Assembly: GCF_026967805.1 (NCBI RefSeq)
Contig: NZ_JAPVBG010000002.1
Location: forward strand, 1,066,238 to 1,130,237
From: Blastococcus sp. VKM Ac-2987
Lineage (GTDB): Bacteria; Actinomycetota; Actinomycetes; Mycobacteriales; Geodermatophilaceae
Direction of reading: 5' to 3'
Length of the DNA: 64,000 nucleotides
Shown here piece by piece: positions 1 through 64,000 of the stretch. The translations under genes were made by a program, and so were the position numbers. The notes beneath the pieces were generated by a model that worked only from the letters and a program-made list of their open reading frames with translations, did no database searches and had not been told where the DNA came from. The number at the start of each line of letters is the position of its first letter. Within the stretch, counting starts at the first letter, position 1.

Positions 1-1
1 C

Positions 2-265
2 GTCACCGCGCCGGCTACCGGCGCCCTGGCGGAGATCCACGACCGGATGCCCCTGGTGCTGCCGCGCGACCGCTGGGCCGGGTGGCTCGACCCGTCCCGC
101 GAGGACGTCGCGGAGCTGGCGGAGCCGACGCCGCCGGAGGTGGTCGCCGGCCTGGAGCTGCGGCCGGTCGGGGCCGCGGTGGGCAACGTGCGGAACAACG
201 GGCCCGAGCTGCTCGCCCGGGCGGACTCCGTCGCGTCCCCCGCCGACCAGCCCGCGCTCTTCTGA
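2..265 (+). CDS. SRAP-domain protein (YedK/HMCES type), C-terminal part
   Basis: The reading frame is open from base 2 to the TGA at 263-265, so only the last 87 residues are present. The segment TGALAEIHDRMPLVL is the conserved SRAP signature; the His of IHDRMP is an active-site residue in the family. SRAP proteins form a covalent thiazolidine cross-link with abasic sites in single-stranded DNA and shield them during replication. The catalytic Cys2 and the Asn/Glu motifs lie upstream of the window and cannot be checked. The stop is one base before the next gene's GTG, so the two are probably co-transcribed. Confidence 0.85.
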   Translation, partial: VTAPATGALAEIHDRMPLVLPRDRWAGWLDPSREDVAELAEPTPPEVVAGLELRPVGAAVGNVRNNGPELLARADSVASPADQPALF

Positions 266-266
266 C

Positions 267-1811
267 GTGGCACCGGACGAGGCACCGGCCGCGGCCGCAC
301 CCCCGACGGCGCCGCCTCCGAGCGGCGCGCTGCCGCCCTGGATCGCCGCGGGGCTGACCTTCCTGAGCTCCGGCGCGGTGCTGGTGCTGGAGATCGTCGG
401 GCTCCGGCTGATCGCGCCCTACGTCGGCGTCACCGTGCAGACCAGCACCGCGGTGATCGGCTTCGCGCTGGCCGCCATCGCCCTCGGCGCGTGGGTCGGC
501 GGCGCGACCGCCGACCGCACCGACCCCCGCCGGCTGCTGGCCCCGCTGCTCGTCGCCGGGGGCGCGCTGGTCGTCGCCGTGCTGCCGCTGGTCCGGTTCA
601 CCGGGGCGCTGCTCACCGGCGCCGACGCCGGCGGCGTGCTCCTGCTGGCGGCCGTGGCCGTCGTGGTGCCGGCGGCGCTGCTGTCAGCGGTGCCGCCGAT
701 GGTGGTGAAGCTCCAGCTGGCCAGCCTCGACGAGACCGGCGCGGTGGTCGGCCGGCTCTCCGGCATCGGCACGATCGGCGGCATCGCGGCGACCTTCGCC
801 ACCGGCTTCGTGCTGGTGGCGGTCCTGCCCAGCAGCGTCATCCTGGTCGCCACCGGCGCGGCCACAATCCTCACCGGCCTGGCGGTGGCCGTGCTGCTCC
901 GGCGGGGGCCCGGTGCCCGTCCGGTGCCCGCCGGGCTGCTCGTGCTGGCGGTCGTCGGCGGCGGGCTGGCCGCCGTCGCACCCACCCCGTGCGAGGAGGA
1001 GACGGCCTACCACTGCGCGCGCGTGGTGGCCGACCCCGAGCGGGAGTCCGGCCGGGTGCTGCTGCTCGACACCCTCCGGCACTCCTACGTCGACCTCGTC
1101 GACCCCACCCACCTGGAGTTCCAGTACGTGCGGGCGATCGCGGCGGTGACCGACGCGGTCTTCCCCGCCGCGGAGCCGATCTCCGCGCTGCACCTCGGAG
1201 GCGGTGGTCTCACCGTGCCGCGCTACCTCGCGGAGGTGCGCCCGGGTACGGAGAGCCGGGTGGTGGAGGTCGACCCCGGCGTGGTGAGCATGGACCGCGA
1301 GCAGCTGGGTCTGGAGACCTCCCCGGACCTGCGGGTGCGGGTGGCCGACGGCCGGGTCGGGCTGGCCGAGGAGCCGGTGGGGGAGCGCGACCTCGTCGTC
1401 GGCGACGCCTTCGGCGGGCTCTCGGTGCCGTGGCAGCTGACCACCCGCGAGGCGCTGGAGCTGGTCGACCGCGCGCTCGCCGACGACGGCGTGTACGCGG
1501 TGAACCTCATCGACCATCCGCCGCTGTCCTTCGTCCGCGCCGAGCTGGCCACGATGCGGTCGGTGTTCGGCCATGTGCTGCTGCTCGCCCGCGGCCCCGT
1601 GCTGGCGGGGGAGGACGGCGGGAACCTGGTCGCCGTCGCGTCGCAGCAGCCCCTCCCGGCCGCGGAGATCGCCACCGCGATGGCCGACCGGGACCTGGAG
1701 TGGCGGGTGGCCGAGGGCGACGAGCTGGACCGGTTCGTCGGCGGCGCCGGCGTGCTGACCGACGACTTCGCGCCGGTCGACCAGCTGCTGACCCCGTACG
1801 GGGCGCCCTGA
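267..1811 (+). CDS. Membrane-fused spermidine synthase-like protein
   Basis: 514 residues from a GTG one base after the SRAP stop. Residues about 25-215 hold seven or so hydrophobic segments. Residues about 250-510 are a spermidine synthase-type Rossmann domain, with a glycine-rich SAM-binding loop (LHLGGGGLTVPRYL, near residue 308) and the acidic VVEVDP end of strand 2 (near 331). Such fusions are common in Actinobacteria, but aminopropyl transfer is rarely shown, so the substrate is unknown. It meets ybaK tail to tail with 2 bp between them and no visible hairpin. Confidence 0.8.
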   Translation: MAPDEAPAAAAPPTAPPPSGALPPWIAAGLTFLSSGAVLVLEIVGLRLIAPYVGVTVQTSTAVIGFALAAIALGAWVGGATADRTDPRRLLAPLLVAGGALVVAVLPLVRFTGALLTGADAGGVLLLAAVAVVVPAALLSAVPPMVVKLQLASLDETGAVVGRLSGIGTIGGIAATFATGFVLVAVLPSSVILVATGAATILTGLAVAVLLRRGPGARPVPAGLLVLAVVGGGLAAVAPTPCEEETAYHCARVVADPERESGRVLLLDTLRHSYVDLVDPTHLEFQYVRAIAAVTDAVFPAAEPISALHLGGGGLTVPRYLAEVRPGTESRVVEVDPGVVSMDREQLGLETSPDLRVRVADGRVGLAEEPVGERDLVVGDAFGGLSVPWQLTTREALELVDRALADDGVYAVNLIDHPPLSFVRAELATMRSVFGHVLLLARGPVLAGEDGGNLVAVASQQPLPAAEIATAMADRDLEWRVAEGDELDRFVGGAGVLTDDFAPVDQLLTPYGAP

Positions 1812-1813
1812 GC

Positions 1814-2287
1814 TCAGCGGCCGATCGGTGCCGTCCGGGCCCGGGTGAGCCGCACCAGCTCACCGGGCGGCAGCTCCAGCTGCAGCCCGCGCTTCCCGGC
1901 GCTCACCAGCACGGTGGGGAACTCCAGGGCCGAGGCGTCGACCACGGTCGGCAGGGCCTTCCGCTGGCCGAGCGGGCTGATCCCGCCGAGGACGTAGCCG
2001 GTCGCGCGCTCGGCGTCGGCGGGCTCGGCCATCGCCGCCTTGCGGCCACCGGCGGCCGTGGCCAGCGCCTTGAGGTCGAGCGTCCCGCTGACCGGCACCA
2101 CCGCGACGGTGAGCCGGCCGTCCACGCGGGTCACCAGGGTCTTGAACACCTGGCCGGGATCGGCCCCCAGCGCGGCGACGGCGGCCTCCCCGTGCCCCTG
2201 GTCGGCGGCGTGCTCGGGCTCGTAGGGGTGCAGCGTGTGCGCCACCCCCGCCTGCTCCAGGACCCGCACCGCCGGGGTTGCCGCCAC
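1814..2287 (-). CDS. ybaK: Cys-tRNA(Pro)/Cys-tRNA(Cys) deacylase, YbaK/EbsC family
   Basis: 157 residues, the full family length. It has the YbaK editing-domain pattern: a FKTLV motif with its lysine (near residue 50), the central GG(R/K)KA segment, and the [12 protein letters not shown] motif near residue 97. The family hydrolyses cysteine mis-charged onto tRNA(Pro) in the cytoplasm. The GTG start is chosen because a TAGGCT -10 box ends 8 bases upstream, which fits a leaderless transcript. It is divergent from sigR. Confidence 0.9.
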
Positions 2288-2295
2288 GGCGCCGC

Positions 2296-2301
2296 AGCCT
2301 A
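2296..2301 (-). promoter_or_regulatory. -10 box of ybaK (leaderless)
   Basis: TAGGCT on the reverse strand matches TANNNT and ends 8 bases before the GTG at 2287. Confidence 0.5.
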
Positions 2302-2318
2302 GCGATCACCGCCCGACC

Positions 2319-2346
2319 GGGAATGGCCGCGGGCGCCGGTGCCGTT
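2319..2346 (+). promoter_or_regulatory. Candidate sigma-R (SigH-type) autoregulatory promoter
   Basis: GGGAAT at 2319-2324 and GTT at 2344-2346, separated by 19 bases, match the thiol-stress sigma-R consensus (GGAAT, 18-19 bases, GTT). It lies upstream of a gene of that very family. Transcription would begin near 2353-2356, at an in-frame GTG (2356), which would give a leaderless mRNA for an N-terminally extended sigma factor. Confidence 0.6.
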
Positions 2347-2431
2347 GCACCGGCCGTGAGCAGCACCGTCTCGACCGCCCGCACACGGGCCGCGCACCGA
2401 CGTCCCCCGGGCCGTCCGGACGCCGCGCGGC

Positions 2432-2437
2432 TAGGAT
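2432..2437 (+). promoter_or_regulatory. Candidate housekeeping -10 box of sigR
   Basis: TAGGAT ends 8 bases before an in-frame GTG at 2446 and 47 bases before the Shine-Dalgarno-preceded GTG at 2485. It could drive basal sigR expression independently of the upstream sigma-R-type promoter. Confidence 0.45.
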
Positions 2438-2484
2438 CGAACGACGTGGCGCCCCGCGTCCGGGGGCCGCAGAGAGGACGGTCG

Positions 2485-3177
2485 GTGCCTGAGGATCCCG
2501 CGGTCGACAACGCCGGTCAGCTGCCCGAGGCGGCCCCGGTGGAGGTGCCTGAGGCGCGCGAGGGCGGCAGCCGCACCGAGCTCGCCGAGACCCGCGCCGA
2601 GCGGGACGCCCGGTTCGAGCGCGACGCGCTCCCCTTCCTGGACCAGCTCTACCCGGCGGCCCTGCGGATGACCCGCAACCCCGCCGACGCCGAGGACCTG
2701 GTGCAGGAGACCTTCGTGAAGGCCTACTCCGCGTTCCACCAGTTCGCCGAGGGCACCAACCTCAAGGCCTGGCTGTACCGGATCCTGACCAACACCTACA
2801 TCAACAGCTACCGCAAGAAGCAGCGGCAGCCGCAGCAGTACCCCACCGAGCAGGTGCAGGACTGGCAGCTGTACGCGGCCGAGGAGCACAGCTCCTCGGG
2901 CCTGCGGTCGGCCGAGATCGAGGCGCTGGACCACCTGCCGGACTCCGACATCAAGGACGCCCTGCAGCAGCTGCCGGAGGACTTCCGGCTCGCGGTCTAC
3001 CTGGCCGACGTCGAGGGCTTCGCCTACAAGGAGATCGCCGAGATCATGGGCACGCCCATCGGCACGGTGATGTCCCGGCTGCACCGCGGACGCCGGGGGC
3101 TGCAGAAGCTGCTGGCCGACTACGCCCGCGAGCGCGGCTTCGTCCGCGCCGGAGCCGGTGAGGGGGCGACCCACTGA
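2485..3177 (+). CDS. sigR: ECF RNA polymerase sigma factor, SigR/SigH family
   Basis: 230 residues from the GTG at 2485, which has AGAGAGGA at 2471-2478 as ribosome binding site. Region 2 is seen in [20 protein letters not shown] and [15 protein letters not shown]. Region 4 ends in [20 protein letters not shown], which reads the -35 element. This is the thiol-oxidative stress sigma factor of Actinobacteria (Streptomyces SigR, Mycobacterium SigH), held inactive by the redox-sensing anti-sigma factor encoded next. The reading frame is open further upstream, with in-frame GTGs at 2446 and 2356 that sit at likely transcription starts. Longer isoforms are therefore possible. The stop overlaps the rsrA start (TGATG). 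Confidence 0.93.
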
Positions 3178-3518
3178 TGAGCGACGACGTCGACCCGGCC
3201 GGCGAGCCGATCGAGATCCACTCCTGCGACGACGTCCTGTCGCACGTCTTCGAGTTCCTCGACCACGAGACCGGGGACGAGCGGCGCGCGCTCATCGCCG
3301 AGCACCTCGAGGACTGCTCCTCCTGCTTGCGCGAGTTCGGCATCGAGCAGGAGTTCAAGGCGCTGGTGCGCCGGCGCTGCGGGGGCGACAAGCCGCCGTC
3401 GGGTCTCCGCGAGCGCATCAAGATGCAGCTGACCAGCGTCTCCTTCGAGGAGGACGGCACGCAGGTCAGCGTCGAGCGGCTGACGATCGAGCGGTCGGGG
3501 GAGCGCCCCACCGCGTAG
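3177..3518 (+). CDS. rsrA: Mycothiol-system anti-sigma factor RsrA/RshA
   Basis: 113 residues with the zinc anti-sigma signature H-x3-C-x2-C (HLEDCSSC: His43, Cys47, Cys50), plus the upstream Cys17 that completes zinc binding and redox disulfide exchange in RsrA, and a further Cys68. Reduced protein binds zinc and traps SigR; oxidation forms a disulfide, releases zinc and frees the sigma factor. Its ATG overlaps the sigR stop, so translation is coupled and the two proteins should be made in proportion. A strong hairpin follows the stop. Confidence 0.95.
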   Translation: MSDDVDPAGEPIEIHSCDDVLSHVFEFLDHETGDERRALIAEHLEDCSSCLREFGIEQEFKALVRRRCGGDKPPSGLRERIKMQLTSVSFEEDGTQVSVERLTIERSGERPTA

Positions 3519-3530
3519 GCCCGGAACGCC

Positions 3531-3563
3531 AGAGGCCCAGAACCCGACGGGTTCTGGGCCTCT
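3531..3563. terminator. Bidirectional hairpin between rsrA and bL37
   Basis: A perfect 15-bp inverted repeat (arms 3531-3545 and 3549-3563, 3-base loop) lies between two convergent genes. It is strong enough to end transcription from both sides, although there is no U-run. Confidence 0.75.
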
Positions 3564-3599
3564 CGTGCGTGACCCCACCGCGCGCGGAGGGGCCTGCCG

Positions 3600-3674
3600 T
3601 CACGCGTTGGGCCGCTTGCCGTGGTTGGCCTTGTTCCCCTTGCGGGAGCGACGCTTGCGTCCACGCTTGGACAT
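3600..3674 (-). CDS. Ribosomal protein bL37 (24 residues)
   Basis: A 24-codon gene beginning MSKRGRKRRSRKG and ending ANHGKRPNA, preceded by GGAGG-type sequence (CCTCCT on the forward strand at 3681-3686). It matches bL37, the tiny basic large-subunit protein first seen in mycobacterial ribosome structures and restricted to Actinobacteria. The conserved ending NHGKRPN is diagnostic. It is strongly basic, which fits an rRNA-buried peptide. It is too short for most gene callers. Confidence 0.93.
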   Translation of the reverse strand: MSKRGRKRRSRKGNKANHGKRPNA

Positions 3675-3847
3675 CGCTGCCCTCCTCTCACACTTCCCGG
3701 TGGGCCCCTCGGCCCGTGGATCCCGCGGGGCCCCGGCGCGGCCCACGTAGGGTGCACGACGCCGACGGACCCGCCAAGCTGACCTGACAAGCCTCTCACG
3801 GAGGCACCCGGCGGTGCGCCGACCCGGGCGACGCAGGAGGAGCAGCA

Positions 3848-4897
3848 GTGCCGCAGCTGGGGATCGAGACCGTGCTGGTCGCGGGACGTGGCCCGGCGGG
3901 CTGCGCCACGGTGAGCGCGTGCCAGCGGCTCGGTCTCAAGGCCGTCGCCGTGCACAGCGAGACCGAGCGCTCCGCGCGGCACGTCCGCCTGGCCGACGAC
4001 GCGGTCCTGCTGGGCCCCGCCCCGGCCGTGGAGTCCTACCTCGCGGTCGACCGGATCGTGGAGGCGGCCCGGCGCAGCGGGGCCGACACGGTGCTGCCCG
4101 TGCCGCCCGCGCTGGCCGGGAACGCGCGACTGGCGAGCGCGGTCATCGCCGCGGGACTGCGCTGGGCGGGCCCGGCCCCCGAGGTGCTGGAGCGGCTGGG
4201 CGGCGACGGCGTCGAGCCGGCCAGCGAGCGGGGCTTCCTGGCCTGGGTGACCGCCGAGGGGCTGCGCTTCACCACGCCGGTGGCCCGCGACCGCGCGGCC
4301 GGCATCGCCCGGGTGTCCTGGACGCCGGCCGCGCCCGGGGACCTGCCGCCGGCGGCGCACCGGCTGGCCGACATCGGCTGGCGCGGCCTGGTGACCGTGG
4401 GCATCTCCCCGGACGGCGAGCTGGCCGAGGTGGCGGCCGGGTTCTCCCTCGACATGGCGGTGCTGGAGCGGTCGCACGGCGTGGACGCCGTCGAGCTGGC
4501 CCTCCGCAGCGCCGTCGGGCCGCGGGCCTCCGGGACGGGTCCGGCGGCCCGTGCGGACGCCCGAGCCGCGGTGGTCGTCCAGCTGCGGGCCACGCTGCCC
4601 CCGGGCACCGCGGGCCGGATCAGCGGCCGGCTGCCCGGCTCCGGACGCCGGCCGGGGGCCGAGGCTGGCATCGACCTGGTGGCGGTGTCCGGGTACGACC
4701 CGGGCGACCGGCTCGACGGCTGGTACGACGCGCTGCTCGCCACGGTGAGCGCCGGGGGGCCCGATGTCGCGACGGCCGCCGACGCCGCCCGCCTGGCGCT
4801 GACCGGGCTGCCCGCGACCGGCGTGCCGCACGACGGCTCCGAGGTCTGCGCCGTGGTGGGCCGACTCGCCGAGGGGCGGTCGCTCCCGCAGACCTGA
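3848..4897 (+). CDS. Degenerate biotin carboxylase-like protein, probably non-catalytic
   Basis: 349 residues, GTG start, AGGAGG at 3835-3840. The N-terminus is plainly biotin carboxylase: VLVAGRGPAGCATV in place of the usual VLIANRGEIA, then HVRLADDAVLLGPAP and SYL. The C-terminus resembles the carboxylase C-domain (GYDPGDRLDGWYDALLA). The glycine-rich ATP-grasp loop is missing. The catalytic E-x-N-x-R-x-Q-V-E-H strand is replaced by AEVAAGFSLDMAVLERSHG. The protein is about 100 residues shorter than a working carboxylase (about 450). The next gene encodes a biotinyl carrier domain, which suggests a kept partnership, for example as a scaffold or regulator. That role is inference. Confidence 0.75.
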   Translation: MPQLGIETVLVAGRGPAGCATVSACQRLGLKAVAVHSETERSARHVRLADDAVLLGPAPAVESYLAVDRIVEAARRSGADTVLPVPPALAGNARLASAVIAAGLRWAGPAPEVLERLGGDGVEPASERGFLAWVTAEGLRFTTPVARDRAAGIARVSWTPAAPGDLPPAAHRLADIGWRGLVTVGISPDGELAEVAAGFSLDMAVLERSHGVDAVELALRSAVGPRASGTGPAARADARAAVVVQLRATLPPGTAGRISGRLPGSGRRPGAEAGIDLVAVSGYDPGDRLDGWYDALLATVSAGGPDVATAADAARLALTGLPATGVPHDGSEVCAVVGRLAEGRSLPQT

Positions 4898-4953
4898 AGT
4901 GCTGCTCGCGTGCTTGGATGAGGTCTCACGGACGGTGATCGCGGGAGGTGCCG

Positions 4954-5184
4954 GTGACGGTCGAGGAGATCCACGCGGAGATGGTCTCCAGCGTCTGGAA
5001 GGTGCTGGTCGCGCCGGGGGTGCAGGTGTCCGCCGGTGACACGCTGGTCATCCTCGAGTCGATGAAGATGGAGATCCCGGTGCTCACCGAGCGCGCGGGG
5101 ACGGTGCGGGAGCTGCACGTGGTGGAGGGCGAGGTCCTCCAGGAGGGCGACCTGATCGCCGTCGTCTCCGACGCCGTCTCCTGA
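4954..5184 (+). CDS. Biotinyl/lipoyl carrier protein, TB7.3-like
   Basis: 76 residues, a single biotinyl domain with the biotinylation site ESMKMEIPV; the Lys of MKM is the modified residue. It matches the free-standing carrier TB7.3 that sits between rshA and the pdtaS kinase in Mycobacterium. The start is taken at the GTG at 4954, five bases after GGGAGG (4943-4948); the in-frame GTG at 4948 overlaps that site. It could carry biotin for an acyl-CoA carboxylase encoded elsewhere or partner the degenerate carboxylase upstream. Confidence 0.9.
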   Translation: MTVEEIHAEMVSSVWKVLVAPGVQVSAGDTLVILESMKMEIPVLTERAGTVRELHVVEGEVLQEGDLIAVVSDAVS

Positions 5185-5220
5185 GCCCCTCCCGCCTCGG
5201 CCGGGGTGGACCGGCGCCGC

Positions 5221-5717
5221 TCAGACGTCGCGGGTGTAGACGAGCAGGTCGATCCCCGGCACGGGGCTCCAGTCCCGCTCGGGCAGCCGGGTGAAGCCCA
5301 GCCGCTCGTACAGCCGGTGCGCCGCCGTCATGCGGGTGCCGGTGGAGATGACCACGCGCCGCTTGCCCGCCCGCCGGGCGCGCTCCAGGCATGCCGACAC
5401 CAGCGCCGCGCCGACGCCGCGACCCTGCGCCGCCGGATCCACCACGAGCATGCGGAAGCCGGCCTCCTCGGCCGACTCCAGGACCTCGCCGAACCCGCCC
5501 CCGGCACGAAGGCGACGCTGCCGACGATCCCGCCGGTCCCGTCGCGGGCCACGAGCAGCCCGGCCAGGCGTGCCCGGCCGGCGACGTCGGCCAGCTCGGC
5601 GGCGTACCCGGCGGAGGCGAGGCCCCCACCCACGTAGACGTCGACGGTGAGCCGGGCGATGCGGTCGTGGTCGCCGGGGCCGGCGCGGTCGATGGTCAGG
5701 GCGGGGAGGGACACCAC
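5221..5717 (-). pseudogene. GNAT acetyltransferase broken by a one-base frameshift
   Basis: The N-terminal part (from the GTG at 5717: VVSLPALTIDRAG through IVGSVAFVPGAG) is in one frame. The C-terminal acetyl-CoA site (VDPAAQGRGVGAALV and the RLYERLGF ending) is in another. The switch falls in the C/G run around 5494-5503: one extra base there would restore FVPGGGFGEVLESAEEAGF between the halves. It is either a real inactivating deletion or a homopolymer sequencing error; the rest of both halves looks intact. It is divergent from pdtaS. Confidence 0.75.
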
Positions 5718-5723
5718 GGTCGA

Positions 5724-5729
5724 AGCGTA
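5724..5729 (-). promoter_or_regulatory. -10 box of the frameshifted acetyltransferase
   Basis: TACGCT on the reverse strand ends 6 bases before the GTG at 5717, a leaderless arrangement. Confidence 0.45.
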
Positions 5730-5759
5730 GGAGGGACCGGGTCCTAGGCTCGGCGCACC

Positions 5760-7241
5760 ATGAGCAGCCTCTCCGAGCGCCTCACCCGCGGGACGGCGTC
5801 CAGCCCCGCGCAGATCGACCACGCCCGGCGCCTGGTGGCCGACTGGCAGCTGCTGGCCGACCTCGCGTTCGCCGATCTGACGCTGTGGGTGCCGCTGCCC
5901 TCGGGCTCCTGGTGGTGCGTGGCGCAGGTGCGGCCGCTCACGGCACCGACCAGCCGGCCGGAGGACATGGTCGGCGCCGAGGTCGGCCCGGAGGAGGCCC
6001 GGCCGTTCGCCGTGGCCCTGCGCGACGGCCGGCCCGTCACCGACGGGGAGCCGGACTGGACGGGGCACACGCCACGCCGCCGCGAGGTGATCCCGGTCCG
6101 GCACGAGGGCGTGGGCATCGCCGTCCTGGCCAAGGACACCAATCTCGCCGTCACCCGGTCGCCGTCGACCCTGGAGCTGACCTACCTCGACATCGCCGCC
6201 GACCTCTGCCTCATGATCTCGGCCGGCACCTTCCCGCCGGGGACGCTCGCGGACGCGGAGATGAGCCCGCGGGTGGGTGACGGGCTGGCGCGCCTGGACG
6301 GGGCCGGGCGGGTCAGCTACGCCAGCCCCAACGCGCTGTCGGCCTACCGGCGGATCGGGGTCGCCGGCGACCTCGCGGGGGCGACGCTCGCGGACGTGAC
6401 CTGCCGGGTGGTGACCGACCGGGTGGCGGGGGAGGCGGCTGCGGCGGGCATCACGGCGGCGGTCGCGGGGCGCTATCCCGATCCGATGGACGTCGAGGCG
6501 GCCAGCGCGACCCTGCTGCTGCGCGCCCTGCCCCTGCAGGCGCCCGGCGCCGCCCCCGGTGCGCTCGTCCTGGTGCGCGACGTGACCGACGTCCGGCGGC
6601 GGGACCGGGCGCTGCTCACCAAGGACGCGACCATCCGGGAGATCCACCACCGGGTGAAGAACAACCTGCAGACAGTGGCCGCGCTGCTGCGCCTGCAGGC
6701 CCGCCGGATGACCGAACCGGCGGCCCGAGCGGCGCTCGAGGAGTCGGTGCGGCGGGTGGCCTCGATCGCCGTCGTCCACGAGACGCTGGCCGGCAGCCGG
6801 GAGGACGTCGTCGACGTGGACGACGTCCTGGACCAGGTGCTGCCGATGCTGGGCGACCTGACGTCGGTGGGGCCGGCGGCCCGGACCCGCCGGACCGGCT
6901 CCTTCGGCGAGCTGCCGGCGGTGGCCGCGACCCCGCTGGTCCTGGCGGTGACCGAGCTGCTGCACAACGCCGCGGAGCACGCGTTCCGCGAGGGTGAGCC
7001 CGGCGTCATCGAGCTGGTCGCCGAGCGGGACGGCGAGGACCTGGTCGTCCGGGTCCGGGACGACGGCCAGGGCCTGCCGCCGGGGTTCGACCCGGCGACG
7101 AGCGACGGGCTGGGCCTGCAGATCGTGCGGACCCTGGTGACCAGCGAGCTCGGCGGCAGCCTGACGATGGGGGTGCCGGAGGGGCGGGCCGGGACCGAGG
7201 TGGTGCTGCACCTGCCGGGGGACGGCTGGCCACGGCGCTGA
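5760..7241 (+). CDS. pdtaS: Sensor histidine kinase PdtaS
   Basis: 493 residues, soluble, no membrane segment. The order is an N-terminal GAF-like domain (about 30-160), a PAS-like domain (about 170-280), a HisKA_2 phosphoacceptor domain with EIHHRVKNNLQTVAALLRLQ (near residue 300) and an HATPase domain with ELLHNAAEHAF and RDDGQGLPPGF. This matches PdtaS, the kinase that phosphorylates the RNA-binding ANTAR regulator PdtaR. PdtaR is not in this window. TAGGCT at 5745-5750 lies 9 bases before the ATG, so the leader is very short. The location between the biotinyl carrier and whiB1 matches Mycobacterium. Confidence 0.93.
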   Translation: MSSLSERLTRGTASSPAQIDHARRLVADWQLLADLAFADLTLWVPLPSGSWWCVAQVRPLTAPTSRPEDMVGAEVGPEEARPFAVALRDGRPVTDGEPDWTGHTPRRREVIPVRHEGVGIAVLAKDTNLAVTRSPSTLELTYLDIAADLCLMISAGTFPPGTLADAEMSPRVGDGLARLDGAGRVSYASPNALSAYRRIGVAGDLAGATLADVTCRVVTDRVAGEAAAAGITAAVAGRYPDPMDVEAASATLLLRALPLQAPGAAPGALVLVRDVTDVRRRDRALLTKDATIREIHHRVKNNLQTVAALLRLQARRMTEPAARAALEESVRRVASIAVVHETLAGSREDVVDVDDVLDQVLPMLGDLTSVGPAARTRRTGSFGELPAVAATPLVLAVTELLHNAAEHAFREGEPGVIELVAERDGEDLVVRVRDDGQGLPPGFDPATSDGLGLQIVRTLVTSELGGSLTMGVPEGRAGTEVVLHLPGDGWPRR

Positions 7242-7260
7242 GCTCGGCCCCCGGACGCGC

Positions 7261-7294
7261 CGAGGCCGGTCCGGGAGGACCCGGACCGGCCTCG
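7261..7294. terminator. Hairpin between pdtaS and whiB1
   Basis: A perfect 15-bp stem (7261-7275 and 7280-7294) with a 4-base loop between two convergent genes. Confidence 0.75.
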
Positions 7295-7356
7295 TGGCGG
7301 TCGGTGCGTGTGCGGTGGGCCGCCGGGGGAGCCGGCAGCCGTCGTGGTGCTCCTGC

Positions 7357-7608
7357 TCAGGCGGTGTGGACCCGGGTGCGAGCCTGACGCCGCTTCAGCG
7401 CGCGCCGCTCGTCCTCGGAGAGCCCACCCCAGACGCCGGAGTCCTGGCCCGAGCGGAGGGCCCAGTCCAGGCACGACGAGACCACCGGGCAGCGCTGGCA
7501 CACGGCCTTGGCCTGCTCGATCTGGACCACGGCCGGACCTGTCGTCCCGATCGGGAAGAACAGCTCCGGATCCTCGTCCCGGCAGAGCGCGCGGTGGCGC
7601 CAGTCCAT
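7357..7608 (-). CDS. whiB1: Transcription factor WhiB1
   Basis: 83 residues from the ATG at 7608, chosen because it has GAGGAG nine bases upstream and because the protein then begins MDWRHRALC exactly as in known WhiB1. An in-frame start at 7671 would add 21 residues. Cys9, Cys37, Cys40 and Cys46 bind the [4Fe-4S] cluster; GVWGG and the basic tail ERRALKRRQAR contact sigma factor and DNA. WhiB1 is an NO-sensitive regulator that binds region 4 of the principal sigma factor. The roughly 280 bases upstream hold no gene and are less GC-rich than the surroundings, so they probably hold the promoter. Confidence 0.95.
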   Translation of the reverse strand: MDWRHRALCRDEDPELFFPIGTTGPAVVQIEQAKAVCQRCPVVSSCLDWALRSGQDSGVWGGLSEDERRALKRRQARTRVHTA

Positions 7609-7890
7609 GGCGTTGTACTCCTCGATGTCGTCTACGGTCGGGTGCGTCAGTCGCATAGCTCGGTCTGCCATCGCCGGGCCGACACCGGTTACCCAGCGCC
7701 ATGGCGGCAGCGACTGCCTGCGATTGTTACCGGCAGGTTGCGTTCCAGCAGCGATGTTTTCACGTGCCGGACGCCTGTCAAGGGAAACGCGGTCAGCGCT
7801 GACCCCCGCGTGAGCAACCTCACCACGGTCGTGCTAGGCCCGCCACCCGGAGGAGCGTCCGGTCCTGCCGGGAAGCCCCCGGGAGGTGCG

Positions 7891-8916
7891 TCAGGCGATG
7901 ACGCGCAGCGCGTCGGGGACGTTCCGGATCCGCACCCCCGTGGCGGTGCCCAGGTGGTCGCCGTCGACCTGCCAGCCCTGGGGGCGCACGGCCGTGATCG
8001 TGAGCTCCTCGAGGTCGTGCCACCGGTGCAGCCCGCGCCCGCGCAGGTCCGGCTCGGGCCGCATCGTCTGCCGCAGGGCGCGCAGCATGCGGGTGGTGCC
8101 CGTGCGGCCGAGGGCGAAGACGTCGAGCCCGGTCTCGAAGGACGCCTCGGGGGTGGGGTTCACCGGCCTGGCCCCCAGGTAGGTCCAGGGACTGACGTTG
8201 GACACCAGGCAGAGGAAGAGCTCCTCGAGGGGCGCCTCCCCGGGCACCCGCAGGGTCAGGGCCGGGCGCCGGCGGTCCCGGCCGAAGAGGAAGGCGGTGG
8301 TGGCCTCCCGGACGTAGAGCGCGCCGGTCGACCGGCGGCCCCGGGCGCGGCGTGCCTCCACCCGGGCGATGACCTCCGCGTCGAAGCCGAAGCCGGCGGC
8401 GAAGACGAACCAGCGGGGATCGGTCCACGCGGGCTCCTCGGCGGCGGCGTCGGCGCGGGCGACCGCCTCGGCCGCCACCGGCGCCACCCCGGTCACCGCC
8501 GCGGTGCTGGTCCCGGTGGCGCACGCGGTGCCCAGCGACACCGATCGGGTGCGGCCCGCCCGTAGCGAAGCCAGGATCTCCGCGGTCGCCTCCACCGGGT
8601 CGCGGGAGCGGCCCAGCGCCCGGGAGAACACGTTGGTCGAGCCACCCGGGACGACCGCCAGGGTGGGCACGCCCGCTCCGGGCCCGTCGGTCAGCAGGCC
8701 GTTGACCACCTCGTTCACCGTGCCGTCGCCCCCGAGGGCGACGACCACGTCGATCCCCTCGGCGACCGCCTGGGCGGCCAGCTCGAGCCCGTGGCCGCGG
8801 TGGCCGGTCTCGGCGACGTCGACCTTGAGCTCGCTGGCGAGGGCGCCCACCAGCACGTTCCGCATCTTCGCGGTGGTGGTGGTCGCCGCCGGGTTGACGA
8901 CCACGAGCGCGCGCAT
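7891..8916 (-). CDS. Diacylglycerol/sphingosine kinase family lipid kinase
   Basis: 341 residues with the DAGK catalytic signature: VVVNPAA near the N-terminus, ALGGDGTVNEVVNGL (near residue 60, nucleotide binding) and VVPGGSTNVFSRALG. The family phosphorylates lipid alcohols such as diacylglycerol at the membrane face. A TAGCCT -10 box ends 6 bases before the ATG. A protein of this type also lies next to whiB1 in Mycobacterium. The exact lipid substrate cannot be told from sequence. Confidence 0.88.
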   Translation of the reverse strand: MRALVVVNPAATTTTAKMRNVLVGALASELKVDVAETGHRGHGLELAAQAVAEGIDVVVALGGDGTVNEVVNGLLTDGPGAGVPTLAVVPGGSTNVFSRALGRSRDPVEATAEILASLRAGRTRSVSLGTACATGTSTAAVTGVAPVAAEAVARADAAAEEPAWTDPRWFVFAAGFGFDAEVIARVEARRARGRRSTGALYVREATTAFLFGRDRRRPALTLRVPGEAPLEELFLCLVSNVSPWTYLGARPVNPTPEASFETGLDVFALGRTGTTRMLRALRQTMRPEPDLRGRGLHRWHDLEELTITAVRPQGWQVDGDHLGTATGVRIRNVPDALRVIA

Positions 8917-8922
8917 CCCGCC

Positions 8923-8928
8923 AGGCTA
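8923..8928 (-). promoter_or_regulatory. -10 box of the lipid kinase gene (leaderless)
   Basis: TAGCCT on the reverse strand, 6 bases before the ATG at 8916. Confidence 0.5.
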
Positions 8929-9003
8929 TCCAGGGTGCGGGCCCGGACGGACGGAGCCGCCGGACGGCGCCGGTCGACGGCCCGGGTGCCGCGGTGCGCC
9001 GCG

Positions 9004-9009
9004 TAGTCT
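9004..9009 (+). promoter_or_regulatory. -10 box of the downstream membrane-protein gene (leaderless)
   Basis: TAGTCT ends 7 bases before the GTG at 9017, so transcription should begin at the start codon itself. Confidence 0.5.
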
Positions 9010-9016
9010 CGCCGTC

Positions 9017-9499
9017 GTGACCGAGGACCGCGGCACGCCCGCCCAGCCGCCCCGTCGCCTGGCCGACCGGCTGTTCGGCCCTACGGCGGCGCAGCCGGCC
9101 GCCCGCCCCGCGACGGCGCACCCCGAGGCGCCCCCGTCCCTGCGCCGGGCAGCGCTGGCGGTCGGGCTCGAGGCGTCGCTGTTGGGCCTCGGCGCGCTGG
9201 TGCTGCTGTTCCTCACGCTGACCGGCGAGCCCGACAGCGTGCCCCGGGCCCTGGCCGAGGTGGTGCTGGCCGCGCTGGCCGCCGGCGTCCTCGGGGCCGC
9301 CGCGCGCGGGCTGTGGCGGGTGGCCGGCTGGGCCCGCGGCCCGGTGATCGCGCTGCAGCTGTTCCTCGGGCTGACCGGCTTCACCCTCGCCTTCCCGGCC
9401 CAGCAGCCGCTGCTCGGCCTGCCGGTCCTGGCGCTGGTGGTCACCGTGCTCTACCTGCTGGCCACCCCCGAGTCCCGCCTGGCCTACCTCGACCGCTGA
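9017..9499 (+). CDS. Small integral membrane protein (Rv3217c-like position)
   Basis: 160 residues. After a Pro/Ala-rich cytoplasmic stretch (1-45) there are four hydrophobic helices (about 50-70, 80-100, 108-125, 128-148) and a short tail. No catalytic motif is visible. A membrane protein of similar size sits beside the lipid kinase and whiB1 in Mycobacterium, so the neighbourhood is conserved, but the function is unknown. The GTG start is supported by a -10 box 7 bases upstream. Confidence 0.8.
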   Translation: MTEDRGTPAQPPRRLADRLFGPTAAQPAARPATAHPEAPPSLRRAALAVGLEASLLGLGALVLLFLTLTGEPDSVPRALAEVVLAALAAGVLGAAARGLWRVAGWARGPVIALQLFLGLTGFTLAFPAQQPLLGLPVLALVVTVLYLLATPESRLAYLDR

Positions 9500-9523
9500 T
9501 CGGCCACGGCCTCTCCCGGGCAT

Positions 9524-9573
9524 AGGAAGCTATGCATACGGGAAAGGCGCCACATCCGTAGGCATAGCTTCCT
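9524..9573. repeat. Long AT-rich inverted repeat between convergent genes
   Basis: Arms 9524-9535 and 9562-9573 are perfect 12-bp complements (AGGAAGCTATGC / GCATAGCTTCCT). After one mismatch the stem continues 5 bp inward (9537-9541 with 9556-9560). The arms are far less GC-rich than anything around them. It sits between the ends of two convergent genes, so it may be a bidirectional terminator or a dispersed palindromic repeat. Confidence 0.7.
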
Positions 9574-9582
9574 TTGCCTCGG

Positions 9583-10365
9583 TCAGATGAGGTCGATGAC
9601 GTCGGCGATGGAGTCGCACACCCGGCTGGGCCGGAAGGGGAAGCGGGCGACGTCGGCGGCCGCCGTCGACCCGGACAGCACCAGCACGGTCTCCAGGCCG
9701 GCCTCGATGCCGGCGACGACGTCGGTGTCCATGCGGTCGCCGACCATCATCGTGGACTCCGAGTGCGCCTCGATCCGGTTCATGGCGCTGCGGAACATCA
9801 TCGGGTTGGGCTTGCCGACGAAGTAGGGCTTGGCGCCGGTGGCGGCGGTGATCATCGCGGCCACCGAGCCGGTGGCCGGCAGCGGGCCCTCGGGGGAGGG
9901 GCCGGTGACGTCCGGGTTGGTGGCGATGAAGCGGGCGCCGTCGCCCACCAGCCGGATCGCCCGCGTGATGGCCTCGAACGAGTAGGTGCGCGTCTCGCCC
10001 AGCACGACGTAGTCGGGATCGGTGTCGGTGAGGGTGTAGCCCGCCTCGTAGAGCGCCGTGGTCAGCCCGGCCTCGCCGATGACGTAGGCCGAGCCACCGG
10101 GCAGCTGGGTGGTGAGGAAGTCCGCCGTCGCCAGGGCGGAGGTCCAGATCGCCGCCTCGGGCACGAGCAGCCCGGTGCGGCTGAGCCGGGCCGCGAGGTC
10201 GCGCGGCGTGAAGATGGAGTTGTTGGTCAGGACGAGGAACCGGCGTCGCCGCTCGACCAGGCGGTCGAGGAAGTCCTTCGCCCCCGGGAGGGCCTGGCCC
10301 TCGTGGACGAGGACGCCGTCCATGTCGGTCAGCCAGCACTCGATCGGTCCGCGCTCGGTGGTCAC
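9583..10365 (-). CDS. HAD-superfamily IIA hydrolase, NagD-like
   Basis: 260 residues with all HAD motifs: WLTDMDGVLVHEG (nucleophile Asp), LTNNS, the GKPNP lysine segment and MVGDRMDTDVVAG (metal-binding acids). The IIA cap domain lies between the TNNS and GKPNP motifs. The family dephosphorylates small phosphorylated metabolites such as nucleotides and sugar phosphates. The substrate here is unknown. A TAGCGT -10 box ends 7 bases before the GTG start. Confidence 0.9.
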   Translation of the reverse strand: MTTERGPIECWLTDMDGVLVHEGQALPGAKDFLDRLVERRRRFLVLTNNSIFTPRDLAARLSRTGLLVPEAAIWTSALATADFLTTQLPGGSAYVIGEAGLTTALYEAGYTLTDTDPDYVVLGETRTYSFEAITRAIRLVGDGARFIATNPDVTGPSPEGPLPATGSVAAMITAATGAKPYFVGKPNPMMFRSAMNRIEAHSESTMMVGDRMDTDVVAGIEAGLETVLVLSGSTAAADVARFPFRPSRVCDSIADVIDLI

Positions 10366-10372
10366 GGGTCGA

Positions 10373-10378
10373 ACGCTA
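10373..10378 (-). promoter_or_regulatory. -10 box of the NagD-like gene (leaderless)
   Basis: TAGCGT on the reverse strand, 7 bases before the GTG at 10365. Confidence 0.5.
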
Positions 10379-10389
10379 GCGCTGGTCGG

Positions 10390-10872
10390 TCAGCCGCGGC
10401 GGGCGGCGGCGAAGGACGCGAGCGCGTCGTCGGTGAGTCGGAACACGGTCCACCCGTCCATGGGCACGGCGCCGGCGGCCCGGTAGAAGTCGATCGACGG
10501 GGTGTTCCAGTCCAGCACCGACCACTCCAGCCGCGAGTAGCCGCGGTCGGTGCAGACCTGCGCGAGCGTGCGGAGCAGCTCCCGGCCGAGGCCGGTGCCG
10601 CGGTGCTGCGGCTGGACGTAGAGGTCCTCGAGGTGGACGCCGTGGGTGCCGCGCCAGGTCGAGAAGTTGAGGAACCACAGCGCCATGCCCACGACGCGGC
10701 CCCCGACCTCGGCGACGTGGCCGTGCAGGGCGGGGGAGTTCCCGAACAGGCAGGCGGTGAGCTGCTCCTCGGTGAGCCGGACCTCGTCCAGCGCCTGCTC
10801 GTAGTCCGCCAGCTCGCGCACCAGCCCGACCACCGCGGGGACGTCGTCCGGGCGGATCGGCCGCACGCTCAC
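10390..10872 (-). CDS. GNAT N-acetyltransferase, diamine/thialysine acetyltransferase-like
   Basis: 160 residues. The acetyl-CoA site is HLEDLYVQPQHRGTGLGRELL, and the C-terminal DWNTPSIDFYRAAGA is typical of the spermidine/thialysine acetyltransferase branch. The N-terminal IRPDDVPAVVGLVRELADYE is the substrate-side helix of that group. It probably acetylates a small polyamine or amino acid. It lies downstream of pssA on the same strand with a gap of about 80 bases. Confidence 0.85.
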   Translation of the reverse strand: MSVRPIRPDDVPAVVGLVRELADYEQALDEVRLTEEQLTACLFGNSPALHGHVAEVGGRVVGMALWFLNFSTWRGTHGVHLEDLYVQPQHRGTGLGRELLRTLAQVCTDRGYSRLEWSVLDWNTPSIDFYRAAGAVPMDGWTVFRLTDDALASFAAARRG

Positions 10873-10951
10873 GACGGCTCCGATTCGCTGCCGCGGGACG
10901 CTCCGCCCCTCGGTCGCTGGCGCTCCCTGCGATGCTCACGTCCCTGTCCGC

Positions 10952-11779
10952 TCATGACAGGACCTCCTTGAGCCGTGCCGGCACCAGCCTCTCCAGCGGG
11001 GAGAGCACCGGGACGAGCACCGGTGCCAGCAGGTAGCCGTAGGCGAGCACGCAGCCGGTCACCACGGGCCACAGCGCCAGGCCGACGACCAGCAGCACGG
11101 CGGCGGCCACCAGCCCGTACGGCCGGCCGCTCTTCGGGCTGACCAGCGAACGGAACGACCGGAACCGGATGTTGGTCACCATCAGCACCGCCGGGACCGC
11201 CACGACCAGCAGCACCCAGAGGCGGTCGCGGCCCTGCATGTCGTCGCCGAAGGCGAACACCGAGGCCAGCACGACGCCGGCGGCACCGGGGCTGGGCATG
11301 CCGATGAAGTACCGCTTGTCCGCCGTCGGGTCGATGGTGGTGTTGAAGCGGGCCAGGCGGATCGCGGCGCAGGCCACCCACAGGAAGCAGACCACCCAGC
11401 CCGACGGGTCCCACTCGTCCCGCCCCTCGGAGAACAGCGTGAAGGCCAGCAGCGCCGGCGCCAGCCCGAAGGAGACGAGGTCGGCCAGCGAGTCGAACTG
11501 CAGGCCGAAGGGCGTCACGGCCCCGACCAGCCGGGCGACGGCGCCGTCGACGATGTCGAACAGCACCGACAGCCCGATCAGCACCGCGGCCAGGGTGTAC
11601 TGACCCCGGATCGACACCAGGATGGCGAGGAACCCGCAGAACATGTTGGCCAGCGTGAACAGGCTGGGCAGGGTGGCGAGCGCGCGCCGCCGGCTGCCCC
11701 GCACCGAGCCGCGCACGAACTCGACGGTGGCCGTGCGACGGGTCTGCGGGGTCCGGTGGCCGGATGCGGAACTGGGCAC
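10952..11779 (-). CDS. pssA: CDP-diacylglycerol-serine O-phosphatidyltransferase
   Basis: 275 residues, GTG start. The CDP-alcohol phosphatidyltransferase motif D-x2-D-G-x2-A-R-x8-G-x3-D-x3-D is complete (DIVDGAVARLVGAVTPFG then DSLAD, near residue 70-95). About seven hydrophobic helices follow. It makes phosphatidylserine from CDP-diacylglycerol and serine in the membrane. It begins 9 bases after the psd stop, so the two form the phosphatidylethanolamine operon. Confidence 0.92.
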   Translation of the reverse strand: MPSSASGHRTPQTRRTATVEFVRGSVRGSRRRALATLPSLFTLANMFCGFLAILVSIRGQYTLAAVLIGLSVLFDIVDGAVARLVGAVTPFGLQFDSLADLVSFGLAPALLAFTLFSEGRDEWDPSGWVVCFLWVACAAIRLARFNTTIDPTADKRYFIGMPSPGAAGVVLASVFAFGDDMQGRDRLWVLLVVAVPAVLMVTNIRFRSFRSLVSPKSGRPYGLVAAAVLLVVGLALWPVVTGCVLAYGYLLAPVLVPVLSPLERLVPARLKEVLS

Positions 11780-11788
11780 GGCTGCCCC

Positions 11789-12454
11789 TCAGCGGGTCGC
11801 AGGCCAGCGGGCGATGACGGACTCGCCGCCCCGCACGCGCTGCCCCTTCGTCACGGTGATCTCGCACTCGGGCGGCACGAACACGTCCATGCGCGAGCCG
11901 AACTTCATCAGGCCCATCCGCTCGCCGGTGGCCAGGTGCTGCCCCGGTCCGGTGCGGGTGACGATCCGGCGGGCCAGCACGCCGACGATCTGCCGGAAGA
12001 CGACGGTGCGGTCCCCGTCGCGCAGCCAGATCTCGCTGCGCTCGTTCCGGTGCGCCGATTCTCTGCGGTAGGCAGCCAGGAAGCTGCCCTTGCGGTAGGA
12101 GCTCTCCACGACCTCGCCGCGGTACGGGGAGCGGTTCACGTGCACGTCGACCACCGAGAGGAAGACGCTGATCTGCTGCCACTCGCCGTCGGGGGCGACG
12201 CCCTCCTGCGGCTCGCCGGCGACCATCACCACCCCGTCGGCCGGGGAGAGGACCTCGTCGGCCGCGGCGGGGGTGCTGTCGCAGCGACGGTCGGGGTCGC
12301 GAAAGAACAGCGCCATGTAGGCCGAGAGCCCGAGGAAGGGCCACGCGGCCAGGCGTGGCCAGCGTCGGCCGGTGGCCCGGCCTCCGGCGGCGAGCAGGGC
12401 GGCAGGGGCCAGCGGTCCGGTGATGAAGGGCCACCCGGCCGGGTCGATGCGCAT
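11789..12454 (-). CDS. psd: Phosphatidylserine decarboxylase (short, PSD-A type)
   Basis: 221 residues. Near the end of the first two thirds is KFGSRMDVF, with the Gly-Ser bond that self-cleaves to create the pyruvoyl cofactor. VLSPADGVV and VFLSVVDVHVNRSP are the other conserved segments, and two hydrophobic stretches occupy the N-terminal 50 residues. It converts phosphatidylserine to phosphatidylethanolamine. A TACGGT box at 12464-12469 lies 9 bases before the ATG and should drive both psd and pssA. Confidence 0.93.
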   Translation of the reverse strand: MRIDPAGWPFITGPLAPAALLAAGGRATGRRWPRLAAWPFLGLSAYMALFFRDPDRRCDSTPAAADEVLSPADGVVMVAGEPQEGVAPDGEWQQISVFLSVVDVHVNRSPYRGEVVESSYRKGSFLAAYRRESAHRNERSEIWLRDGDRTVVFRQIVGVLARRIVTRTGPGQHLATGERMGLMKFGSRMDVFVPPECEITVTKGQRVRGGESVIARWPATR

Positions 12455-12506
12455 CGTCTGCAGACCGTACCGGCCCCGTCCCGGGTGGGTCCGGAGGTCG
12501 GCCGGG

Positions 12507-13754
12507 TCAGGCCGGTCCGGAGGCGATCTCCGGGTCGGCTCCCTCTTCGGTGGCGCGCGCCCGCGGGGGCCCGCCGTACCAGTCGAGGCAGATCATCGTG
12601 GCGTCGTCGCGGAGGTCGGCCCCGGTCTCGTCGAGCACCGCCCGGCCGAGGGCGTGCACGACCTCCCGGGGGTGCAGGTCGGCGGTGTCGGCGAGGGCCC
12701 GGGCCACGTCGAGGTTGACCGCGTTGCGCTCCTGCATGCCGTCGGTCAGGAGCACGATCCGGTCGCCGGGCTCGAGCGGGAACGGCTGCACGTCGAAGGA
12801 CTTGCCGGGCACGACGCCGAAGGGCGGGTCGACCCGCAGCTCGATCTCCTCCACCTTCCCGTCGCGCAGCCGCAGCGGCAGCACGTGCCCCGCGTTGACC
12901 ACCGACGCGGTGCCGTCGCGCAGGTCCACCCGCACCAGCTGGCCGGTGACGAACTGACCGAGGTCGGCGTTCTCCAGCAGGGCGTCGTTGGCGTAGGCGG
13001 CCTGTTCGGCCAGATCCATGCCGCGGCGCCGCCCGTTGCGCAGGGCGCCGACCAGCAGGGTGGCGATGAGCGCTGCGGCCACCTGGTGGCCGACCGCGTC
13101 GGTGATCGAGAGCTGGAGGCAGTCGCGGTCCAGCGTGTAGTCGAAGGTGTCCCCGCCCACCGAGCTGGCCGGCTCCAGCCAGCCGGCGAGGGTGAACTGA
13201 CCGGCCTCGCACGTGTAGGTCGCCGGCAGCAGCCGGCGCTGGATCTCCGCAGCCAGCGCGAACTCGGTCGAGCGCTGGCCCCACTCGAACACGTCGGTGT
13301 GCCGGCGCGCCGCGATGACGACGTAGGCCAGGGCGTGCGCCGCGGTCCGGACGTCCGCGAGCTCCCTGGCGGAGGGGCGCCGCGACAGGTCGAGCTCGAT
13401 GACGCCGATCGCGTCACCCCGGTCGGTGACCGGGACGACCACCACCGCCCCGTCGTCGACGTCCCGGACGTCGGCCTCCTGCGTCCGCAGGACCTGCTCG
13501 TAGACGGTGCCGGCCAGCGGGATCGTCTCGGCCTGCTCGGCCCCCTGCGCCCGGGCTCCCTCGACCAGCGCGGCGGAGGTGAGGCGCACGACGGCCCGGC
13601 CGGTGAAGTCGGCGATCAGCAGGGTGACGCTGCGGGCCTCGACCATGGCCCCGAGGGCATCGGCCACGGCCTCCACCGCCTCGATCGGCGGTGCGTCCTC
13701 CACCTTCTGCAGGAGGTCCCCGACGTCGATCACGAAGTCCTCCGAAGCAGTCAT
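12507..13754 (-). CDS. SpoIIE/PP2C-type protein phosphatase with GAF-like domain
   Basis: 415 residues. The N-terminal 150 residues look like a GAF sensor. The C-terminal PP2C domain keeps the metal-binding Asp motifs SVGGDTFDY, SITDAVGHQ, LLTDGMQER and RDDATMICLDW. Proteins of this type (RsbU/RsbP-like) dephosphorylate anti-anti-sigma factors in partner-switching pathways. No anti-sigma or STAS partner is adjacent, so the target must lie elsewhere. A TAGGGT -10 box ends 6 bases before the ATG. Confidence 0.9.
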   Translation of the reverse strand: MTASEDFVIDVGDLLQKVEDAPPIEAVEAVADALGAMVEARSVTLLIADFTGRAVVRLTSAALVEGARAQGAEQAETIPLAGTVYEQVLRTQEADVRDVDDGAVVVVPVTDRGDAIGVIELDLSRRPSARELADVRTAAHALAYVVIAARRHTDVFEWGQRSTEFALAAEIQRRLLPATYTCEAGQFTLAGWLEPASSVGGDTFDYTLDRDCLQLSITDAVGHQVAAALIATLLVGALRNGRRRGMDLAEQAAYANDALLENADLGQFVTGQLVRVDLRDGTASVVNAGHVLPLRLRDGKVEEIELRVDPPFGVVPGKSFDVQPFPLEPGDRIVLLTDGMQERNAVNLDVARALADTADLHPREVVHALGRAVLDETGADLRDDATMICLDWYGGPPRARATEEGADPEIASGPA

Positions 13755-13760
13755 GGGCAG

Positions 13761-13766
13761 ACCCTA
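13761..13766 (-). promoter_or_regulatory. -10 box of the SpoIIE-type phosphatase gene (leaderless)
   Basis: TAGGGT on the reverse strand, 6 bases before the ATG at 13754. Confidence 0.5.
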
Positions 13767-13808
13767 GGCGCGGGCGCGCCCGGGGGCGGGCAGCGCAGGA
13801 GATGCCGA

Positions 13809-13838
13809 TGCCGGGCCGCCCCTGGGGGCGGCCCGGCA
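13809..13838 (-). terminator. Hairpin downstream of sodN
   Basis: Arms 13809-13822 and 13825-13838 are perfect 14-bp complements with almost no loop (in practice about 13 bp with a 4-base loop). It lies 21 bases past the sodN stop. Confidence 0.65.
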
Positions 13839-13858
13839 GCGACGGGGTGGGACCTCGG

Positions 13859-14263
13859 TCAGGCAGCTGCCTTGGTCTCCCAGAAGATCTTGTCGATCTC
13901 GGCGATGTAGTCGAGCAGCTTCTGGCCCTCGGCGGGGTCCATGCTGCCCTTGCCGCCGGCGGCGCCGGCCTGCTTGGTGGCCTTGTTGAACAGCTCGTGC
14001 AGCTGCGGGTACTTCTCGAAGTGCGGGGGCTTGAAGTAGTCGGTCCACAGCACCCACAGGTGGTGCTTGACGAGCTCCGCCCGCTGCTCCTTGATCAGGA
14101 TGGCGCGGGTGCGGAAGACCGGGTCCTCGTTGCCCTGGTACTTCTCCTGGATGGCCTTGACCGACTCCGCCTCGATGCGGGCCTGGGCCGGGTCGTAGAC
14201 GCCGCAGGGGAGGTCGCAGTGAGCCGTGGCCTCCACGGCGGAGAACATGCGGGTGAGACGCAT
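13859..14263 (-). CDS. sodN: Nickel superoxide dismutase
   Basis: 134 residues. After a 14-residue leader (MRLTRMFSAVEATA) comes HCDLPCGVYDPAQARIEAES; His1, Cys2 and Cys6 of the processed protein form the nickel hook. The remainder (DYFKPPHFEKYP, DYIAEIDKIFWETK) is nearly invariant in the family. The enzyme dismutates superoxide in the cytoplasm as a hexamer. It has its own ribosome binding site (GGAGG) and lies head to head with sodX, which removes the leader. Nickel-dependent repression (Nur) is known in Streptomyces; no operator was identified here. Confidence 0.98.
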   Translation of the reverse strand: MRLTRMFSAVEATAHCDLPCGVYDPAQARIEAESVKAIQEKYQGNEDPVFRTRAILIKEQRAELVKHHLWVLWTDYFKPPHFEKYPQLHELFNKATKQAGAAGGKGSMDPAEGQKLLDYIAEIDKIFWETKAAA

Positions 14264-14314
14264 GGAAGTGCCTCCGGATGTCGTGGGGTTGTGTCCTCTG
14301 CGACCCTACTCGCG

Positions 14315-14713
14315 GTGATCGACGACGACAGCGCGGGAGAGCGCGGGGACGGCGCGGTGCAGCCGCTGCCGGCCGCGTGGACGCTGGTGCGGGTCACCGG
14401 GCCCTCGATGGCCCCGACCGTGCGGTCCGGGCAGCGGCTGCTCGCCCGTCGGCTGCGCCCGGGCGGCCAGGTCCGGCCCGGCGACGTCGTGCTGGCCCGC
14501 TTCCCGGCGCGGCCGGAGCTGCTGGTGGTCAAGCGGGTGCGCCGCGCCGTCGAGGGCGGGCACTGGGTGGAGGGCGACAACGCCCTCGCCACCGACGACA
14601 GCCGCTCCTTCGGCGTCGCCGTCGTCGTGGGCCGGGTGGTCGGCCGGCTCTGGCCGCGCCCCGGCCGGCTCCCGGACGCCCCGCCGCCGGACCTGCCGTC
14701 AGACCTGGCGTAG
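14315..14713 (+). CDS. sodX: Nickel-type SOD maturation protease SodX
   Basis: 132 residues from the GTG at 14315. It is a signal-peptidase I/S26 fold: VTGPSMAPTVRSGQ carries the catalytic Ser, LLVVKRVRR the catalytic Lys, and VEGDNALATDDSRSFG is the third motif. There is no membrane anchor, as expected for a cytoplasmic maturase. It cuts the sodN leader to expose His1. The 50-bp gap to sodN is a shared divergent promoter region. The last 15 bases overlap the end of rmlC on the other strand. Confidence 0.9.
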   Translation: MIDDDSAGERGDGAVQPLPAAWTLVRVTGPSMAPTVRSGQRLLARRLRPGGQVRPGDVVLARFPARPELLVVKRVRRAVEGGHWVEGDNALATDDSRSFGVAVVVGRVVGRLWPRPGRLPDAPPPDLPSDLA

Positions 14714-15301
14714 CTGGGCGTACCGCGCGGCGCACTCGGCCATGGTCGGCAGCAGCCCCTGGTCGCGGGCCTCGGCCAGGGTGGGCGCACCGCGGTCCTT
14801 GGCCGACAGCTCGAGCTCGACGTCCGACGGCCAGGGCAGGGCCAGGTCGGGGTCCAGGGGCGAGACGCCGAACTCCCGCCCGGGGTCGTAGCCCGAGGAG
14901 ACCAGGTAGGTGACCGAGCTGCGGTCCGCCAGCGCGACGAAGGCGTGGCCGAGCCCCTCGGCGAGGTAGACCGCGCGCGGCTGCTCGCTGTCGAGCAGCA
15001 CCGTGTCGTGCACACCGAACGTGGGGGAGTCGACCCGCACGTCGACGACGACGTCGAGCACCCGCCCCGCCGGGCAGTAGACGTACTTGGCCTGGCCGGG
15101 GGGCACGAGCGCGAAGTGGACCCCGCGGAGGGCGCCCCGCGAGGAGACGCTGTGGTTGCCCTGGGCGAGGGGGAGCGGGTGTCCCACTGCCTGGGACAGC
15201 ACGTCGGCCCGGTACCACTCGGTGAAACGGCCACGCGTGTCGCCGTGCGGCACCAGGTCGAGCACGTAGCTGTCGGGCACGGCGAGCTCGCGGATCTCCA
15301 C
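14699..15301 (-). CDS. rmlC: dTDP-4-dehydrorhamnose 3,5-epimerase
   Basis: 200 residues, full RmlC length. The signature segments GRFTEWYRADV, GNHSVSSRGALRGVHF (catalytic His), KYVYCPAGRVLDVVVDVR and EGLGHAFVAL are all present. It converts dTDP-4-keto-6-deoxyglucose to dTDP-4-keto-rhamnose for cell-wall or polysaccharide rhamnose. No other rml gene is adjacent. A TACGGT -10 box ends 6 bases before the GTG start. Confidence 0.9.
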   Translation of the reverse strand: MEIRELAVPDSYVLDLVPHGDTRGRFTEWYRADVLSQAVGHPLPLAQGNHSVSSRGALRGVHFALVPPGQAKYVYCPAGRVLDVVVDVRVDSPTFGVHDTVLLDSEQPRAVYLAEGLGHAFVALADRSSVTYLVSSGYDPGREFGVSPLDPDLALPWPSDVELELSAKDRGAPTLAEARDQGLLPTMAECAARYAQLRQV

Positions 15302-15307
15302 GACGGC

Positions 15308-15313
15308 ACCGTA
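15308..15313 (-). promoter_or_regulatory. -10 box of rmlC (leaderless)
   Basis: TACGGT on the reverse strand, 6 bases before the GTG at 15301. Confidence 0.5.
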
Positions 15314-15368
15314 GCGACAACGCGGTCCGCGCCCGGGACTCCGCGCCCGGGATTACGCTCCTGTGCCC

Positions 15369-16565
15369 ATGAGCGGAAATCCGGCGCCCGAGGGCCCCGT
15401 CAGCACCGACCGCTTCGCGGCCGACCCGGCGTTCGCGGTGCACGAGGGCGGCAAGCTCTCCGTGGCCCCCAACCGCTCGATCACCTCCATCGCCGACCTC
15501 GCGCTCACCTACACCCCCGGCGTCGCGCGGGTGTCGAGCGCCATCGCCGCCGAGCCCGAGCTCGCCCGCCGGTTCACCTGGGCGCCCCGCGTCGTGGCCG
15601 TCGTCTCCGACGGCACGGCCGTGCTGGGGCTCGGCGACATCGGGCCCGCCGCCGCGCTGCCGGTCATGGAGGGCAAGGCCTGCCTGTTCAGCGAGTTCGC
15701 CGGCCTCTCCTCGGTGCCGATCGTGCTGTCCACGACCGACGTCGACGAGATCGTCGACACCGTCGCCGCGATCGCCCCGTCCTTCGGCGGCATCAACCTC
15801 GAGGACATCAGCGCCCCGCGCTGCTTCGAGATCGAGGCCCGGCTGCGCGAGCGGCTGGACATCCCGGTCATGCACGACGACCAGCACGGGACGGCGATCG
15901 TCGTGCTCGCCGCGCTGCGCAACGCCGCGAAGGTGGTCGGCCGCGAGCTGGGCGACCTGCGGGTCGTGGTCAGCGGCGCGGGCGCGGCCGGGGTGGCCTG
16001 CACCAAGATCCTGCTCGAGGCCGGCGTCCGCGACATCGCCGTCGCCGACTCCCGGGGGGTCCTGCACGCCGGCCGGGAGGGGCTGACCGGCACGAAGCGG
16101 TGGCTGGTCGAGAACACCAACCGGTCCGGCTTCGCCGGCTCCATGGTCTCGGCGCTCGAGGGGGCCGACGTCTACCTCGGTGTCTCCGGCGGCTCGGTGC
16201 CCGAGGCGGCGATCGCGTCGATGGCCCCGAACTGCATCGTCTTCTCGCTGGCCAACCCGATCCCCGAGGTCGACCCGCAGATGGCGGCGAGGTACGCCGC
16301 CGTCGTCGCCACCGGGCGCAGCGACCTGCCCAACCAGATCAACAACGTGCTCGCCTTCCCGGGCGTCTTCCGCGGCGCCATAGACGCCGGGGCCACCGGC
16401 ATCACCGAGGAGATGAAGATCGCGGCCGCCACCGCGATCGCCGACGTCGTCGGGAGCGACCTGCGGGCCGACTACATCGTCCCCAGCCCGCTGGACCGCC
16501 GGGTCGCGACCGCGGTCGCCGAGGCGGTGGGGGCCTGCGCCCGCCGGGAGGGCGTCACCCGCTGA
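15369..16565 (+). CDS. NAD(P)-dependent malic enzyme
   Basis: 398 residues from the ATG at 15369 (an in-frame GTG at 15363 is possible). It is the short bacterial form without a phosphotransacetylase tail. N-terminal motifs [26 protein letters not shown] and the catalytic [13 protein letters not shown] are followed by the dinucleotide-binding [13 protein letters not shown] and ANPIPEVDP. It decarboxylates malate to pyruvate. A TACGCT -10 box (15354-15359) lies 9 bases upstream of the ATG. Its 3' end overlaps the next gene's end on the opposite strand by 11 bases. Confidence 0.92.
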
Positions 16566-18009
16566 CCGGCGCCGCCGCGACGGTGGGCCGGTAGACCCGG
16601 CCGAGGACTCCGGCGAGCAGTCGTTCGGCGACGGGCCGGGGCAGCGCGGCGACCAGCGCGTGCACCGGCGCCATGCGCGCGGGGAGCGATCTGCCGGAGA
16701 CCCCGGCGAGCTCCAGCAGCGCCTCGACCTCGGCGACGGTCAGCGCCGACGGGTCGATGGTGGCGGCCGCGGCGACCAGCTCCGCGTCGGGGACCGGGCG
16801 GGGGAGCGCGGCGGCCGCCCGGGCGGCGTCGCGGAGATCGGCCAGCAGCGCGTCCACCCGGCCGGCGGTCGCGGCCGTGACGGTCAGGTGCACCGTGGCG
16901 GGCAGGTCCCCGCGGTCCTGGGCGAACGGCGGCTGCGGCTGGATCAGCCAGCCCCGGGCGGTCATCTCGTCGGCGAGGTTCAGCACGTCGACGGCGTCCG
17001 GCCCGTCCTGCGCGACCGCGACGAGAGTCGCCACCGGGCGGCCGACGACCCGCAGCCCGTCGATCCCGGCGATCCCCTCCGCGAGCCGCACGGTGGCGTC
17101 CCGGGCCCGCCCGGCGAGCTCGCGGTAGCCCTCGGTGCCCAGCCACCGGTGCACCGCCCACGCGGCGGCCATGGCGCCGGCCGGGCGGGTCCCGGCCAGC
17201 GTCGGGTTGACCACCGGGTAGCCCGGCCACCCGGCGGTGCTGAACCAGTGCGCGTGCCGCAGCTCCGGGGTGGCGGTGAGCAGCACCGAGACGCCCTTCG
17301 GCGCGTAGCCGTACTTGTGCAGGTCCACCGACAGCGAGGTGACGCCCGGGACCGAGAGGTCGAACGGCTCGGGGACGTCGTCGAGGAAGGGCAGCACCCA
17401 GCCACCGATGCAGGCGTCGACGTGGCACGGCACGCCGGCCGCGGCCGCCAGGCCGGCGATCTCGCCCACCGGGTCGAGCACGCCGTGGGGGTAGGACGGC
17501 GCGCTGACCACCACCAGTACCGTCCGCTCGTCCAGCAGCCGCACCACCGCCGCGGGATCGGCCCGGCAGGTGACCGGGTCGACCGGCACGTCCCGCACCT
17601 CGACGTCGAACAGGTGCGCCGCCTTGCGGAAGGCCGGGTGCGCGGTCACCGGCAGCAGCAGCACCGGCCGCCCGGTGCCGCCGGCCGCCCGCCAGTGCTC
17701 GCGGGCGGCGAGGACGGCGAGCTGGCAGCTCTCGGTGCCACCGCTGGTGAGCGTCCCGACGGCGTCCGGCCCGCCGCCGAGCAGGCCCAGGGCGGCGCCG
17801 ACGAGGTCGTTCTCGATCCGGGCAACGCTGGGGAACGCGGTCGGGTCCAGCGCGTTCGTCCACTGGAACGCCACCTGGGCGGCGGCGGCGAGCTCGTCGA
17901 CGTCCGGGCGCCCCGAGTCGTAGACGTAGGCCATCGTCGCACCGCCGTGGGTGGGCACGTCGCCGGCCTGCAGCGCGGTCAGTTCGGCGAGCACGTCCTG
18001 CGGGTTCAC
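16555..18009 (-). CDS. PLP-dependent decarboxylase, sphingosine-phosphate-lyase-like
   Basis: 484 residues, GTG start with AGGAGG seven bases upstream. It is a group II decarboxylase fold: TSGGTESCQLAVLAAREHW (cofactor phosphate), HVDACIGGWVLPF (Asp of the PLP ring) and SLSVDLHKYGYAPKG (Schiff-base Lys). The pattern is nearer to sphingosine-1-phosphate lyase and tyrosine decarboxylase-like proteins than to glutamate decarboxylase. The substrate is unknown. Its start overlaps the stop of the upstream transporter gene (GTGA), so the two are translationally coupled and probably act on the same compound. Confidence 0.85.
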   Translation of the reverse strand: MNPQDVLAELTALQAGDVPTHGGATMAYVYDSGRPDVDELAAAAQVAFQWTNALDPTAFPSVARIENDLVGAALGLLGGGPDAVGTLTSGGTESCQLAVLAAREHWRAAGGTGRPVLLLPVTAHPAFRKAAHLFDVEVRDVPVDPVTCRADPAAVVRLLDERTVLVVVSAPSYPHGVLDPVGEIAGLAAAAGVPCHVDACIGGWVLPFLDDVPEPFDLSVPGVTSLSVDLHKYGYAPKGVSVLLTATPELRHAHWFSTAGWPGYPVVNPTLAGTRPAGAMAAAWAVHRWLGTEGYRELAGRARDATVRLAEGIAGIDGLRVVGRPVATLVAVAQDGPDAVDVLNLADEMTARGWLIQPQPPFAQDRGDLPATVHLTVTAATAGRVDALLADLRDAARAAAALPRPVPDAELVAAAATIDPSALTVAEVEALLELAGVSGRSLPARMAPVHALVAALPRPVAERLLAGVLGRVYRPTVAAAPVSG

Positions 18010-19349
18010 GCGGGGACCTCCTGGGCGGGTGTGGGAGCGAGCCGGTACCGGGCGAGCACGGGGATGCTGGCCAGCACGACGAGGGCCGGGACGACGGTGA
18101 ACCCGAGGCGCACCGCGAGCACGGCCGCGCCGGACTGGACGACGACCTCGTCGCCGGTCGTGGAGACGTAGCCGGCCAGGGCCAGCAGGGCGCCGAGCAG
18201 GCCCGGCCCGACGGCCAGGCCGAGGGTCTCCGCCGCCGTCCAGACGCCGGTGAACACCCCGGCCCGGCGGTCGCCCGACGCGGCCTCGTCGGCGGCGATC
18301 ACGTCGGGCAGCATCGCCAGCGGGAACATCTGCATGCCGGCGTAGCCCACCCCGACGAGGACCACGAGCGGCAGCGCCACGGCGGTGCCGCCCTCGGGGA
18401 CCACCGCGAGCACCGCGGCGCCGGCGCCGAACAGCGCCGAGGCCAGGAGCAGCCCCCTCCGCTTGCCCAGCCGGCGGCCGACCCGCAGCCAGACGGGCAT
18501 GACGAGGATCGCCGGCCCCACGAGCGCGGCGAACAGCAGCGTCCCGGCCGCCGGGTCGCCGAGCACCTGCTCGGAGAAGTACGGCACCCCGGCGAGCATC
18601 ACGCCGATGCCCAGGGCCTGGACGACGAAGCCGGTGAGCAGCACCCGGAACGGGCGGGACCGCCAGGCGAGCGCCAGGGTGGCGCCCAGCCGGCCCTCGC
18701 TGCGCGCCCGCGTCAGGGTCGGCGCCCGCCGGGTGCCGGCGACGGCGCCCAGCATCCCGACCGCCAGGAGCACGGCCACGAACACCGCCATGGCCAGGTA
18801 GCCGCCGCGCCCGCCGCCGGCGAGGTCGACGACGGCCGGTGCGCCGGCCCCCGCCAGCAGGATGCCCAGCGCCAGCGCGGCGACCCGCCACGACATGAGC
18901 GTCGACCGCTCGTCCGGATCGTCGGTGATCTCCGCCGGCTGGGCGACGTAGGGCACCTGGAAGCAGCCGTAGGCGGTGGCGGCCAGCAGGAAGGCGGCCG
19001 CAACCCATGCCGCCGCGAGCGCCGGGGGCGCGGACGGCCCGGCGAACACCAGCACGAACAGCGGCGGGAGGGTCAGGCCGCCCGCGAGCATCCAGGGCCG
19101 GCGGGGGCCCCAGCGGCTCGCGGTGCGGTCCGACCGGCTGCCGATCCACGGGTTGAGCCAGACGTCCCACGCCTTGGGGAGGAACACCACCAGGCCGGCG
19201 ATCCCGGCGGCGACGCCGAGGACGTCGGTCAGGTAGTACAGGAGCAGCAGCCCGGGCACCGTCCCGAACGCCGCCGTCCCGATCGAGCCCAGGGCGTAGC
19301 CCAGGTGGGTGCCCCGGGTCAGCCGGGCGCTCGATGAGACGGCGGTCAC
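18006..19349 (-). CDS. MFS transporter of the GPH (cation symporter) family
   Basis: 447 residues with about 12 hydrophobic helices. The motif after helix 2 (WDVWLNPWIGSRSDRT...WGPRRPWML) is diagnostic of glycoside-pentoside-hexuronide:cation symporters. Helix 4 has the AYGCFQVPYVAQPAEITDD loop. These normally import sugars or glycosides with H+ or Na+. The GTGA overlap with the decarboxylase gene downstream suggests a dedicated uptake-and-cleavage or exchange pair. A TACGGT box at 19359-19364 is 9 bases upstream of the GTG. Confidence 0.85.
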   Translation of the reverse strand: MTAVSSSARLTRGTHLGYALGSIGTAAFGTVPGLLLLYYLTDVLGVAAGIAGLVVFLPKAWDVWLNPWIGSRSDRTASRWGPRRPWMLAGGLTLPPLFVLVFAGPSAPPALAAAWVAAAFLLAATAYGCFQVPYVAQPAEITDDPDERSTLMSWRVAALALGILLAGAGAPAVVDLAGGGRGGYLAMAVFVAVLLAVGMLGAVAGTRRAPTLTRARSEGRLGATLALAWRSRPFRVLLTGFVVQALGIGVMLAGVPYFSEQVLGDPAAGTLLFAALVGPAILVMPVWLRVGRRLGKRRGLLLASALFGAGAAVLAVVPEGGTAVALPLVVLVGVGYAGMQMFPLAMLPDVIAADEAASGDRRAGVFTGVWTAAETLGLAVGPGLLGALLALAGYVSTTGDEVVVQSGAAVLAVRLGFTVVPALVVLASIPVLARYRLAPTPAQEVPA

Positions 19350-19369
19350 GAGATCGGAACCGTAGCGGG

Positions 19370-20557
19370 TCAGTCGCCCTTCACGTTGACCAGCTGGCGC
19401 AGCGTGTGCCGGATCTCCACGAGGTCGGCGGCGTCGGCCATCACCTGGTCGACGTCCTTGTAGGCCGCGGGGATCTCGTCGAGGAAGGCGTCGCTGTGCC
19501 GCCACTCGATGCCCGTCATGGACTCCTCCAGCTGGGCGCGGGTGAACGTCCTGCGGGCCTTCGTGCGCGAGAACACCCGCCCCGCGCCGTGCGGCGACGA
19601 CTCCAGCGACTCCGGGTTGCCGAGCCCGCTGACCACGTAGCTCGCCGTCCCCATCGAGCCGGGGATCAGCCCGGCCTGCCCCTCCTTCGCCTGGATGGCG
19701 CCCTTCCGGGACACCCACAGCTGCTCGCCGAAGTGCTCCTCGTGCTGGGTGAAGTTGTGGTGGCAGTTGACGCGCTCGAGCTCCGGCGTCTCGTCGGCGC
19801 GCAGGTGCCGGGCCAGGCAGCCGGCGACCCGGTCCATCATCTCCTCGCGGTTGAGCAGCGCGAAGTGCTGCGCCCACCGCAGCTCGGCGATGTACCGGTC
19901 GAACTCCGGGGTGCCCTCGTCGAGCCAGGCGAGGTCGCGGTCGGGCAGGTCGAGGCTGTCCCGGCGGGCCCGGTCCTGCGCGATCGCGATGTGCTTCTGG
20001 GCGATCCGGTTGCCCACGCCGCGGCTGCCGGAGTGCAGGAACAGCCAGACGCGGTCCTGCTCGTCGGCGGTCACCTCGATGAAGTGGTTCCCCGAGCCGA
20101 GGCTGCCCAGCTGCATCGCCCAGTTCGGCGCCGTCGTCGTCACCGAGTGCAGCACCCGGTCGCCGAGCTCGTCGGCCGTCGCCTCCAGCTCGGCGACCCG
20201 GCGCCGGGCCGACTCGGTGAGCTTCTTGTTGTACCGGCCGGCCGACAGGGGCACCGCCCGCTCGATGTCGCCGCGCAGCGGCGCCAGCGGGCCCCGCGCT
20301 CGCACCTCGTCCACCGGCCACGGTGTGCGGACGGCGATCATCCCGCAGCCGATGTCGACGCCGACCGCCGCCGGGATGATGGCGGCCCGGGTCGGCAGCA
20401 CGGAACCGACGGTGGCGCCCTTGCCCAGGTGTGCGTCGGGCATGAGGGCCACGTGCGGGTCCACGATGTCGAGGGAGGCGGTGCGCTCGGCCTGGGCCAG
20501 GGTCGCGTCGTCGAGGATGCTCGCCCAGTTCAGCAGCTTGTCCGACAGTCTCTCCAC
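19370..20557 (-). CDS. rtcB: RNA-splicing ligase RtcB
   Basis: 395 residues from the GTG at 20557. Metal-site motifs VGVDIGCGMIAV (Cys), GSGNHFIEV, FLHSGSRGVGN and NCHHNFTQHEEH are present, and SSPHGAGRVFSRTKARRTF carries the His that is guanylylated in catalysis. RtcB joins RNA 2',3'-cyclic phosphate or 3'-phosphate ends to 5'-OH ends using GTP. No archease or RtcA gene is adjacent. The MFS gene starts just downstream with its own -10 box. Confidence 0.95.
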   Translation of the reverse strand: MERLSDKLLNWASILDDATLAQAERTASLDIVDPHVALMPDAHLGKGATVGSVLPTRAAIIPAAVGVDIGCGMIAVRTPWPVDEVRARGPLAPLRGDIERAVPLSAGRYNKKLTESARRRVAELEATADELGDRVLHSVTTTAPNWAMQLGSLGSGNHFIEVTADEQDRVWLFLHSGSRGVGNRIAQKHIAIAQDRARRDSLDLPDRDLAWLDEGTPEFDRYIAELRWAQHFALLNREEMMDRVAGCLARHLRADETPELERVNCHHNFTQHEEHFGEQLWVSRKGAIQAKEGQAGLIPGSMGTASYVVSGLGNPESLESSPHGAGRVFSRTKARRTFTRAQLEESMTGIEWRHSDAFLDEIPAAYKDVDQVMADAADLVEIRHTLRQLVNVKGD

Positions 20558-20632
20558 GGATCGAGTCTGCGGTGCCCGGCCGGTCGAGGCGACCGGTTTG
20601 TCCCGACGCCGCATCGCGGTACCCAGCGGCGC

Positions 20633-20929
20633 ATGGGAGCCAGCAGGGCGGCGGTCGCCGCCACGGGTCAGTGGGTCGACCCCGACGACGGGGTCCGGTA
20701 CCCCGCCGGGGAGGTGCACGCGTGGGAGCGCGGGCGCAACGAGACCGCCTGCGGGCTGTCGCTGCACCGCTCCCGGCTGACCCGTTTCCCGCACGTCGGC
20801 TGGCCCGACGTCCAGCCGGAGTCCGGCCGGCACGCCGAGGAGGTGCAGGAGGTCTGCCGCCGCTGCCGGGCGGCCCAGGGCGCCCGCCGGGACGACCGCG
20901 GCTGGACGCGGACCGATCCCCGCCCGTGA
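20633..20929 (+). CDS. Small conserved-looking hypothetical protein with Cys/His core
   Basis: 98 residues from the ATG at 20633. I do not recognise a named domain. The core HAWERGRNETACGLSLHRS, then RFPHVGWPDVQPESG and VQEVCRRCRAAQ, has the spacing of a small metal-binding protein (one Cys in TACG, a C-x2-C near the end). It resembles unnamed short actinobacterial proteins with a conserved Trp/Cys/His pattern. It is divergent from rtcB (75 bases apart) and converges on the next gene with 12 bases between them. Confidence 0.65.
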   Translation: MGASRAAVAATGQWVDPDDGVRYPAGEVHAWERGRNETACGLSLHRSRLTRFPHVGWPDVQPESGRHAEEVQEVCRRCRAAQGARRDDRGWTRTDPRP

Positions 20930-20941
20930 CGGCGGGCCGGC

Positions 20942-21655
20942 TCAGCCCGAGCTGAGCAGCCGGTCCACCAGCGGGTCGACGGCCGAGTGCAGCTCCGTGT
21001 TGGTGTAGGCGAACACGACGGTGGCGACGACGAACAGCGGCACCAGCGCCGCCTTCTCCACGGTGGCCCCGGTGCGGATCGGCGAGAGGGCCAGCCGCTT
21101 GCGCCTGACCAGCCAGAGCAGCGGCACCGGCACCCCCGCGGTGGTGATCGCGTCGCCGGCGATGTGGGTCAGCACGCCCGCGGCCACCGCCCAGGGCAGC
21201 CACGACGGGGTGGTGGCGTGGTCCAGCAGCAGCCAGGCGCCGCCCCACGAGAGCACCAGGTTGCCCAGGATCGTCGTCTCGGTGCGGCCCGGGATGACGA
21301 AGTGGAGGGCGCGCAGCGCGAGCCCGATGGCCAGGGCGAGCAGCAGCAGGCTGGACCAGAACGCGGTCGCGGCCGCCACGGCCAGGGCCCCGAAGGCGAG
21401 CGGGGCGAGGACCGCGTCGTGGGTGCCCCAGCGGTGCCCGCCGGACAGCGCCCCGATCGCGCCCGCGGGCACGTCGGTGACCGGGCCCCACATGTCCGAC
21501 ACGGTGGAGTTGCGGTGGTCGAGGTCGGGGAGCATCGCGAACCCGCCGACGGCGGCCACCCAGGCCGCCTGGCCGACCGCTCCCTGCACCGGGGCCCACG
21601 GCAGGGTCGCTGCACCTGCGGCGAGGCCGGAGAGCGCATGAGAGTGACCGAGCAT
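20942..21655 (-). CDS. Membrane-bound metal-dependent hydrolase, YdjM/DUF457 family
   Basis: 237 residues. It begins MLGHSHALSGLAAG and has GFAMLPDLDHRNS and LTHIAGDAITTAG, the conserved His/Asp motifs of the LexA-regulated YdjM-like membrane hydrolases. About six hydrophobic helices follow the first motif. The precise reaction is unknown for the family. It is on the same strand as the ATPase upstream, 60 bases away. Confidence 0.85.
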   Translation of the reverse strand: MLGHSHALSGLAAGAATLPWAPVQGAVGQAAWVAAVGGFAMLPDLDHRNSTVSDMWGPVTDVPAGAIGALSGGHRWGTHDAVLAPLAFGALAVAAATAFWSSLLLLALAIGLALRALHFVIPGRTETTILGNLVLSWGGAWLLLDHATTPSWLPWAVAAGVLTHIAGDAITTAGVPVPLLWLVRRKRLALSPIRTGATVEKAALVPLFVVATVVFAYTNTELHSAVDPLVDRLLSSG

Positions 21656-21717
21656 GAGCCCAGCGTGCCGCCGCGCCCTGGCCCGCCCGGGCAGGCGGCG
21701 CGGCGTGTCCTCGTCGT

Positions 21718-22458
21718 TCAGCCGTCGAGCAGGTGGCGCAGCAACCGCTCGGGCGCGTCGAAGAAGCTCTGCCAGTCCTGCACCAGGTCCAGCTCGGCCC
21801 ACGGGCGCGCGGTGAAGCCCGCCCCGTCCAGCTCGTAGACGCGGGCCCCCGGGAGCGCGGCGAGCACGGGGGAGTGGGTGGCCAGCAGGACCTGCGACCC
21901 CGTCGCGGCGACGCCGTGCAGCAGCGCCATCAGCCGCAGCGACGACCGGAACGACAGCGCCGACTCCGGCTCGTCGAGCACCCACAGCCCGCGCTCCGTG
22001 GTCCGCGACTCCAGCAGTGCGAGAAAGCCCTCGCCGTGGGAGCGAGCGTTGAGCGGGACGCCGTCGAACGCGCGCAGCTCGGAGGCGGCGCTGTCGATGC
22101 CGGTGAAGACATCGTGCATGGCCTCGCCGCGCAGCCAGACGCCGCCCTGCGGCCGGGGTCGTTCGCCGGCGAGCTCCAGGTCCCGCCACAGGTCGGCGTC
22201 CTCGGCGGAGGGCAGCGGGCCCCAGTGCTTCACCGCGGCGGTCAGCGAGGCGCTCCAGGCGTGCGCGACCGCCTCGACGAGCGTGGACTTGCCACTGCCG
22301 TTCTCCCCGACGACCACCGTCACCGGGGCGAGCTCCATCCCGGCCGCGCGCAGCTGCGCGACGCCCGGCAGCCCCCAGAACCAGGCGCCGGGATCGGTGA
22401 CGTCGGCCCGGACGCGCACCCGCGACAGCGGCAGGTCGCCTCCGGTGGGTGCGGGCAC
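21718..22458 (-). CDS. ABC-class AAA ATPase (predicted soluble ATP-binding protein)
   Basis: 246 residues. Walker A is VVGENGSGKSTLVEAVAH, the signature-like segment is LNARSHGEGFLALL, Walker B is LWVLDEPESALS, and the switch His is in LLATHSPVLAAL. It has no transmembrane part and no coiled-coil insertion, so it belongs to the small OLD/SMC-like ATPases often annotated as predicted ATPase. The role is unknown. The GTG at 22458 is 10 bases after the DUF6104 stop, which implies co-transcription. Confidence 0.8.
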   Translation of the reverse strand: MPAPTGGDLPLSRVRVRADVTDPGAWFWGLPGVAQLRAAGMELAPVTVVVGENGSGKSTLVEAVAHAWSASLTAAVKHWGPLPSAEDADLWRDLELAGERPRPQGGVWLRGEAMHDVFTGIDSAASELRAFDGVPLNARSHGEGFLALLESRTTERGLWVLDEPESALSFRSSLRLMALLHGVAATGSQVLLATHSPVLAALPGARVYELDGAGFTARPWAELDLVQDWQSFFDAPERLLRHLLDG

Positions 22459-22468
22459 GCCGGACCGG

Positions 22469-22657
22469 TCAGTCGTCGAGCTCGTCGTCGTCCGTGCCGC
22501 CGCGGGCCAGCCAGGTGGCCAGCCGCTCGACGGGCACCTCGAAGTCGGGGTGCTGGTCGACGAACGCCTGCATCTGGTCGGCCAGCCAGGCGAGGGTGAC
22601 CTGCTCCCCGCCCCGCCGTTCGACGAGCTCTTCCAGGCCCCGGTCGGTGAAGTACAT
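22469..22657 (-). CDS. DUF6104 family protein
   Basis: 62 residues: MYFTDRGLEELVERRGGEQ, then WLADQMQAFVDQHPDFEVP and a C-terminal ERLATWLARGG with an acidic tail. This matches the short DUF6104 proteins found beside the kgd/sucA gene in many actinomycetes. Function unknown. A TAGGTT -10 box ends 7 bases before the ATG, and the kgd terminator lies upstream, so it has its own leaderless transcript. Confidence 0.85.
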   Translation of the reverse strand: MYFTDRGLEELVERRGGEQVTLAWLADQMQAFVDQHPDFEVPVERLATWLARGGTDDDELDD

Positions 22658-22664
22658 GCCGCAG

Positions 22665-22670
22665 AACCTA
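22665..22670 (-). promoter_or_regulatory. -10 box of the DUF6104 gene (leaderless)
   Basis: TAGGTT on the reverse strand, 7 bases before the ATG at 22657. Confidence 0.5.
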
Positions 22671-22673
22671 CGA

Positions 22674-22706
22674 CGCCCGGTCCCCGAGGTGATCGGGGAC
22701 CGGGCG
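22674..22706 (-). terminator. Hairpin downstream of kgd
   Basis: Arms 22674-22687 and 22693-22706 are perfect 14-bp complements with a 5-base loop, 25 bases past the kgd stop. It abuts the DUF6104 promoter. Confidence 0.7.
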
Positions 22707-22730
22707 ACGTGGACGGGACGGGCGGTCGGG

Positions 22731-25700
22731 TCAGTCCCCGAAGGCCTCGGCGACCAGCTTGCGCTGCTCGACCTCGTGCACCTTCGCCGAGCCGACGGCC
22801 GGGCTGGCCGAGGCGCGACGGCTGACCCGCCGCAGCTTCCGGCCCTCCGGCAGCTCCTCGGGCAGGTTGACCGCCATGAACTGCCAGGCGCCCATGTTCG
22901 CCGGCTCCTCCTGCACCCACACCACGTCGGTGGCGTTGGCGTACCGCTCGAGCTCGGCGCGGATCTGCTCGGCCGGCAGCGGGTACAGCTGCTCGACCCG
23001 CACGATGGCGATGTCGGCGGTGCCCTCGGACTCCCGCTGCGCCATCAGGTCGTAGGCGACCTTGCCGCTGCAGAGCAGGACGCGCTTCACGGCGCCGGCG
23101 TCCAGCGGCTCGCCGCCGACCCCGGTGTCGGGCAGCACCGGGCGGAAGTTCTGCTCGGTGAAGTCGGCGACCGGGCTGACCGCCGCCTTCGCCCGCAGCA
23201 GCGACTTCGGCGTGAAGACGACCAGCGGCCGGTGCACGTCGGAGAGCGCCTGGCGGCGGAGCAGGTGGAAGTAGTTGCCGGGGGTCGTGCAGTTGGCGAC
23301 GGTCATGTTGTTCTCCGCCGACAGCTGCAGGAACCGCTCGATCCGGCCGCTGGAGTGGTCGGGGCCCTGCCCCTCCATGCCGTGCGGCAGCAGCAGGACG
23401 ACGCCGGAGCGCTGACCCCACTTCGCCTCGCCGGAGCTGATGAACTCGTCGATGACCATCTGGGCGCCGTCGACGAAGTCACCGAACTGGGCCTCCCACA
23501 GCACCAGGGCCTTGGGGTTGGCCACCGAGTAGCCGTACTCGAAGCCCAGCGCGGCGTACTCGGACAGCAGCGAGTCGTAGACGAAGAACTTCGCCTGGTC
23601 CTCGGTCAGGCTGGCCAGCGGCGTGTACTCCGAGCCGTTCTCCCGGTCGATGAGCACCGAGTGGCGCTGCACGAAGGTGCCGCGGCGGGAGTCCTGGCCG
23701 GCCAGGCGGACCGGCACGCCCTCCATGAGCAGCGACCCGAAGGCCAGCAGCTCGCCCATGGCCCAGTCGACGCCGCCCTCGCTGACCATCGCGGCCCGCT
23801 TCTCCAGCATCTTCTGCAGCTTGGGGTGCGGGGTGAAGTCCGGCGGGAAGGAGACGTGCGCGTCGCCGATGGCCTTGAGGACCTCCTGCGTGGTCGCCGT
23901 CTGCACGGTGGACTGCGCCGTGTCCGGGTCCATCACCGGCGCGGGCTTGGAGGAGTCCTGCGCGTCGTGGGTCTCGGCGAAGGCGCGCTCCAGCTGGCCG
24001 CGGTAGTCCTTGAGGGCCTCCTCGGCCTCCTCGAGCGTGATGTCGCCGCGGCCGACCAGCGCCTCGGTGTACAGCTTCCGGACGGAGCGCTTGCGGTCGA
24101 TGATGTCGTACATCTGGGGCTGGGTCATCGACGGGTCGTCGCCCTCGTTGTGCCCGCGACGGCGGTAGCAGACGAGGTCGATGACGACGTCCTTCCTGAA
24201 CTGCTGCCGGTACTCGACGGCGAGCCGGGCGACCCGCACGCAGGCCTCCGGGTCGTCGCCGTTCACGTGGAAGATCGGGGCGTTGACCATCCGCGCGACG
24301 TCGGTCGAGTAGAGGGTCGAGCGCGCCGAGCCGGGGCTGGTGGTGAACCCGACCTGGTTGTTGATGACCACGTGCACGGTGCCGCCGGTGCGGTAGCCCC
24401 GCAGCTGGGAGAGGTTCAGCGTCTCCTGGACGACGCCCTGGCCGGCGAAGGCGGAGTCGCCGTGCAGCAGGACGGGGAGGACCGTGAAGCCCTGCTCGCC
24501 CTTGTCGATCATGTCCTGCTTGGCGCGGACGATGCCCTCGAGGACGGGGTTCACCGTCTCCAGGTGGCTCGGGTTGCTGGCCAGGGAGACGGCGATCTCG
24601 GCGTCGGTGTGGAACGGGTTGCGGAACGTCCCGGTGGCTCCGAGGTGGTACTTCACGTCGCCGGAGCCCTGGACCGTGCCCGGGTCGATGTTGCCCTCGA
24701 ACTCGCCGAAGATCTTGGCGTAGCTCTTGCCGAGGACGTTGGCCAGGATGTTGAGCCGGCCGCGGTGGGCCATGCCGATCGCGACCTCGTCGAGCCCGTG
24801 GTCGGTGCCGGCGATGAGCACCTCGTCGAGGATCGGGATGACCGACTCCCCGCCCTCCAGGCTGAACCGCTTCTGCCCGACGTACTTCGTCTGCAGGAAC
24901 GTCTCGAACGCCTCGGCGGCGTTGAGCCGGCCGAGGACGTGCTTCTGCTTCTCGCGGTCGGGCTGCTCGTGCTTGACCTCGATCCGCTGCTGGAGCCACT
25001 CGCGCTCCTCGGGATCGGTGATGTGCATGTACTCCACGCCGACCGTGCGGCAGTAGGAGTTGCGCAGCACGCCGAGGATGTCCCGCAGCGCCATGAGGCG
25101 CTCACCGGCGAACCCGCCGACCGGGAACGCCCGGTCGAGGTCCCACAGGGTCAGGCCGTGCTGGAGGATGTCCAGGTCGGGGTGGGTGCGGACCTTGAAC
25201 TCGAGCGGGTCGGTGTCGGCCATCAGGTGGCCGTTGCGCCGGTAGGCCTCGATGACCTCGATGACCCGGGCCTGCTTGTCGATCTGCCCCTCGCGGGTGA
25301 CCCGCGCGTCCGCCATCCAGCGCACCGGCTCGTAGGGGATCCGGAGCGAGCGGAAGACGTCGTCGTAGAAGCCGTCCTCGCCCAGCAGGAGCGAGTGCAG
25401 CGTGCGCAGGAAGTCGCCGGACTCGGCGCCCTGGATGATCCGGTGGTCGTAGGTCGAGGTGAGCGTGATGATCTTCGAGACGCCCATCTCGGTGAGCACA
25501 TCGGGGCTCATCCCCTGGAACTCGGCCGGGTACTCCATGGCACCCACGCCGATGATGGCGCCCTGACCGGCGGTCAGCCGGGGCACCGAGTGGTTGGTGC
25601 CGATCGTGCCGGGGTTGGTCAGGCTGATCGTGGTGCCGGAGAAGTCCTCCATCGTCAGCTTGTTGTTCCGCGCCCGGCGGATGATGTCCTCGTAGGCGGC

Positions 25701-26543
25701 CCAGAACTGGGCGAAGTCCATCTCCTCGGCGGCCTTGATCGAGGCGACCACCAGCGACCGCGAACCGTCGGGCTTGGGCAGGTCGATGGCCAGGCCGAAG
25801 TTCACGTGCTCGGGCTGGACGTGCACCGGCTTGCCGTCGACCTCGGCGAAGGCGCTGTTCATGTTCGGGAACGCGTCGAGCGCCCGGACCAGCGCGTAGC
25901 CGATCAGGTGGGTGAAGGAGATCTTCCCGCCGCGGGCGCGCTTGAGGTGGTTGTTGATGACGATGCGGTTGTCGGCCAGCAGCTTCGCCGGCACCGCGCG
26001 CACGCTGGTCGCCGTCGGCACGGTGAGCGACGCGTTCATGTTCTTGACCACCGCCGCGGCCGCGCCGCGCAGCGGGGACTGCGCGCCGCCGGCGACCGGG
26101 AGCTTGGGCGCGGCCTTGGCGGCGGGGGCGCTCTCGGCGGCGGGCTGGCTGGTCTTCTGCACGGGCGAGCTCCCCGTCGGCTGGGACCCGGCGGCCGGGC
26201 TCTGGACGTCGGGCTTCTTCGGGGCGGCGGGCGCCTGCTCCGCGTCGGCCTGCTTGGGAGCGGCCTGCTTGGGAGCGGCCTGCTTCGGAGCTGCCTGCTC
26301 GGGGGCGGGCTGCTCCGCGTCGGCCTTCTCGGGGGCTCCGTCGCCGCCCGACGCCGGCTCCCGGTCGCCACCGGCGGGCGTACCCGGCCGGTAGTCGGCG
26401 AAGAACTCGTGCCACGCCTGATCGACGCTGGACGGGTCGGCGAGGAACTGCTGGTACATCTCCTCGACCAGCCACTCGTTGGTGCCGAAACCGGCGACCG
26501 GGGACGAGGTGGACGACGGGCGGGATGAGTTCACGCTTGACAC
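22731..26543 (-). CDS. kgd: Multifunctional 2-oxoglutarate decarboxylase/dehydrogenase E1-E2 fusion
   Basis: 1270 residues from the GTG at 26543 (a GTG at 26534 is an alternative). The N-terminus [16 protein letters not shown] is the E1 targeting helix. It is followed by an Ala/Pro/Lys/Gln-rich linker, an E2-type acyltransferase domain with [16 protein letters not shown] (catalytic His near residue 360), and the thiamine-diphosphate E1o domain ([35 protein letters not shown]). There is no lipoyl domain. In Mycobacterium and Corynebacterium this protein feeds 2-oxoglutarate into the TCA cycle and is held back by the FHA protein OdhI/GarA binding its E1 part. Confidence 0.96.
26251..26295 (-). 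repeat. 15-bp tandem repeat in the kgd linker
   Basis: Three consecutive 15-base units (26251-26265, 26266-26280, 26281-26295); the first two are identical and the third differs at two bases. They encode repeated AAPKQ in the flexible linker before the acyltransferase domain. Confidence 0.85.
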
Positions 26544-26673
26544 GGGGTCGAGTGCCTTCTTCGTCTGGGGGCTGCGGCTGAGGGGCGTCGCTGGACCGGG
26601 TATCGAGTCTACGCCCGTGCCGGGCCGCTGACCCGGCGTGGAGCGGGAACCGCGTGCCCGTCCGGTGTGGTGG

Positions 26674-27483
26674 TCAGTGGCTCGCGCCGTGGGCGAGGAG
26701 CAGCTCGACCAGGGCGTCGTTGCCGCTGGCCTGGTCCTCGTCGGCCCGCCGGTGCCGGGCAGCGGCCACGCGGCTGATGTCGAGGGCGCTCGCACCGTCG
26801 TGGGTGGTGGCGTCCACGTCGGCCCCCGCGTCCAGCAGCGCACGCACGATCTCCGGTGCGTCGCCGGTCGCGCCGGCCGCCACCGCGACGTGCAGCGGGG
26901 TGCGCCCGGTGTCGGGATCGCGGCGGTCGACGGCGGCGCCCGCGTCCAGCAGCAGCCGGACGAGCTCCGCGCTGCCGCCCGCGGTCGCGGCGTGCAGCGC
27001 CCCGCCGTCGGCGTCGGCCCCACGGGCGAGCAGCAGCCGGGCGGCGGCGGCCGCCCCGCCGAAGGCGGCCCACGCGAGCAGGTCCACCCCGGTGGTCGGG
27101 TCGGTGAGGGCCGCCCCGCCGTCGAGCTCGGCGGTCAGCCGGTCGACGTCGTCGAGGTAGGCCGCGCTGGGCGCGTCGACGACCGCGCCCAGCTCGACCA
27201 GCACCGGCACGAGGTCGGGGGCCTGCTCCAGCGCCACGTGCAGCGGTGTGCGGTGCTGCTCGGTGCGGGCGGTGAGGTCGGCACCGGCGTCGACCAGGGC
27301 GCGGACGACGCCGACCCGGTCGCAGGCCACCGCGAGGTGCAGCGGGGTCCAGCCGCCCTCGCCGGCCCGCTCGACGGCGCCGGCGAGCAGGCGCGGTGCT
27401 TCGGAGACGGCCGAGCGGACACCGTCCTCGTCCCCGTCGACGATCAGGCGGCCCAGCCGCTGGACGGTCATGCGAGTCGTCAC
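26674..27483 (-). CDS. Ankyrin-repeat protein
   Basis: 269 residues from the GTG at 27483, preceded by GGAG at 5 bases. About six ankyrin repeats are visible, for example [56 protein letters not shown] and [16 protein letters not shown]. No signal peptide or enzyme domain is present, so it is probably a cytoplasmic protein-binding scaffold with an unknown partner. It lies between kgd and an ABC transporter on the same strand. Confidence 0.88.
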
Positions 27484-27561
27484 GCGTTCTCCGTTCTCCG
27501 TTCGGGCCCGCCCCGGCACGTGGTCTGGTGGGGCGAGGGTCCTGCGGTACCCGCCGGCGCC

Positions 27562-28317
27562 TCAGACGATGTCGCGGCGCACGGCCAGGAAGGTGCCGAG
27601 CACGGCGGCCACCAGACCGTATCCGAGCAGCAGGACACCTCCCTGCCACGCGTCCAGCAGGTCGGGGCCCTGGAACGTGGCGGTGAGCGCTTCGAGCGCT
27701 CCTCCCGGCATCCACTTGTAGGCGCCGGAGGTGGCGGGGATCGAGCGGATGATCGGCTCGATCACGAACAGGTAGACCAGGCCACCGACGATGGCGCCGA
27801 CCTGGTTGCGCAGCAGCGCGCCGAGACCGACGCCGATCACCGCGTAGATGACCAGGGCCAGCCCCGAGCTGCCCAGCGTCCCGAGGTTGTCGGCGTCGAG
27901 CGCGGGGGCGGCACCGCGCACCCCGGCGTGCACGGCGACCGCCGCGTAGTTGACCGCCAGCACGACCAGCGCGAACAGCGTCGCGGCCAGCGCGTAGGCG
28001 ACCAGCTTGGCGATCACGACCCGGCCGCGCCGCGGCGCGGTCAGGAAGGTGGGGGTGGCGGTCCGGTGCCGGTACTCCTGGGTCATCCCGATGATGCCCA
28101 GGATGAGGAACAGCACGTTGACGTTCACCGCGTTGGCCATCGCCAGCTCTTCGTAGACCGGGGTGCCCACGGCCGGGATGCCCGACTCGGGGTTGCCGGC
28201 GAACGCGGTGAGCAGGACGGCGAACCCGATCACCATGACGCAGGCGCCGAGCAGCAGGCCGAGCCAGACCCTCGTGGTGAAGAGCTTGGTCCACTCCGCG
28301 CGGATCAGGTGCGTCAT
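27562..28317 (-). CDS. ABC-2 type transporter permease
   Basis: 251 residues, six hydrophobic segments, beginning MTHLIRAEWTKLFTTRVW as in many actinobacterial ABC-2 permeases. GMTQEYRHRTATPTFLTAPRR is the conserved first cytoplasmic motif. Its ATG overlaps the ATPase stop (ATGA), so permease and ATPase are coupled. These pairs export drugs, lipids or small peptides; the cargo is not evident. Confidence 0.9.
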   Translation of the reverse strand: MTHLIRAEWTKLFTTRVWLGLLLGACVMVIGFAVLLTAFAGNPESGIPAVGTPVYEELAMANAVNVNVLFLILGIIGMTQEYRHRTATPTFLTAPRRGRVVIAKLVAYALAATLFALVVLAVNYAAVAVHAGVRGAAPALDADNLGTLGSSGLALVIYAVIGVGLGALLRNQVGAIVGGLVYLFVIEPIIRSIPATSGAYKWMPGGALEALTATFQGPDLLDAWQGGVLLLGYGLVAAVLGTFLAVRRDIV

Positions 28318-29285
28318 CGCGTGGCCTCCGGGGACGGCACGTCGGCGGACGGGGCGCTGAACTGCTCCCGGCCGGCGGTGAGCTGGAAGTAGATCTCCTC
28401 GAGGCCGCTGGTGCGCGACCGCAGCTCGTGCACCTCCACGCCCGCGGCGAAGGCCCGGCTGCCGATCTCGGCGGTCGTCCGTCCGGTGACGGTGAGCGCG
28501 TCGCCGTCCCGGGTGACCCCCGTGCCGTCGGCCCGGAGCGCCTCCGCCAGCCGGTCGGCCTGCGGGCTGCGCACGAGCACCGTCCCGGCGCCGTCGGCCC
28601 CGGCGCGCAGCTGCGCCATCGACCCCTCGCGCACCAGGTGCCCGGCGCCCACGATGACGACGCGGTCGACGGTCTGCTCGACCTCGGACAGCAGGTGGCT
28701 GGACACCAGCACCGTCCGGCCCTGGTCGTGGGCGAGGTGGCGGAGGAAACCGCGCAGCCACTGGATGCCCTCGGGGTCCAGCCCGTTGGCCGGCTCGTCG
28801 AGCACGAGCACGGAGGGGTCGCCGAGCAGCGCCGTCGCGAGCCCGAGCCGCTGGCGCATGCCCAGCGAGTAGCCGCCCGCGCGCCGTCGTCCGGCGTCGG
28901 CGAGCCCGACCTGCACGAGCACCTCGTCGGCCCGCTGCAGGGGCAGCCCGGCGGCACGGCAGTACACGCGGAGGTGGTTGCGGCCGCTGCGGGCGGGGTG
29001 GAACGCCGTCTCCAGCACGGCACCGACGGTGCGCAGGGGCTGCGGCAGCGACGCGTACGGCGTGCCGTTGAAGGTGGCGGTGCCGGCGTCGGGCTTCATC
29101 AGGCCCAGCACCATGCGCAGGGTGGTGGTCTTGCCCGCCCCGTTGGGGCCGAGGAAGCCGGTGACCGTCCCCGGCTCGACGGTGAAGCCCAGGTCGGTGA
29201 CGGCCCGGACGTTCCGGAAGGACTTGCTGAGACCGCTGATCTCGACCCGTACCGGGTCGACCCGCGCGGTGGTGCCGGTGGAAAT
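28314..29285 (-). CDS. ABC transporter ATP-binding protein with apparent ATT start
   Basis: 323 residues if read from ATT at 29283-29285. Walker A (GFLGPNGAGKTTTLRM), signature (YSLGMRQRLGLA) and Walker B (SVLVLDEPANGLDP) are all present. The C-terminal 90 residues form the extra domain of drug-export ATPases. The frame upstream of Walker A has no ATG, GTG or TTG before it closes. The only well-placed initiator is ATT (ISTGTTARVDPVRVEISG), with GGGAGAGGG just upstream. The first ATG, at 29114, falls after Walker A and would give a dead protein. Either ATT is used or a base is miscalled. Confidence 0.85.
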   Translation of the reverse strand: MSTGTTARVDPVRVEISGLSKSFRNVRAVTDLGFTVEPGTVTGFLGPNGAGKTTTLRMVLGLMKPDAGTATFNGTPYASLPQPLRTVGAVLETAFHPARSGRNHLRVYCRAAGLPLQRADEVLVQVGLADAGRRRAGGYSLGMRQRLGLATALLGDPSVLVLDEPANGLDPEGIQWLRGFLRHLAHDQGRTVLVSSHLLSEVEQTVDRVVIVGAGHLVREGSMAQLRAGADGAGTVLVRSPQADRLAEALRADGTGVTRDGDALTVTGRTTAEIGSRAFAAGVEVHELRSRTSGLEEIYFQLTAGREQFSAPSADVPSPEATR

Positions 29286-29482
29286 GGCCCTCTCCCGTCG
29301 TCCGTGCCGGTGACCGGACCATCCAAGCGCACGCGCGCCTTCCCGCGGGAGCCCCGCGCCGGGTGTCGTCCGGTGGCCACCACGGCGTCACTCCCCGGCA
29401 ACCCGGCAGAACCGCCGCCGGAGCGCCGGCCGGGCGGCCGCCCGGGCGCGTGACCCCGGGCACACGGCCGGCCGCGGTCCCA

Positions 29483-29488
29483 TAGAGT
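29483..29488 (+). promoter_or_regulatory. -10 box upstream of the adenylate cyclase leader ORF
   Basis: TAGAGT ends 7 bases before the GTG at 29496. The 197 bases between the ABC ATPase start (29285) and this box hold no other feature I can name. Confidence 0.5.
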
Positions 29489-29495
29489 GCGCCCC

Positions 29496-29588
29496 GTGAG
29501 CGAGCCCGCGAGCGCCCGGTCCACGGCCCTCGTCGGAACCGACGGGTCGGGGTCCGGCGTGCTCGACGTCGTCCGCACCACCGGCTGA
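29496..29588 (+). CDS. Candidate 30-residue leaderless upstream peptide
   Basis: GTG at 29496 opens a 30-codon frame (VSEPASARSTALVG... ending VLDVVRTTG) that stops 14 bases before the cyclase ATG and is in a different frame. Its start coincides with the expected transcription start. The peptide is Ser/Gly/Thr/Val-rich and matches nothing I know. It may only couple translation to the cyclase gene, whose own ribosome binding site is weak. Confidence 0.4.
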   Translation: MSEPASARSTALVGTDGSGSGVLDVVRTTG

Positions 29589-29602
29589 GGTCCGCGACCG
29601 GC

Positions 29603-30667
29603 ATGGACCACGGCGGCGACGAGACGGCCCCCGGCCCCGGCGAGGCGCTGGAGCGGCTGCTGCTCGGCGGCCCCCGCCGCTACACCCGGCTGCAGGTGGG
29701 CCGGCTGGCCGGCATGCCGCCGGAGCGGACGCAGCGGCTCTGGCGATCGCTCGGCTTCCCCGACGCAGCCGACGACGACCCCGCCTTCGCCGACGCCGAC
29801 ATCGCCGCCCTCGGCGTCCTCTCCACGCTCATCGACTCCGGGTTCGTGGGCCCCGACAGCGAGGCCTCCATCGCGCGGGCGATGGGTCAGTCGCTGTCCC
29901 GGCTGGCCGACTGGCAGACCGACATGCTCGCCGACGCCCTGCTCCGCGGTGCGCCGGAGGACGAGGGGCCGTCGGTCACCACGGAGCGGGCGGTCGCCGC
30001 GGCCCAGGCGCTGCTGCCCCGGCTGCGCGAGGTGCAGGACTACGTCTGGCGCCGGCACCTGGCGGCGAACGTCGACCGGCTGCTCGCCGCCACCGGCCCC
30101 GGTGACCGGCGCGAGCTCGCGGTCGGGTTCGCCGACCTGGTGGGCTACACCTCGCGGAGCCGCGGCATGGGCGGCCGCGAGCTGGGCGCGATGGTCGAGG
30201 ACTTCGAGAGCATCGCTGCCGAGGTGATCGCCCGGCACTCCGGCCGGGTGGTGAAGACGGTGGGGGACGGCGTGCTGTTCACCGCCGCGTCGGCCACCGG
30301 GGCAGCGGAGATCGGGCTCGACCTCCCGCACGCCTGGGACGCCGCCGACCGGCCGCAGCTGCGGGTGGGAGCGGCCTACGGCGCGGTGCTCACCCGCCTC
30401 GGCGACGTCTACTCGCCGGTCGTGAACCTGGCCAGCCGGCTCACCTCGCTGGCCCGCCCGGGCGCGCTGCTGGTCGACGGCGAGCTGGCCGACCGGCTCC
30501 GCGGGCTGCCCGGCTACCGCGTCCGGCCGCTGCGCCGGGTGTCGGTGCGCGGCTACGAGAACCTGCAGCCGTGGCTGGTCCGCCGGAGCTCCGGACCGGG
30601 GCAGGACGCCGACAGCGGCTACGACGAGGACGCCTTCGACGTCGACGAGGACGTCGCGGAGGGCTGA
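29603..30667 (+). CDS. Class III adenylate cyclase with N-terminal regulatory domain
   Basis: 354 residues, soluble. Residues 1-165 form a helical domain like the autoinhibitory half of the pH-sensing cyclase Rv1264. The cyclase homology domain has VGFADLVGYTSRSRG (metal Asp near 178), GRVVKTVGDGVLFTA (substrate Lys and second Asp) and DVYSPVVNLASRL (catalytic Asn and Arg), so it should be active. The C-terminus is an acidic tail rich in Asp and Glu. It makes cAMP, possibly in response to pH or lipid. Upstream is a short leader ORF. Confidence 0.9.
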   Translation: MDHGGDETAPGPGEALERLLLGGPRRYTRLQVGRLAGMPPERTQRLWRSLGFPDAADDDPAFADADIAALGVLSTLIDSGFVGPDSEASIARAMGQSLSRLADWQTDMLADALLRGAPEDEGPSVTTERAVAAAQALLPRLREVQDYVWRRHLAANVDRLLAATGPGDRRELAVGFADLVGYTSRSRGMGGRELGAMVEDFESIAAEVIARHSGRVVKTVGDGVLFTAASATGAAEIGLDLPHAWDAADRPQLRVGAAYGAVLTRLGDVYSPVVNLASRLTSLARPGALLVDGELADRLRGLPGYRVRPLRRVSVRGYENLQPWLVRRSSGPGQDADSGYDEDAFDVDEDVAEG

Positions 30668-30738
30668 ATCGGCCCGCCCCGGCGCGCCGCGGCGGAATCC
30701 GCTGTCGGTCGGCCGGGGAGGCTTGGCAGGCTGTAGGG

Positions 30739-32376
30739 GTGAGCGCCACCCTCGTCGCCCGCGGACTGGCGGCCGGTCACGGCGCCCGCGTGCTGTTCTC
30801 CGACCTGGATCTCGTCGTCGCCCCGGGCGATGTCGTCGGCCTGGTGGGGGTGAACGGGGCGGGCAAGTCGACGCTGCTGCGCACGCTGGCCGGGGACCTC
30901 CCCGCCGAGGCCGGCAGCATCGCCCTCAGCCCGCCGACGGCCACCCTCGGCTACCTCCCGCAGGAGCACGAGCGGCGGGAGGGGGAGACGGTCCTCGCCG
31001 CGCTCGCCCGGCGCACCGGGGTCGCGGCCGCCCAGGCGGCGCTGGACGCGGCCACGGAGGCGCTGACCGCCGGGGAAGCGGGGGCCGACGACGGCTACGG
31101 CGACGCGCTCGAGCGGTGGCTCGCCCTCGGGGGTGCCGACCTGGACGAGCGGGCGGCGGAGGTGGTCGCACAGGTCGCGCCCGGTGTGGCGCTGGACGCG
31201 CTGATGACCGGGCTCTCCGGTGGGCAGGCCGCTCGCGTGGGGCTGGCCGCGCTGCTGCTCTCGCGCTACGACGTCCTGCTGCTCGACGAGCCGACCAACG
31301 ACCTCGACCTCGCGGGGCTGGACCAGCTGGAGCGGTTCGTGGCCGGCGCCCGGGCCGGCGTCGTCGTGGTCAGCCACGACCGCGAGTTCCTGTCCCGCAC
31401 CGCCACCCGGATCGTCGAGCTCGACCTCGCCCAGCAGCTGGTGCGGGTGCACGACGGCGGCTACGAGGCGTACCTGGTGGAGCGCGAGGTGGCCCGCCGG
31501 CACGCGCGCGAGGAGTACGAGGAGTTCGCCGACACCAAGGCGGGGCTGGAGGCGCGCGCCCGGATGCAGCGGAACTGGATGGCCAAGGGGGTGCGCGACG
31601 CGGTCAAGAAGCAGAAGGACCCCGACAAGTTCATCAAGGCCCACAACCGCGCCTCGGCGGAGAAGCAGGCGGCGAAGGCGAAGCAGACCGAGCGGATGAT
31701 CGAGCGGCTGGACGTGGTGGACGAGCCCCGCAAGGAGTGGGAGCTCCGGATGGAGATCGCCGCCGCGCCGCGCGCCGGTGCCGTGGTGGCGACGCTGCGG
31801 GGCGCCGTCGTCCGCCGGGGCGGCTTCACCCTCGGCCCGGTCGACCTGCAGGTGGACTGGGGTGACCGGGTGGCGATCACCGGCGCCAACGGTTCCGGCA
31901 AGTCGACCCTGCTCGCCGCGCTGCTCGGCCGGGTGCCGCTCGACGAGGGCGCTGCCTCGCTCGGCCCGTCGGTGCGGATCGGCGAGATCGACCAGGCCCG
32001 TGGGCGGTTCCTCGGCACCGAGCAGCTGCTCGACGCGTTCGGCGCCGAGGTGCCCGACCGGCCGACGGCGGAGGTGCGCACGCTGCTGGCCAAGTTCGGG
32101 CTCACCGCCGAGCACGTGCTGCGCCCGGCCCTCACCCTGTCGCCGGGGGAGCGCACCCGCGCGGCGCTGGCGCTGCTCCAGGCCCGCGGGATCAACGTGC
32201 TGGTCCTCGACGAGCCGACCAACCACCTGGACCTGCCGGCCATCGAGCAGCTGGAGCAGGCCCTGGCCGGCTACTCCGGCACCCTCCTGCTGGTCACCCA
32301 CGACCGCCGGATGCTCGAGGTGGTGGCCACCGACCGGCGGCTCGAGGTCGACGGCGGGCGAGTCACCGAGCGGTGA
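30739..32376 (+). CDS. ABC-F family ATPase
   Basis: 545 residues with two nucleotide-binding domains and no membrane segment. Walker A sites are VGVNGAGKSTLLRT and TGANGSGKSTLLAA, signatures LSGGQAARVG and LSPGERTRAA, and Walker B sites LLLDEPTNDLD and LVLDEPTNHLD. The linker between them is long and charged (KKQKDPDKFIKAHNRASAEK), as in ribosome-acting ABC-F proteins. It probably rescues stalled or drug-bound ribosomes or tunes translation; resistance activity cannot be claimed from sequence. A CAGGCT element 6 bases before the GTG suggests a leaderless mRNA. Confidence 0.9.
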   Translation: MSATLVARGLAAGHGARVLFSDLDLVVAPGDVVGLVGVNGAGKSTLLRTLAGDLPAEAGSIALSPPTATLGYLPQEHERREGETVLAALARRTGVAAAQAALDAATEALTAGEAGADDGYGDALERWLALGGADLDERAAEVVAQVAPGVALDALMTGLSGGQAARVGLAALLLSRYDVLLLDEPTNDLDLAGLDQLERFVAGARAGVVVVSHDREFLSRTATRIVELDLAQQLVRVHDGGYEAYLVEREVARRHAREEYEEFADTKAGLEARARMQRNWMAKGVRDAVKKQKDPDKFIKAHNRASAEKQAAKAKQTERMIERLDVVDEPRKEWELRMEIAAAPRAGAVVATLRGAVVRRGGFTLGPVDLQVDWGDRVAITGANGSGKSTLLAALLGRVPLDEGAASLGPSVRIGEIDQARGRFLGTEQLLDAFGAEVPDRPTAEVRTLLAKFGLTAEHVLRPALTLSPGERTRAALALLQARGINVLVLDEPTNHLDLPAIEQLEQALAGYSGTLLLVTHDRRMLEVVATDRRLEVDGGRVTER

Positions 32377-32404
32377 GCCGAGGGCGCGGGCCGCGCCGGG
32401 TCGC

Positions 32405-32962
32405 TCAGCCGGCCGGCGCCCCCAGCTCGTCGGCGATGCCGACGGTGTCCATGCCCGCCCACGTGTCGGAGACGTGGTGCGCCAGCACCATCAGGTCGCG
32501 CAGCTCGCCGTTGCGGTCGCGGATGTGGTCGCGGAGCAGGGCCTCGCCGCTGAAGCCGAGGTCGCTGAAGAGCGCCAGCGCCGACCCCTGCTCGGCGACC
32601 ACCTCGACGACGAGCTTCGACAGCCCCGAGGAGACGGCGCCGACCAGGGCCTGCCGCGCCAGTGCGCGGCCTAGTCCGGTGCCGCGGCGGGACGGCGCGA
32701 CGACCAGGCGGACCTCGCCGACGTGGTCCGACCAGCCGGGGAGCGGCCGGACGGCGACGTAGCCGGTCACCTCGTCCGTGCCGTCCCCCCCGGTGTCGAC
32801 CGCCACCCAGCGGCCGCCGGCGGCTTCGCCGGTCGCCCACGAGCGGACGGTGTCCGGATCGGTGACCTCCTCCTTGATGAAGGTCAGATCCCCCTCGGGC
32901 AGGTCGCCGAAGAACCGCAGCAGCGCATCGCAGCGCTCGGGTCCCAGTTCCACCACCGTCAC
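32405..32962 (-). CDS. GNAT N-acetyltransferase
   Basis: 185 residues from the GTG at 32962, one base after the phaC stop. The acetyl-CoA motif is VRLVVAPSRRGTGLGRALARQAL, followed by LFSDLGFSGEALLRDHI. The C-terminal stretch DLMVLAHHVSDTWAG is typical of small-molecule acetyltransferases of the RimI superfamily. It is the last gene of the fadD-phaE-phaC operon; a role in polyhydroxyalkanoate metabolism is only suggested by position. Confidence 0.85.
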   Translation of the reverse strand: MTVVELGPERCDALLRFFGDLPEGDLTFIKEEVTDPDTVRSWATGEAAGGRWVAVDTGGDGTDEVTGYVAVRPLPGWSDHVGEVRLVVAPSRRGTGLGRALARQALVGAVSSGLSKLVVEVVAEQGSALALFSDLGFSGEALLRDHIRDRNGELRDLMVLAHHVSDTWAGMDTVGIADELGAPAG

Positions 32963-32963
32963 G

Positions 32964-34088
32964 TCAGGCCTCCTGCAGCGTGTCGTCGGCATCCAGCGGG
33001 TCGCTGCGCCGCCGGACGAAGTCGATGATCGTGGGCACCGTGGTCTTCGCCGCGGTGCGCCCGACGACCAGCCCCATGTGGCCGGCGTCCAGGCAGAGCT
33101 CGTGCTTGTCGGGGGACCCGACCAGGTCGATCAGGGCCGCGGTCGCTTCCGGCGGCACGATGTGGTCGCGGTTGGCCCGCACGGTCAGGAAGGGCACCTG
33201 GATGTCGGACAGGTGCACCGGGTCCCCGCCCACGGAGAGCCGGTCGTTCACCATGCCGTTGTTCCGCACCAGCATCTCGGCCGTCTGCCGCGCGGCGGCG
33301 CCGGGGAAGGGGACGTGGTCGTCCGACCACCCGGTCATGGCCTGGTAGGAGGCGACGTAGTCGTCGTTCCAGAGCCGCTCCCACAGGGTGACGTACCGGG
33401 TCACCTCCGCGGTCGGGGTCAGCGCTCGGAACCCCTGGACGACGACCGAGGGTGGCACGTTGCCGTCCGCGTCGAGGACGGAGCCGACGTCCATCCCGCC
33501 GACTGCGAAGATGTCGGCGAGCGGGCCCATGTGCCGGAAGTCGACCGGCGTCGCCAGCACGGTGAGGCTGCGCAGCGGCGCGTCGGGGTGGTGCGCGGCG
33601 TAGAGCAGGGCGAGGTCCCCGCCGAAGCAGTAGCCGAACAGGTTGACCTCGTCGGCGCCGGAGAGATCGAGGACGCGGTCGATGCCGGCGGGGATGTAGT
33701 CGTCGGCGTAGTCCTCCAGCCCGTTCCCGGCGTCGCGCTCGTCGGGCTCGCCCCAGTCGAGCATGTACACGTCGAAGCCGGCCTTCAGCAGTTGCTCCAC
33801 GAAGCTGTTGCCCGGTGTCAGGTCGAGGATGTAGCTCTTGCTCACCAGGCTGAAGACGATCAGCAGGGGTGGGCCGTAGCGCACGCCCCCGTGGGTGTCG
33901 GGGTCGTTGCGGTAGTGCCACAGCTGGGTGCGACCCCGCTGCCAGACGACGTCCTTGGGGGTCTGCCCGACGCCGGGCCGGTCGACGCCGGCGACGAGCT
34001 TGATCCCGTTACGTGCGCGGAGGGTGTTGCGCTCGACGTCGCGCCGGACGCGGTCGAGCACCGTCTGGGGGCTGGGCACCGTCGGCAT
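32964..34088 (-). CDS. phaC: Polyhydroxyalkanoate synthase, class III/IV-type PhaC
   Basis: 374 residues from the ATG at 34088 (GGAGG six bases upstream). The lipase-like box is FGYCFGGDLAL with Cys154 as the nucleophile. The triad is completed by Asp in ANRDHIVPPEA and His in LDAGHMGLVVG. The length (about 370) and sequence fit the short PhaC of class III/IV synthases, which need a PhaE or PhaR partner; a likely partner is encoded immediately upstream. It polymerises 3-hydroxyacyl-CoA into storage granules. Its first 80 bases overlap the end of the partner gene. Confidence 0.88.
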   Translation of the reverse strand: MPTVPSPQTVLDRVRRDVERNTLRARNGIKLVAGVDRPGVGQTPKDVVWQRGRTQLWHYRNDPDTHGGVRYGPPLLIVFSLVSKSYILDLTPGNSFVEQLLKAGFDVYMLDWGEPDERDAGNGLEDYADDYIPAGIDRVLDLSGADEVNLFGYCFGGDLALLYAAHHPDAPLRSLTVLATPVDFRHMGPLADIFAVGGMDVGSVLDADGNVPPSVVVQGFRALTPTAEVTRYVTLWERLWNDDYVASYQAMTGWSDDHVPFPGAAARQTAEMLVRNNGMVNDRLSVGGDPVHLSDIQVPFLTVRANRDHIVPPEATAALIDLVGSPDKHELCLDAGHMGLVVGRTAAKTTVPTIIDFVRRRSDPLDADDTLQEA

Positions 34089-34464
34089 CGCTGTCCTCCG
34101 TGGTCTGGGCGTTCGTCGGTCGGGGAGCACCGGGGCGGGACGGGGAGCTGCGTCGCCGCTCCTGCTCCAGCTGGATGGTCAGCCGCCGGACCTCGCGGTC
34201 GAGCGAGCCGATCTGCGCGCGCAGCCGGCTGATGTCGCTGCCGGCGGGCAGGTTCAGCAGGTGCCAGGCGCGGGCGCTGAGGCCCTGCACCGATCCGCCG
34301 GCGACGTTCTGCGCGCGGCGCAGCAGCGCGGTGGCCAATGCGAAGTACTCGCTGCGCACCACGTCCTCGGCTCGGGGGGCGACGGCGCGTTCGGCGGCGT
34401 CGAAGGCCTGCCGCCACAGCGGCGGCGACGGCGGGGGCGTGCGGGGGGCCGGTGGCTGGCTCAT
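34009..34464 (-). CDS. PhaE/PhaR-like PHA synthase subunit
   Basis: 151 residues. A helical protein with [20 protein letters not shown] followed by a coiled-coil [15 protein letters not shown], the segment shared by PhaE, PhaR and some phasins. The last 45 residues are low-complexity Pro/Arg/Ala. It probably activates or positions PhaC on the granule. It is shorter than classical PhaE (about 350) and near PhaR in length. Its ATG overlaps the acyl-CoA ligase stop (ATGA), and its tail overlaps the phaC start by 80 bases. Confidence 0.7.
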
Positions 34465-35963
34465 CGGGTGCCCACCTCCTGCGGAACCTCCACGGCGCGG
34501 CGCAGGATCTTGCCGGTCGGCCCCTTGGGCAGGGTGTCCACCAGCCAGAGGTGCCGCGGGTACTTGTAGGCGGCCACCCGGGCCTTGACGAACTCGCGCA
34601 GCTCGTCGGCCTCGGCGCTCGCCCCGGGCTTCAGCGCGACCGCTGCGGCGACCTCCTCGCCCAGCTCCGGGTGGGAGATGCCGACCACGGCGACCTCGGC
34701 CACCGCCGGGTGCTCGTAGAGCGCCTCCTCGATCTCCCGCGGGTAGACGTTGTAGCCGCCGCGGATGATCATCTCCTTCTTCCGGTCGACGATGAAGAAG
34801 TAGCCGTCGTCGTCGGTGCGGGCGAGGTCGCCGGTGCGGAACCAGCCGTCCGGGATGGACTTCTCCGTCTCCTCGGGCCGCGCCCAGTAGCCGCGCATCA
34901 CGTTCTCGCCGCGGATGGCGATCTCGCCGACCTCGCCGGCGGCGACCTCGTTGCCGTCGTCGTCGACCAGGCGCATCTCCACGCCGCGGATCGGGGTCCC
35001 GATCGAGCCGGGCTTGCGCTCGGCGTGCGGGTGGTTGAAGGAGGCGACCGGCGAGGTCTCGCTCAGGCCGTACCCCTCGAGCACGATGCAGCCGAACTGC
35101 TCCTCGAACGCACGCATGATCTCCACCGGCATGGCGGAGCCGCCGGAGACGCACAGCCGCAGGCTGGAGACGTCGTGCTGCCCGGCGTCGGGGGAGTGCA
35201 GCATCGCCGCGAACATCGTCGGGACGCCCTCGAAGATCGTGACCCGGTCGCGGGCGATCACCTGGAGCGCCTTGGCGCCGTCGAAGCGCGGGATGAGCGT
35301 GAGCAGCGAGCCCCGCAGCACCGCGGTGTTGAGCCCGCAGGTGAGACCGAAGACGTGGAACAGGGGCAGGCAGCCCATGATGACGTCGTCGGGGGTGTTC
35401 TCCGCGAGGGTCTCCGCGGTGGTCAGCGCGTTGCGGCCCAGGTTGGCGTGGGTGAGCTCCGCGCCCTTCGGCTGCCCGGTCGTGCCCGAGGTGTAGAGGA
35501 TGACCGCGAGGTCGTCGTCGGACCGCTCCACCGCCCCGTCCAGCGGCTGGTCGGCCATCAGCTCGGCCGGGGAGGCGGGCCCCACCACGACGGCCTCGGC
35601 GCCGACGACGTCGGCCGCCTCGCGCACCGGCGCGGCGGTGGTCTCCAGGGTGACGACCAGCCGCGCGCCGGAGTCCTCGAGGAAGTACTGCACCTCGCGC
35701 GCCTTGAGCAGCGGGTTCATCGGCACGACGGCGGCGCCGGCGAGCAGGGCCCCGTAGAAGACGACGGGGAAGGCGAGCACGTTCGGCAGCACGAGGCCGA
35801 CCCGGTCACCGGGTTGCACCCCGCGCTCCTGCAGCGAGGCGGCCACGCGGAGGGCGGCGGCGCGGAACTCGCCGTAGGTCAGCCCGGCGTCGTCCATCCG
35901 CAAGGCGGGCCGGTCGGCTCCGCCGGCGGCGGAGTCGAGCAGGTTCTGCGCGAGGTTGGTCAC
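34461..35963 (-). CDS. Acyl-CoA synthetase (FadD-like, AMP-forming)
   Basis: 500 residues, GTG start with GGGGAG upstream. The AMP-binding motif is [20 protein letters not shown], followed by [33 protein letters not shown] and the C-terminal Lys in [12 protein letters not shown]. It activates a fatty or hydroxy acid to its CoA ester. As first gene of the operon with the PHA synthase subunits it probably supplies acyl-CoA precursors. The chain length preference is not evident. Confidence 0.9.
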
Positions 35964-36090
35964 GGTCGGTTCTCCCCTGTGCCCGGTGGGTGGACGAACA
36001 GGCCCCTACCCGGCTCACCCGGTGATCTACCGCACAGGACGGATACGGTGACGACGACCGCCCGCCGTCGTCCGAGGGAGACCCCCGCTC

Positions 36091-36861
36091 ATGCCCGACC
36101 GCACGATCCTCGACCTGTTCCGCCTCGACGACCGCGTCGCCATCGTGACCGGTGCGTCCTCCGGGCTGGGTGCGGTCTTCGCCCGGACGCTGGCGGAGGC
36201 CGGCTGCGACGTCGTCCTCGGTGCCCGCCGGGCCGACCGGCTGGCCGACACCCAGCGCGCGGTGGAGGCGGCCGGCCGGCGCGCCATCAGCGTGGCCACC
36301 GACGTCTCCCGGCCGGAGGACTGCCAGGCGCTCGTCGACGCCGCCATGGCCGAGTTCGGCAAGGTCGACGTCCTGGTGAACAACGCCGGGGTGGGCACCG
36401 CCATGCCCGCGACGCGGGAGACCCCCGAGCAGTTCCGGCAGGTCATCGACGTCAACCTCAACGGCTGCTACTGGATGGCCCAGGCGTGCGGTCGGGTGAT
36501 GCAGCCGGGCAGCTCGATCGTCAACATCTCGAGCATCCTGGGCCTGACCACCGCCGGCCTGCCGCAGGCGGCCTACGCCGCCAGCAAGGCCGGGCTCATC
36601 GGGCTGACCCGCGACCTGGCCCAGCAGTGGACCGGCCGCAAGGGCATCCGGGTCAACGCCCTGGCGCCGGGCTTCTTCACCTCGGAGATGACCGACCAGT
36701 ACCCCGAGGGCTACCTGGAGTCGCAGCTGTCCCGGGTGCTCGTCGGGCGCAAGGGCGAGCCCGAGGAGCTCGCCGCGGCCCTGGTCTTCCTGGTCAGCGA
36801 CGCCGGCGGGTACGTCACCGGCACCACCATCCCGGTCGAGGGCGGGATGCTCACCAGCTGA
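36091..36861 (+). CDS. Short-chain dehydrogenase/reductase, FabG-like
   Basis: 256 residues. The cofactor motif TGASSGLGAVFAR, NNAG, the catalytic Ser in NISSILG and YAASK (Tyr and Lys) are intact, and VTGTTIPVEGGML closes the fold. ARRADR after strand 2 suggests NADP preference. It is divergent from the PHA operon and could be an acetoacetyl-CoA or ketoacyl reductase supplying it, but many SDRs look alike. Its 3' end overlaps the next gene's end by 11 bases. Confidence 0.88.
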   Translation: MPDRTILDLFRLDDRVAIVTGASSGLGAVFARTLAEAGCDVVLGARRADRLADTQRAVEAAGRRAISVATDVSRPEDCQALVDAAMAEFGKVDVLVNNAGVGTAMPATRETPEQFRQVIDVNLNGCYWMAQACGRVMQPGSSIVNISSILGLTTAGLPQAAYAASKAGLIGLTRDLAQQWTGRKGIRVNALAPGFFTSEMTDQYPEGYLESQLSRVLVGRKGEPEELAAALVFLVSDAGGYVTGTTIPVEGGMLTS

Positions 36862-37270
36862 ACGGCGGCCCGGCGGCGGCGCGGTCGGTGCGGGCGGTGC
36901 ACGGCCGCACCAGGCCGGCGTCCGGGTCCGGCTCCGGCAGCGCCGCCGCGCCACCGCCGCTCAGCGGCCGCGGACGACGTGGCTGGCGGCAGCCGCTGCC
37001 GCCGCCGCGGTGCGGGTACACGAGCACGCCGCTGACCGGGTCGGGGGCGGCGTCGAGCGCCGCGCGGACGGCGGGGGAGTCGCGGAAGGCGTCCCGCCGG
37101 CTCTCCTCGTCGAACACGAACTCGCAGACGACGCCCCACCGGTGCTCGTGCTCGTCCCAGAAGCGGGCGCCCGCGGTCACCGCCGTCTCGACGACCAGGT
37201 CGTGCCAGGCGCGCAGCCACTCCGCGGCGGGCGTGCCGCCGTCGAGGACCTCGATGGTGAGCCAGTGCAC
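36851..37270 (-). CDS. Hypothetical protein with small alpha/beta N-terminal domain
   Basis: 139 residues, GTG start; TAGCGT (37279-37284) lies 8 bases upstream. Residues 1-90 (MHWLTIEVLDGG, RFWDEHEHRWGVVCEFVFD, FRDSPAVRAALDAAPDP) look like a compact ferredoxin-like or ABM-type domain. The remaining 50 residues are low-complexity Pro/Gly/Ala and overlap the SDR gene's end. No family is recognised with confidence. The true stop could differ if the tail has a frameshift. Confidence 0.6.
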   Translation of the reverse strand: MHWLTIEVLDGGTPAAEWLRAWHDLVVETAVTAGARFWDEHEHRWGVVCEFVFDEESRRDAFRDSPAVRAALDAAPDPVSGVLVYPHRGGGSGCRQPRRPRPLSGGGAAALPEPDPDAGLVRPCTARTDRAAAGPPFSW

Positions 37271-37290
37271 GGCAGCGGACGCTACGAGCG

Positions 37291-37317
37291 CCGGCGCCCC
37301 CGGGGAAGGGGCGCCGG
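37291..37317 (-). terminator. Hairpin downstream of the alpha/beta hydrolase gene
   Basis: Perfect 10-bp arms 37291-37300 and 37308-37317 with a 7-base loop, 9 bases past the hydrolase stop. Confidence 0.6.
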
Positions 37318-37325
37318 GGCGGCGG

Positions 37326-38222
37326 TCACGCTGAGCGCTCGACGCCCTCGATCAGCGCGCTGATCCGGTCGTTGAGCTGCGGCCAGACCTCGCGGGGCAG
37401 GTCGTGGCCCATGCCGTCGACGACCAGCAGCTCCGCCCCGGGGATCGCCGCGGCGGTGGCCCGGCCGCCGCTCACGTCCACCAGGCTGTCCTGCGCGCCG
37501 TGGATCACCAGGGTGGGGACGGCGACCGCCCCCAGGTCGGCGGTGCGGTCGTGGGTGGTCATGATCGCCGCGAGCTGGCGGGCCACCCCGGCGGGGTCGT
37601 ACGCGCGGTCGAAGGAGAGCCCGGCCCGGTCGCGGACGGCCGCCTCGTCGAACTCGAAGCCGGGGGAGCCGATCACCCGGTAGGTGTCGACGACGCGCTG
37701 GACGGCCCCGTCCCGGTCGCCCGCCGGGGCCGCGAGCAGCACACCCATCGCGGCCTCGTTCGGCGCACCGACGCCCGGGGCGCCCGTGGTGGACATGATC
37801 GAGGTGAGGCTGCGCACCCGCTCCGGGTGGGCGAGGGCGACCAGCTGCGCGATCATCCCGCCCATGGAGGCGCCGACCACGTGGACGCTGTCCAGCCCCA
37901 GGGCGTCGAGCAGGCCGACGGTGTCCTCGGCCAGGTCGGGCAGCCCGTACGCGACCGACGAGCGGTCACCACCGAGGATCGCCATGACGTCGGGGGCGCC
38001 GCGGTCGTGGACGTGGGTGGAGAGCCCGATGTCGCGGTTGTCGAAGCGGACGACGAAGTGCCCGCGGTCGGCGAGCCCGCTGCAGAACTCGTCGGGCCAG
38101 CCGATCATCTGCGTGGCCAGCCCCATGACGAGCAGGACGGGCGGGTTCCCCGCGTCGCCGAAGGTCTCGTAGGCGATCTCGAGATCGCCCACCGGTGCCG
38201 TGCGGATGCCGCTGGTCTCCAT
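37326..38222 (-). CDS. Alpha/beta hydrolase
   Basis: 298 residues. The oxyanion segment is LLVMGLATQMIGW, the nucleophile elbow GASMGGMIAQLVAL, and the acid/base residues lie in HGAQDSLVDV and DGMGHDLPREVW. There is no signal peptide, so it is cytoplasmic. It resembles the many actinobacterial esterase/C-C hydrolase-like proteins; the substrate is unknown. TACGGT (38231-38236) lies 8 bases before the ATG. Confidence 0.9.
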   Translation of the reverse strand: METSGIRTAPVGDLEIAYETFGDAGNPPVLLVMGLATQMIGWPDEFCSGLADRGHFVVRFDNRDIGLSTHVHDRGAPDVMAILGGDRSSVAYGLPDLAEDTVGLLDALGLDSVHVVGASMGGMIAQLVALAHPERVRSLTSIMSTTGAPGVGAPNEAAMGVLLAAPAGDRDGAVQRVVDTYRVIGSPGFEFDEAAVRDRAGLSFDRAYDPAGVARQLAAIMTTHDRTADLGAVAVPTLVIHGAQDSLVDVSGGRATAAAIPGAELLVVDGMGHDLPREVWPQLNDRISALIEGVERSA

Positions 38223-38283
38223 GGGCGCGGACCGTAGTGCAGCCCGCCGCGAGGGGGAGCACCGCCCCGGGGGCGGCGCCGGG

Positions 38284-38418
38284 TCAGAGGTCCCGGCGCA
38301 CGTCCTCGGTGCGGTCCTCGACGGCGCCGTGGCGCAGCAGGCTGGCGACGGCCAGGGCCAGGCCGCCCCAGATCACGACCATCGCCACCACCATCATCAC
38401 GATCGCCGCCGTGCTCAT
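38284..38418 (-). CDS. metS: Small subunit MetS of the methionine/alanine importer
   Basis: 44 residues: one hydrophobic helix (AAIVMMVVAMVVIWGGLALAV) and a charged tail (RTEDVRRDL). This is the typical MetS protein that accompanies NSS-family MetP transporters in Actinobacteria and is needed for transport. Its ATG overlaps the transporter stop (ATGA), so the two are made together. Confidence 0.9.
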   Translation of the reverse strand: MSTAAIVMMVVAMVVIWGGLALAVASLLRHGAVEDRTEDVRRDL

Positions 38419-40049
38419 CGGGGTCCTCCCTCGTCCTGCCCGGTCGCCGTGCGGTCCCGGGTGGTCGGGGCCGTCGGGGGTGGCGCCTGCAGCGGCGGCG
38501 CCGGATCGGAGCCGGGTGGCGGTCCGTCCAGGTGGGTACCGGCACGCCACGGCAGCCGGGCGAGGACGAAGCCGAGGAGCGGCAGCACCACGACCAGCAG
38601 CCAGCCCAGGGACAGCAGGAGCCAGGCCGGGTAGTCCCCGTAGGGCGCGGTGAGGTCGGCCTGCAGCGCCAGCACGAGCACCACGGCCAGGCCCGCCGGG
38701 GCGACGACGCTGGTCAGCAGGCGCCAGCCGGTGCCGACCCGGGGGCGGCCGTGGACGTTGAGGTGCTCGCCGAGGACGGGCAGGGCCCGGACCACCCAGG
38801 CGACGACCAGCATGCTGACCAGCGCCACGACGAGGATGCCGTACTGGTTGACGAAGTGGTCGACGACGTCGAGCACGTAGATGCCGCTCGTCGTGCTGAA
38901 GAGCACCAGGCTCAGCACCGCGGCGGGGACGCCGACCGCGAGGGTCGCGGTGAGCCGGCCGGTGTCGAGCTTGTCGCGGACCGCGGAGATCACGACCTCG
39001 ATCACGCTGATCAGCGAGGTGATGCCGGCGACGACGAGCGACCCGAAGAACAGGACGCCGATGAGGGCGCCGGCCGGGGCCTCGCTGATGATCGCCGGGA
39101 AGGCGATGAAGGCCAGGCCGATCCCACCGTCGGCGACCTCGCCGACCGCGACCCCGTTGGCCTGGGCCATGAAGCCCAGGGCGGCGAACACCCCGATGCC
39201 GGCGAGCAGCTCGAATCCGGAGTTGGAGAACCCGACCACGAGACCGGAGCCGACCATGTCCTCGCGACGTCGGACGTACGAGGCGTACGTGATCATGATG
39301 CCGAAGCCGACCGACAGCGAGAAGAAGATCTGGCCGAACGCCGCACCCCAGACCGAGGCCGAGGCGAGCGCCGACCAGTCCGGCGCGAACAGCGCGTCCA
39401 GGCCCGCCCCTGCGCCGGGCAGCAGCAGCGCCTGCACGACGAGGGCGGCGAAGGCGAGCACCAGCACCGGGATGAAGACCAGCGAGGTCACCCCGATCCC
39501 GCGCTGGACGCCGAGCGCCATGATCACGAGGACGGCCAGCCAGACCAGCGCGAGGGGGAGGAGCACCCCGGGCACCACGTCGGCGGTGACCGCGACGTCC
39601 CCGGCCTGGAGGAACTCGCCGAAGAAGAAGGCCTCGGGGTCGGCGCCCCAGGCCAGGTCGAGCGAGAAGAAGGTGTAGCGCAGCGCCCACGCGATGACCG
39701 CGGCGTAGTAGACGGCGATGACGAAGCAGATGCCCACCTGCCACCAGCCGAGCCCCTCGGTGCCGCGGCGCAGCCGGGCGAAGGACAGCGGCGCGGAGCC
39801 GCGGTGGCGGTGGCCGAGGGCGTAGTCGAGCAGCAGGAAGGGGATGCCGGCGGTCAGCAGCGCGACCAGGTAGGGCAGCAGGAAGGCGCCGCCGCCGTTC
39901 TCGTAGGCGACGTAGGGGAACCGCCAGATGTTGCCGAGCCCGACCGCCGACCCGATCGCGGCCAGGATGAACACGCGCCGCGAGCTGAACCCGCCGCGTC
40001 GGCTCTCCGCGTGCTCCTGCGCGGTGGCGCGCCCCGGTGACGTGCTCAT
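38415..40049 (-). CDS. metP: Sodium-dependent neurotransmitter-symporter-family transporter (MetP-like)
   Basis: 544 residues with about 12 helices, AGGAGG before the ATG. SAVGLGNIWRFPYVAYENGGGAFL is the NSS signature of helix 1, with unwound-region residues for Na+ and substrate, and FFSLSVGFGIMITYASY is helix 6. NSS members couple amino-acid uptake to Na+. The adjacent metS gene points to methionine or alanine. The C-terminal 50 residues are Pro-rich and cytoplasmic. Confidence 0.9.
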   Translation of the reverse strand: MSTSPGRATAQEHAESRRGGFSSRRVFILAAIGSAVGLGNIWRFPYVAYENGGGAFLLPYLVALLTAGIPFLLLDYALGHRHRGSAPLSFARLRRGTEGLGWWQVGICFVIAVYYAAVIAWALRYTFFSLDLAWGADPEAFFFGEFLQAGDVAVTADVVPGVLLPLALVWLAVLVIMALGVQRGIGVTSLVFIPVLVLAFAALVVQALLLPGAGAGLDALFAPDWSALASASVWGAAFGQIFFSLSVGFGIMITYASYVRRREDMVGSGLVVGFSNSGFELLAGIGVFAALGFMAQANGVAVGEVADGGIGLAFIAFPAIISEAPAGALIGVLFFGSLVVAGITSLISVIEVVISAVRDKLDTGRLTATLAVGVPAAVLSLVLFSTTSGIYVLDVVDHFVNQYGILVVALVSMLVVAWVVRALPVLGEHLNVHGRPRVGTGWRLLTSVVAPAGLAVVLVLALQADLTAPYGDYPAWLLLSLGWLLVVVLPLLGFVLARLPWRAGTHLDGPPPGSDPAPPLQAPPPTAPTTRDRTATGQDEGGPR

Positions 40050-40221
40050 CCGACCTCCTGCGTCCTGGTCCGCCGAGCCGGCGGACAGCTCGGCCACCGG
40101 CCGTCTGCGGGCCGTGGGAGGAAGGGTGCCAGAACTCGGGGCACGGTCAACCGCGCGGTCGATCGCCCGGACGGGCGGCCGGCGGCCGGTCCCTGCGGGG
40201 GACCGGGAGCCGGCGTGTGGG

Positions 40222-40293
40222 TGCCCCCGGCAGGATTCGAACCTGCGCACCCGCCTCCGGAGGGCGGTGCTCTATCCCCTGAGCTACGGGGGC
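40222..40293 (-). tRNA. tRNA-Arg (anticodon CCG)
   Basis: A 72-base cloverleaf on the reverse strand: 7-bp acceptor stem (GCCCCCG / CGGGGGC), D arm GCTC...GAGC, anticodon stem CCGCC/GGCGG with loop CTCCGGA (anticodon CCG, reading CGG codons), a 4-base variable loop and T arm GCAGG TTCGAAT CCTGC. The 3' CCA is not encoded. Confidence 0.97.
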
Positions 40294-40363
40294 TCGGTGG
40301 TGGGGCAGGAGAGAAGTTACCAGCCCACCACGCGGGCGCGGGAAGCGGCTCCCGGGCCGCCGA

Positions 40364-41035
40364 TCACGGCTCGGGCAGCGGCGTCCCGCCCCGGGCGGTG
40401 AGCATCCGGGTCATCGTCGTCGTCTCCACGCCCTGGGACTGCTCGATCGACCGGGCGAGGTCCTGCACGGCTCCCACCTCGGCGTTCTCGGCGGCGTAGC
40501 GGGCCATGTCGAAGCCGCCCTGGTGGTGCCGGATCATCAGCCGGAGGAACTCGACGTCGAACGCGGTGCCCGACAGGCCCCGTAGCTCGGCCAGCTCGTC
40601 CTCGGTGGCCATGCCCGGCATGAGCGCGCCCGTGCCGCCCATGTCCATGTCGTGCCCGCTGTGCGCGTCCTCGCCCATCCAGGCCATCGTGTCGCCGCCG
40701 GTCAGCGGCACGCCCCAGAGCGCCAGCCAGCCCTGCATGCGCCCGGCCTGGTTGGTCTGGGTGGCGGAGATGTCGAAGGCCAGCTGCTCGACCTCCGGGT
40801 CGTCGCTGCGCTCGGCGACGAGGTTGGCCATCTCCACGCCCTGCAGGTGGTGGCGGGACATGTCCCTGGCGAAGCCCGCGTCCACCGAGCCGGCCGTCGG
40901 CGTCGGCGTGCCGTCGCGGCCGACGCCGAGGGCGACGGCCAGCCCGCCGCCGAGCGCCACCAGCGCGACGGCGATGACGGCGAGCAGGGCGGTGCGCAGC
41001 GCGCTGCCGCGCGGTGAACCGGTGGAGCGGGTCAC
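40364..41035 (-). CDS. DUF305 family secreted/anchored protein
   Basis: 223 residues. A signal anchor (residues 13-38, ALRTALLAVIAVALVALGGG) is followed by the DUF305 domain, with its paired motifs DMSRHHLQGVEMANL and LMIRHHQGGFDMARY. The central loop is rich in His and Met (EDAHSGHDMDMGG), which suggests copper or other metal binding outside the membrane. GTG start with GGAGG upstream. It is followed by the DUF3105 gene on the same strand, a pairing frequently seen in actinomycetes. Confidence 0.9.
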   Translation of the reverse strand: MTRSTGSPRGSALRTALLAVIAVALVALGGGLAVALGVGRDGTPTPTAGSVDAGFARDMSRHHLQGVEMANLVAERSDDPEVEQLAFDISATQTNQAGRMQGWLALWGVPLTGGDTMAWMGEDAHSGHDMDMGGTGALMPGMATEDELAELRGLSGTAFDVEFLRLMIRHHQGGFDMARYAAENAEVGAVQDLARSIEQSQGVETTTMTRMLTARGGTPLPEP

Positions 41036-41085
41036 GTGAGCTGCCTCCGCGGTGCGGTCGTGGGAGAGGGGACGGCGGCGCGGCG

Positions 41086-41799
41086 TCAGGGCGCGGACGC
41101 GCCCTCGGCGAGCAGCGGGTCGGCGAGGAAGGTCGGGCTCTCGCAGGTGGCGCCCGGCTCGGGGAACTCACCGGCCTTGGCGGTCATCAGGTCGGCGAAC
41201 TGCTTGATGCGCACGTCGTCGGCGCTGTCGACCTTCAGCTGGTGGCCCCAGGACTGCAGGCTGATCGGGGAGTCCAGGCCCTCGTAGGGCGACATCATCC
41301 GGTAGGACTCGCCGTCGACCAGCTCGGCGAGGGTGGCGATCTCGTCGTCGGCCACCTCGGCCGGGTCGTAGGTGATCCAGACCGCGCCGTGCTCGAGGCT
41401 GTGCACCGCGTTCTCGTGCCGGATGTCGACGTCGTAGACCGTGCCCGTGCAGTCGGCCCAGAGGTTGGCGTGCGGCCCGCCCACCGGCGGGGACTGCTCG
41501 TACTCGATGGCGTTGTCGTCGTGCAGCCCGCCCTCGTACTCGAAGACCTCCGCGCCGGCGATCTCGTCGATGGAGTCGACCCGCAGGGCGTCGGCCTCGT
41601 TCACCTGCACCACGGCGTAGGTGATGACGGCCGCGGCGAACACCACGACGGCCACGGCGGCGGCGATCAGGCCCCAGGGCCGCTGCTGGGCCACCACCTG
41701 CGTGGGTGGCCGGGTACGCCCACCCGCGCCGCGCCCGCCGGACCGGGTGGCCCCACCGCCGGTGGCTCGGCTCTTGTCGGGCGTGCGGTCCTTGGCCAA
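41086..41799 (-). CDS. DUF3105 family membrane-anchored protein
   Basis: 237 residues from a TTG (41797-41799) with GGAGAGG upstream. A basic, Gly-rich N-terminus is followed by one membrane helix (about residues 44-66) and an extracytoplasmic DUF3105 domain with PPVGGPHANLWADCTG, HSLEHGAVWITYDP and SWGHQL. The conserved His residues and the Cys pair suggest a metal site. It is probably co-expressed with the DUF305 gene 50 bases downstream. Confidence 0.88.
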   Translation of the reverse strand: MAKDRTPDKSRATGGGATRSGGRGAGGRTRPPTQVVAQQRPWGLIAAAVAVVVFAAAVITYAVVQVNEADALRVDSIDEIAGAEVFEYEGGLHDDNAIEYEQSPPVGGPHANLWADCTGTVYDVDIRHENAVHSLEHGAVWITYDPAEVADDEIATLAELVDGESYRMMSPYEGLDSPISLQSWGHQLKVDSADDVRIKQFADLMTAKAGEFPEPGATCESPTFLADPLLAEGASAP

Positions 41800-41982
41800 G
41801 GCCTCTCCTCGGTACGGGGCGCGTGCGCGCCGCTGCGGCCGGGCCCGGGCGGCCCTCTGCCGGGCGCGAGTCTAGGTCGGCGACCTGTGCGCGGGCTGTG
41901 AGCCGGGCGGTGCGGCGGGGCCCGCCGGAGGAGGCGGACCGGCCCCGGTGGGTGGAGCCGCAGTGCCCCGGTGGGGCATCAG

Positions 41983-41988
41983 TACGCT
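41983..41988 (+). promoter_or_regulatory. -10 box of argS (leaderless)
   Basis: TACGCT ends 6 bases before the GTG at 41995. Confidence 0.5.
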
Positions 41989-41994
41989 CGCCCG

Positions 41995-43656
41995 GTGACA
42001 CCGGAGCAGCTGCAGGACGTCGTTCGTACCGCCGTGGGCGCGGTCGTCGAGCGAGGCGCGCTGCCCGTCGAGGCGCCCGCCGCCGTCGTCGTCGAGCGGC
42101 CGAAGAACCCCGAGCACGGCGACTACGCGACGAACGTCGCCCTGCGCCTGGCGAAGCCGGCCGGCCGGCAGCCGCGCGAGGTGGCCGAGCTGCTGGCCGC
42201 GGAGCTGCGCGGGCACGGCGGCATCGCCACCGTCGACGTCGCCGGCCCGGGCTTCCTCAACATCACCCTGGCCCAGGGCGCGCTGGGCAGGATCGCCGTC
42301 GACGCGGTGACGGCGGGGGAGGCCTACGGCCGCACCGCCACCCTGGCCGGCCAGCGGCTCAACCTGGAGTTCGTCTCGGCCAACCCGACCGGTCCGGTGC
42401 ACATCGGGGGCACGCGGTGGGCGGCCGTGGGCGACGCCATCGCCCGGCTCATCCAGGCCAGCGGCGCGGCGGTGACCCGCGAGTACTACCTGAACGACGC
42501 CGGGGCACAGATCGACCGCTTCGCCCGGAGCCTGCTCGCCGCGGCGAACGGCCGGGCGGTGCCCGAGGACGGCTACGCGGGCAGCTACATCGGCGACATC
42601 GCCGCGCAGGTCGTCGCAGCGGAGCCCAGGGTCCTCGACCGTCCGGAGGCCGAGCAGCTGGCGGTCTTCCGCGCCCGGGGCGTGGAGCTCATGGTGGCCG
42701 AGATCCGCGCCACGATGGAGGCGTTCGGCGTCCACTTCGACGTCTGGTTCTCCGAGACGTCGCTGCACCGGGCCGGTGCCCTGGAGAAGGCGGTGGCCCG
42801 GCTGCGCGAGCAGGGCCACGTCTACGACTCCGACGGCGCGGTGTGGCTGCGGACGACGACCTTCGGCGACGATAAGGACCGCGTCCTGGTGAAGGCCGAC
42901 GGCGAGCCGACCTACTTCGCCGCCGACTGCGCCTACTACCTGGACAAGCGCGAGCGAGGCTTCGACAAGGTCGTGATCATGCTCGGCGCGGACCACTCGG
43001 GGTACGTCGGCCGGTACAAGGCGCTGGCGGCCGCGGCCGGGGACGACCCCGCCGTCCACCTCGAGATCCTGCTGGGCCAGCTGGTGAACCTGCTGCGCGA
43101 CGGCGAGCCGGTCCGGATGAGCAAGCGGGCGGGCACCGTGGTCAACCTCGAGGACCTCGTCGAGGCCATCGGCGCCGACGCCGCCCGGTACGCGCTCGCC
43201 CGCGCCTCGGTCGACCAGCAGATCGACATCGACATCGACCTGTGGAGTCGGCAGAGCAACGACAACCCGGTCTTCTACGTCCAGTACGCGCACGCGCGCA
43301 TCTCCTCGGTGCTGCGCAACGCCACCGACCTCGGGCTCGCCCTCGGTGCGGCCGGCGACGTCGACGTCGCCCTGCTGGCGCACGACCGGGAGAACGACCT
43401 GCTGCGCGCCCTCGGGGAGTTCCCGCGCGTCCTCACCGCCGCCGCCGAGCTGCGCGCGCCGCACCGGGTGGCCCGCTACCTCGAGGAGCTGGCCGGCACG
43501 TACCACCGCTTCTACGACTCGTGCCGCGTCCTGCCCCGCGGCGACGAGGAGGCCACCGCGCTGACCACCGCCCGGCTGTGGCTGTGCGCCGCGACCGCGG
43601 TGGTGCTGCGCAACGGCCTGGCCGTGCTCGGTGTGAGCGCGCCGGAGCGGATGTGA
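41995..43656 (+). CDS. argS: Arginyl-tRNA synthetase
   Basis: 553 residues from the GTG at 41995, which starts [15 protein letters not shown] and coincides with the expected transcription start. The class I signature is [16 protein letters not shown] (HIGH equivalent) and the second motif is [10 protein letters not shown]. The C-terminal DALR anticodon domain ([18 protein letters not shown]) is complete. It charges tRNA-Arg with arginine. A longer frame from 41971 exists but lacks support. lysA follows 61 bases downstream. Confidence 0.96.
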
Positions 43657-43717
43657 CCGCCCGTCCCGCAGGCCCGGGGACCGGCCGGGTGTCCGCGCGA
43701 GCGGCCGGGGAGCAGTT

Positions 43718-45211
43718 GTGAGGGCGCACCCCGCGGGGCCGCTGCACGGCAACATCTCACCGCCCTCGGCCGCCGGCGCCCCGCCGGCCGAGCTGGGCGT
43801 CCTCGACCCCCAGGTCTGGCCGCGCTCGGCCGAGCGGGTCGACGGCGAGCTGCACCTGGCCGGCCGCGCCGTCACCGACCTGGCCCGCGAGCACGGCACA
43901 CCCCTGTTCGTGCTCGACGAGGCGGACTTCCGCGGCCGCGCCGCCGACTTCGCGACGGCCTTCGCCGACGCCGACGTGCACTACGCCTCCAAGGCGTTCC
44001 TCTGCGGCCAGGTGGCCCGCTGGATCGCCGAGGACGGGCTGCACCTGGACGCCTGCAGCGGCAACGAGCTCGCCGTCGCGCTGGCCGCCGGGTTCCCCGC
44101 CGGGCGGATCGCGCTGCACGGCAACAACAAGTCGCTGGTGGAGCTGCAGCTGGCCGTCGACTCCCGGATCGGGCACGTGGTGCTCGACTCCTTCGACGAG
44201 ATCGACCGGCTGGTCCCGCTCGCCGCCGCCCGGGTCGCCTCGGGCGGGGACCCGGTGGCCGTGCTCATCCGCAGCACCGTCGGCATCGAGGCGCACACCC
44301 ACGAGTTCATCGCCACTGCGCACGAGGACCAGAAGTTCGGCTTCTCGCTCGCCACCGGCGACGCGCTGGAGGCCGCTCGGCGGGTCGTGGCCGAGCCCGC
44401 CCTGCACCTGGCCGGCCTGCACAGCCACATCGGCTCGCAGATCTTCGACACCGCCGGCTTCGAGGCCGCCGCGCACCGCGTCGTGGGCCTGCTCGGCGCC
44501 GTCCGCGACGCCACCGGCGAGGTGCTCGGCGAGCTGAACCTCGGCGGTGGCTTCGGCATCGCCTACATCCCCGACGACGACCCCGTCAGCCCGGCCGACG
44601 TCGCGGACCGGCTGCGCAGCGTCGTCGCCGCGGAGTGCGCCGAGCTCGGGCTGCCGGTGCCGCGCCTGGCCGTGGAGCCGGGCCGGGCCATCGCGGGGCC
44701 GGGCACGGTGACGCTGTACGAGATCGGCACCATCAAGCCGGTGCGGCTGGGGGCCAGCGGTGCACCGGGCACCCCGCTGGTGCGCAACTACGTCTCCGTC
44801 GACGGCGGGATGAGCGACAACATCCGCACCTCGCTCTACGACGCCGCCTACACCTGCGTGCTCGCCAACCGCACCTCCGACGCCCCGCCGGCGCTGTGCC
44901 GGGTGGTGGGCAAGCACTGCGAGAGCGGCGACATCCTGGTGCGCGACCTGTGGCTGCCCTCCGACGTCGTGCCCGGGGACCTGCTCGCCGTCGCCGCCAC
45001 CGGGGCGTACTGCTGGTCGATGGCGAGCAACTACAACTACCTGCTCAAGCCGCCGGTGGTGGCCGTCCGGGACGGCGCCGCCACCGAGATCGTGCGACGT
45101 CAGACACTGTCCGACGTGTTCGCCCTCGACGCGGTCCTCGCCGACCGCCCCGCCCCCTCGCCGGCCATCGACCAGCCGGCGCCCGAGCACCCCGCGGGAG
45201 CGACCTCGTGA
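43718..45211 (+). CDS. lysA: Diaminopimelate decarboxylase
   Basis: 497 residues, GTG start. Fold type III PLP enzyme: [13 protein letters not shown] has the Schiff-base Lys, [13 protein letters not shown] the cofactor His, [11 protein letters not shown] the glycine-rich phosphate site, and [17 protein letters not shown] the catalytic Cys region. It makes lysine and so depletes the peptidoglycan precursor meso-diaminopimelate. It runs about 45 residues beyond the core at the C-terminus (Pro/Ala-rich). Its stop overlaps the hom start (GTGA). Confidence 0.95.
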
Positions 45212-46500
45212 ACCGACCCCTCAAGGTGGCGCTGCTCGGCTGCGGCACCGTCGGCAGCGCGGTGCTGCGCGCGCTGCAGGAGCAGGCCGACGACCTCGGC
45301 GCCCGGATCGGCCGCCCGGTGGAGGTGGCCGGCGTCGCCGTGCGCCGCCCGGCGCACCACCCCGACGTCCCGGCGGACCTGCTGACCACCGACGCCCACG
45401 GCCTGGTCACCCGCGAGGACGTCGACCTCGTCGTCGAGGTGATCGGCGGGATCGAGCCGGCGCGCTCGCTGATGCTGGCGGCGTTCGAGGCCGGCAAGTC
45501 GGTGGTGAGCGCCAACAAGGCGCTGCTGGCCGAGGACGGTGTCGCCCTCCACGCCGCGGCGGCGAAGGCCGGCGTGGACCTCTACTACGAGGCCGCGGTC
45601 GCCGGCGCGATCCCGATCCTGCGGCCGCTGCGCGAGTCGCTGGTGGGTGACCAGCTGTCCCGGATCGTGGGCATCGTCAACGGGACGACGAACTACATCC
45701 TGTCGCGCATGGCCGAGACCGGGGCCGGCTTCGGCGAGGCGCTGGCCGAGGCCACCGAGCTCGGGTACGCCGAGGCCGACCCGACCGCCGACGTCGACGG
45801 CTTCGACGCCGCCGCCAAGGCCGCGATCCTGGCGTCGCTGGCGTTCCACACCCCGGTGGCGGCGGTCGACGTGCACCGCGAGGGCATCTCCACGGTCACC
45901 GCCACCGATGTCGCCCGCGCCGCGGAGATCGGCTGCACGGTGAAGCTGCTGGCCATCTGCGAGCGGGTCGCCGGCGCGGACGGGGACTCCGTCGCCGTCC
46001 GCGTGCACCCGGCGATGATCCCGACCGCGCACCCGCTCGCCTCGGTGGGCGGGGCGTTCAACGCCGTCTTCGTCGAGGCCGAGGCGGCCGGCCAGCTGAT
46101 GTTCTACGGGCAGGGGGCCGGCGGCGAGCCGACCGCCAGCGCCGTCCTGGGCGACCTGGTCGCGATCGCCCGCAACCGGGTCACCGGCGGCCCCGGTCCC
46201 GGCGTCACCGGCTACGCCAACCTGGCGGTCCGGCCCATGGCCGAGACGCCGACGCGGTACCACGTCAGCCTCGACGTGGCCGACAAGCCCGGTGTGCTCG
46301 CCGCCGTCGCGCAGGAGTTCGCGCGGCACGAGGTGAGCATCTCCACCGTCCGACAGACCGGCCGCGGCGACGCCGCGACGCTGGTCATCGTGACCCACAG
46401 CGCCCCCGACGCGGCGCTGTCGGCCACCATTGCCGCGCTGCGGGAGATGCCCGCCGTCCGGGGGGTCACCAGCGTGCTGCGCGTGGAGGGGTTGTCATGA
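45208..46500 (+). CDS. hom: Homoserine dehydrogenase
   Basis: 430 residues from a GTG overlapping the lysA stop. [16 protein letters not shown] binds the dinucleotide, [10 protein letters not shown] and the catalytic Lys region of [21 protein letters not shown] follow. The C-terminal 80 residues form an ACT domain ([20 protein letters not shown]), the site of threonine feedback in this family. It reduces aspartate semialdehyde to homoserine. Its stop overlaps the thrC start (ATGA). Confidence 0.96.
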
Positions 46501-47570
46501 GCGTGTCCCCGGTCTGGCCGGGTCTCATCGAGGCGTACCGGGACCGGCTGCCGGTCACCGGCACCACGCCGGTGATCACGCTCCAGGAGGGCGCGACCCC
46601 GCTGGTGCCGGCGCGCGAGCTGTCCCGGCGCACCGGCTGCGACGTCTACCTCAAGGTCGAGGGCGCCAACCCCACCGGCTCCTTCAAGGACCGCGGGATG
46701 ACGATGGCCATCACCAAGGCCGTCGAGGAGGGCGCGCAGGCGGTCATCTGCGCCTCGACCGGCAACACCAGCGCCAGCGCCGCCGCCTACGCCGCCCGCG
46801 CGGGCGTCGTCTGCGCCGTCCTGGTGCCGACCGGCAAGATCGCGATGGGCAAGCTGGCCCAGGCGCTGGTGCACGGCGCCCGCCTGCTGCAGGTCGAGGG
46901 AAACTTCGACGACTGCCTGACGCTGGCCAGCAAGCTCGCGATCGACTACCCGGTGAGCCTGGTCAACAGCGTCAACCAGTACCGCATCGAGGGGCAGAAG
47001 ACCGCCTCGTTCGAGATCGTCGACGTGCTCGGCGACGCCCCCGACATCCACTGCCTGCCGGTGGGCAACGCCGGCAACATCACCGCCTACTGGCAGGGCT
47101 ACCGCGAGTACTGCGCCGACTCCGCGATGCCCGGCCCCGCCTCCCGCACCCCGAAGATGTGGGGTTTCCAGGCCGCGGGGGCCGCGCCCATCGTGACCGG
47201 GCAGGTGGTGGAGAACCCGAGCACGATCGCCACCGCCATCCGGATCGGCAACCCCGCCTCCTGGACCAAGGCGCTGGCCGCCCGCGACGAGTCCGGCGGG
47301 CGGATCGACGCCGTCACCGACCGCGCGATCCTGTCGGCGTACCGGCTGCTGGCCCGCAGCGAGGCCGTCTTCGTCGAGCCGGCGTCCGCGGCGTCGGTCG
47401 CCGGCCTGCTGCAGGTCGCCGCTGCCGGGGAGCTCGAGCCCGGCCAGCGGATCGTCTGCACGGTCACCGGCAACGGCCTCAAGGACCCGGAGTGGGCCAT
47501 CTCGGGCGCACCCGCGCCGGTGACCATCCCGGTCGACGCCGCCGCGGCCGCGGCGCAGCTGGGCCTGTAG
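46497..47570 (+). CDS. thrC: Threonine synthase
   Basis: 357 residues. The PLP Lys lies in [16 protein letters not shown], and [20 protein letters not shown] and [16 protein letters not shown] bind the cofactor phosphate. This is the short class II-type form common in Actinobacteria. It converts O-phosphohomoserine to threonine. It overlaps hom by 4 bases, and thrB begins on the base after its stop. Confidence 0.96.
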
Positions 47571-48524
47571 GTGTCCCGCTCCGACCCCGGCCGGGTCCGC
47601 GTCCTGGTGCCCGCCACCAGCGCGAACCTGGGCCCGGCCTTCGACTGCGCGGGGCTGGCCCTGGAGCAGCACGACGTCCTCGAGTTCGCGCTGCAGCCCG
47701 GTGGTCTGTCCGTCGAGGTGACCGGGGTGGGCGCCGGTGAGCTGCCCACCGACGAGTCGCACCTGGTGGTGCGGGCCTTCCGGGCCGCGTGCGCCGAGCT
47801 GGGCTGGACGCCGTCCGGGCTCCGGGTGGTGGCGGAGAACGCCATCCCGCAGGGCCGGGGGATGGGCTCGTCGGCCGCGGCCGTCGTCGCCGGGGTCATG
47901 GGCGCCTGGGCGCTGTGCCCGGACGTCGAGGCGATCGACCTCAACTCCGTCCTCCGGCTCACCACCGAGATGGAGGGCCACCCCGACAACGTCGCCGCCT
48001 GCCTGCTCGGGGGGCTCACGCTGTCCTGGACCGGCGACGGGGGAGTGGGTGCCGACAGCCTGGCCGTGCACGGCGACGTGCTGCCCGTCGTCCTGGTGCC
48101 CGAGGCGACCCTCTCCACCGAACGCGCCCGGTCGCTGCTGCCCGAGGTCGTGCCGCACGCCGACGCCGCCTTCAACGCCGGCCGGTCGGCCCTGCTGGTG
48201 CACGCGCTCACCTCGGGCAGCCTGCTGCTCGAGGCCACCGAGGACCGGCTGCACCAGCGTCAGCGGACCGCGGCCATGCCGGCGTCGCTCGCGCTGATCG
48301 AGCGGCTGCGCGCCGCCGGGCACGCGGCCGTCGTCTCGGGCGCGGGGCCGTCGGTCCTGGTGCTGGGCCGGCGCACGGTGCGCAGCGCGGACCGCGAGCC
48401 CGGGGCCGAGGAGATCGCGGACATCGCCGCGCTCGCGCCCGAGGGGTGGCGGGTGCTCCCGCTCGGCGTGGACGTGCGCGGTGCTCGGGTGCTCGCTGGC
48501 ACCGCTGGGGTATCGTCTCGATAA
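47571..48524 (+). CDS. thrB: Homoserine kinase
   Basis: 317 residues, GTG start directly after the thrC stop. GHMP kinase signature IPQGRGMGSSAAAVVAGVMG (ATP loop), N-terminal VPATSANLGPAFDCAGLAL and C-terminal SGAGPSVLVLGRR are intact. It phosphorylates homoserine for ThrC. The likely rho promoter lies inside its last codons. Confidence 0.95.
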   Translation: MSRSDPGRVRVLVPATSANLGPAFDCAGLALEQHDVLEFALQPGGLSVEVTGVGAGELPTDESHLVVRAFRAACAELGWTPSGLRVVAENAIPQGRGMGSSAAAVVAGVMGAWALCPDVEAIDLNSVLRLTTEMEGHPDNVAACLLGGLTLSWTGDGGVGADSLAVHGDVLPVVLVPEATLSTERARSLLPEVVPHADAAFNAGRSALLVHALTSGSLLLEATEDRLHQRQRTAAMPASLALIERLRAAGHAAVVSGAGPSVLVLGRRTVRSADREPGAEEIADIAALAPEGWRVLPLGVDVRGARVLAGTAGVSSR

Positions 48525-48772
48525 CGAGGAACACACTGGAGATCACCGGTGTTGTCCTGCCCGTGAGCTGCGACTAGGCTCACGGCGTAGCCGCCCACTC
48601 GGGCGAGCCTCGCGCGGGGCCGAAGCAGACGATCGATTCTCTTCGCCGCTCATCCGCCTCGCACCTCTCAACCCGTTCTCCAGTCGCGCACCCGCCTCCG
48701 GGCCGGTCCGCCGGGGACCGGGGCACCCCCTGCGCCGAGACGGCGCAGGTCACCGCAGGGAAGGACCTGTAC
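48511..48772 (+). promoter_or_regulatory. rho promoter and structured, C-rich leader
   Basis: TATCGT (48511-48516) is a plausible -10, giving a leader of about 250 bases with no credible ORF. It holds an 8-bp hairpin (48561-48568 with 48578-48585), a C-rich and G-poor stretch at 48635-48699 (about 33 C, 10 G by hand count) resembling a Rho-utilisation site, a 7-bp hairpin (48703-48709 with 48715-48721) and an 8-bp hairpin (48730-48737 with 48741-48748) ending 9 bases before the GGGAAGGA ribosome binding site. Rho represses its own gene in other bacteria by this kind of leader. Confidence 0.55.
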
Positions 48773-51007
48773 GTGAGCGAAACCACCGACCTCGGCGTGA
48801 CCGGCGCGCCCGACGACGCCGCCTCCGCCGAGGGCACTGCCGCTTCTGGGACGGCGGGCCGTCCCCGTCGCCGCGGCAACGGGCTGTCGGGCATGCTCCT
48901 GCCCGAGCTGCAGCGCCTCGCCGGCGAGCTGGGCATATCCGGCACCGGCCGGATGCGCAAGAGCGACCTGGTCGCCGCGATCTCCGCCCGCCAGGTGGGT
49001 GGCGACCCCGCCGAGAGCGCGTCCGCGCCGCCCGCGGCGAGCGGATCCACCGGCGGGGCCGACACCGCCCGCGGTGCCGCCGCCGAGTCCGCACCCCTCG
49101 AGGCCCCCGTCAGCGGCGGCGCGAACGGCGGACCCCTGACCGGCGAGGCGACGGCCGCGCCGGCCCGCACCCGCCGGTCGGCCAGCCGCCCGGCCGGATC
49201 GCCCGGCAGCGCGAACGGATCGGCCTCCGCCGAGGCGCCGGCGGCCACCTCCGCCCCGGCGGAGGCGCCGGCCGACCCGACGGCGCCCGCCGTCGCGGAG
49301 CCGCGCGAGGACGACCAGCGCGACGACGAGCAGCGTGACGGCGACCGCCCGCAGCGCAACCGTGACCGCAACCGCAACCGCGGTGACCGGGACGGCGGCC
49401 GGGAGGGCACCGACCGGACCGCCGGCCGGGACGGTGGCGACCGCACCGAGCGGGGCAACCGCGACGCCGGCGACCGGAACGCCAACCGCGACGAGCGCAA
49501 CGCCGGCCGCGACGCCAACCGGGACGGCGGGAACCGTGACGGCGGCGACCGGAACGCCAACCGCGACGCCAACCGTGACGGCGGCGACCGGAACGCCAAC
49601 CGCGACGCCGCCCGTGACGGCGGCAACCGCGACGGTGCCAACCGCGACGGCAACCGCGGCCCCGACCGCGACCGCAACGACCGGGGCGGGCGTCCGGACA
49701 ACCGGAACGACAACCGCACCGACCGGGGGAACGACCGGCCTGCCGAGGACGACGACGACGACTTCGAGGGTGGCCGCGGCCGCCGGGGCCGCCGGTACCG
49801 CGACCGCAACAAGCGCGGCAGCAACACCCGGGAGCGCTTCGACCAGGGCGAGCCGACCGTCAGCGAGGACGACGTCCTGCTGCCCGTCGCCGGCATCCTC
49901 GACGTGCTCGACAACTACGCGTTCGTCCGCACCTCCGGCTACCTGACCGGCCCCAACGACGTCTACGTCTCGCTGTCCCAGGTGCGCCGGTACGGCCTGC
50001 GCCGCGGCGACGCCATCACCGGCGCCGTCCGGCAGCCGCGCGAGGGCGAGCGCAAGGACAAGTACAACGCGCTGGTCCGGCTGGACACCGTGAACGGGCT
50101 GGACCCCGAGCAGGCCCGCAACCGGCCGGAGTTCACCAAGCTGACCCCGCTCTACCCACAGGACCGCCTGCGGCTGGAGACCGAGCCGCACCTGCTCACC
50201 ACGCGGGTCATCGACCTCGTCATGCCGATCGGCAAGGGGCAGCGCGCGCTGATCGTGTCGCCGCCCAAGGCCGGCAAGACGATGGTGCTGCAGTCGCTGG
50301 CCAACGCCATCACGACGAACAACCCCGAGTGCCACCTGATGGTCGTCCTCGTCGACGAGCGTCCGGAAGAGGTCACCGACATGCAGCGCTCGGTGAAGGG
50401 CGAGGTCATCGCCTCGACCTTCGACCGGCCGCCGGCGGACCACACCACGGTCGCCGAGCTCTCCATCGAGCGGGCCAAGCGCCTGGTCGAGATGGGCCAC
50501 GACGTCGTCGTCCTGCTGGACTCGATCACCCGCCTGGGTCGCGCCTACAACCTGGCGGCCCCCGCCAGCGGGCGCATCCTCTCCGGTGGTGTCGACTCCA
50601 CGGCGCTCTACCCGCCCAAGCGCTTCCTGGGTGCTGCCCGCAACATCGAGAACGGCGGGTCGCTGACCATCATCGCCTCGGCGCTGGTCGAGACCGGCTC
50701 CACGATGGACACGGTCATCTTCGAGGAGTTCAAGGGCACGGGTAACGCGGAGATCAAGCTCGACCGCCGGCTGGCGGACAAGCGGGTCTTCCCGGCCGTC
50801 GACGTCAACGCGTCGGGCACGCGCAAGGAGGAGATCCTCATGTCGCCCGACGAGCTGGCCATCGTCATCAAGCTGCGCCGGGTGCTCGCCGCGCTGGAGC
50901 CCCAGCAGGCGCTGGAACTGCTGCTCGACAAGCTGAAGAAGACCCGCAACAACGTCGAGTTCCTCATGCAGATCCAGAAGACGACGCTGGGTCCCGGGCA
51001 GGAGTAG
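48773..51007 (+). CDS. rho: Transcription termination factor Rho with disordered insert
   Basis: 744 residues, GTG start with GGGAAGGA upstream. Residues about 37-72 are the N-terminal helix bundle ([19 protein letters not shown]). Residues about 75-180 are Ala/Pro-rich. Residues about 180-345 are a highly charged insert of Asp, Arg, Asn and Gly in repeats (GDRNANRD). The RNA-binding cold-shock domain starts near 365 ([18 protein letters not shown]), and the ATPase has [12 protein letters not shown] (Walker A near 497) and [15 protein letters not shown]. It is far longer than E. coli Rho (419). Such inserts are typical of high-GC Actinobacteria and bind RNA. Confidence 0.96.
49535..49609 (+). 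repeat. 36-bp direct repeat inside rho
   Basis: Positions 49535-49570 and 49574-49609 are identical over 36 bases with a 39-base period, encoding [12 protein letters not shown] twice. Looser copies extend from about 49440 to 49690. Confidence 0.85.
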
Positions 51008-51143
51008 CCGGGGCCGCCCGCGGGCGGGGCACGGCGGTCAGGGATACTGGTCGACCGAGCCCCGCCCGCGGCGCGGAATACCTCCCGCCGCCCGGCGTTC
51101 CACCAAGCGAACCGCACAGACTTCTCGGAAGAGGCAACCCGGC

Positions 51144-51377
51144 ATGAAGCCCGACATCCACCCCACGTACCACGAGACCACCGTGACCTGTGGTTGCGGG
51201 AACACCTTCACCACCCGCAGCACGGCGCCCAGCGGTCAGCTGACCGTGGAGGTCTGCTCGGCCTGCCACCCCTTCTACACCGGCAAGCAGAAGATCCTCG
51301 ACACCGGCGGCCGCGTGGCCCGGTTCGAGAAGCGCTTCGGCAAGCGCAACGCCGGCGCGGCGGCCGACGCCAAGTAG
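51144..51377 (+). CDS. rpmE: Ribosomal protein bL31 (zinc-binding form)
   Basis: 77 residues: [20 protein letters not shown], with the Cys pair CGC and the later [13 protein letters not shown] completing the four-Cys zinc site (C+ paralogue). The basic end RFEKRFGKR contacts rRNA. It follows rho by 136 bases, as in most Actinobacteria, and is followed by a strong terminator. No Zur-type operator was identified. Confidence 0.97.
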
Positions 51378-51384
51378 CACCCCC

Positions 51385-51424
51385 GACGGCGCCCGTCCCA
51401 CCTCGCGGTGGGGCGGGCGCCGTC
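51385..51424 (+). terminator. Terminator after rpmE
   Basis: An 18-bp stem (51385-51402 with 51407-51424, one G-U pair) and a TCGC tetraloop, 8 bases past the rpmE stop. Confidence 0.8.
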
Positions 51425-51469
51425 GTCATGTCCGGCCGGAAGTGCACCCGACGCCCCCAGGAGAGACCC

Positions 51470-52549
51470 ATGAGCAGCACCGAGACGTCGGCACCGGACC
51501 GGCTGGCCGGGCTGCTGGCGGAGCACGCGCGCCTGGAGCAGGAGCTGGCCGACCCGGCGGTGCACGCCGACCAGTCGCGGGCCCGGCGGATGGGCCGCCG
51601 GTACGCGCAGCTGGCGCCGCTGGTGGAGACCGCGCGCGGGCTGGACCAGGCCCGCGACGACCTCAGCGCCGCCCGGGAGCTGGCCGAGGAGGACGCGTCC
51701 TTCGCGGCGGAGGCCACCGCGCTGGAGCAGCGGATCGCCGAGCTGACCGACCGCCTGCGCGAGCAGCTGCTGCCCAAGGACCCCGACGACGACAAGGACG
51801 TCATCCTCGAGATCAAGGCGGGGGAGGGCGGTGCGGAGTCGGCGCTGTTCGCCGGCGACCTGCTGCGCATGTACCTGCGCTACGCCGAGCGCCGCGGCTG
51901 GGCGACCGAGGTGCTCGACGCCGTCGACGCCGAACTGGGCGGTTACAAGGACGTCGCGGTCGCGGTCAAGTCGCGCACCGACGAGGGCATCTGGTCCCGG
52001 CTGAAGTTCGAGGGCGGGGTGCACCGCGTCCAGCGGGTGCCCGCCACCGAGAGCCAGGGGCGCATCCACACCTCGGCCGCCGGCGTCCTGGTGCTCCCCG
52101 AGGCGGAGGAGGTCGACGTCACCGTCGACCCGAACGACCTGCGCATCGACGTCTTCCGGTCCTCCGGGCCGGGCGGGCAGAGCGTGAACACCACCGACTC
52201 CGCCGTGCGCATCACCCACCTGCCCAGCGGCATCGTGGTCAGCTCGCAGAACGAGAAGAGCCAGCTGCAGAACCGGGAGTCGGCGCTGCGGGTGCTCCGC
52301 TCCCGGCTGCTCGCCGCCGCCCGCGAGGAGGCCGCCGCGACCGCCAGCGACCAGCGGCGCAGCCAGGTGCGCACCGTCGACCGCAGCGAGCGGGTGCGCA
52401 CGTACAACTTCCCGGAGAACCGGATCTCCGACCACCGCGTCGGCTACAAGTCGCACAACCTCGACCAGGTGCTCGACGGCGACCTCGACGGGGTCATCGA
52501 CGCCCTGGTCGGCGCGCACACCGCCGAACTGCTGGCGGCCGGCTCCTGA
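51470..52549 (+). CDS. prfA: Peptide chain release factor 1
   Basis: 359 residues from the ATG at 51470, with CAGGAGA upstream. The peptidyl-tRNA hydrolysis motif is [17 protein letters not shown] (GGQ), [21 protein letters not shown] precedes it, and the stop-recognition region is [20 protein letters not shown]. It terminates translation at UAA and UAG. PrmC, encoded next, methylates the GGQ glutamine. Confidence 0.97.
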
Positions 52550-53418
52550 CCGCCGCGCCCCTGACCTGCCGAGCGCTGCTCGCGGCGGCGGCCCGCCGCC
52601 TCACCGAGGCGGGCGTGGCGTCGCCCCGGGTCGACGCCGAGCTGCTGCTCGCCCACGTGCTGGGCGTCCCGCGCACCCGGTTGCTCACCCTCGACGACGT
52701 CGATGCCGGGGCCGCCGCGCGGTTCGAGACCCTGCTGGGGCAGCGGGCCGACCGCGTGCCGCTGCAGCACCTCACCGGCCGGGCGCCCTTCCGCTACCTC
52801 GAGCTGGCGGTCGGGCCCGGCGTCTTCGTGCCGCGGCCGGAGACCGAGCAGCTGGTGGGCTGGGCCCTGGAGCAGCTGGCCGGCGCCACCGGACCGGTCG
52901 TGGTCGATCTCGGGTCGGGCTCGGGCGCCATCGCGCTGTCGATCGCCCGGGAGCACCCCGGCGCCCGGGTGACGGCGGTCGAGCACGACCCGGGCGCGAT
53001 CGAGTGGACCCGGCACAACGCCCGCGACCGCGCCGCCGCGGGGGACACCCCCGTGGAGGTCCTCGCCGGGGACATGACCGATCCGGAGCTGCTGCGCGTG
53101 CTCGACGGCCGGGTGGACCTGGTCGTGAGCAACCCGCCCTACGTGCCCGACGGCGCGCGGGTGCCCAGGGAGGTCGCCGACCACGACCCGCCGCTGGCGC
53201 TGTGGGGCGGACCCGACGGGCTCGACGTCGTCCGCGGCCTGCTGGGCACCGCCGCCCGGCTGCTCCGGCCCGGCGGCGGGCTGGGCATCGAGCACGCCGA
53301 CCAGCAGGGCGGCTCGCTGCCGGCGCTGGTCCGTGCGCACGGCGGGTTCACCGAGGTGGACGACCACCCGGACCTCGCGGGCCGGCCCCGGTACACCACC
53401 GCCCGCCGCGCCGGCTGA
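52546..53418 (+). CDS. prmC: Release factor glutamine methyltransferase, apparent CTG start
   Basis: 290 residues if read from the CTG at 52546, which overlaps the prfA stop (CTGA). The N-terminal helical domain ([30 protein letters not shown]) recognises the release factor. The SAM fold has [17 protein letters not shown] and the catalytic VVSNPPYVP. No ATG, GTG or TTG lies in frame before GTG at 52615, which would delete the first 23 residues, including the first helix. The CTGA overlap mirrors the ATGA/GTGA junctions elsewhere here, so CTG initiation is the best reading. Confidence 0.88.
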
Positions 53419-53441
53419 GGTCTGCGGAAGACTGCTGCCCC

Positions 53442-54083
53442 GTGGCCGAGTTCTACGACTGCTCCGATCCCGAGGTCCGCGCGACCGCACTGCAGGCCGC
53501 CGCGGACGCGATCACCCGCGGCGAGCTGGTGCTGCTGCCCACCGACACCGTCTACGGCGTCGCCGCCGACGCGTTCACCCCCGCGGCGGTCGCCCGCCTG
53601 CTGGCCGCCAAGAACCGGGGCCGGGCCATGCCCGTGCCGGTGCTGATCGGCGAGGCGTCGACGCTGGCCGGGCTGGTCGTCCGGACGCCGGAGGTCGCGA
53701 CCCGGCTCGCCCAGGAGTTCTGGCCCGGCGGGCTGACGCTCGTCCTGGAGCACGCGCCGTCGCTGGCCTGGGACCTCGGCGACGCCGAGGGGACGGTGGC
53801 CGTCCGGCTGCCCGGCGACGAGCTCACCCGGGACCTGCTGCGCCGCACCGGACCCCTGGCGGTGTCCAGCGCGAACCGGTCCGGGCGGCCGGCGGCCACC
53901 TCGGCGCAGCAGGCCGACATGCAGCTCGGCGCGCACGCCGCCGTCGTCCTGGACGACGGGCCGCGGACCAGCTCGGCGGCGAGCACGATCGTCGACTGCA
54001 CCGGTCCGGCCCCGCGGGTGCTCCGCGTCGGTGCGATCCCCGTCGACCGCCTCCAGCAGGTCGTCCCCGAGCTCACCGACTAG
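53442..54083 (+). CDS. Threonylcarbamoyl-AMP synthase, Sua5/YrdC/YwlC family
   Basis: 213 residues from the GTG at 53442. [47 protein letters not shown] and [19 protein letters not shown] are the YrdC-domain motifs. It makes threonylcarbamoyl-AMP from threonine, bicarbonate and ATP for the t6A modification of ANN-decoding tRNAs. The C-terminal Sua5 domain is absent, as in short bacterial forms. Its place after prmC is conserved in Actinobacteria. Confidence 0.93.
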
Positions 54084-54216
54084 GTCGGCCCGCAAGCCGG
54101 GCTCGGCGAGGAGCGTCGGACGCCCGGCACCCGGTGGCACGACGTCCGAGGAGCGCGGCCCGGAGGATGCGGTGGAAGGGCGGGCGCGACCGACGGTGGT
54201 CCGACGTCCGAGGAGC

Positions 54217-54288
54217 GGGGCCCGGAGGGTCCCCGACGAGGGCGTGGACGCGCTCGTCGCAGGCCGGGCGGCACGTGGTCGCGGTGCG
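54217..54288 (+). repeat. 72-bp direct repeat, copy 1
   Basis: Identical over 72 bases to 54311-54382 (period 94). Each copy contains an inverted GACGAG/CTCGTC pair that can form a small hairpin. Related 27-base segments begin at 54141 and 54203. Confidence 0.9.
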
Positions 54289-54310
54289 CGTGGTTCGACG
54301 TCGTCGGAGG

Positions 54311-54382
54311 GGGGCCCGGAGGGTCCCCGACGAGGGCGTGGACGCGCTCGTCGCAGGCCGGGCGGCACGTGGTCGCGGTGCG
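54311..54382 (+). repeat. 72-bp direct repeat, copy 2
   Basis: Second perfect copy; it ends about 20 bases before the candidate -10 region of glyA. Confidence 0.9.
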
Positions 54383-54478
54383 GTCCGGGAGGACCGCAGT
54401 GTCATAGTTAGACGACCGCCGCGCCGCCCGAGCCCGGGCATCGCGGGCGCCCGCACCGACTTCTGGAGTGCGCCTGAG

Positions 54479-55783
54479 ATGAGCACCCCCTACTGGGGCC
54501 CGGACTTCGACGCCCTGGCCGCCTTCGACCCCGACATCGCCGACGTGGTCACCGGTGAGCTGGACCGGCTGCGCGGGGGGCTGCAGCTGATCGCCAGCGA
54601 GAACTTCACCAGCCCCGCCGTCCTGGCCGCCCTGGGCAGCACGCTGTCGAACAAGTACGCCGAGGGCTACCCCGGCCGGCGCTACTACGGCGGCTGCGAG
54701 GTCGTCGACCGCGCCGAGGAGATCGGCATCGAGCGCGCCAAGGAACTCTTCGGCGCCGAGCACGCCAACCTCCAGCCACACTCGGGGGCCAACGCGAACC
54801 TGGCCGCGTACGGCGCCTTCCTCCAGCCGGGCGACACCCTGCTCGCCATGGCGCTGCCGCACGGTGGTCACCTGACCCACGGCGCGAAGGTCTCCTTCTC
54901 CGGCAAGTGGTTCAACGCCGTGCAGTACGGCGTGGACCCGCAGACCGAGCACATCGACTACGACCAGGTGCGCGACCTCGCCCGCGAGCACCGGCCGAAG
55001 ATGATCATCTGCGGCGGCTCGGCCATCCCGCGGCTGATCGACTTCCCGCTGTTCCGCGAGATCGCCGACGAGGTCGGCGCGATCCTCATGGTCGACGCCG
55101 CGCACTTCATCGGCCTGGTCGCCGGCAAGGCGATCCCCAGCCCGGTGCCCTACGCCGACGTCGTCACCTTCACCACGCACAAGGTGCTGCGCGGCCCCCG
55201 GGGCGGCGCCATCGTCTGCAAGGCCGAGCACGCCAAGGCCATCGACAAGGCCGCCTTCCCGATGATGCAGGGCGGCCCGCTGATGCACGCCGTCGCCGCG
55301 AAGGCGGTGAACTTCAAGGAGTGCCTGCAGCCCGGGTACCAGGCCTACGCCCGCCAGGTCATCGCCAACGCGCAGGCGCTGACCGAAGGCCTCGCGGCCG
55401 AGGGGCTCCGGCCGGTGGCCGGCGGCACCGACACCCACCTGGCGCTGCTGGACCTGCAGGAGACCGGCGTGACCGGTGCCGACGCCGAGGCCCGGTGCGG
55501 CGCCGCGGGCATCGTGCTGAACAAGAACGCGATCCCGTTCGACCCGCAGCCGGCCTCGGTCGCCTCGGGGATCCGGGTGGGCAGCCCCGCGGTCACCACC
55601 CAGGGCATGACGGAGCCGGAGATGAAGTCCATCGCCTCGCTCATCGGTGCCGCCATCCGCGACGCCGACGGCAGCCGGACGGCCGAGGTCGCCGCGGGTG
55701 TCCGCGAGCTGGTCGGCACCCACCCTGCCTATCCCGACCCGACCCGACCGACTGCGTCCCCCGAGCCGGCGAAGACCGTCTGA
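54479..55783 (+). CDS. glyA: Serine hydroxymethyltransferase
   Basis: 434 residues from the ATG at 54479. The PLP Lys lies in [16 protein letters not shown], and [32 protein letters not shown] and [13 protein letters not shown] are SHMT motifs. It interconverts serine and glycine with tetrahydrofolate in the cytoplasm. It lies between the Sua5 gene and wecA, an arrangement also seen in other actinomycetes. Four bases separate its stop from wecA. Confidence 0.96.
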
Positions 55784-55786
55784 GCC

Positions 55787-57019
55787 GTGCGCGAGTACGT
55801 CGTCGTCCTGCTCACCGCCGCGCTGGTCACCTTCCTGGCCACGCCGGTGGTGCGGATGATGGCGATCCGGCTGCGCATGATGGCCGCCCCGCGGGAGCGT
55901 GACGTGCACGTCATCCCGACCCCGCGGGGCGGCGGCGTGGCCATGTACCTCGGCTTCGTCGCCGCGGTCCTGGTGGCCTCCCGGCTGCCGGCGCTGCAGC
56001 GGACGTTCGACGACACCCAGGTCTACGCGGTCCTCGTCGCCGGCGGGCTCATCTGCCTGCTGGGGGTGCTCGACGACAAGTGGGGCCTGGACGCACTGAC
56101 GAAACTCACCGGGCAGATCGCCGCGGCCGGCGTGATGGTGCTGCTGGGCGTGCAGCTGGCGTTCCTGTTCCTCCCGTTCGCCGACATCGGCACGGTGTCC
56201 CTCGGCCCGGACGTCGGGGTCCCCCTGACCATCCTGCTGACGGTCTTCGCGGTGAACGCGCTGAACTTCATCGACGGGCTCGACGGCCTGGCCGCGGGCG
56301 TCTCGGCGATCGCCGCGCTGGCCTTCTTCGCCTACAGCTACAACCTCGGCCAGATGCGGTACGAGGAGGCGGCGAGCGCGCCGGCGCTCATCACCGCGGT
56401 GCTGGCCGGGATCTGCCTGGGCTTCCTGCCGCACAACTTCAGCCCGGCCCGCATCTTCATGGGCGACTCCGGGTCGATGCTGGTCGGGCTCATGCTGTCG
56501 GCGGCCGCGGTGACGGCGACCGGGGGAGTGGACGCCCAGACCTTCGGCTCGGCGGCCAGCCTGCTTCCGCTGACCCTGCCGCTGCTCGTGCCGATCGCGA
56601 TCCTCTTCATCCCGTTCACCGACCTGGTGCTGGCGGTGGTGCGGCGCACCCGCAAGGGGCAGTCGCCGTTCTCGCCGGACAAGATGCACCTGCACCACCG
56701 GCTGCTGTCCATCGGGCACTCGCACACCCGGGCCGTCCTGGTCATGTACTTCTGGGCCGCGCTGCTGTCCTTCGGCGCGGTCGGGCTGTCCATCACCGGT
56801 GGCCGCGTGGAGCTGGTCGTGGCCATCGCCGTCCTGCTGGTGGTCGGCGTGGTGGTCGTGCTGAGCCCCCGTGCGCGCCGGGCCGCGCGCGAGGCCCGCG
56901 CCGCGGAGCTGGCCGCCCAGCGCCGCCGCAGCCGTGCCGACCACCCGACCGCCCGCGCCGCGCGCCCGGTGCCCGAGCCGGACGCGACACCGACGGGCGC
57001 GGGCCGGGCGGCCCGGTGA
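55787..57019 (+). CDS. wecA: Decaprenyl-phosphate GlcNAc-1-phosphate transferase
   Basis: 410 residues, GTG start, about eleven helices. Family motifs: IPTPRGGGVAMYLGF, LGVLDDKWGLDALTKL (Asp pair), NALNFIDGLDGLAAG, FMGDSGSMLVGL and DKMHLHHRLLSIGHSH. It transfers GlcNAc-1-phosphate to polyprenyl phosphate, starting the arabinogalactan-type linker or another wall glycan. The last 60 residues are a basic Ala/Arg-rich cytoplasmic tail. It sits upstream of the atp genes, as rfe does in Mycobacterium. Confidence 0.92.
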   Translation: MREYVVVLLTAALVTFLATPVVRMMAIRLRMMAAPRERDVHVIPTPRGGGVAMYLGFVAAVLVASRLPALQRTFDDTQVYAVLVAGGLICLLGVLDDKWGLDALTKLTGQIAAAGVMVLLGVQLAFLFLPFADIGTVSLGPDVGVPLTILLTVFAVNALNFIDGLDGLAAGVSAIAALAFFAYSYNLGQMRYEEAASAPALITAVLAGICLGFLPHNFSPARIFMGDSGSMLVGLMLSAAAVTATGGVDAQTFGSAASLLPLTLPLLVPIAILFIPFTDLVLAVVRRTRKGQSPFSPDKMHLHHRLLSIGHSHTRAVLVMYFWAALLSFGAVGLSITGGRVELVVAIAVLLVVGVVVVLSPRARRAAREARAAELAAQRRRSRADHPTARAARPVPEPDATPTGAGRAAR

Positions 57020-57081
57020 GCAGGCGGCGTCGCGCCGGTCGAGGCTGGTGGAGGGACGGAGGGGTGCAGGTACCCTGAGGC

Positions 57082-57528
57082 GTGCTCGACAGAAGCGATC
57101 CGGCCGCCCGTCCCGACCCGTACGGCGCGATGCTCCGGGGCGGTGCCCTGCCCTCGCTGGCGGTCGCGGTGGTCGCGATCGCGGTCTTCACCGCCGTCCA
57201 GGGGTCCCTCGGTGCGGCGGGCAGCGCCCTCGCCTCGGCCCTCGTCATCGCGAGCGCCGCCTCGACGATGATCATCCTCGGGCGGATGGCGGGCCTCGAT
57301 CCGCGCGTGGTCTTCATGGGCGCGATGGTCAGCTACTTCTTCAAGGTCGGTCTGCTGGGGGTCTTCCTCCTGGTGTTCCGGAACGCCGACTGGCTGTCGC
57401 CGCTCGCTTTCGCGGTGACCGCGGTCGTGGTGTCCCTCGCGGGCACGATCGGTGAGATCGTCGCCTTCACCCGGGTGCGCACCTACATCTACGACGAACC
57501 GGCCCCGTCCTCCGAGGTGCGGTCTTGA
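57082..57528 (+). CDS. ATP synthase protein I-like membrane protein (AtpI type)
   Basis: 148 residues with four hydrophobic helices (about 22-42, 45-65, 78-98, 105-125), corresponding in place and size to the small membrane protein between wecA/rfe and atpB in Mycobacterium (Rv1303). AtpI assists c-ring assembly or Mg2+ supply in other bacteria. TACCCT (57071-57076) ends 5 bases before the GTG, so this gene may begin a leaderless atp transcript. Confidence 0.75.
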   Translation: MLDRSDPAARPDPYGAMLRGGALPSLAVAVVAIAVFTAVQGSLGAAGSALASALVIASAASTMIILGRMAGLDPRVVFMGAMVSYFFKVGLLGVFLLVFRNADWLSPLAFAVTAVVVSLAGTIGEIVAFTRVRTYIYDEPAPSSEVRS

Positions 57529-57776
57529 CCCCTGGCGGGGACGACGCGGCCGAGGGGCCGTCGTCGGTGCACGGCCAGATGGTGGCCGGGGCGCACCTGC
57601 GCGAAGGGTGGGACGCGCTGGGCACCATGCTCTCCGCGATGCTCGTCTTCGGGCTGCCGGCCTGGTGGCTCAGCGAGGCGCTCGACCAGGTGTGGGTGCT
57701 CCCCGTGGCCCTGGTCCTAGGGATGGCCACTGCGATCGCCACGATCTGGGTCCGCTACTCTGACCCCGGCCCGTGA
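57525..57776 (+). CDS. AtpZ/AtpI-family two-helix protein
   Basis: 83 residues from a TTG that overlaps the preceding stop (TTGA). After an acidic, Gly-rich N-terminus come two helices (GTMLSAMLVFGLPAWWL and VWVLPVALVLGMATAIATI). This is the shape of AtpZ-like proteins encoded before atpB. It may act with the four-helix protein upstream in ATP synthase assembly. A second I/Z-type gene before atpB is worth noting. Confidence 0.7.
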   Translation: MTPGGDDAAEGPSSVHGQMVAGAHLREGWDALGTMLSAMLVFGLPAWWLSEALDQVWVLPVALVLGMATAIATIWVRYSDPGP

Positions 57777-57860
57777 GGCGCGCCTCTCCGCTGGAGGTGG
57801 GGCGACCCTCCGGGCCGTGGCACGAATCCACCCGCAGCAGTTCGTGACGGAGGCTGAGTA

Positions 57861-58643
57861 GTGACGACCGAGGTCTCGGCCGCCGAGGAGTTCGTCCCGC
57901 CGAGCGCGCCCGACTTCTGGCAGCCACTCGTCGGCGACGGCGCCTTCGCCATCACGCGTTCGATGATCGTCATGGTGCTGGTCACCATCGGCCTGGCGGT
58001 CGTCATGATGCTGGCGACGCGTCGCCTCGCCGTGGTCCCCGGGCGCGGCCAGTACCGGCTCGAGGGCGTGTACGGCCTCGTCCGCAACTCGATCGGCCGG
58101 GACATCATCGGGTCGGAGCACTTCCGCCCCTACGTCCCGCTGCTGTTCACGCTGTTCACGCTCATCCTGCTGAACAACCTGATGGGCATCATCCCGCCCG
58201 TCCAGTTCCCGACGATGAGCCGGATCGGCTTCCCCCTCGCCCTCGCGCTCGGGGTCTACGTCGTCTACCTGGTCGCCGGCGTCCGCCGCCGCGGGCTCGG
58301 GGGGTTCCTCAAGAACCTGGTGCCCAGCGGGCTGCCGTTCTGGGTCGTCCCGGTGGTCTTCGTCCTGGAGCTCGTGACGTTCCTCGTCACCCGTCCGGTG
58401 ACCCTCACGCTGCGACTCTTCGGCAACATGTTCGCCGGCCACATCCTGCTGCTGCTCTTCGCCCTCGGCGGGGAGTACCTGCTGCTGGAGGGCGAGGGCC
58501 TGCTGAAGCTGGTGTCGATCCCGGCCTTCCTGATGTTCTTCCTCTTCAGCGCGTTCGAGATCCTGATCGCGTTCCTGCAGGCCTACGTCTTTATCCTGCT
58601 GGCCTCCGTCTACATCGCCGAGGTCTACGCGGACGACCACTGA
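57861..58643 (+). CDS. atpB: ATP synthase subunit a
   Basis: 260 residues, GTG start. The essential Arg lies in PVTLTLRLFGNMFAGH, and the last helices FSAFEILIAFLQAYVFILL complete the proton channel. LFTLFTLILLNNLMGIIPP is the conserved helix 2/3 region. It forms the stator half-channels of the F0 motor. Confidence 0.96.
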   Translation: MTTEVSAAEEFVPPSAPDFWQPLVGDGAFAITRSMIVMVLVTIGLAVVMMLATRRLAVVPGRGQYRLEGVYGLVRNSIGRDIIGSEHFRPYVPLLFTLFTLILLNNLMGIIPPVQFPTMSRIGFPLALALGVYVVYLVAGVRRRGLGGFLKNLVPSGLPFWVVPVVFVLELVTFLVTRPVTLTLRLFGNMFAGHILLLLFALGGEYLLLEGEGLLKLVSIPAFLMFFLFSAFEILIAFLQAYVFILLASVYIAEVYADDH

Positions 58644-58715
58644 CGTCCGCAGAGCCACCCACCCCCCCCGAGTTGCACCACCGATGTGCGCCACCCGGCC
58701 GCACAGACCGACTGA

Positions 58716-58943
<228 letters not shown>

Positions 58944-58968
58944 CCGAGGATCGGAAGGAGACACACTG

Positions 58969-59589
58969 ATGGGCGCGATCGACAACGCGGCCGGCGTCCT
59001 GGCGGCGGCCGAGACCGGTGAGGGTGGCTTCTGGGAGGACGCCTATCCCGTCATCCCGCACCCGGGTGAGCTGATCGTCGGAATCATCTCCTTCGCGATC
59101 CTCTACCTGCTGTACAAGAAGTACGTGGTCCCGCGGCTCGAGACCATGCTGGCCGAGCGCCGGCGGGCCATCGAGGGCGGCATCGAGCGTGCCGAGGCCA
59201 TGCAGGCCGAGGCCAAGGCGTCGCTGGACCAGTACCGCGCCCAGCTGGCCGAGGCCCGCAACGAGGCCGCCCAGATCCGGGACCAGGCCCGCGCCGAGGG
59301 GCAGCAGATCCTCGAGGAGCTGAGGGCCCAGGCGCAGGAGGAGTCGGCGCGGATCGTCGCCCGGGGCGAGGAGCAGATCGCTGCCTCCCGCAGCCAGGTG
59401 GTCAACGAGCTGCGTGGCCAGATCGGCGCGCTCGCCGTCGATCTCGCCGGCCGGGTGGTCGGCGAGTCGCTCGCCGACGAGGCGCGCCGGCAGGGCACCG
59501 TGGACCGGTTCCTCGACCAGCTCGACGGCATGTCCGCCGGCACCCCGGACGGCCGGAGCGGCAGCACCGTCGCCGGGGGCACCCGCTGA
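58969..59589 (+). CDS. atpF: ATP synthase subunit b
   Basis: 206 residues from the ATG at 58969, with GGAAGGAG upstream. One N-terminal membrane helix (ELIVGIISFAILYLLYKKYV), then a long charged coiled-coil (RAEAMQAEAKASLDQYRAQL...) forming the peripheral stalk. It ends in a Gly/Ser-rich tail. Its stop overlaps the atpH start (TGATG). Confidence 0.94.
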   Translation: MGAIDNAAGVLAAAETGEGGFWEDAYPVIPHPGELIVGIISFAILYLLYKKYVVPRLETMLAERRRAIEGGIERAEAMQAEAKASLDQYRAQLAEARNEAAQIRDQARAEGQQILEELRAQAQEESARIVARGEEQIAASRSQVVNELRGQIGALAVDLAGRVVGESLADEARRQGTVDRFLDQLDGMSAGTPDGRSGSTVAGGTR

Positions 59590-60461
59590 TGGATGCGTCG
59601 AGCCGCGCGGCGCTCGTCGTCGCCCGGGAACGGCTGGAGGAGCTGACCCACGACCCCTCGGGGTTCCTGGGGAAGGCCAAGGACCGGCTCACCGGCCAGG
59701 CGCGGGCCACCGAGACCGGTGACCAGCTGGCGCTGGCCGAGGAGCTGTTCGCGGTGGCGCGGCTGCTGGAGTCCCAGCCGTCGCTGCGCCGGGCGCTCTC
59801 CGACCCCTCGGGCAAGCCCGAGGAGCGGGCCGCGCTCGCGCAGCGGCTGTTCGCCAGCCGGCTCTCGCCGGTCGGTCTCGACGTCGTCGAGACCAGCGTC
59901 CGGCAGCGCTGGTCGCGGCCCCTCGACCTCGTCGAGGCCGCGACCACGCTCGGGACCGAGGCGGCTCTCGACGCCGCCGACGGCCGCGGTGAGCTGGACA
60001 GCGTGGAGGACGAGCTCTTCCGCTTCGGCCGGATCGTCGGCGGTGACCGGGAGCTGTCCCGCATCCTCAGCGACCGGAGCGCGCCGGCGGCGGGCAAGTC
60101 CGCGCTGCTGGACCAGCTGCTGTCCGGCCGGGTCAGCCCGGTCACCGAGCTGCTGCTGCGCAACGTGCTCACCACCTCGCACGTCGGTACCGCAGGTGTC
60201 GCCGTCGAGCGGCTCTCCGACGCCGCCAGCCGTCGCCGCGGCCAGTCCGTGGCCCGGGTGACGACGGCGGCGCCGCTGACCCCCGCCCAGGAACGACGGC
60301 TGGTCGACGTGCTCGGTCGCATGTACGGGCGGACCATCGGGTTGCAGGTGACCGTCGACCCGACGCTGCTCGGCGGCCTCCTCGTCCAGGTGGGCGACGA
60401 GGTCATCGACGGCAGCATCGCCCACCGGCTGGAAGCCGCCCGTCGGCAGCTCGCCGGCTGA
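59589..60461 (+). CDS. atpH: ATP synthase subunit delta
   Basis: 290 residues; the C-terminal 180 match the OSCP/delta domain ([34 protein letters not shown]). The N-terminal 100 residues are extra helices. The length is intermediate between the usual 180-residue delta and the mycobacterial b-delta fusion (about 445), but there is no membrane helix, so it is not a fusion. It links the peripheral stalk to F1. Confidence 0.92.
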
Positions 60462-60510
60462 CCGACCACCACCACAGATCACGACCCCGCAGGGAAGAGG
60501 ACTCAGAGCC

Positions 60511-62148
<1,638 letters not shown>

Positions 62149-62151
62149 CCC

Positions 62152-64000
<1,849 letters not shown>

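Follow-up and report, generated by a model that had tools for sequence, protein, structure and literature searches.

A switch between a long and a short form of sigma-R is already known from Streptomyces coelicolor. In this species, the upstream promoter p2 is sigma-R-dependent and the long form, sigma-R', carries 55 (PMC4921905) or 58 (PMC5472188) extra residues. The half-life of sigma-R' is about 10 minutes (PMC4921905), and the protein is degraded by Clp proteases which themselves belong to the regulon (PMC5472188). To judge by its title, the study of Kim et al. 2009 extended the isoform switch to actinomycetes. The comparable pair of mycobacteria and corynebacteria is SigH/RshA, SigH being the orthologue of SigR (PMC3489674). 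The promoter consensus of M. tuberculosis SigH, GGAAYR-N17-18-GTT, is the same (PMC4803200), and autoregulation of sigH has been described for only 7 species of Corynebacterium (PMC10012870). The portions of the literature on mycobacterial leaderless genes available to us describe no leaderless stress-sigma isoform, and those on sigR contained neither a leaderless sigma-R' nor an account of sigR in the Geodermatophilaceae; Kim et al. 2009 and 2012 could contain one.

We analysed the sigR locus of the soil actinobacterium Blastococcus sp. VKM Ac-2987 within a window of 64,000 nucleotides, i.e., the whole stretch of DNA under study. With S. coelicolor the locus shares an orthologous sigma and anti-sigma factor, a sigma-R-type upstream promoter, a basal promoter within the extension and an in-frame upstream start leading to an N-terminally extended form. 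The two systems differ in their starts. The long form of S. coelicolor begins with an ATG located between the two promoters and its short form with GTC (PMC5472188), whereas in Blastococcus the long form has a GTG nine bases past the GTT of the promoter and the short form a GTG (2485) behind GAGAGGA, an arrangement present in 35 of 38 family loci. The leadered upstream ATG of the Streptomyces form was not found in Blastococcus, and by profile comparison the extension peptides of the Blastococcus family and of Streptomyces are unrelated.

We consider it the best explanation, with a probability of roughly 80%, that sigR is an autoregulated gene with two promoters giving a leaderless long form and a short form, the extension of the former probably being a mark for Clp. 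Upon thiol oxidation, RsrA would release sigma-R, which would then transcribe its own operon from p2 (2319-2346). The mRNA would have its 5' end at GTG 2356 or one or two bases off, and its leaderless translation would yield sigma-R' with an N-terminal extension of 43 residues. In unstressed cells a shorter mRNA would be made from p1, whose TAGGAT (2432-2437) lies inside the extension, and would give rise to short sigma-R from GTG 2485, which a good Shine-Dalgarno sequence precedes. On the precedent of S. coelicolor, the most likely role of the extension is to target sigma-R' to Clp proteases; the amplified sigma factor would therefore be short-lived and the response self-ending. The 5' ends, the induction by stress, the instability and the Clp dependence of sigma-R' are what we infer for Blastococcus.

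If correct, a known stress switch has been carried into a new architecture, and the long isoform is under selection well outside Streptomyces. If the gene were annotated from its short start, 43 residues of sigma-R' would be lost. As far as our literature search reaches, the leaderless form and the nine-base rule that it appears to share with trxB and msrB would be new, as would a p1 locked in frame and starts that were exchanged repeatedly.

Anatomy of the sigR-rsrA locus

By profile scores, the locus encodes an ECF sigma factor of the SigR/SigH family and, adjacent to it, the cognate anti-sigma factor. The short form of sigma-R (230 aa; 2485..3177, plus strand) reached 359.5 bits with TIGR02947 (cut-off 251.55). 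Directly downstream lies rsrA (3177..3518, plus strand; TIGR03988, 89.5 bits, cut-off 62.5), whose start overlaps the sigR stop (TGATG) and whose translation carries HLEDCSSC. Upstream of sigR, the intergenic space is limited by a divergent gene for a ybaK/ebsC-type Cys-tRNA(Pro) deacylase (1814..2287, minus strand; TIGR00011, 173.2 bits). No Rfam families were detected within positions 1-10000 of the window. Immediately 3' of rsrA, a perfect 15-base inverted repeat with a 3-base loop (3531-3563) looks like a terminator of the operon. A very basic ORF of 24 residues on the minus strand (3600-3674; MSKRGRKRRSRKGNKANHGKRPNA) presumably resembles a very small ribosomal protein of actinobacteria, of the AURKAIP1/COX24 kind.

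The putative promoter sigRp2 (2319..2346, plus strand) consists of GGGAAT (-35, 2319-2324), a 19-base spacer and GTT (-10, 2344-2346). Nine bases past GTT is the GTG with which sigma-R' (273 aa; 2356..3177) would start; the nine bases preceding it, GCACCGGCC, contain no Shine-Dalgarno sequence by eye. A single open frame spans this GTG, a second one at 2446..2448 and that of the short form, 43 codons separating GTG 2356 from GTG 2485. The -10 sequence of sigRp1, TAGGAT (2432..2437), is in frame within the extension (CTA GGA TCG, L-G-S). Eight bases past it follows GTG 2446, a possible near-leaderless p1 start, and the Shine-Dalgarno sequence of the short form, AGAGAGGA, occupies positions 2471..2478. 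All coordinates that the preliminary description had given for the promoters and the three GTGs proved exact on re-reading of the sequence, and the frame is open through the three GTGs, as it had stated.

Comparison of the extensions across related genera disclosed the same sigR anatomy in 35 of 38 loci of the family to which Blastococcus belongs, 23 of the 38 belonging to the genus code of the window. Each of the 35 loci has a sigma-R-type promoter, nine bases, GTG, an in-frame extension with the p1 -10 region, a Shine-Dalgarno sequence and the short-form GTG. The p1/Shine-Dalgarno string served to select them, p2 being examined only afterwards; L034-L036 were dropped by this selection. In 33 of them the p2 motif is GGGAAY-N18/19-GTT, while in L032 and L033 (family genus g4) GCT replaces GTT, the nine-base gap and the GTG being retained. 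Thus, 36 of the 38 family loci contain the strict p2 motif, and in every one of these the start codon is located 8-9 bases past GTT (exactly nine in 35). Since the loci differ freely in the bases that separate GGGAAT from GTT, the gap between GTT and start codon looks selected.

The downstream elements were similarly constant. The p1 -10 string CTAG[GC]ATCG accompanies p2 in 35 of the 38 loci; the remaining three, L034-L036 from deeper family genera, combine p2 and a start codon 8-9 bases past GTT with the -10 sequence TATCCT. The extension ends with [AG]GAGAGGA-N6-GTG in 35/38 loci, and AGA GGA of this Shine-Dalgarno sequence is unchanged in all 26 loci that align without gaps. Extensions of the 35 loci span 43-51 codons, their lengths (129, 132, 141, 144 and 153 nt) each being divisible by three, and all of them are free of stops in the sigma-R' frame. 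Openness of the frame was rejected as evidence of coding, because stop-free stretches are too frequent at 74% GC: 68-70% of the 43-codon stretches in the window are free of stops, so that the open frame is not above chance. It is the conservation of the upstream anatomy, rather than its openness, that exceeds chance in these alignments. In the genome of the strain, nine GGGAAT-N18-20-GTT sites were counted vs none for the reversed pattern.

Translation of the extension and alternative readings

For a wider comparison, we used 194 distinct sigR loci (200 less six duplicates) under 92 genus labels, 86 of which have a promoter; each label was represented by its first locus having one. Between p2 and the sigma core, 73 TANN[ACT]T motifs were found in 72 of the 86 labels. 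All 73 place the T of TA at the second codon position and sit in an open frame behind an in-frame ATG or GTG, a count to be read with the caveat that related loci are not independent and that an open frame itself excludes TAA and TAG at position 1. The controls lacked this phase, with counts for codon positions 1, 2 and 3 of 6, 1 and 2 in the core and 8, 5 and 4 upstream of p2; bare TA within the extension gave 31, 130 and 49. The distance from the motif to the core ranges from 41 to 200 bases. Thus, a p1-like -10 region is locked in frame within an open, probably translated extension in most sampled labels, and this also fixes the peptide at that point (L-G-S, V-S-S and similar).

Codon substitutions in the 26 gap-free family loci were compared with 2000 shuffles of the alignment columns. 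Over 2359-2430, pN/pS was 0.40 in the sigma-R' frame, a value equally low in 1 of 2000 shuffles; the two remaining frames of the plus strand gave 1.3 and 1.9. The signal resides in a segment of 11 residues (2398..2430, plus strand) whose variation is nearly all synonymous (pN/pS 0.058; reached by 0 of 2000 shuffles), codons 2-14 of the extension (2359-2397) showing no protein-level selection (pN/pS 1.0). These data indicate that the N-terminal extension is translated and the long isoform kept by selection, as far as codon usage among relatives can tell. One frame of the minus strand is also low over 2398-2430 (pN/pS 0.039), which would suit an antisense gene as the cause of the conserved codons; 31 of 35 loci have no stop in that frame, and in the strain's own genome it is part of an open reading frame of 216 codons (1860-2510). 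This frame and that of sigma-R' have their wobble positions in common, hence a single constraint gives both low values and the codon test alone cannot separate the strands over 2398-2430. The minus-strand frame, however, has stops in four of 35 loci where the sigma-R' frame has none, and it overlaps ybaK, which is complete without it, in a different register. Promoter and start geometry exist on the plus strand only, and an antisense gene would leave the spacing of p2 and GTG unexplained; we regard such a gene as extremely improbable. Hardly more credible is a p2 transcript with a long 5' leader from which GTG 2485 alone is used, the upstream open frame being an accident of high GC content. 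About two thirds of 43-codon stretches in the window are indeed stop-free by chance, and the Shine-Dalgarno sequence with GTG 2485 is conserved. A mere leader does not account for extension lengths that vary by multiples of three only, for the pN/pS of 0.058, for a GTG fixed nine bases past p2 or for a p1 -10 region phase-locked in 72/86 genus labels.

The autoregulated gene with a leaderless long form thus remains the preferred reading, and the other two alternatives concern its products. The preliminary description had listed an in-frame GTG at 2446; its position was confirmed and it is conserved, but selection at the protein level on the added stretch was not seen. If the p1 mRNA were leaderless or nearly so and started at GTG 2446, with 2485 as a second start, there would be three isoforms, the 'short' one from GTG 2446 being longer by 13 residues. 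This is conceivable, though rather doubtful. The GTG is a fixed eight bases past TAGGAT and retained in 33 of 35 loci, but L028 and L083 have lost it (GCG there), and the three deeper family genera, with TATCCT as their -10, do not have it. The stretch 2446-2484 has a pN/pS of 1.44 and contains the Shine-Dalgarno sequence of the short form. The usual distance between -10 and +1 would place the p1 start near 2444, and in that case the mycobacterial preference for RTG at +1 over +2 to +5 (PMC4633059) speaks against GTG 2446. As to the extension itself, it might be made without being a degradation signal and instead tune binding to core RNA polymerase or RsrA. Strong selection on the 11-residue segment and the undetectable homology to the Streptomyces extension would agree with this; on the other hand, the sole function given for such an extension in the sources consulted, which concern S. 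coelicolor, is instability, shown by the short half-life (PMC4921905) and by degradation through Clp (PMC5472188), and we judge a tuning role unlikely.

The putative turnover of sigma-R' by Clp would fit a conserved promoter of sigma-R/E type in front of clpC. When 22 Blastococcus genomes were searched, GGAACA-N17-GTT was located 188-191 bases upstream of clpC in 21/21 loci (L216, L218-L238), their spacers varying freely; a full match was lacking in genome G018. Directly after GGAAY, mycobacterial SigH favours a purine and SigE a pyrimidine (PMC4803200). No strict sigma-R site was found at clpP1P2 of the strain's own genome. Homology of the extension to those of Streptomyces and Micromonospora was not detected by hhalign (probabilities of 1.1% and 0.2%, respectively), and the same degradation signal as in Streptomyces is therefore not to be assumed; the extension, if a degradation signal, would differ from the Streptomyces one. 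Which peptide feature would mark sigma-R' for turnover becomes testable by comparison of the unrelated extensions.

Distance between promoter and start codon in the putative regulon

In its interpretation of the nested promoters, the preliminary description had assumed two promoters, sigma-R in two lengths and leaderless initiation of the longer one. Comparative sequence data support these parts well, including a p2 transcript that would be leaderless for sigma-R' from GTG 2356; they show the promoter motif, the start-codon geometry, the translation of the extension and their conservation. For the negative feedback that it had proposed, the clpC promoter is the one supporting finding. In mycobacteria, ATG or GTG at +1 is sufficient for leaderless translation (PMC4633059), and the sigma-R' transcript, if it begins at GTG 2356, would resemble those leaderless genes.

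The geometry GTT-N9-RTG recurs in the genus at sigR, trxB and msrB. Blastococcus trxB has a GTG nine bases past GTT in 22/22 loci, and another in-frame GTG immediately 3' of GTT, upstream of the likely transcription start. Of the 22 msrB loci, 19 have a strict promoter, always with an ATG nine bases past GTT; the remaining three have none. In the strain's own genome, GGAAY-N17-19-GTT-N9-RTG occurs 12 times (reversed control, 0), where 4.8 are expected from 191 promoter-like sites; the binomial P for this excess is 0.0035, with relatedness ignored. All six sites of the GGAAT type open thiol/redox genes or sigR itself, namely those for a flavin oxidoreductase (PF00724), TrxB (TIGR01292), a DsbA-like protein (PF01323), thioredoxin (PF00085), SigR' and MsrB (TIGR00357). 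Of the six GGAAC-type sites, one opens SigE, one an M48 peptidase, three long frames and one a four-codon frame. The SigE-type ECF sigma gene (L285, C1:1022445-1022483, minus strand; PRK09647, 347 bits) has its GTG nine bases past a GGAAC-N19-GTT promoter, and this second stress sigma factor may also be autoregulated and leaderless.

Not all sites follow the nine-base form: at the GGGAAT sites L201, L203 and L204 of the same genome the first candidate starts lie elsewhere. Sigma-R-type promoter motifs were found on the thiol-redox genes trxB and msrB, on those for thioredoxin, the DsbA-like protein and the flavin oxidoreductase, and on cysD. In front of cysD (L207, C5:622754-622780, minus strand; NF003587, 450 bits), GGGAAT-N18-GTT is followed by a GTG seven bases on, so that sigR and sulfate assimilation may share a regulon.

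Unlike the sigma-R' start proposed here, the transcripts of M. tuberculosis SigH are mostly leadered. Out of 25 newly mapped starts, 18 lie 5-250 bp upstream of the annotated start codon, three within 5 bp and four inside the gene, and all seven starts known earlier are leadered (PMC4803200). Sigma-R promoters therefore do not generally yield leaderless mRNAs. The passages on SigH/sigR promoters in the sources consulted state no distance between GTT and the transcription start. By the rule of GTT, nine bases and RTG, start codons as well as 5' ends could be predicted for a group of sigma-R genes in these high-GC actinobacteria.

Distribution beyond the family

For all labels, the analysis relied on the most upstream GGAAY-N17-19-GTT within 480 bases; the genus labels mix coded and named genera, and repeats are possible (e.g., Nocardioides and f37/g68). 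Twelve family labels have a strict promoter with a start at 8 or 9 bases, and the 13th (g4) has the GCT -10. Outside the family, an in-frame ATG or GTG is located 8-10 bases past GTT in 30 of 74 genus labels, 19 of them at exactly 9, while in 23 other three-base windows the mean was 4.4 labels and the highest count 8; binomial figures for the start distance across labels ignore relatedness. All 47 Streptomyces-type loci, i.e., 43 records with a name (among them [Kitasatospora] papulosa) and four coded f31/g52 loci taken as Streptomyces, contain an in-frame ATG at 38-80 bases past GTT and none a start at 8-10. In ten loci of Micromonospora and relatives a GTG follows at 37-41 bases. On a quick tree of SigR from the 86 labels, in which one long-branch pair was flagged, the start type changes 21 times by parsimony and at least eight changes are forced by well-supported branches, 'leadered' here meaning merely that no in-frame start exists at 8-10 bases.

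Tentatively, and at present with more doubt than confidence, these data might be read for the thiol-stress regulon of this lineage as a whole: sigR', trxB, trx and msrB would be leaderless by the placement of the sigma-R start and translatable under impaired initiation, the design having been exchanged repeatedly. If true, their mRNAs could still be translated when thiol oxidation or ribosome-targeting drugs impair canonical initiation. The use of leaderless mRNAs by stress regulons to remain translatable under stress thereby becomes testable.

Six of the 92 labels lacked the promoter motif, namely f1/g4, f5/g16, f33/g54, f8/g19 and two MAG labels. The three f8/g19 loci (L161, L162 and L199) have no GGAAY-N17-19-GTT in front of the sigR orthologue; they have GGGAAATA, with GTT about 19 bases past GGAAA, perhaps a variant -35 region.
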